Notes under the pieces: model-generated
Databases searched by the model: none
Told to the model about the DNA's origin: nothing
Seen by the model: only the letters and a program-made list of their open reading frames with translations
IMG/VR virus record: IMGVR_UViG_3300044922_000704
Span: 1 to 21,437 of that record
Length of the DNA: 21,437 nt
Origin: a virus
Direction: 5' to 3' (one strand)
Program-made: the position numbers and the translations under genes
Shown here: positions 1-21,437 of the stretch, in pieces
Position numbering within the stretch: position 1 is the stretch's first letter
Layout: every line of letters begins with the position of its first letter

Positions 1-1518
1 GTCGATGTTTCCGACCTCGTGCTGGTCTTTGGGACGCAAACCGGCAAGACGACGATGGTGCAGGCAGGCACAGCGTGGAGGATTTGCAACAAGCCGCAGC
101 CCGTCGTGTGGGTCATGCCAACCGAGGGACTCGCCCGCAGCTTCTCCGAGACGCGCTGGCTCCCGCTCTTCGACGACAGCGCCACACTCTCCGCGCAGAA
201 GCCCGCGGACCGGCACAAATTCAAAAACTTGGAGCAGCATTTTTCGCGGTGCTCGCTCGTCTTCGTCGGCAGCAACTCCCCTGCGAACCTCGCCAGCCGT
301 CCCGCCGGATTGCTCCTCATGGATGAGGTGGACAAATTTGCCCGCGAAACCGACCAAGAAACCAGCGCGCTTTTCCTCGCAGAGAACCGCACGAAGTCCT
401 TCGTCGGCGCGCTTCGCGTCAAGACCTCCACACCCACCACACCGGACGGCGCAATCTGGCAGGAATACCAGAAAGGCACCCAGGAGAAATTCATGCTCGA
501 GTGCCCGCACTGCCACGACCGCATTGAGCTTTTGTGGGAACAGGTCAAGTGGGACACCGAGGCGAAGATCGACGGCAAGTGGAACATGGCCCGCGTCGAG
601 GAGTCCACCCGCTACATTTGCCAGCGGTGCGGAGGCGAGTGGAACGACGGACAAAAAATCGAAGCCCTGCAAGGTGGCATCTGGCAATCCACGAACCCTG
701 CCGCGCAACGCGGATTCCGATCCTTCCACCTGAACAGCCTTTACGCCCCGTGGCGCTCCTGCACCTTCGGCGCGCTGGCCGTGAAATTCCTCCGCGACAA
801 AGACACGCTCAACGGCCTGCAAGATTTCACGAACAGCACGATGGCCATGCCGTGGGAGCAGGTTGAAACATCAATCGGCGACGCCAACATCCTCGCCCTG
901 CGCGGCGATTACACGCGCGGCACCTGCCCAATCGAACCCGCGCATGTCGTCACCTGTGCGGACATCGGCCAGGACAAACAGCACTGGGCCACGGTTGCAT
1001 TCGATACGACCGGCCAGAGTTTTGTCCTAGACTACGGAACAACGCTAACCATCGAAGACTTGCTGGCCGACTCACCCCGCCGCATTTACCGAACCCCGAG
1101 CGGGCAGGAGGTCCGCCCCGAGTGCGGCATGCTGGATTCGGGATACGCCACCTTCCGAGTTTACACAGCCTGCCAGAACTCCGGCGGATTCTTCCACGCG
1201 GCCAAAGGCTCCGGCGCCACCTTCGGATCTCGCATCGGCAAGACCGTCATCGAAGACTTCCCCGGCGTGGTTTTGTATACCTTCGTCGACCATGCCATAA
1301 AGACGGAACTTTTCATTGATCGCATACGAAATGGAAAACCCCCGCTCGCCATCCCACGCGACACCACCGAAGACTTCCTTCGCGGCATGAGCGGACAGCG
1401 CCTCGTCCCCCGCAAGACCGCCACCGGGCAAGAATTCGTTTGGAAATCCGTCGCGCAAGATCACTACATGGATGCCGTGAAACTCTGCCATGTCGCCTGG
1501 CACATTTTGAAAAACTGA
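1..1518 (+). CDS. Terminase large subunit, lambda GpA family (5' truncated by window)
   Basis: This is the ATPase-nuclease that packages DNA into the prohead through the portal. The frame is open from base 1, giving 505 residues here; GpA proteins are usually about 600-650 residues, so roughly 100 N-terminal residues should lie upstream. A GTG at base 19 is unlikely to be the real start because the Walker A-like FGTQTGKTT (codons 10-18) would then sit at the extreme N-terminus. Walker B is LLLMDE (codons 104-109). A zinc-ribbon-like pair of CxxC motifs (C168/C171 and C207/C210) is typical of the GpA family. The nuclease domain is suggested by the acidic residues in TCADIGQDKQ, in MLDSGYAT and in the C-terminal HYMDAV. 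The next gene starts 3 bp downstream. Family assignment is firm; the true start is not visible. Confidence 0.95.
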   Translation, partial: VDVSDLVLVFGTQTGKTTMVQAGTAWRICNKPQPVVWVMPTEGLARSFSETRWLPLFDDSATLSAQKPADRHKFKNLEQHFSRCSLVFVGSNSPANLASRPAGLLLMDEVDKFARETDQETSALFLAENRTKSFVGALRVKTSTPTTPDGAIWQEYQKGTQEKFMLECPHCHDRIELLWEQVKWDTEAKIDGKWNMARVEESTRYICQRCGGEWNDGQKIEALQGGIWQSTNPAAQRGFRSFHLNSLYAPWRSCTFGALAVKFLRDKDTLNGLQDFTNSTMAMPWEQVETSIGDANILALRGDYTRGTCPIEPAHVVTCADIGQDKQHWATVAFDTTGQSFVLDYGTTLTIEDLLADSPRRIYRTPSGQEVRPECGMLDSGYATFRVYTACQNSGGFFHAAKGSGATFGSRIGKTVIEDFPGVVLYTFVDHAIKTELFIDRIRNGKPPLAIPRDTTEDFLRGMSGQRLVPRKTATGQEFVWKSVAQDHYMDAVKLCHVAWHILKN

Positions 1519-1521
1519 CCT

Positions 1522-1734
1522 GTGAAAAAATCCCAACTCTGGAAAATATACTGCGCAAAAAATCCCGCATTCGAGCGTGATGGAAATGTTACTTTGTCAA
1601 CGCGCGGCCTGCGCAAACTCTTTGATCAGACATGGGACTTGGCTCTACACGAAGGCGAAGAGGAGAACGAAGCCCCGCCGGTCACCGACTCAAAAGGCGT
1701 TGCAGACCTTATGAAAATCTTCGGGATGTCCTAA
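1522..1734 (+). CDS. Small phage protein of unknown function
   Basis: A 70-residue protein that starts at a GTG 3 bp after the terminase stop, so it is probably translationally linked to it. No Shine-Dalgarno sequence precedes it. The N-terminus is basic (MKKSQLWKIY), the middle has an acidic patch (HEGEEENEAP), and the C-terminus ends in ADLMKIFGMS, which looks like a short amphipathic helix. I do not recognise a family. Its position next to terminase suggests a packaging-associated or head-joining role, but this is inference only. A 12-bp tandem repeat begins directly after its TAA stop. Confidence 0.7.
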   Translation: MKKSQLWKIYCAKNPAFERDGNVTLSTRGLRKLFDQTWDLALHEGEEENEAPPVTDSKGVADLMKIFGMS

Positions 1735-1782
1735 CCTTTCCCCGAACCTTTCCCCGAACTTTTCCCCGAACTTTTCCCCGAA
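1735..1782 (+). repeat. Four tandem 12-bp repeats
   Basis: Four adjoining copies of a 12-bp unit, CCTTTCCCCGAA twice and then CTTTTCCCCGAA twice, begin at the base after the stop codon of the preceding gene. A partial fifth unit (CCCG) follows. The two halves differ by one C/T change, which suggests stepwise duplication. The repeat lies at the head of the longest non-coding gap in the window (1735-1941). It might be an iteron-like protein-binding array or simple slippage expansion; the sequence cannot separate these. Confidence 0.9.
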
Positions 1783-1854
1783 CCCGCCCGCTGAGCTAGG
1801 TTTTAAGCGGCTCCGCAAGCCACCAAAATTATTTTCATTTTCTTGAAAAAAAGT

Positions 1855-1884
1855 TGTTGACGAAAAATCAAGTTGGTGAGATTG
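1855..1884 (+). promoter_or_regulatory. Possible promoter upstream of the small-gene cassette
   Basis: The gap 1783-1941 is AT-rich relative to the rest of the window and contains TTGACG at 1855-1860, with GATTGT 17 bp further on at 1878-1883. That resembles a weak sigma-70 pair with a good -35 and a poor -10. A short hairpin (GGCT-CCGCA-AGCC) lies upstream near 1809-1821. The location before a run of small coupled genes makes a promoter plausible, but the -10 match is weak. Confidence 0.25.
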
Positions 1885-1941
1885 TATCTCCAGATCGAAG
1901 GCACCACGCCGACGACGAAAACAAAAAACCAAAACGACAAA

Positions 1942-2181
1942 ATGAACCTTATGAACACTCCACTTCAAACGCTCCGCGCAGCGTTCGACAAATGCGCCAA
2001 CCAAACAGATTGGAAAGCTCCAATCGATTTCATCACCAGCAAGGCTTTCGCCTCCTTCCCAATCGAAGTGTATGCGGAAGCGATCAGCCACTTCACAGCA
2101 ACCACAGCCAAGATCACTGATCTCGGCGACGGCGCTGTTCGCATTCAAGCAGCCGGATACCGGAAAGGCCCGGCTTGGTAA
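1942..2181 (+). CDS. Small hypothetical protein (79 aa)
   Basis: I chose the ATG at 1942 (protein begins MNLMNTPLQTLR). The frame extends up to a TTG at 1873, but that stretch is A-rich leader-like sequence and encodes low-complexity residues; an ATG at 1951 is an equally possible start. No Shine-Dalgarno sequence is visible; the leader is A/C-rich. The protein looks soluble and mixed alpha/beta, with a C-terminal ITDLGDGAVRI-type strand pair. No family is recognised. It is the first gene after the repeat and possible promoter. Confidence 0.6.
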   Translation: MNLMNTPLQTLRAAFDKCANQTDWKAPIDFITSKAFASFPIEVYAEAISHFTATTAKITDLGDGAVRIQAAGYRKGPAW

Positions 2182-2190
2182 TGACCACCC

Positions 2191-2213
2191 GGCGCGGGTT
2201 CGATCCCCGCGCC
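2191..2213 (+). other. tRNA T-arm-like hairpin without a complete tRNA
   Basis: An 8-bp perfect stem (GGCGCGGG / CCCGCGCC) closes a 7-base loop TTCGATC, which is the T-loop consensus (T54 T55 C56 R57 A58). It is followed by ACCA, so the end looks like a tRNA or tmRNA 3' end. I tried to fold the upstream 80 bases into an anticodon arm, a D arm and a matching 5' acceptor strand, and could not. It is therefore a T-arm mimic, a tRNA remnant, or a captured tRNA 3' end. It lies 17 bp before the next start codon. Confidence 0.6.
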
Positions 2214-2230
2214 ACCAACCCACGACAAAA

Positions 2231-2392
2231 ATGAAAACCAACGACCGAAGCCTCTACAATTCGCTGGCCTGCCTCGTGCTCCTCGGCAAAGAACTGAAAA
2301 GCACGCTTGAAGACCTAGCCCTCGCCCTCCAAAAATCCGAAGAAATCCTCCTCGCCCAAAACCTCAAAACCTCCACCCGCTCGAAAAAATGA
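2231..2392 (+). CDS. Small hypothetical helical protein (53 aa)
   Basis: The ATG at 2231 follows the T-arm-like hairpin and an ACGACAAAA leader. The product is short and likely almost all alpha-helical: the core LACLVLLGKELKSTLEDLAL followed by ALQKSEEILL has leucine-rich heptad-like spacing. The C-terminus is basic (STRSKK). The gene overlaps the next by the ATGA arrangement, so translation is coupled. The family is not recognised; a small oligomeric or membrane-peripheral helix protein is possible. Confidence 0.6.
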   Translation: MKTNDRSLYNSLACLVLLGKELKSTLEDLALALQKSEEILLAQNLKTSTRSKK

Positions 2393-2664
2393 AAACGCTA
2401 ACACCGCAAGAACAAGACGAAATTGAAAACCTCACCTATCTGACGCCACCGGAAGATCAAGGCCACCCACATTGCGCAGGGCAGGCGATATGGGATGACC
2501 TCGCAGTCATTCGCCGATGGGATTGGGATGACAATGGCGGCAGACTCTCAAACACCCGTCACGAATATGAGGTTTACAACTGGGAAGGCGAAGACGAAGA
2601 CCCCGCTTTTCAAACCCTGACACTCGGCAAACTCGTCGCAAAATTCATCGTTCCTACAAAATGA
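2389..2664 (+). CDS. Acidic hypothetical protein (91 aa)
   Basis: Starts within ATGA at the stop of the previous gene and ends in the same arrangement with the next gene, so it sits inside a coupled string. The product is acidic: I count 18 Asp/Glu against 8 Lys/Arg, concentrated in RRWDWDDNGG and EGEDEDPA. It is also rich in tryptophan and tyrosine in the middle. No family is recognised. Acidic small phage proteins sometimes mimic DNA or block host enzymes, but nothing in this sequence establishes that. Confidence 0.65.
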   Translation: MKTLTPQEQDEIENLTYLTPPEDQGHPHCAGQAIWDDLAVIRRWDWDDNGGRLSNTRHEYEVYNWEGEDEDPAFQTLTLGKLVAKFIVPTK

Positions 2665-2810
2665 AAACAGAAATCAAATTCCAAAAGATCGGCACCCGAG
2701 CCGTTGTCAGCAAAAACATCACGAAAGACCAAGCCGCCGAAATCCTGCAAAAAAATCCAACCCTCACCCAAGTGGACACCCCCTCCGGCTACTACCCGCG
2801 CCCGAAATGA
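2661..2810 (+). CDS. Very small hypothetical protein (49 aa)
   Basis: This frame has both start and stop coupled to neighbours: ATGA overlap at 2661 with the preceding stop and ATGA overlap at 2807 with the next gene. The protein begins MKTEIKFQKIGTRAVVSKN and contains a helix (KDQAAEILQKNP) and a C-terminal VDTPSGYYPRP. The double overlap and the codon pattern like its neighbours are the main support. No family is recognised. Confidence 0.6.
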   Translation: MKTEIKFQKIGTRAVVSKNITKDQAAEILQKNPTLTQVDTPSGYYPRPK

Positions 2811-2995
2811 GCAAGCCCACCACCCACGGCGGCCCGCGCAAAAATGCCGGCCGCAAAACCGGCAGCAAAAACAAAAACTCCAAAGGCCGAACGGCCATCA
2901 CCAGATCCGTCTCCATGCAACCGGAGAGCTGGCAAAAGCTCGACCGCGACCGAGGCGACCAGAGTCGCGGGAAATACATCGAGTCGAAATTGTAG
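2807..2995 (+). CDS. Possible ribbon-helix-helix DNA-binding protein (62 aa)
   Basis: The N-terminus carries HGGPRKNAGRKTGSKNKNSK, a basic Gly/Arg/Lys segment like the AT-hook-type tails seen at the start of many phage DNA-binding proteins. It is followed by TRSVSMQPESWQKLDRDRG, which fits a ribbon-helix-helix pattern of an RSVSM strand then a helix, and ends in RGKYIESKL. It could be a small regulator of the cassette. It is the last gene of the coupled string that begins at 2231 and is followed by a terminator-like hairpin. The family call is pattern-based and not certain. Confidence 0.55.
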   Translation: MSKPTTHGGPRKNAGRKTGSKNKNSKGRTAITRSVSMQPESWQKLDRDRGDQSRGKYIESKL

Positions 2996-2997
2996 CC

Positions 2998-3022
2998 AAA
3001 CTTCAAGCCACGCTTGAGTTTT
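2998..3022 (+). terminator. Terminator-like hairpin after the small-gene cassette
   Basis: AAACT-T-CAAGC and GCTTGAGTTT are complementary apart from one bulged T, giving about 10 base pairs around a 3-base loop (CAC), and the 3' arm runs into TTTT. The stem is only moderately GC-rich, so termination may be partial. It begins 3 bp after the stop of the last small gene, which fits an operon end. Confidence 0.5.
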
Positions 3023-3074
3023 AAGGCAAAATCTAAACATCCCGCCGACGGATTTGCCAAATTCCGCAAATCCT

Positions 3075-3104
3075 CCCTCTGCGTCTCCGCGCCTCTGCGG
3101 GAGA
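3075..3104 (+). repeat. Dispersed palindrome-type repeat (ETQRR-type)
   Basis: The segment around CTCTGCGTCTCCGCGCCTCT matches a dispersed intergenic repeat known from many high-GC bacterial genomes; when mistranslated on the opposite strand it yields peptides such as RGAETQRE and RGDAEGG, as it does here. In this window there is one copy, between the cassette terminator and the next gene. Its presence in a phage region suggests host-derived sequence picked up at a junction. The identification is from memory of the peptide signature. Confidence 0.55.
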
Positions 3105-3111
3105 TCCCCCT

Positions 3112-3134
3112 TTTGACACGCCCGCCGAGGCGTG
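3112..3134 (+). promoter_or_regulatory. TTTGACA/inverted-repeat start element, copy 1
   Basis: TTTGACA (3112-3118) overlaps an inverted repeat, CACGCC (3117-3122) and GGCGTG (3129-3134) around the loop CGCCGA. The GTG start codon of the next gene (3132-3134) forms the end of the 3' arm. The TGA in TTTGACA lies exactly 18 nt before, and in frame with, the GTG. The same arrangement recurs at 3403 and 7336. A function in start-codon masking is inferred, not shown. Confidence 0.55.
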
Positions 3135-3407
3135 ACCGACCTCGACAAAATCTCCGGCGTGAAATCCTTCCTCCGCCGCACCAAAACCACAGCGGAACTC
3201 GAAGCCCTCGCGCTCTCGACATTCGCGTCGGCCACCGAGGAAGTCGTCATCACATCCCTCGGCAGTGAAGGCGCCAGCAGCGCCGGACAAATCTCGTTCC
3301 CCAAGTGGCTCCTCCTGCAAGCCGTCGAAGAACTCCTGAGCGAAGGCACCCACGGCCGCCAGCTTTTCGCCATCGCCGACCGCTCCCGCTACGGCACCGC
3401 CGTTTGA
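3132..3407 (+). CDS. Hypothetical protein at the lambda W position (91 aa)
   Basis: GTG start lies within copy 1 of the hairpin start element. The protein starts MTDLDKISGVKSFLRRTKTT and ends with a helix LLLQAVEELL and RSRYGTAV. It lies directly before the portal gene, where lambda places the head-tail joining protein gpW, but I see no convincing gpW sequence match, so similarity is positional only. Its TGA stop (3405-3407) is in frame with the portal start at 3423, with 15 nt between them, and is followed by C and a hairpin. Confidence 0.7.
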   Translation: MTDLDKISGVKSFLRRTKTTAELEALALSTFASATEEVVITSLGSEGASSAGQISFPKWLLLQAVEELLSEGTHGRQLFAIADRSRYGTAV

Positions 3408-3425
3408 CACGCCCGCCTCGGCGTG
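3403..3425 (+). promoter_or_regulatory. TTTGACA/inverted-repeat start element, copy 2
   Basis: TTTGACA (3403-3409) contains the stop codon of the preceding gene. CACGCC (3408-3413) pairs with GGCGTG (3420-3425) across the loop CGCCTC. The portal start GTG (3423-3425) is inside the 3' arm. It matches copy 1 at 3112 except in two loop bases (GA against TC). Confidence 0.55.
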
Positions 3426-4931
3426 CCGTCGAAAATCAAAAAATCAAGTTGGGGAGGAACCCGCCCCGGAGCAGGCCGCCCGCGCAAGCCAGATGCCAAA
3501 GCCGCCGCATTTGAAGCCGCTCAACCTTCGCTGAATCGCGGCCTCATCTGGATTCCCACCACCGATCCGAAGCGCGAACTCACCGCGCACACCCGTCTTG
3601 AAATCCTCCGACTCTCGCGGTGGCTCTACAACAATGCCGCGCAGGCAACTTACATCGTCGAGCACCTCGCCCAGCGCGCCATCGGCACCGGCATCGTCGT
3701 CCAACCCAAAACCTCGAACCTCGCGTGGAACAAAAAGGTTGATCAGTATTTTGAGGATCGGAACTGCGCCGAGGCATGGGCATTCGATGCCGGCGCACAG
3801 GTCAATTTCTACACCGCGCAATCTCTCATCCTCCGCCAGGTCGCCATCGACGGCGATTTCTTCGCGCAATTTCTCAAGACCAAGGAAGGTGCCGCCCGCG
3901 TGCGCTTCATCGGCGGCGAGTCCATCGGCGGCTCGGCAGGCTACGGCAACCCGGACGACATGACCCACGACGGCGTGACGATGGACCGCTTCGGCGCCCC
4001 CGTCAGCTACACCCTCAATGCCGAAAACGGCACCCGTATTCCCGCCGAAGACATTCTCCACTTCCGCCACATCCGCCGCCACGCCCAGCCGCGCGGCGTT
4101 TCGTGGTTTCACTCCGCCGTCTCCAACCTCCGCGACATCTCCGAAATCAACGGATTCGTGAAGGGCGCGTATAAGGCCGGGGCGCAAATCGGCTACATGG
4201 TTACCAGCACCGAGGTCGCCAAGATCGGCCTCGGCGCTGGCTTGAAATCCACGACCAACGAAGTCGGCGACCTGCAAACCAGCGACCTCCCGAACGGCAT
4301 CCTCCTCCCCCGCCTCAAGCCAGGCGAAAAACTCGAAGCCTTCAAGAACGACATTCCCGGCCAGACCTACGAAGCCGTGATGCGCGCGCTCCGCTCGGAT
4401 GTCGCCTTCGCCGTCGGCCTGCCGCCCGAGGCCATGATGGTCAATGTCGGCCTCGCTGGCACCGAGCAAAGAGCCGTCCTCGAAGTCACGCAGAACTTCC
4501 TCGAGCGTCTCCAGCAGCAGGTCATCGATCAGTTCTGCCGACCCTTTTACAAGTATTGGCTCTGGCACGAAATGCAGGCCGGTCGTCTCGAATACCCCGG
4601 TGACGATTGGTGGCGCCACGAATGGCTCGCACCGAAAAAGATCACGGTGGACAGCGGCCGCGACGCCCGCGCCTTCAGCGAACAACTCGATAAAGGCCAC
4701 CTCTCGCCGACCCGCTATTTCAACATGCTCGGCCTCCGCGCCGAGGAGGAGGAAGAAGATGTGATCCAGACCTACCTCCGCCGCAAAGAAAAATGCGACG
4801 CCCTCGGCCTCGATGTCGCCCAGGTCTTCCCGAACTCCCTCCGCAGCGGCCTCGCCGCGCAACAACCCGCTGAATCAAGCGACGACGAGGACGCGGACGA
4901 AGTCACTCAACCCACCCAACAAACACCATGA
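3423..4931 (+). CDS. Portal protein, lambda gpB family
   Basis: Forms the dodecameric ring at one capsid vertex through which DNA enters and to which the neck attaches. The 502 residues match the lambda-type portal in length and pattern: RLSRWLYNNAAQATYIVEHL (about 64-83), AIGTGIVVQP, then a long conserved core with VSWFHSAVSN and LPPEAMMVNVGLAGTEQRAV. The tail is acidic (SSDDEDADE). An unusual feature is the N-terminus, which carries GGTRPGAGRPRKP (residues 11-23), a basic motif more usual at the start of small terminase subunits. No later in-frame Met or Val codon near the N-terminus gives a better start. It overlaps the protease gene by ATGA. Confidence 0.93.
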   Translation: MPSKIKKSSWGGTRPGAGRPRKPDAKAAAFEAAQPSLNRGLIWIPTTDPKRELTAHTRLEILRLSRWLYNNAAQATYIVEHLAQRAIGTGIVVQPKTSNLAWNKKVDQYFEDRNCAEAWAFDAGAQVNFYTAQSLILRQVAIDGDFFAQFLKTKEGAARVRFIGGESIGGSAGYGNPDDMTHDGVTMDRFGAPVSYTLNAENGTRIPAEDILHFRHIRRHAQPRGVSWFHSAVSNLRDISEINGFVKGAYKAGAQIGYMVTSTEVAKIGLGAGLKSTTNEVGDLQTSDLPNGILLPRLKPGEKLEAFKNDIPGQTYEAVMRALRSDVAFAVGLPPEAMMVNVGLAGTEQRAVLEVTQNFLERLQQQVIDQFCRPFYKYWLWHEMQAGRLEYPGDDWWRHEWLAPKKITVDSGRDARAFSEQLDKGHLSPTRYFNMLGLRAEEEEEDVIQTYLRRKEKCDALGLDVAQVFPNSLRSGLAAQQPAESSDDEDADEVTQPTQQTP

Positions 4932-6055
4932 ACAAAAAATTCTATGCACTGGAAAAATCCGACAACGGCGAAGCAACAATTCACCTCTACGATGAGGTCG
5001 GTGCTTTCGGCGCAGGCTCAAAAGAATTCCTCGCCGATCTCGGCAAGCTCGACGGCCAGCACATCCATCTTCGGATCAATTCACCCGGTGGATCGGTTAT
5101 CGAAGGTTCCGCCATCTACAACTCACTTCGCCGCCACAAAGGCGGGTTGACCGTCCACATCGACGCCCTCGCGGCCTCGATGGCCAGCGTGATCGCGATG
5201 GCCGGAGCGCCCGTCTACATCGCCGACAACGCCCTCATGATGATCCACAACCCGTGGACGATTTCTGCTGGCGATGCCGACCAGCTCCGCAAAGAAGCCG
5301 ACCTCCTCGACAAGCTGAAGTCCACCCTCGTCAACGCCTATGTCCGAAAGACCGGCATGGAGCAGGACCAGATCGCCGAGATGATGGATGCCGAGACCTG
5401 GCTCGATGCCGTCGAAGCCGTCGCCCTCGGATTCGCCGACGCCATCGAGGAAGGCGTCGCCGCCGCAGCCACCGCCACACCGGAAAGTCTCCGCGCACGA
5501 TTTGACAGCTTCGCCAAGGGCATGACCGAGAAACCCGTCACCGAAACGCCCGAGATCGCCGAGGCTCCCGAAGCTCAAGCGCCCGTCGAGGCCACCGTCA
5601 TCAGCGAAAACGCCGAAGTCTCCGCGCCCGAAGTCGTCGAAACTCCCGCCGCCGAGGAAGCCCCCGAGGCACCAGCCGCCGAGCAACCCGCCGAGGTCGT
5701 TGAGCCTCAAGCCAAAGTCTCTGCCGCCGACTCGATCCTCGCCAAATTCAACGGCGCAATCGCCGAGCGCGACGCCGCCCTCGCTGAAGCCAGCGCCTAC
5801 CGCGCGAAATTTGAAGCCCTCAACAGCGAAGTCGAAACCCTCCGCAGCGAACTCGCTCAAGACCGCGAAGACCTCGGCCGTTTGCAACGCTCCTTCGGCC
5901 TCTCCGCCGCCCGCGTCGTTCCCGAAATCGATCAGACCGCGAATCCCTCGAGCATTTACGATCAGTGGCGCAACGCCACCGGCGCAGAAAAAACCCGCAT
6001 CTTCCGCGCGAACCGCAAAGCCCTCGAAGCCCACGCGAAGACCGCCGCGATTTGA
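4928..6055 (+). CDS. ClpP-like prohead protease fused to scaffold-like C-terminus
   Basis: The N-terminal 175 residues are a ClpP/S14-type serine protease that would mature the capsid: INSPGG (50-55), the nucleophile Ser84 in ALAASMAS, His107 in MMIHNPW, and a likely Asp154 before TWLDAVEAVALGFAD. Residues about 199-262 are a Pro/Glu/Ala-rich linker and about 268-325 a coiled coil, ending in a conserved-looking SIYDQWRNATGAEKTR segment. This layout resembles lambda gpC with its internal scaffold Nu3, so an internal scaffold product is possible but its start is not resolved. The ATG overlaps the portal stop; the leader is A/C-rich with no Shine-Dalgarno. No decoration protein gene follows. Confidence 0.9.
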   Translation: MNKKFYALEKSDNGEATIHLYDEVGAFGAGSKEFLADLGKLDGQHIHLRINSPGGSVIEGSAIYNSLRRHKGGLTVHIDALAASMASVIAMAGAPVYIADNALMMIHNPWTISAGDADQLRKEADLLDKLKSTLVNAYVRKTGMEQDQIAEMMDAETWLDAVEAVALGFADAIEEGVAAAATATPESLRARFDSFAKGMTEKPVTETPEIAEAPEAQAPVEATVISENAEVSAPEVVETPAAEEAPEAPAAEQPAEVVEPQAKVSAADSILAKFNGAIAERDAALAEASAYRAKFEALNSEVETLRSELAQDREDLGRLQRSFGLSAARVVPEIDQTANPSSIYDQWRNATGAEKTRIFRANRKALEAHAKTAAI

Positions 6056-6108
6056 CACCCACACAATCCACGAAACCCAAAACCTAACCCACCAAACCAC
6101 CCACTCAA

Positions 6109-7014
6109 ATGGCCACAACCATCAGCTCCGAACTCAAACTGAATGTCGTCCTCGACAGCGCGCTCGTCGCACTGCGTGAGGCGCTTCTCCCGCTCAACTC
6201 CTTCTCGACTGTCTTCAACAGCGTCCCACTCCAAGGCACCGACAAGATCAGCGTTCCGTTCTACCCTCTCGCCACTGACGCGACGAGCGACTTCAACGGC
6301 ACCTATTCCTTCGGCGACACAAACGCCATCAACAGCCGCGAGATCACGGTCAACAAGCGCAAGTATCAAGCGCTCTCGTTCACCTCGAGCGAACTCGCCC
6401 GCCAGCCTTATTTCAACCCCGAGCAACTCGGCTTCTTGAAAGGCCGCAAACTCGCCGAAGACATCCTCCGTGATGTCCTCTCCGTCGTCACCCTCGCCAA
6501 CTACGGCGCGGCGATCCACACCGGCGCGGCCTCCGCGTTCGACAGCGACGACATGATCACCATCAAGACCGCTCTCGATGTTGCCAAGTGGCCAAAATCC
6601 AGCCGCGTCATGATCCTCGACAACGCCTACGAAGGCGCGCTTCTCAAGGACGCCGGCATCAAAAACGCCGCCGCAGTCGGCAGCGCATCGGCCATCCAAA
6701 ACGGCCGCCTGCCACAGATCGCTGGCTTCGATGTCATCGGCACGAACCTCATCCCCGGCAACAGCCAAAACCTCGTCGGTATGGTCGCACTCCCCGAGGC
6801 GATCTTGGTTGCCTTCTCGCCTGTGCAGCCATCCCCTGGCGTCCGCAACAACCTCACCGCCTACGAAGTGGCAGTTGATCCAGAGACCGGCCTCGCCATC
6901 GAATACCGCAGCTGGGGCGACCCAGACACCGACACCGAGAAGAGTGTCATCGAGGTCAACTACGGCTTCGCCCTCGGCCACGGTGCCGCCCTCAAGCGTA
7001 TCGTCAGCGCCTAA
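6109..7014 (+). CDS. Major capsid protein, HK97-fold
   Basis: The 301-residue protein follows the protease-scaffold gene, the standard position for the shell protein. Sequence features fit an HK97-type coat: an N-terminal helix region, ALSFTSSELARQPYF, a central KTALDVAKWP, and an A-domain-like strand pattern IAGFDVIGTNLIPGN and MVALPEAILVAFSP. The C-terminus has VDPETGLAIEYRSWGDPDTD and VNYGFALGHGAALKRIV. It has no long N-terminal delta domain, as expected if scaffolding is supplied by the preceding gene. The leader ACCACCCACTCAA before the ATG has no Shine-Dalgarno. Confidence 0.9.
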   Translation: MATTISSELKLNVVLDSALVALREALLPLNSFSTVFNSVPLQGTDKISVPFYPLATDATSDFNGTYSFGDTNAINSREITVNKRKYQALSFTSSELARQPYFNPEQLGFLKGRKLAEDILRDVLSVVTLANYGAAIHTGAASAFDSDDMITIKTALDVAKWPKSSRVMILDNAYEGALLKDAGIKNAAAVGSASAIQNGRLPQIAGFDVIGTNLIPGNSQNLVGMVALPEAILVAFSPVQPSPGVRNNLTAYEVAVDPETGLAIEYRSWGDPDTDTEKSVIEVNYGFALGHGAALKRIVSA

Positions 7015-7019
7015 GCCTG

Positions 7020-7262
7020 ATGCGCCTCGGCCTCACACTCACCCGCACCGGCGACACTTGGAAGGTCCAGCACCTTCCAAGCGTCCCGCTGGCCGACCAA
7101 CTCGCCGACTTCAAAGCCAAGCAAGTCGCCGGCGAGTTCACTGCCGACGAAACCCTCGTCGTCAGCCTCGGTGACACGCTCAAGCGCCACGCCAAAAAAG
7201 CCAACGCCCCCGTCGTCATCGCCGAGCCAGAAGAAGAGTCACCAAAGCCAAAGAAGAAATAA
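7020..7262 (+). CDS. Small hypothetical head-module protein (80 aa)
   Basis: Starts 5 bp after the capsid stop, so likely co-translated. The product has a beta-rich start (MRLGLTLTRTGDTWKVQHL), a helical middle (LADQLADFKAKQVAG) and a Lys/Pro/Glu tail (EPEEESPKPKKK). No family is recognised. Its position between capsid and connector genes would suit a small neck or minor head protein. A strong terminator-like hairpin follows. Confidence 0.7.
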   Translation: MRLGLTLTRTGDTWKVQHLPSVPLADQLADFKAKQVAGEFTADETLVVSLGDTLKRHAKKANAPVVIAEPEEESPKPKKK

Positions 7263-7297
7263 CCCGCTACCCGCGCGATTCCCCGCGCCAGCCCGCA

Positions 7298-7338
7298 AAC
7301 GCCTCGCCGTCTCACTCCGGCGGGGCGTTCTGCTTTTT
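7298..7338 (+). terminator. Strong Rho-independent terminator-like hairpin
   Basis: AACGCCTCGCCG (7298-7309) pairs with CGGCGGGGCGTT (7318-7329) over 12 bp with one T-G wobble, around an 8-base loop, and is followed by CTGC then TTTTT (7334-7338). This is the best intrinsic terminator in the window. It separates the head genes from the connector and tail genes, so it probably limits tail-gene expression relative to capsid unless antitermination or a new promoter acts. Confidence 0.75.
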
Positions 7339-7360
7339 GACACGCAGCGAGAAGCGTGTC
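7336..7360 (+). promoter_or_regulatory. TTTGACA/inverted-repeat start element, copy 3
   Basis: TTTGACA (7336-7342) begins in the T-tract of the terminator. GACACGC (7339-7345) pairs perfectly with GCGTGTC (7354-7360) across an 8-base loop, and the GTG start (7356-7358) is in the 3' arm. As in copies 1 and 2, TGA (7338-7340) is 18 nt upstream of the GTG and in frame. The stem sequence differs from copies 1 and 2 yet still pairs. No good -10 box lies 17 bp from TTGACA, so a promoter is doubtful. Confidence 0.5.
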
Positions 7361-7682
7361 GCCTGAGCAAAAATCCCGCCTCGAAACCCTCGCCGCCTCG
7401 GCGCGCAATTCGCTCCTCGGCATTCCGGTAAAATTCCGCGCGCAGGATCTCCGCGCCTGCATCTCGCCCGTCGCCGTCTCCTTTGATCTCGAGAGCGGCG
7501 GCCTCCGCCAGGGCGGCGAGTTCACCGTCCGCTTTCAAGCCAGCGACCTCGAGAGCGCCCCACGCCGTGGCGAGAGCATCCACTTCCACGGCCGCAGCTA
7601 CCTCGTCCAATCCGTCGGCGAATCGCTCAACAACCCCGCCGAGTTCACCTGCACCGTCAGCCCCGCCGGAGGTGGCCAATGA
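7356..7682 (+). CDS. Probable head-tail connector (head-closure/stopper) protein
   Basis: The 108-residue product has an N-terminal helix (SPEQKSRLETLAASARNSL) and then a beta-barrel-like section containing PRRGESIHFHGRSYLVQSV, which resembles the strand-turn-strand of FII-type head-tail attachment proteins. It would close the portal after packaging and bind the tail. GTG at 7356 lies inside hairpin element copy 3. It overlaps the following gene by ATGA. The role rests on position and weak pattern, not on a clear family match. Confidence 0.6.
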   Translation: MSPEQKSRLETLAASARNSLLGIPVKFRAQDLRACISPVAVSFDLESGGLRQGGEFTVRFQASDLESAPRRGESIHFHGRSYLVQSVGESLNNPAEFTCTVSPAGGGQ

Positions 7683-8086
7683 ATTTAGAAGTCGAAACCT
7701 CCCTCGCCGCCTGGCTCCGCGCCACGCCCGCCTTTGACGGCATCCCCGTCCACACCGGCCAAAGCTCCGACCCGATCCCGAACGACCAACCGGTCCTCAT
7801 CGTCGGCGTCGAGAGCACTGAGGCCATCGTGCGCGGACTCTACAAAGTCAGCGCCTCCATCGTCCTCGCCACGCCGAGCGTCGTCGAGGCCGCGCTCGAG
7901 ACCCACGCCGCCCTCGCCGCCTCGCTCAAAACCTCCCTCCTCGCCGCCGACCAACTCGCCGCCTCCTTCGCCGCCCCGCTCACCCTCGCCGGTGCCGACC
8001 TCCGCACCTGGTCCGAGTCCCAGCAAGACGGCCGCTGGATCACCACAGCCGCTCTCACCCTCGGCCTCGTCGAGTCCGCGATTTGA
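7679..8086 (+). CDS. Probable tail terminator / neck protein
   Basis: The 135-residue protein starts MNLEVETSLAAWLRA and has an alpha/beta pattern (VLIVGVES, YKVSASIVLATP, then a long Ala/Leu helix, then ITTAALTLGLVE) that fits the compact fold of tail-terminator or tail-completion proteins such as gpU. It lies between the connector and tail tube, as in other siphophages. This is one of few genes with a Shine-Dalgarno: GGAGG about 8 nt before the ATG, inside the preceding coding sequence. It ends in TTTGACAC. Confidence 0.55.
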   Translation: MNLEVETSLAAWLRATPAFDGIPVHTGQSSDPIPNDQPVLIVGVESTEAIVRGLYKVSASIVLATPSVVEAALETHAALAASLKTSLLAADQLAASFAAPLTLAGADLRTWSESQQDGRWITTAALTLGLVESAI

Positions 8087-8136
8087 CACCGCTCCCTCTC
8101 CCGTAACCCGCAACCCAACCACCACCACACAATAAC

Positions 8137-8502
8137 ATGGCAGCCACACTCTATCGCTCATCGGCCGTTTCTTCGGCCACTTACGGCACTCCCGATGTCT
8201 CGGGCCTCATCGTCACCAGCTTCTCCGTCAACGACACCGCGTCACTTTCCGAGGTGAAGGATGACCAGGGTGGCGTGGTCGCGGTGGCAGTCTCCGAGGT
8301 CATCAAGGAAATCAGCATCGAAGGAATGCGCACCGGCTCATTCAGCGCCGATGTGGGCGACACCCTTTCGATCACCATGCCCGCGAGCGTCACGCTCGGA
8401 GCCACCACGCTCGTCACCGGTCTCACGACCAACTTCGCCGCTGAGCAGTTCGAGACGGTTTCCCTGACCGCCCGCAGCTACGCGACAGCGATGACTGCCT
8501 AA
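8137..8502 (+). CDS. Probable major tail tube protein
   Basis: The 121-residue product is almost all predicted beta-strand, with ISIEGMRTGSFSADVG near its centre and FETVSLTARSYAT at the end, which fits the small beta-sandwich of siphophage tube proteins. It lies between the tail terminator and chaperone genes, where the tube gene is expected. The start is preceded by a 50-base A/C-rich leader (ACCACCACCACACAATAAC) without Shine-Dalgarno, similar to that of the capsid gene. No decoration domain is fused. Family recognition is moderate. Confidence 0.6.
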   Translation: MAATLYRSSAVSSATYGTPDVSGLIVTSFSVNDTASLSEVKDDQGGVVAVAVSEVIKEISIEGMRTGSFSADVGDTLSITMPASVTLGATTLVTGLTTNFAAEQFETVSLTARSYATAMTA

Positions 8503-8577
8503 TTCCCCAACGCCGCCCGCCGGGGCAGTCGCCACGCGGCTCCCCGGCAGGGCACCCCACGAGAAATCCCACGACAA

Positions 8578-8967
8578 ATGAAAGCCGTCTTCAGCACCCG
8601 CGACCTCAAGCTCGCCGCCATTTTGGCGACTCTTGGCTTTGAGTTCGAGAATCCCGCCCGCCCAGCGACCCGCATCCGCCGCGAATCCGGCGACGAGAGC
8701 ACCGTCTTCCACTTCCTCGCCGACTCACCCACCGGCCAGCGCGCCGATGATGTCATGCGCTCCTTCGCCAAAGGCGAGGAATTCGTCGCCGCCCAACCCG
8801 ACTCTCCGGTGGCCTACATGCTGGCCGTCCTCAAAAACCGCGACGAACTCGTCAGCGTCGTTAAGCAAACCCCCCGCCAGATCGTTTTCGAGCGAAACGG
8901 AAAGATCATTTCCATCAGCGAAAACGCCACGGCCGAGGACAAGGCCCGCTTTGCAAAATTCATTTAA
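8578..8967 (+). CDS. Hypothetical protein, DUF5659-like N-terminus
   Basis: The 129-residue protein begins FSTRDLKLAAILATLGFEFE followed by STVFHFLAD, a pattern that recalls the DUF5659 domain (a short helix-strand module found in phage and bacterial proteins). The C-terminal half has ISISENATAEDKARFAKF. It sits between the tail tube and the chaperone genes, in a place where lambda has none. Function is unknown. The gap 8503-8577 before it is GC-rich without a clear terminator. Confidence 0.6.
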   Translation: MKAVFSTRDLKLAAILATLGFEFENPARPATRIRRESGDESTVFHFLADSPTGQRADDVMRSFAKGEEFVAAQPDSPVAYMLAVLKNRDELVSVVKQTPRQIVFERNGKIISISENATAEDKARFAKFI

Positions 8968-8983
8968 CCCAACCCAACGACAC

Positions 8984-9391
8984 ATGAAAAAAACGAAAGA
9001 AAACCAAGACCTCGAAACCGACGACGAAGCCCTCCGAGAAGCAGGAATGCGCGAAGGCACGCGCACATCCGGAAAATTCAAGCTCCGCCCCTGCGTGCCA
9101 GGCACGATCTCCATCATCCGCTCGAACATGCTGGAGAAGCGCGATGAATTCTGGTTCGTCGGCGCATTTGCCTTTGTCCATACCGCCCCGCTCGACGATG
9201 TCCTCGCCGTGGATTCCGACCCGATCAAATTCAACTCCGCCGTCCGCAAATGGCAGATCGAAAACATCGCCGACCTCGAGGAGCAAAACGAACTCTCCCG
9301 CCTGGTCTCGGCCGCGTGGGACAAGGTCAACGCCAGCGAAACCCGCGCGCAGCACGCCTCCGCGCCCACCGGCTCGAGCGGGGGAAAGTAG
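8984..9391 (+). CDS. Tail assembly chaperone, G-like
   Basis: I place the start at ATG 8984, just after an A/C-rich leader (AACCCAACGACAC), because the frame upstream overlaps the preceding gene. The 135-residue product has an acidic-basic N-terminus and ends in SSGGK just before TAG at 9389. Such chaperones coat the tape measure during tail assembly. The gene ends at a GGGAAAG slippery site that leads into the T-like extension, exactly the arrangement of lambda G/GT, which is the main evidence for the assignment. Confidence 0.75.
   Translation: MKKTKENQDLETDDEALREAGMREGTRTSGKFKLRPCVPGTISIIRSNMLEKRDEFWFVGAFAFVHTAPLDDVLAVDSDPIKFNSAVRKWQIENIADLEEQNELSRLVSAAWDKVNASETRAQHASAPTGSSGGK
9382..9388 (+). 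promoter_or_regulatory. -1 programmed ribosomal frameshift site (GGGAAAG)
   Basis: The heptamer G GGA AAG is read in the zero frame as GGA-AAG, directly before the TAG stop at 9389. Slipping back one base gives GGG-AAA and continues in an open frame to 9609. It is the same heptamer used by lambda G/GT. I did not find an obvious strong stem-loop directly after it. Confidence 0.8.
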
Positions 9392-9609
9392 CCTCCCCCA
9401 ACTGGCTTGCATCCTATGTCTACCGCCTCGCCAGCGTCACCGGTTGGGGGTTCCAAGAAATCATGTGGGAGATCCCCTACGCGGCCGGTCTCCAAATCCT
9501 GGATGCCGATTCATTCTCTCGCGGCATTCCTCGCGTTTATCTGCGCGACGATCCAGCGGCGGTTTTTGACTCCCTACAAGCGATAGAAAGCGTTTTCCAA
9601 AAACTCTGA
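9388..9609 (+). CDS. T-like extension of the tail assembly chaperone, made by -1 frameshift
   Basis: This 73-residue open frame (begins VASPNWLASY, ends SVFQKL) has no start codon near its beginning; the first in-frame ATG lies within GFQEIMWEIP. It joins to the G-like frame through the GGGAAAG site, giving a fusion of about 208 residues. The segment GWGFQEIMWEIPYAAGL matches the style of T domains, which contact the tail tube and tape measure. The next gene starts 6 bp downstream. Confidence 0.75.
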   Translation, partial: VASPNWLASYVYRLASVTGWGFQEIMWEIPYAAGLQILDADSFSRGIPRVYLRDDPAAVFDSLQAIESVFQKL

Positions 9610-9615
9610 TCCGCG

Positions 9616-10416
9616 ATGCCAAAATTCAAACTCACCAATCTGAAATTCGAGCAGATCATGAAGGACTACGCGCAGATTCGTGAGGTCACGATTCCGGCGG
9701 CCGTTCATGCAAATGCTCGGCTTCTTTGCGTGGAGTTGGCCCGCCGCACGCAGGCATTCGGAACCGACAGCGAAAAGCAGCAAAATGAGCGAATCCGAAA
9801 GGACATCTCCAACATCATCAAGCCGCCGGTTTATTTTTTGAAATTCCTTCAAAAGACAACCAGCGAGAAACTCAAGGCGTCGCTGAGAAAAAACTACTTC
9901 GCGAGCCGCTGGTCCGTCCTTGCCGAAACACTCGCCAAGATCGGCATGGGGTCCGAGGCTTTCACCGTGGTTGGCAGTGATGCCATGGGAGGCATCCATA
10001 AAGAGAACCGAAATAAAAACACCGGCCGCGTTTACAAACGCCCAAGCAAATTTTACCTCGCCAGCGATTCCAGCACTCTCAATAAATATATCATCGAGCG
10101 CCAAAAGCTCGCCGGTCTCGCCAAGAGCGGCTGGGCTGAATGCGCCAACCAGCTTCGCAAAGTTGTCGCAGGCTCGCTCACTCGAGGGATTCCCAAATGG
10201 GTCACCCGCCACAAGCAAGGATTCGGCCGCGTCTCGGACAATACCGGCAACCTCTTCCGCCCCACGGTCTCACTCACCAACTCCATTCCGTGGGCCGACA
10301 AGGTCATTCGCCCCAGCGAGGAGCTCATGGCGCAATCCGTGGTCGCCGAGAAAATGAAAAAGCAAATGGAGATGATCTTGAAAAAGCGCGTCACCAAACT
10401 CCAGGAGGCCGCGTAA
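9616..10416 (+). CDS. Phage structural protein of unknown role (266 aa)
   Basis: Lies between the chaperones and the tape measure. The protein is basic and mostly helical, with IKPPVYFLKFLQK, a central YKRPSKFYLASDSS and a C-terminal TVSLTNSIPWADKVIRPSE followed by a Lys-rich helix. The segment NSIPWADKV faintly recalls HK97 gp10-type neck proteins (a strand followed by PYA), but the length is unusual for that family. I cannot name a function. It may be a tail component or another assembly factor. Confidence 0.65.
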   Translation: MPKFKLTNLKFEQIMKDYAQIREVTIPAAVHANARLLCVELARRTQAFGTDSEKQQNERIRKDISNIIKPPVYFLKFLQKTTSEKLKASLRKNYFASRWSVLAETLAKIGMGSEAFTVVGSDAMGGIHKENRNKNTGRVYKRPSKFYLASDSSTLNKYIIERQKLAGLAKSGWAECANQLRKVVAGSLTRGIPKWVTRHKQGFGRVSDNTGNLFRPTVSLTNSIPWADKVIRPSEELMAQSVVAEKMKKQMEMILKKRVTKLQEAA

Positions 10417-10420
10417 CGCC

Positions 10421-12811
10421 ATGGCAGATGTCACAGTAGAATTCGGCGCGCAGGATGTCGGCCTGCAAAAGACCCTCTCGAAAATTCAAGACGAGATGGC
10501 GGGGCTGAAAACCTCCGTGAAAAGCGGCGAGCTGACCATGGAGGAGCTGGAAAAAACCATGCGCCGGATTGGCCAGGTTGAGTCGATGGAGAAGCGGATC
10601 AAAGGCATGGGCCAAGCTGCCGACTCCGCCACCGCAGATTTCAAACAACTCGACGCCGCCATTGATTCCGTGCAGGCCGAGCAGGCGTCCACGGGCTTCG
10701 GTTCTGTAGCCGGGCAGATTGGCAAAATGACAGCATCCCTCACGGCGGCTTATGCGGCAGTCCAAGGATTCCGCGAAGCGTTTTTATTTGTGGGCGATGC
10801 CATCAAACTGGCGTCTGATCTAGGCGAGACCACGACAAAGGTCGGAGTTATTTTTGGAAATAATGCCCAGGAGATTCAATCTTGGGCGCGGACGACTTCG
10901 ACAAGTTTCGGACAGACGACTCAGCAAGCGATGGATGCCGCCGCGACATTTGCTATTTTCGGCAAGGCCGCCGGCCTGTCTGGAGGGCAACTCGTAGGCT
11001 TTTCAAAAAATCTTGTCGGGCTCTCTGCCGACTTTGCCTCTTTTTACAATACCTCCCCCGAGGAAGCCATCACCGCTATCGGGGCCGCCTTGCGCGGAGA
11101 GTCTGAGCCAATCCGCAAGTTCGGCGTTCTTTTAGACGACGCCACGCTCAAAGCCGAAGCGATGAAGCTCGGCCTCTATGACGGCACCGGTGCGCTGGAC
11201 GCTCAGACCAAAAGCCTCGCCGCCTATAATGCCATCCTCTCACAAAGCACCGACGCACAAGGAGACTTTGATAGAACGAGCGAAGGCCTAGCAAATCAGA
11301 CGCGAATCCTCAGCGCGGAGCTTACCAATCTTAAAACCGCGCTCGGCGAGGGGCTAATTACCCCAACCAGCACAGTGGTCAGCTCAATCAACGAAGGATT
11401 CATCCCGGCGATGAAAGGCGCGATTCAATACTCCAAGGATCTCTTTTCAGTCCTGAGTGCGACCCCGGCCAAAGGACAATCGGCCGTTTATGACGCAGTT
11501 GCGGAGTCTTTAAATGGATTCAATTACTACATGGCGCAGGCGTTTAATAATTTCACGCCATTCGGATATGCGCTGACCGCCCTCACCAATAAAGGTAAAG
11601 ATGTCTCGCAGACTCAAACCGAAGCCAATGCCGCAATAAATAAGACCAGCGAAGGAGCCTCCACAGCCGCCGCCGAGCTAACAAAGACCAGCCTCGCAGC
11701 CGCTGCAGCCGCCGGAGAATTTCAAGGAGCAGGCGAAAAAGCCGACATCGCCGGCCAGAGCATGGCCGAATCTTTTTCCCTCGGAGCGGATTTCAAGCCG
11801 ACGGTCGATGGTATTTCTTCTGGCTGGTCCGATCTCAACTCCCAGATCGCAGGCACCAAGCCACTGCTTGAAAGCAATTTCTCCCTTGCCGACTCCATCA
11901 CCGGAAAAGTCGAGGAGCAAACCCAAAGCATCGGCGGCCAAAACGAACAACTCGAGACCGCCTCGGAGCTAAAAAAACTCCTGCTCGATACCGAGACAAA
12001 GCGCACGGAAAAGGAAAAAGAAGCCGCCGCTAAACAAGCCGAGCGCCAAGCCGGTCTCCGCGAAAACCTCGAACTCGACCTATCCATCCTCAAAGCCCAG
12101 ATCAGCGGCAACGAGGAAGAGGTCAAAGCCCTCAACTATCAAAAAGATTACAACGCCGCGCTGAAGCAAGCCATCGACGCCGGTATGGGCAAGTCCGAGG
12201 CCGAGGCCTTCGCCGACCAGATCGCCCGCGCCCGCCAAGAGCAGGCCGGTATCAACAAGGAACTCGCCGCCTCCCAGAAACTTCTCAAAGACATCGCCGA
12301 CGCCGAGGGCAAAGAGGGCATCGACAAAGGCGGCCGCCTCGCCAAGCGCGCCCAGGACCAGATCGCCAAGGGAGACTTTGCGGGCGCGCGCAAGACCGCC
12401 AGCAAGATCGCAGAAAACGAAGCGCAGGCCGCGCTCACCGGTGTCGGCGAAAACCGCGACCGCCGCGACATGGCCGATATCGGGAAGGACTACGGCCTGA
12501 GTCGCGGCCTTGGCGAAAGCTCCAGCGGCTTCCGCGAGCGCATCCGCGCCGCCCGCGAGGATGGCGTCTACAACGACTTTTCCAAAGCCAAACCCTCCTC
12601 CCGCCTCGAGGAAATGAAAGCCAAAGGCTCCCTCAAAGACGAACTCGCCGCCAAAAAGGCAGGCGTCGATAAGCCCGGCCAAGACGGCCAGAAGCCGCCG
12701 GCCCGAGGCGACTCCGGCGGCAAGAAGGGCCTCGACGGCCTCGTGGAGAAAATCCTCGAGCTCGTTCAAAAAATCGAACCACGCCTCCCCGTCGCCGCCC
12801 TCACCGCCTAA
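10421..12811 (+). CDS. Tape measure protein
   Basis: The longest gene in the window (796 residues). It sets tail length and is ejected during infection. Early residues are coiled coil (LQKTLSKIQDEMAGLKTSV, EELEKTMRRIG). Residues about 90-330 hold the TP901-type core, including ALRGESEPIRKFGVLLDDAT and SLAAYNAILSQSTDAQGDF. The remainder is Ala/Lys/Glu-rich coiled coil (about 515-670) and a Gly/Lys-rich tail. A rule of about 0.15 nm per residue gives a tail near 120 nm. No peptidase or transglycosylase domain is evident. AGGAGG lies 12 nt before the ATG, a rather long spacing. Confidence 0.9.
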   Translation: MADVTVEFGAQDVGLQKTLSKIQDEMAGLKTSVKSGELTMEELEKTMRRIGQVESMEKRIKGMGQAADSATADFKQLDAAIDSVQAEQASTGFGSVAGQIGKMTASLTAAYAAVQGFREAFLFVGDAIKLASDLGETTTKVGVIFGNNAQEIQSWARTTSTSFGQTTQQAMDAAATFAIFGKAAGLSGGQLVGFSKNLVGLSADFASFYNTSPEEAITAIGAALRGESEPIRKFGVLLDDATLKAEAMKLGLYDGTGALDAQTKSLAAYNAILSQSTDAQGDFDRTSEGLANQTRILSAELTNLKTALGEGLITPTSTVVSSINEGFIPAMKGAIQYSKDLFSVLSATPAKGQSAVYDAVAESLNGFNYYMAQAFNNFTPFGYALTALTNKGKDVSQTQTEANAAINKTSEGASTAAAELTKTSLAAAAAAGEFQGAGEKADIAGQSMAESFSLGADFKPTVDGISSGWSDLNSQIAGTKPLLESNFSLADSITGKVEEQTQSIGGQNEQLETASELKKLLLDTETKRTEKEKEAAAKQAERQAGLRENLELDLSILKAQISGNEEEVKALNYQKDYNAALKQAIDAGMGKSEAEAFADQIARARQEQAGINKELAASQKLLKDIADAEGKEGIDKGGRLAKRAQDQIAKGDFAGARKTASKIAENEAQAALTGVGENRDRRDMADIGKDYGLSRGLGESSSGFRERIRAAREDGVYNDFSKAKPSSRLEEMKAKGSLKDELAAKKAGVDKPGQDGQKPPARGDSGGKKGLDGLVEKILELVQKIEPRLPVAALTA

Positions 12812-13491
12812 TGAGCTACTCCATCTTCATCGCCAACCCCGCCGCACTCATCGCCCAGCCCGGCCGGGCGGTGAATACCTTCCCCAGCGGCCTCGTGCGC
12901 GTGGACCAGATTTACCTCGGCCTTACCAGCCAAGCCGCCGCCCACCGCGCGACCCTCGCCGTAGGCAACAACATGCCCGACGGCGACAGCTCCCCCTGCA
13001 TCGACGGCCTGAAGATTTTTCCTGAAGTTCAGGAACGCCGCCGCGAGGACGGATTCACCGAATACATCGTCAGCGCCTATGGCCGAGTGAAATCGACCGC
13101 GACCATTGAGCGAAAAGTAAAGCAGTGCCAACTCTCGTGGGGCGCCATGGTCCGAGGCAGCGTGCTTGTAAGAGTGGTGAGCCAAACTTTCCCCAATTTT
13201 GTTTTTGGCCAAATCCCTGAAAGTTATTTTGACCCCATTTCCGCTTTTACCGAAAACGAGCAATCGACCGGTTTTTTCCAAAACGGAGGAGGGTCTGCCG
13301 GCGGAGCAACTTATAAAAGCATCATTTTTACATTCCCGACGGTGCCGCAAAAGTCCACGCGACTTCTCACGCCAGGCTTTCCCTTTTCCGCTTATCCAGA
13401 TGCCGCACTCTTTGACGACAACTCCCTGATCCTAAACTTCTCATCCACGAACTACGGGTATTGGACCGAGTGGATATTTTCCTATGATTGA
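12811..13491 (+). CDS. Unknown distal-tail protein (226 aa)
   Basis: Starts in a TAATG overlap with the tape measure, so it should be translated with it. The first half is GC-rich (MSYSIFIANPAALIAQPGRA, then DGLKIFPEVQERRRED and YIVSAYGRVKSTATIE). The second half, from about 13140, is visibly more AT-rich and encodes Phe/Ser/Tyr-rich sequence (SQTFPNFVFGQIPESYFDPI). Position fits a distal-tail or tip protein, but I see no match to lambda gpM or gpL. The GC shift inside the gene suggests a replaced C-terminal half. Confidence 0.65.
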   Translation: MSYSIFIANPAALIAQPGRAVNTFPSGLVRVDQIYLGLTSQAAAHRATLAVGNNMPDGDSSPCIDGLKIFPEVQERRREDGFTEYIVSAYGRVKSTATIERKVKQCQLSWGAMVRGSVLVRVVSQTFPNFVFGQIPESYFDPISAFTENEQSTGFFQNGGGSAGGATYKSIIFTFPTVPQKSTRLLTPGFPFSAYPDAALFDDNSLILNFSSTNYGYWTEWIFSYD

Positions 13492-13753
13492 ACTTCCCGT
13501 CGATTTCGAGGCGAAGCTCAAATCGCCACCAAGAGTCTCCGGCGGCTACCCGATTCAGCTTTCGGCGGCGGATCTCATGAAAAATTTCACTTTCGCCACG
13601 CTGGATGCCGACCCCTCCCTCATCGAGCAGACCACCGGCCAAGGCGGACACCCCGCCCGCAAGCTCAAAATCCCCGCCGCGCCCGCCTCCGGCACATTTG
13701 TCCTTGGTGCGGTGGATGGCGCATTGAAATGGATCGCCACGGAGGCGTGCTGA
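13484..13753 (+). CDS. Small unknown tail protein (89 aa)
   Basis: Overlaps the preceding gene by 8 bp. The product begins MIELPVDFEAKLKSPPRVSG and contains GGHPARKLKIPAAPASGTFVL, with a C-terminal DGALKWIATEAC that resembles short strands found at fibre or baseplate ends. No family is recognised. It is GC-rich, unlike the genes on either side of it. It may be a tail-tip linker. Confidence 0.6.
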   Translation: MIELPVDFEAKLKSPPRVSGGYPIQLSAADLMKNFTFATLDADPSLIEQTTGQGGHPARKLKIPAAPASGTFVLGAVDGALKWIATEAC

Positions 13754-13759
13754 CCCGCA

Positions 13760-14179
13760 ATGGCTATCAAGCTACAGGATGGTAAGGTTGTGTTGAAAGA
13801 CGGCAAGGCGAGCTGCACTTGTTGCGAGTCTGGCCCATGCAATTTTCCTCCTGTTTGTCTGGAGGGTTATCCAAATAATGGATGGGGCGGGGATGAAAAT
13901 GGATGCTCCACAAGTTTTTTAAATATAGCAGGTTGCGATAATTCTGCGCCGCCAGGAATTTCAAATGACTTTTTCGTTCAATTCATATGCGGTGGCGCAA
14001 AATGGGCATTACTTATAGCAGGAAGCTCTGGCGGATCTTGCTTGGGGAATGTGGCAACAAATTATTATTGCAAAAGTGACGGCATAGATTCGCCGATAGG
14101 CACTTATCGTGGATATAATTATGTAGGTGATGGTTATTTAGCCTTCACCGTTACAGAAAAACTCGGTGAATCATGTTAA
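13760..14179 (+). CDS. Cysteine-rich tail protein with AT-rich body (139 aa)
   Basis: The protein has 11 Cys in 139 residues (C19, C21, C22, C27, C33, C49, C59, C77, C94, C104, C139), concentrated in GKASCTCCESGPCNFPPVC. The first 20 residues (MAIKLQDGKVVLKDGKAS) look like a conserved anchor; the rest is Gly/Asn/Tyr/Ser-rich. GC is low in the body: I count 21 GC of 60 in 14101-14160. Disulphide-stabilised or metal-bound surface protein is plausible, perhaps at the tail tip. Overlaps the next gene by 7 bp. Family unknown. Confidence 0.65.
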   Translation: MAIKLQDGKVVLKDGKASCTCCESGPCNFPPVCLEGYPNNGWGGDENGCSTSFLNIAGCDNSAPPGISNDFFVQFICGGAKWALLIAGSSGGSCLGNVATNYYCKSDGIDSPIGTYRGYNYVGDGYLAFTVTEKLGESC

Positions 14180-14496
14180 ATCTCTCGCCAGAAGCACTCG
14201 CCAAAATCCCTGCCGACCAAATTTCAAAGATGGAGATGGTTCACAATTTTTTGATGAGCATGCAAAAATTTGCAGTATCGGGATGCAAGCAGTCGCTTCC
14301 CGAAATCCTCGCCGAGCGAGAATCTATTTGCCGCGCGTGCCCGGAGTGGGACGCCGCTGCGCTGAACAACACCGGCCGCTGCCGCAAATGCGGATGTAGC
14401 ACATGGGCCAAGTTGCGCATGGCCACCGAATCCTGCCCGATCGGCAAGTGGAAAGCCGTCTCAGCCGCTCCCGAAGCCACTCGGAAGCCCGAGTGA
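14173..14496 (+). CDS. Small protein with zinc-finger-like cysteine cluster (107 aa)
   Basis: The C-terminal half has C53-x2-C56, then C70-x2-C73-x-C75 and C88 in ICRACPEWDAAALNNTG, RCRKCGCSTWAK and SCPIGKW. This spacing is like a small zinc-binding module found in hypothetical phage proteins (CxxC, then CGC, then CP.GKW). An N-terminal helical region (SKMEMVHNFLMSMQKF) precedes it. It could act in tail assembly rather than as a virion part; nothing here decides. Starts inside the last codons of the Cys-rich gene. Confidence 0.65.
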   Translation: MLNLSPEALAKIPADQISKMEMVHNFLMSMQKFAVSGCKQSLPEILAERESICRACPEWDAAALNNTGRCRKCGCSTWAKLRMATESCPIGKWKAVSAAPEATRKPE

Positions 14497-14522
14497 TTTG
14501 ACACCCGCCGCTCGGCAGCGGC
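14497..14522 (+). promoter_or_regulatory. TTTGACA plus hairpin before a start codon, variant form
   Basis: TTTGACA (14497-14503) is followed by the inverted repeat GCCGCT (14507-14512) / AGCGGC (14517-14522) with loop CGGC. The ATG of the next gene starts at the very next base (14523). This differs from the GTG copies in stem sequence and in spacing (24 nt from TGA to start), so I treat it as a looser relative. Confidence 0.4.
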
Positions 14523-15068
14523 ATGAAACTTTTCCTAGACCTCAAAAACCGGCGCTTCGTTAAGTCCGCCGCGTCGAATGTCGCGCTCGACCGCCTCGTC
14601 CTCAAACGCCGCGACACGCTCCCCATCGAGGTCGTCTATGTGGAGAACGGCGCAGTCGCCACGCCCCCCGCCGGCACGACCGCCGCCGTTGGCCTCAAAG
14701 CCAAATTCTCCGACGCCAACTTTTTATCTTACGCGGCCCCCGGTCAAACAACCCTGGATTTAAATACCATCCCGGTCGAGGCCGCGTTCTCTTCCAACCC
14801 CGCCAGCATCTCCGCCCTCCTCGAGATCCGCTGGGGCGCGCCAGGCACCGCCCACCGCACCGCCACCCTCGCGGTGGAACTCCAAAACGCCGTCATCACC
14901 GGCCTTGAGGGCACCCCCCAAGCGGTTCCAGATGGCAAGGCCACGCAAGCCGAAGCTGAAGCCGGAACGGACAACGCAAAGTGGATGACCCCGCTCCGAA
15001 CCGCGCAGGCCATCGCCTCCTTCAATACCTCCGCCGGAATCGGATTCATGCCAGCACCCACGCCATGA
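14523..15068 (+). CDS. Baseplate/fibre-anchor-like protein (181 aa)
   Basis: The N-terminal part (SNVALDRLVLKRRDTLPIEVVY and ENGAVATPPAGTTAAVGLKA) is a beta-rich domain like the N-terminal modules of upper-baseplate proteins. Residues about 140-165 contain ATQAEAEAGTDNAKWMTPLR, a short motif common in tail-fibre proteins just before trimeric sections. The protein probably joins the tail tip to the fibres. The next gene starts in ATGA overlap with its stop. Confidence 0.65.
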   Translation: MKLFLDLKNRRFVKSAASNVALDRLVLKRRDTLPIEVVYVENGAVATPPAGTTAAVGLKAKFSDANFLSYAAPGQTTLDLNTIPVEAAFSSNPASISALLEIRWGAPGTAHRTATLAVELQNAVITGLEGTPQAVPDGKATQAEAEAGTDNAKWMTPLRTAQAIASFNTSAGIGFMPAPTP

Positions 15069-16387
15069 GCCAGCAACTCGTCCGCTTCATCAATTTCGGC
15101 ATCGACCCGCAGGCACCTCAAAAGCCTGACCACGGCCGCCGCCTCTACCTCCTGCCAAATGGCGACTTCGCCACCATCGACGCCGCCGGAGTCATCACGC
15201 CGCTCGCTACGGATTGGGACTCGATCACCGGCAAACCCTCAGTCTTCCCGCCCTCAAGCCACGCGCACCCCACGAGCGAAGTCACCGGCCTCGACCAAAA
15301 CCTCGCAGACCTCGAAGCCGCCGATACCGCGCTGGATGCACGGATCGACCATCTCACCGCCAATCTGGACCCGTCCGCGCTAGACAGCATCGCGGAAGCA
15401 GCCTCCAGCATTAACAGCCTCCAGACCCAGCTCGACACCCACACCCACACGGCCGCCGACATCACCGACTTTGCCAGCGCCGTCGTCGCCGTCTCGCCTC
15501 CCGTCGATTGGTCATCCCTCACCGGCAAGCCCGCAACCTTCGCCCCCTCCGCGCACAACCACACCATCTCCGAAGTCACCGGCCTTCAGACCGCGCTCGA
15601 TGGCAAAGCCACCGCCGCCCAAGGCGCCAAAGCCGACACCGCGCTCCAGCCCGAGCCCGCCGACTATCGCGGCACCTACGACAACGGGGCCGACTACTAC
15701 CCCGGCCAAGTCGTCAGCTACAACGGCGCTCTCTACATCCGCACCGGCGAGCCGAACCCCGGGTATCCGCCCGGAACCTTCTATTGGGCCGCGTTTGATC
15801 CCTCCGCCTCGCCAGCCTTCAAGCTCTGGGTCGATCTCTCAAAAGCCGACACGGTCCACACCCACGCCGCCACCGAGATCACCGGCCTTTCCAGCTACAT
15901 CATCGCATCGGCCCCGGGCCTCTCGATCACCACGACCGTCCACACGGCCACCGGCGCGACAGACACCTACAGCGTCGGCGGCCTCGCCTCCAGCGACCCC
16001 GCTCATGTCCTCGTGCAGCTCAACGGCGTCACGCAGACCCCCGTCACGGACTACCTCATCGATTTTCCAAACGGCCTGATCATTTTCGACGGCATCCCCG
16101 CCGCCGGGCAGCAAATCGCCCTCACCGCCCTCGGCCTTCGCACCGTCCAACCCCCCGTCGATCCCGCCCTCTACCGCTACGCATCGGACACCTCGAGCGA
16201 CGGCCTCACGAACTACTACGGCCGCATCGCCAACACCGACTACGCCGGCCCCTCCAGCGCCTCCGATCCCGTCTGGACGATCCACCGCACCACCTTCGAC
16301 CTCGCCGGTCGCGTCGTCTCCACCGGCTCCGCCACCGCCGTCGCCTGGGCAAACCGCACCACGGCCACCTACACCGCCACGCCATGA
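15065..16387 (+). CDS. Tail fibre protein with ITGKP repeats (440 aa)
   Basis: Begins at ATG 15065, overlapping the previous stop. The fibre repeat W-x2-[IL]-TGKP-x2-[FV] occurs at least twice (DWDSITGKPSVFPPSSHAHP and DWSSLTGKPATFAPSAHNHT), each followed by an EVTGL strand and a helix. A carbohydrate-binding-type module, YRGTYDNGADYYPGQVVSYN, lies near the middle. The C-terminus has WTIHRTTFDLAGRV and NRTTATYTA, similar to the end of the protein at 17671. It should be a trimeric receptor-binding fibre. Confidence 0.8.
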   Translation: MSQQLVRFINFGIDPQAPQKPDHGRRLYLLPNGDFATIDAAGVITPLATDWDSITGKPSVFPPSSHAHPTSEVTGLDQNLADLEAADTALDARIDHLTANLDPSALDSIAEAASSINSLQTQLDTHTHTAADITDFASAVVAVSPPVDWSSLTGKPATFAPSAHNHTISEVTGLQTALDGKATAAQGAKADTALQPEPADYRGTYDNGADYYPGQVVSYNGALYIRTGEPNPGYPPGTFYWAAFDPSASPAFKLWVDLSKADTVHTHAATEITGLSSYIIASAPGLSITTTVHTATGATDTYSVGGLASSDPAHVLVQLNGVTQTPVTDYLIDFPNGLIIFDGIPAAGQQIALTALGLRTVQPPVDPALYRYASDTSSDGLTNYYGRIANTDYAGPSSASDPVWTIHRTTFDLAGRVVSTGSATAVAWANRTTATYTATP

Positions 16388-16611
16388 CGACGATCACCGA
16401 ATCCAACATCACGCAGACGCTCGATCTCTCTTCGTTCGAACTCACCCTCCCGCCGAGCGTCGTCGAATACCCGAGCCGCTCGAGCTTTCCGAGCATCGGG
16501 AAACCCGACCGCCTCTACATGGCCCTCGACGAAGGCATGCCCTACCGCTGGAGCACCACCGCGAGCGCCTACGCACTCATGATCCCCGTGATCGACGCGG
16601 GCAATTTTTGA
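16384..16611 (+). CDS. Small fibre-tip domain protein (75 aa)
   Basis: Overlaps the fibre gene by ATGA. The segment SFPSIGKPDRLYMALDEGMP with YRWSTTASAYALM matches a short module (FP..G....LY.A......YRW...AY) that recurs in tail-fibre proteins. It may be a separate tip or attachment piece of the fibre encoded just before it. Ends in TTTTTGACAAT, followed by an A/C-rich 55-bp gap before the next gene. Confidence 0.65.
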   Translation: MTTITESNITQTLDLSSFELTLPPSVVEYPSRSSFPSIGKPDRLYMALDEGMPYRWSTTASAYALMIPVIDAGNF

Positions 16612-16666
16612 CAATCACCCACCCACGAACAGCCCAACCAAAACCACCACCACCACCTAATTAGCC

Positions 16667-17584
16667 ATGGCCAATCCAATCATCAAAATCAAACGCGGTT
16701 CCGGCGCTCCCGTCTCCTTGCAGACTGGTGAAGTCGCATTCGACACGCTGAACAAGTCACTCTTCATCGGCACAGCCGAAGGCGTGTTGCCAATCGGCGG
16801 CGAGCACATCTTCGCCAAAAAGACCTATGTTGACAGCGCCGTTTCGAGCGAGCAATCCGCCCGCGAAGCAGCCGACACAACTCTCACCAACAACCTCAAC
16901 GCCGAAATCTCCCGCGCTCAAGGTGCCGAGAGCGACCTCGCCGACGACATCGCCGCTGAGACCTCCGCCCGCCAGTCCGCGATCAGCTCCGCCGTTTCCA
17001 ATTTGGAAGCAGCCGACACCGCTTTGGACGGCAAGATCACCACGGAAAAAGGCCGCATCGACGCAATCCTTTCTGCCTCACAGGCTGATAAGGACAGCTT
17101 CGCGGAAATCGTCACCCTGATCAATTCGGTCGATCTGACCAACGACAACGCCCTGGCATCCGCAATCTCCTCGATCAACACCGCGATCGACGACGAAGAG
17201 ACCGCACGCATCGCTGGCGACTCCGGCCTCCAGACCTCGATCAATGGCGTCTCGAGCGACCTCTCCGCGCTGACCACCCGCGTCACCGCAGCCGAAGCCG
17301 ACATCGTTTCGGAAGAGACCGCGCGCATCGCCGCTGTCTCCGCCGAAGCCGCAGCCCGCGCTTCGGATGTGTCCGGCCTCGAGTCCGACATCGCCGGAGT
17401 CCAGACCAATCTCGATTCGGAAAGCTCGACTCGTGCGACAGCCGACACCTCGCTCTCCAACCGCATCACGGCTCTCGAAGGAGCCAGCGCCGACTCCCGC
17501 CTGGACGCAGTCGAGGCCGATGTCGCCGACCACGAACTTCGTATCTCCGCCTTGGAGAGCACGATAGATGGCGGCGTTTACTAG
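16667..17584 (+). CDS. Coiled-coil tail fibre protein (305 aa)
   Basis: Residues 1-47 form an attachment domain (ANPIIKIKRGSGAPVSLQTG, EVAFDTLNKSLFIGTAEG), related in style to the start of the protein at 17671. The remainder consists of repeated helical units of the type SAREAADTTL, ETSARQSAIS, EETARIAGDS and EAAARASDVSG, giving a long trimeric coiled coil. There is no clear distal receptor-binding domain, so a partner may supply it. The start follows ACCACCACCACCTAATTAGCC without Shine-Dalgarno. Confidence 0.8.
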   Translation: MANPIIKIKRGSGAPVSLQTGEVAFDTLNKSLFIGTAEGVLPIGGEHIFAKKTYVDSAVSSEQSAREAADTTLTNNLNAEISRAQGAESDLADDIAAETSARQSAISSAVSNLEAADTALDGKITTEKGRIDAILSASQADKDSFAEIVTLINSVDLTNDNALASAISSINTAIDDEETARIAGDSGLQTSINGVSSDLSALTTRVTAAEADIVSEETARIAAVSAEAAARASDVSGLESDIAGVQTNLDSESSTRATADTSLSNRITALEGASADSRLDAVEADVADHELRISALESTIDGGVY

Positions 17585-17604
17585 TCCCTAAACCCACCAA
17601 CCCC

Positions 17605-17653
17605 GGCGGGGCGCTCAAATAGCGCCTCGCCACGCGGGGGGTCAAAACCCCGC
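17605..17653 (+). other. Two adjacent GC-rich hairpins between fibre genes
   Basis: GGCGGGGCGCT (17605-17615) pairs with AGCGCCTCGCC (17621-17631) over 11 bp with one G-T wobble and a 5-base loop. A second stem, GCGGGG (17634-17639) with CCCCGC (17648-17653), follows after 2 bp. No T-tract follows on the plus strand, so it is not a standard terminator, though it could slow or process transcripts. Its arms GGCGGGGC and GCCTCGCC are those of the 7298 terminator in swapped order. Confidence 0.6.
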
Positions 17654-17670
17654 AAAACAAAAACCGCCAC

Positions 17671-18051
17671 ATGGCAAACCCACAAATCATCCCAAAACGC
17701 AGCACGGTCACCGGGCGCATCCCGAACACGACCGACCTCGCCCTCGGCGAGATTTGCGTCAACCACGCCGACCGCCGCCTCTACAGCCGCAACCCCTCCA
17801 CCGGCGAAGTCTACAAGCTGGCCGGCACCAAAGACGCCCCCGACCGCGTCTGGGCATTCGATCTCTCCGCCGACGGCACCACCACCTACCTCGGCTTCCT
17901 CCTCTACGCCGACTTTCCCAACCACGGCAGCGTCTACGACAGCGCCAACTGGGAAATCTCCCGCACCATCTTCAACGCCGCAGGCACCACCAGCACCGAA
18001 TCCAGCGCCACCGGCGCGTGGTCAAACAAAACAAACCTCCAATTTTCTTAA
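17671..18051 (+). CDS. Tail fibre-type protein (126 aa)
   Basis: The N-terminus (MANPQIIPKRSTVTGRIPNT and DLALGEICVNHADRRLYSRN, then TGEVYKLAG) is the short virion-attachment domain seen in many fibre proteins and is like that of the gene at 16667. The second half (VWAFDLSADGTTTYLGFLLY, SANWEISRTIFNAAG and WSNKTNLQF) resembles the C-terminal end of the fibre encoded at 15065-16387. It thus joins two modules found in separate neighbouring fibres. It lies after the double hairpin. Confidence 0.7.
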   Translation: MANPQIIPKRSTVTGRIPNTTDLALGEICVNHADRRLYSRNPSTGEVYKLAGTKDAPDRVWAFDLSADGTTTYLGFLLYADFPNHGSVYDSANWEISRTIFNAAGTTSTESSATGAWSNKTNLQFS

Positions 18052-18068
18052 CCAAAAATCCAAACACC

Positions 18069-18350
18069 ATGACAGCATCCACTCCACTCCAAATCGACGG
18101 CAAATCCTACGACCGCTACTCGCTGAACCTCGCCATCACCGGCAAATACAACGCCGATGGCAGCACGGACGCCAATGTCGCCATGCGCCTCATCCCGACC
18201 CGTATCGAGGATGGCGTCGTGGAGACCGCTGACGCCGAGGCTAAAGGCATCTCGCTCGGCACGCTCGCAGGCTCCGATGCCGCTACCCAGCAAGCTATCG
18301 CCGCGATCCAAACCGCCCTCCAAACCTACATTTCCGAAAAAGGACTCTAA
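18069..18350 (+). CDS. Small hypothetical fibre-region protein (93 aa)
   Basis: The ATG at 18069 follows an ACCAAAAATCCAAACACC leader and no Shine-Dalgarno. The product begins MTASTPLQIDGKSYDRYSLN, has a beta-strand-rich middle (NVAMRLIPTRIEDGVVETAD), and ends in a helix (ATQQAIAAIQTALQTYISEK) that could trimerise or bind a fibre coiled coil. No family is recognised. Position suggests a fibre or tip component or its chaperone. Confidence 0.65.
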   Translation: MTASTPLQIDGKSYDRYSLNLAITGKYNADGSTDANVAMRLIPTRIEDGVVETADAEAKGISLGTLAGSDAATQQAIAAIQTALQTYISEKGL

Positions 18351-18353
18351 GCC

Positions 18354-20531
18354 ATGGCCCTCATCGTATCTGCCGCGAGCGGCAATTTTAACGCACCCGC
18401 GACATGGGTCGGCGGCGTTGTCCCCGGTGTCGGTGACGAAGCCCGCGCTTCCACGGGACACACCATAAATATCACTGCCAATGCAACTTGTGATTTAATC
18501 AGTAATTTAGGAACAGGAAATTTTGTAATTTCAAACGGCGTCACTCTTACTGCCAATATCACATCAGGCAGTTCCACTCCGGCCACTTATGTATTGCGCT
18601 TTTTAGAGGCGTCCCCCGCAATCGCTTATGTTGTTGGAAATGTAGTTTATGCGACAATAAACTCAGCCAGTGGCATAAATAATGCCGGAACAGGCACTCT
18701 TACACTGACAGGAAATGTATCACCTGGCGGGGTTGGTAGTAATGCAAATGGGGTAAATAATGCCAGCTCTGGTGCGATATTCATAACGGGCAACTGCACA
18801 GGAGCGACATGGACTAACTCGCTCTGCGTCAATAATAATGGCATAGGCTCTGTAACAATTACCGGAAATGTGATTGGTGGGAGTAATACAGGCTCACCAG
18901 GAGTGACTAATGTTAGCACAGGACCTGTAACAATCACCGGAAATGTGAGTGGCGGCACAGTTAGTCCCGGACTTTTAAATAATAGCACCGCGACGATCAC
19001 TTTAACAGGCGAACTTACAGCCACCCCAAACACTCACGCTGTTAGCTCAACAAATGCCAGTTCGATTGTGCGTGTGTCCGGCTCCTTTATCTATGCGTCA
19101 AATGGACTCGTTCCGGTCAACACGACAAAATTTATTTTGTTAACCACCCCAACTGCCGCGAAAACCCGATACGCGCTTAACGGAACGGGAACCTATGTGG
19201 ACATGTTCACCGCCGACAATACCGGCCTCGGACCAGCGACCAACCATGTTCGAAGCGGTGTGACCTACAGCGGCATGACAGGCACGCTGGCCGTGCCACT
19301 GCCGAGCCAGGTTGCGGTGGGAGTCGCCACAGACCACACGGTTGGCACAGCCCTACTCACAGGCGAAGCCGTAGCAACTGCCGTGTGGGGAGCGGCAACG
19401 CGATCCATCACCGGCGGCGTGGTTGACACGCTCACCAACGCACCGACCGTGCCGACGCCAAGCCAGATCGCCGCACAGGTGAGAACGGAGCTATCCACCG
19501 AACTTTCGCGCTTGGATGTCGCCACCAGCACCAGATCGACCCTCACGACCGGCGACCTCCCTAGCGTGCCTAGTGCCGCCTCTGTGGCCTCCGCCGTGCG
19601 CACCGAACTGACCGAGCTTTCCAATCTCGACGCCTCCGTCTCAAGCCGTCTGGCCTCGGCAGCCTACACAGCCCCGACCAGCGCCCCGACAGCCGCCGCT
19701 GTGGCTTCAGCCGTTCGCACAGAGCTGACAGAGCTCAGTAATCTCGACGCCTCCGTTTCGAGCCGACTGGCCTCGGCCTCTTACACCGCGCCAGCCAACT
19801 CGGACATCTCCGCGATCAAGAGCAAAACCGACAACCTCCCGGCCTCGCCCGCAGCGGTATCCGACATCCCAACCACCGCGCAGATCAGCGCCGCCGTGGA
19901 AGGCTCGCTCCTCAACGAAGGCGACGGCCAAGCCGTCCTCAACGCCATCGTAGGAGCAATCGGGAACACCAACCTCAGCGAAGTTTCCCTCGTCGCAGCC
20001 GTCCGTGCCGACCTCGAGCGCACCGGCGGAAAACTCGACAGCATCCCCACCGCTGCCGCTCCCAGCGCGGCCTCCGTGGCAAGCGCCGTGTGGAGCGCCA
20101 GCACCAAAGAGATCACCGGCGGCGTGGTCGATACCCTCACCAACTCGCCCGATGTCCCGACCGAGGCCGAAATCGCCAGCCAAGTCCGCACCGAGCTTTC
20201 TGTTGAACTCGGGCGGATCGATGCCGCCATCAGCTCCCGCCTCGCGCCATCCGGCACCTTGGCGACCGTCACGACCCTCACTAATGCGCCATCCGTGCCA
20301 AGCGCTGCCGCCATCGCCGACGAGGTCCGCGTGGAACTCGCCACCGAACTCGCTCGCCTCGACGCCCCGGTCAGCGGTGCGACAGCCCCAAGCGCCGCCA
20401 CCGTGGCCAGCCAAGTCCGCACGGAGTTGACCGCCGAACTCGCCAAAGTCTCGGCCCTCAACACCGAGCGCCTCGCGAATGTCGCGACGACAGCCATCGT
20501 CGGCAACCTCATCGCTCAGGCGAACAGCTAA
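18354..20531 (+). CDS. Large modular tail fibre / adhesin-like protein (725 aa)
   Basis: Starts 4 bp after the previous stop, with AAGGA about 10 nt upstream. The N-terminus (SGNFNAPATWVGGVVPGVGD) is a module common to phage and bacterial surface proteins of beta-helix type. Residues about 40-260 contain beta-helix-like repeats (LTGNV, ITGNCTG, ITGNVIGG, ITGNVSGG) encoded by AT-rich DNA. From about residue 340 to the end are repeats of the type VASAVRTELTELSNLDASVS, found in many fibre proteins. It is the best candidate for a main receptor-binding protein. Chimeric base composition suggests domain exchange. Confidence 0.75.
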   Translation: MALIVSAASGNFNAPATWVGGVVPGVGDEARASTGHTINITANATCDLISNLGTGNFVISNGVTLTANITSGSSTPATYVLRFLEASPAIAYVVGNVVYATINSASGINNAGTGTLTLTGNVSPGGVGSNANGVNNASSGAIFITGNCTGATWTNSLCVNNNGIGSVTITGNVIGGSNTGSPGVTNVSTGPVTITGNVSGGTVSPGLLNNSTATITLTGELTATPNTHAVSSTNASSIVRVSGSFIYASNGLVPVNTTKFILLTTPTAAKTRYALNGTGTYVDMFTADNTGLGPATNHVRSGVTYSGMTGTLAVPLPSQVAVGVATDHTVGTALLTGEAVATAVWGAATRSITGGVVDTLTNAPTVPTPSQIAAQVRTELSTELSRLDVATSTRSTLTTGDLPSVPSAASVASAVRTELTELSNLDASVSSRLASAAYTAPTSAPTAAAVASAVRTELTELSNLDASVSSRLASASYTAPANSDISAIKSKTDNLPASPAAVSDIPTTAQISAAVEGSLLNEGDGQAVLNAIVGAIGNTNLSEVSLVAAVRADLERTGGKLDSIPTAAAPSAASVASAVWSASTKEITGGVVDTLTNSPDVPTEAEIASQVRTELSVELGRIDAAISSRLAPSGTLATVTTLTNAPSVPSAAAIADEVRVELATELARLDAPVSGATAPSAATVASQVRTELTAELAKVSALNTERLANVATTAIVGNLIAQANS
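19584..19817 (+). repeat. Two 117-bp in-gene repeats with synonymous divergence
   Basis: Two adjoining 39-codon units (19584-19700 and 19701-19817) encode almost the same sequence, VASAVRTELTELSNLDASVS then SRLAS. In the first 26 identical residues I count 12 codons that differ synonymously, while the amino acids are unchanged. Looser copies of the same repeat occur near 19474, 20080, 20170, 20310 and 20400. Confidence 0.8.
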
Positions 20532-20800
20532 TGAGCACTGAAGTTGTCCGAAACAGACCAGGGGTAAAAATGAGCGTCGGCGAGTTCATCGCCGCGCTCG
20601 CCCTGGTGGCAACCGTCTTCTCGGCCTCCCAAGCGTGGTGGATTCTTCCCGAAAAAGTGAATCGCGTTGAAATCGAAAACGAAAAGCAGGAGCAGCGACT
20701 GCAAAAAATCGAAGCCACCGCCGCCGACCGCGCCGAGACTTTGGCCCGCATCGACGAACGGACCAAGCGAATCGAGCAAATCCTCGCTTCGCGCCCATGA
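20531..20800 (+). CDS. Membrane-anchored coiled coil, lysis cassette (89 aa)
   Basis: One hydrophobic segment (about residues 17-39, including FIAALALVATVFSASQAWW) is followed by a charged coiled coil (about 42-87, RVEIENEKQEQRLQKIEATA). This topology fits an inner-membrane spanin or an accessory holin-type protein. The start overlaps the previous stop as TAATG. A second in-frame ATG at 20570 follows AGGGG at suitable spacing, so two products differing by 13 residues with three positive charges are possible. No specific family is recognised. Confidence 0.65.
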   Translation: MSTEVVRNRPGVKMSVGEFIAALALVATVFSASQAWWILPEKVNRVEIENEKQEQRLQKIEATAADRAETLARIDERTKRIEQILASRP

Positions 20801-20809
20801 GGCTTTGAC

Positions 20810-20998
20810 ATGCCCGCAGGGGAGATGAAAGCACTCCTCTACATCCTCGACCGGCTTGCGGAAAACTCCACATGGCGCGGTTTGATTTTGGTTGGCACCG
20901 CTATCGGCCTCCGTCTCGAGCCCGAGCATCAGGAAGCCATCGTGGCCGCCGGGCTCGGACTGGTCGGCGCGATCAATGTTTTCCGCAAAGGAAAATGA
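20810..20998 (+). CDS. Putative holin (62 aa)
   Basis: The small protein has NSTWRGLILVGTAIGLRL and EAIVAAGLGLVGAINVF, two hydrophobic stretches split by a charged EPEHQE, and a basic end (RKGK). This is the pattern of small phage holins that form membrane lesions for endolysin release. ATG 20810 is preceded by TTTGACA; an in-frame ATG at 20825 directly follows AGGGGAG but with almost no spacing. It overlaps the lipoprotein gene by ATGA. Confidence 0.65.
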   Translation: MPAGEMKALLYILDRLAENSTWRGLILVGTAIGLRLEPEHQEAIVAAGLGLVGAINVFRKGK

Positions 20999-21246
20999 CC
21001 CCCAAACAAACCGCCGCCGTGTTGATGATCCTCGGCTGGCTGTTCTTGGCTCTCGCCTTCCTGACCTCCTGCGTGGCCGTTCCCATGCCGCCTTTTGGTG
21101 ACCGCATCGGCGAGGCTGGCACGCTCCACATACGCACCGTCGTGCGCTTCGAGCCGCGCCTCACCGAAGGCGAACGCGAAAACGCCAACCTCCTCCACGC
21201 GCTGAGCCAATTCCAGCAAACCCTGCCCGCGCTCAAAGACAAATGA
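20995..21246 (+). CDS. Small lipoprotein, outer-membrane spanin candidate (83 aa)
   Basis: The N-terminus has a hydrophobic segment (AAVLMILGWLFLALAFL) ending in LTSC, a lipobox, so Cys26 would be lipidated and the rest would face the periplasm. The mature part contains a Pro-rich VAVPMPPFGD and a helical C-terminus (GERENANLLHALSQFQQTL). In a phage lysis cassette this suits an outer-membrane spanin that pairs with the coiled coil encoded at 20531, although the genes are not nested as in lambda Rz/Rz1. This would imply a two-membrane host. Confidence 0.6.
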   Translation: MTPKQTAAVLMILGWLFLALAFLTSCVAVPMPPFGDRIGEAGTLHIRTVVRFEPRLTEGERENANLLHALSQFQQTLPALKDK

Positions 21247-21437
21247 ACTTCCTCGACTTCCTCCGCCGAATGTTCCCCATGGCCCAGCCACCCGCCGCGC
21301 CAGCACCAGCACCGGCGAAGTCGAAGTCCACAGGAACGCCGTCGTCCCCGACGGCATCTGCCCCCGTCCGCTACTACCCGCAGACCAACCGCAAGACGCC
21401 TAATGTCTCGGCCGGCCGCGTCATCAAGCCGACCCAT
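21243..21437 (+). CDS. Probable endolysin, N-terminal part only (3' cut by window)
   Basis: Starts in ATGA overlap with the lipoprotein gene and is still open at the window end (65 codons). The visible part is an N-terminal helix (MNFLDFLRRMF), a Pro/Ala-rich low-complexity linker (QPPAAPAPAPAKSKS), and then RYYPQTNRKTPNVSAG with RVIKPTH. The last residues resemble the entry to an amidase-type domain (PTHIVxHHT in that family), but the decisive motif would lie beyond the window. Location after holin and lipoprotein supports an endolysin. Confidence 0.55.
   Translation, partial: MNFLDFLRRMFPMAQPPAAPAPAPAKSKSTGTPSSPTASAPVRYYPQTNRKTPNVSAGRVIKPTH

Follow-up and report, generated by a model that had tools for sequence, protein, structure and literature searches.

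Why does an uncultured phage carry six small open reading frames (ORFs) between its terminase gene and a gpW-like gene, and do these form one system? The window, by which we mean the whole stretch of DNA that was analysed, is a virus record of 21,437 bases from a metagenome collection. An earlier note on this DNA described the six ORFs, four of them as coupled genes at 2231–2995, and likened the block to an inserted accessory (moron-like) unit. All six ORFs were found where it had placed them and are coding. The features of the region are listed here.

1–1518, + strand: terminase large subunit (GpA_ATPase; Pfam PF05876, 1.9e-50), left flank, truncated at its 5' end by the window
1522–1734, + strand: orfA, 70 aa, GTG start, a backbone gene of the left flank, kept in empty relatives
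1733–1790, + strand: left junction, an imperfect tandem repeat with units of about 12 bp, AACYTTTCCCCG, in the sequence from the orfA stop to the leader
1857–1885, + strand: promoter-like motif TTGACG-AAAAATCAAGTTGGTGAGATTGT, conserved, upstream of the cargo gene, with TTGACG at 1857–1862
1895–1915, + strand: 5' leader hairpin UCG-AA-GGC-ACCAC-GCC-GA-CGA, 26 nt before the cargo ATG
1942–2181, + strand: orfB, 79 aa, the cargo gene of the slot, with frame-specific codon usage
2191–2213, + strand: 3' T-loop hairpin (HP), GGCGCGGG-TTCGATC-CCCGCGCC, with an 8-bp stem, 9 nt past the cargo stop
2231–2392, + strand: orfC, 53 aa, pN/pS 0.40
2389–2664, + strand: orfD, acidic, 91 aa, optional, ATGA overlap with orfC, pN/pS 0.18
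2661–2810, + strand: orfE, 49 aa, optional, ATGA overlap with orfD, pN/pS 0.37
2807–2995, + strand: orfF, 62 aa, the final gene of the block and its most conserved one, pN/pS 0.36
3002–3022, + strand: stem-loop followed by TTTT, 3' of orfF, weakly terminator-like in sequence
3132–3407, + strand: small gene of the right flank, assigned to the gpW position by its place
3423–4931, after the gpW-position gene: lambda-family portal gene (PF05136, 1.9e-36)

The product of the gene in the gpW position has no Pfam match, and none of the small ORFs matched a known family. Tiling of the interval by codon usage picked the same ORFs, with an earlier start for orfB. The four ORFs that have homologues, orfC, orfD, orfE and orfF, are under purifying selection (pN/pS 0.18–0.40). 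No relative of orfB was found outside this phage, the only one in which its family is seen; its codon usage scores +0.30 per codon in its own frame versus −0.37 and −0.47 in the other two. The coupling of the four genes is borne out by three ATGA overlaps (orfC–orfD, orfD–orfE and orfE–orfF), and the acidic product described earlier is that of orfD, with 18 Asp/Glu in 91 residues. The AlphaFold2 model of orfD is beta-rich (pLDDT 68) and has no convincing match in the PDB. A DNA-mimic role for orfD was rejected, the fold match not being convincing.

The closest relatives of the window are other uncultured contigs, and a search of a phage collection with the window gave no near match. The nearest portals from isolates are about 25% identical to that of the window, one of them from a cultured Akkermansia phage, and a locus in a Verrucomicrobia MAG (L236) encodes a terminase 96% identical to that of the window. 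On account of these two similarities the host of the window phage probably belongs to the phylum Verrucomicrobia. Several loci (L004, L020, L158, L159 and others) have a portal 60–98% identical to that of the window and a terminase about 32% identical; these loci keep the cassette described below despite the different terminase, and the terminase has therefore been exchanged independently. A repeated hairpin, TTTGACACGCCCGCC(GA/TC)GGCGTG, is present in the window at 3112–3135 and 3403–3426. Its 3' arm holds the GTG with which the gpW-like gene or the portal gene starts, and related elements come after tRNA-Met in L147, L149 and L076. This hairpin is a possible translational control site.

About 300 related loci were fetched and their terminase-to-gpW-like intervals were compared. 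Across the 99 distinct regions from relatives this interval ranges from 57 to 2,774 bp; strict conservation in all relatives was looked for, and conservation is not strict. The empty relative L094 aligns to the window at 1400–1739 and 2987–3331 without 1740–2986, and has about 120 unrelated bases where the window carries the insert. Its alignment departs at 1739, within the repeats of the left junction (1733–1790). Another relative, L133, has an apparent deletion scar in which the 3' end of orfF is retained. The G+C content of the insert is 52.9%, against a mean of 60.3% for stretches of the same size elsewhere in the window, of which the lowest has 50.0%. The likeness to an inserted accessory unit is upheld by presence and absence among close relatives, near-exact boundaries, lower G+C, a promoter-like leader and hypervariable content.

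The limits of the insert are narrower than the earlier note had drawn them. It counted orfA in the cassette; because empty relatives have orfA, this gene is part of the flanking backbone. The stem-loop at 3002–3022 also belongs to the backbone flank, since empty relatives carry a similar stem. The terminator-like hairpin reported after the block does exist as a stem-loop with four T at this place, but it is weak and falls under the threshold of the scan. The copy number of the AACYTTTCCCCG repeat differs among relatives. In four empty relatives (L098, L089, L018 and L094) a terminator-like ATTTTCGTG..CACGAAAT stem is found after orfA, and the interval between orfA and the gpW-like gene holds recurring inverted repeats of the TATACCTCATCNGGTATA type and no ORF. 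These repeats are perhaps an operator or a partition-like site.

Two elements frame the cargo gene, the first of which is the leader. The possible promoter before the block is backed by the TTGACG motif upstream of orfB, conserved in 50 of the 99 lineage-1 regions (lineage 1 is that of the window), but a scan for sigma-70 consensus promoters did not flag the motif at 1857–1885, and for this reason the promoter function of the leader is putative. The leader hairpin folds with a z of −2.7 in the window. Its stem covaries, with 8 double-change cells versus 1.8 in shuffles; the variants include GCC/GGC, GGC/GCC, GGGC/GCCC and CGGG/CCCG, and the stem is closed every time. The hairpin is found in 104 contexts in the fetched DNA, 99 of which have the 3' hairpin at most 1 kb away, and the reversed-sequence control gave 0. 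Leader and 3' hairpin are both present in 49 of the 99 lineage-1 regions, both are absent from 45, and one occurs alone in 5 (4/1).

The second element, HP, is absent from the earlier note and is the strongest and most conserved hairpin of the block. The fold of 2172–2236 around it has a z of −2.4, and its stem shows compensatory changes. HP is exact in 73 viral contigs, and with stem and loop changes allowed it is present in at least 139 distinct contexts, many of which were gathered by a search for the HP motif, which inflates its conservation; the initial collection of lineage-1 loci was made through their terminase and portal. When all fetched DNA was scanned for an 8-bp GC-rich stem with any 7-base loop after TAAC, only T-loop-like sequences were returned. 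In lineage 2, HP is followed by TTTTCTTTTTTTT, a T-run, and is therefore a classical intrinsic terminator there. The HP of the window has no T-run, and its role as a terminator in the window is thus doubtful.

Two other identities of HP were rejected. ARAGORN found no tRNA around HP in the window, and a partial tmRNA match scored 15.8 bits against a gathering score of 47; a tRNA or tmRNA fragment is also contradicted by the perfect 8-bp stem, which covaries as a closed hairpin. A common host terminator was rejected as well: of 288 Verrucomicrobiota genomes a single one has the strict pattern, and that match lies on a contig of phage origin. An exact HP is found at 436–459 of a Chthoniobacterales MAG contig (L235), where the usual gene context is absent; this copy is probably a chance occurrence or a relic. 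HP variants of the form GGCGAGGGTYCRATCCCC(T/G)CGCC occur upstream of a tyrosine recombinase gene in L168 and L191 and after a DUF932 gene in L169 and L251. These variants are possibly related to an attachment site.

The gene between the two elements is highly variable. In at least 129 HP contexts with a readable upstream gene, identical contexts having been merged within a redundant viral collection in which many contigs come from related samples, the slot upstream of HP holds at least 51 unrelated cargo families, and at least 53 families are found downstream of HP in the same contexts, a family being a blastp-connected set whose number depends on the cut-off of 1e-4. When units that differ in cargo are compared, identity starts from 1.0 at the ATG, sinks to the background level of about 0.3 within a few bases and remains at about 0.25–0.4 across the sampled ORF ends. 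It returns one base before the stop and is 0.9–1.0 at the stop codon and HP, the value in the HP columns being partly high by selection. Where measurable, pN/pS of the cargo families is mostly 0.07–0.47, which points to purifying selection; four families with a single near-identical pair gave no usable value. Pfam, PHROGs and PADLOC scans, run on 65 representatives drawn from the cargo and the downstream genes, gave no informative function; they returned nothing beyond isolated weak matches and PHROGs that have no known function.

The four coupled genes do not behave as one fixed system, as orfC, orfD and orfE come and go independently. In 36 of the 99 lineage-1 regions orfC is the first gene past the 3' hairpin, and orfD is present at 16 viral loci. 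The constant part in the window's lineage is made up of orfF and the two hairpins; orfC to orfE are variable.

The unit is not confined to the window's lineage. In lineage 2 the gene order is terminase, one variable gene, HP, gpW-like gene and portal; the terminase and portal of one member (L245) are 24% and 25% identical to those of the window. Five cargo families are common to lineages 1 and 2, at 56–90% identity. Units also occupy other genome positions in phages whose terminase, capsid and replication genes are unrelated; these phages carry a head-tail connector of the PF12236 family (L216), a capsid of the SU10 type (L264) or DnaB and ERF genes (L270, L175 and L244). Cargo 91–99% identical to that of the window's lineage is present in one phage that has a PF12236 connector and in another that has DnaB. 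As cargo is up to 99% identical across unrelated phages, the cassette moves as a unit. Comparative sequence data establish an optional insert, constant elements on either side of the cargo ORF, near-exact replacement of the ORF from ATG to stop, presence in unrelated phages, and a terminator sequence in lineage 2.

We therefore consider it probable that the block is a moron-like mobile expression cassette for accessory genes, in which a single exchangeable ORF lies between constant RNA bookends. The promoter-like motif, the 5' hairpin and the A-rich start region of the leader would drive the cargo ORF, starting a separate transcript with the hairpin near the 5' end of the mRNA. The T-loop hairpin past the cargo stop would end the message, or protect and stabilise it. 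Co-infecting phages or prophages would recombine at the common bookends, swapping cargo while keeping the expression signals; we infer homologous recombination because the bookends are common to every unit. In the window's lineage the unit would be extended by the optional orfC to orfE, read through HP and end with orfF. Since the HP of the window has no T-run and the orfC–orfF operon lies downstream, transcription probably reads on to orfF. As to the cargo, our guess is that it most likely acts in phage–host or phage–phage conflict, as in anti-defence or superinfection exclusion; this is suggested by its hypervariability and small size and by nothing else.

Loci of the acr-aca type combine variable inhibitor genes with a conserved DNA-binding regulator. 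The block may be such a regulated anti-defence locus, with orfF as a conserved autorepressor behind variable inhibitor genes, which we regard as possible though doubtful. In the window's lineage the small genes are variable and a conserved putative DNA-binding gene stands at the operon end: orfF is last and most conserved, being present in 52 of the 53 HP-bearing lineage-1 regions, and it tracks one promoter type (54/17/6/52), an association that is confounded by phage ancestry. The cargo also consists of small and varied proteins that lack homologues. Against this, orfF is missing from many units, among them most of lineage 2, no known inhibitor family was matched in the Pfam, PHROGs and PADLOC scans, and no homology to known acr-aca members was found. 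The product of orfF has a basic N-terminus, GGPRKNAGRK, followed by a possible ribbon-helix-helix layout, and its AlphaFold2 model (pLDDT 70) has helices at 39–49 and 54–61. The possible ribbon-helix-helix regulator of the earlier note keeps these two rightly placed helices, but Foldseek, PDB sequence search, Pfam and comparison with CopG gave no match; the fold stays a prediction because neither the PDB nor Pfam matched. In our view orfF is probably a small DNA-binding regulator, and perhaps regulates the leader promoter. An acr-aca reading could hold for the window's lineage but not for the unit as a whole.

Plain mosaicism would make the block a fast-evolving accessory locus with its own promoter and terminator, moved by nothing more than the usual homologous recombination between related phages. 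The two elements have evident roles in expression, recombination in the flanks needs no special machinery, and near-identical backbones carry different cargo. Against this account, which we think unlikely, the unit is found at other positions in phages that are unrelated in their terminase, capsid and replication genes, and cargo identity across such phages reaches 99%. The difference between it and the mobile cassette is mainly one of degree.

It is improbable that a phage or host machinery recognises both hairpins, as DNA or RNA, and replaces the reading frame exactly from start to stop. If true, such dedicated ORF exchange would be an integron-like, integrase-independent library of conflict genes for phages of one host group.

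A site-specific system like that of integrons, in which HP is the recombination site and a recombinase moves the ORF together with HP, appears slightly less probable again. The exchange of ORFs is nearly base-exact. Of 32 HP-linked genes, 18 end in GCCTAAC, versus 6 of 172 other genes of the same intervals, and this ending fits what we take to be the consensus of the attC R'' box. A tandem gene–HP array is present in L270 (HP at 410 and 681), and two HPs lie near each other in L191, L121, L091 and L293. Integrons and attC clusters have been described from phages (PMC9892861), and integron cassettes and CALINs likewise have one ORF with a 3' hairpin, variable cargo of unknown function and occasional tandem arrays. 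The identity of HP as an attC site was rejected, no paired R' box being found: GTTRRRY is present at most 120 nt 3' of HP in 6 of 124 contexts, with 2 in the control. HP is also a much shorter hairpin, of merely 23 bp with a 7-nt T-loop, and there is usually one unit per genome (one HP copy in 25 of 29 records, two in 3 and none in 1). Tyrosine recombinases (PF00589) are present in 17 of 27 records, but these could be ordinary phage integrases rather than the integron integrase IntI. Each unit further has a conserved 5' leader, an element for which integrons have no need.

It is very improbable that the block holds ordinary head-operon genes for structure or assembly, as the strand and the terminase–portal position of gpW-type head genes might suggest, the block being missing from close relatives with intact head genes, highly variable, and found elsewhere in unrelated phages.

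The mobile cassette remains to be placed among known systems. It resembles lambdoid morons in being an optional insert between core genes, with lower G+C, a promoter-like leader and, in lineage 2, a hairpin terminator. It differs in that every unit has the leader and the 3' hairpin, and in that several genes of the window lie past HP; we know of no lambdoid morons in which a single bookend pair is found across dozens of unrelated ORFs and unrelated phages. Judged from sequence, the definition of a moron fits, as an optional insert of distinct composition with its own signals, the promoter and terminator of the window being predicted ones.

The promoter-early stem-loop (PeSL) elements are mobile regulatory cassettes of T4-type phages (Arbiol 2010; Comeau 2014, via PMC4503421). 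Their conserved promoter and stem-loop motifs apparently let unrelated small ORFs shuffle between phages, and they are multicopy elements of T4-like myoviruses. The shuffled ORFs of the present cassette are likewise flanked by conserved promoter-like and stem-loop elements. The cassette differs in occurring in lambda-type phages (GpA_ATPase terminase and lambda-family portal) and others, usually in one copy, and in that one 5' element and a distinct 3' element enclose a single ORF, with a T-loop that hardly varies. The cassette would work like a PeSL but is not one, because it belongs to the wrong phage group and is usually present once.

If our reading is right, the two short RNA motifs can serve as bait for phage accessory genes in metagenomes. 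Any ORF between them would join a pool of dozens of unrelated small families, almost none of which has a known family. The near base-exact exchange boundaries make the mechanism open to experiment. The idea of mobile regulatory cassettes built from a promoter and a stem-loop would widen from T4-type phages to unrelated phages. For the phages of Verrucomicrobia, the slot would be a good place in which to look for new anti-defence and superinfection-exclusion proteins.
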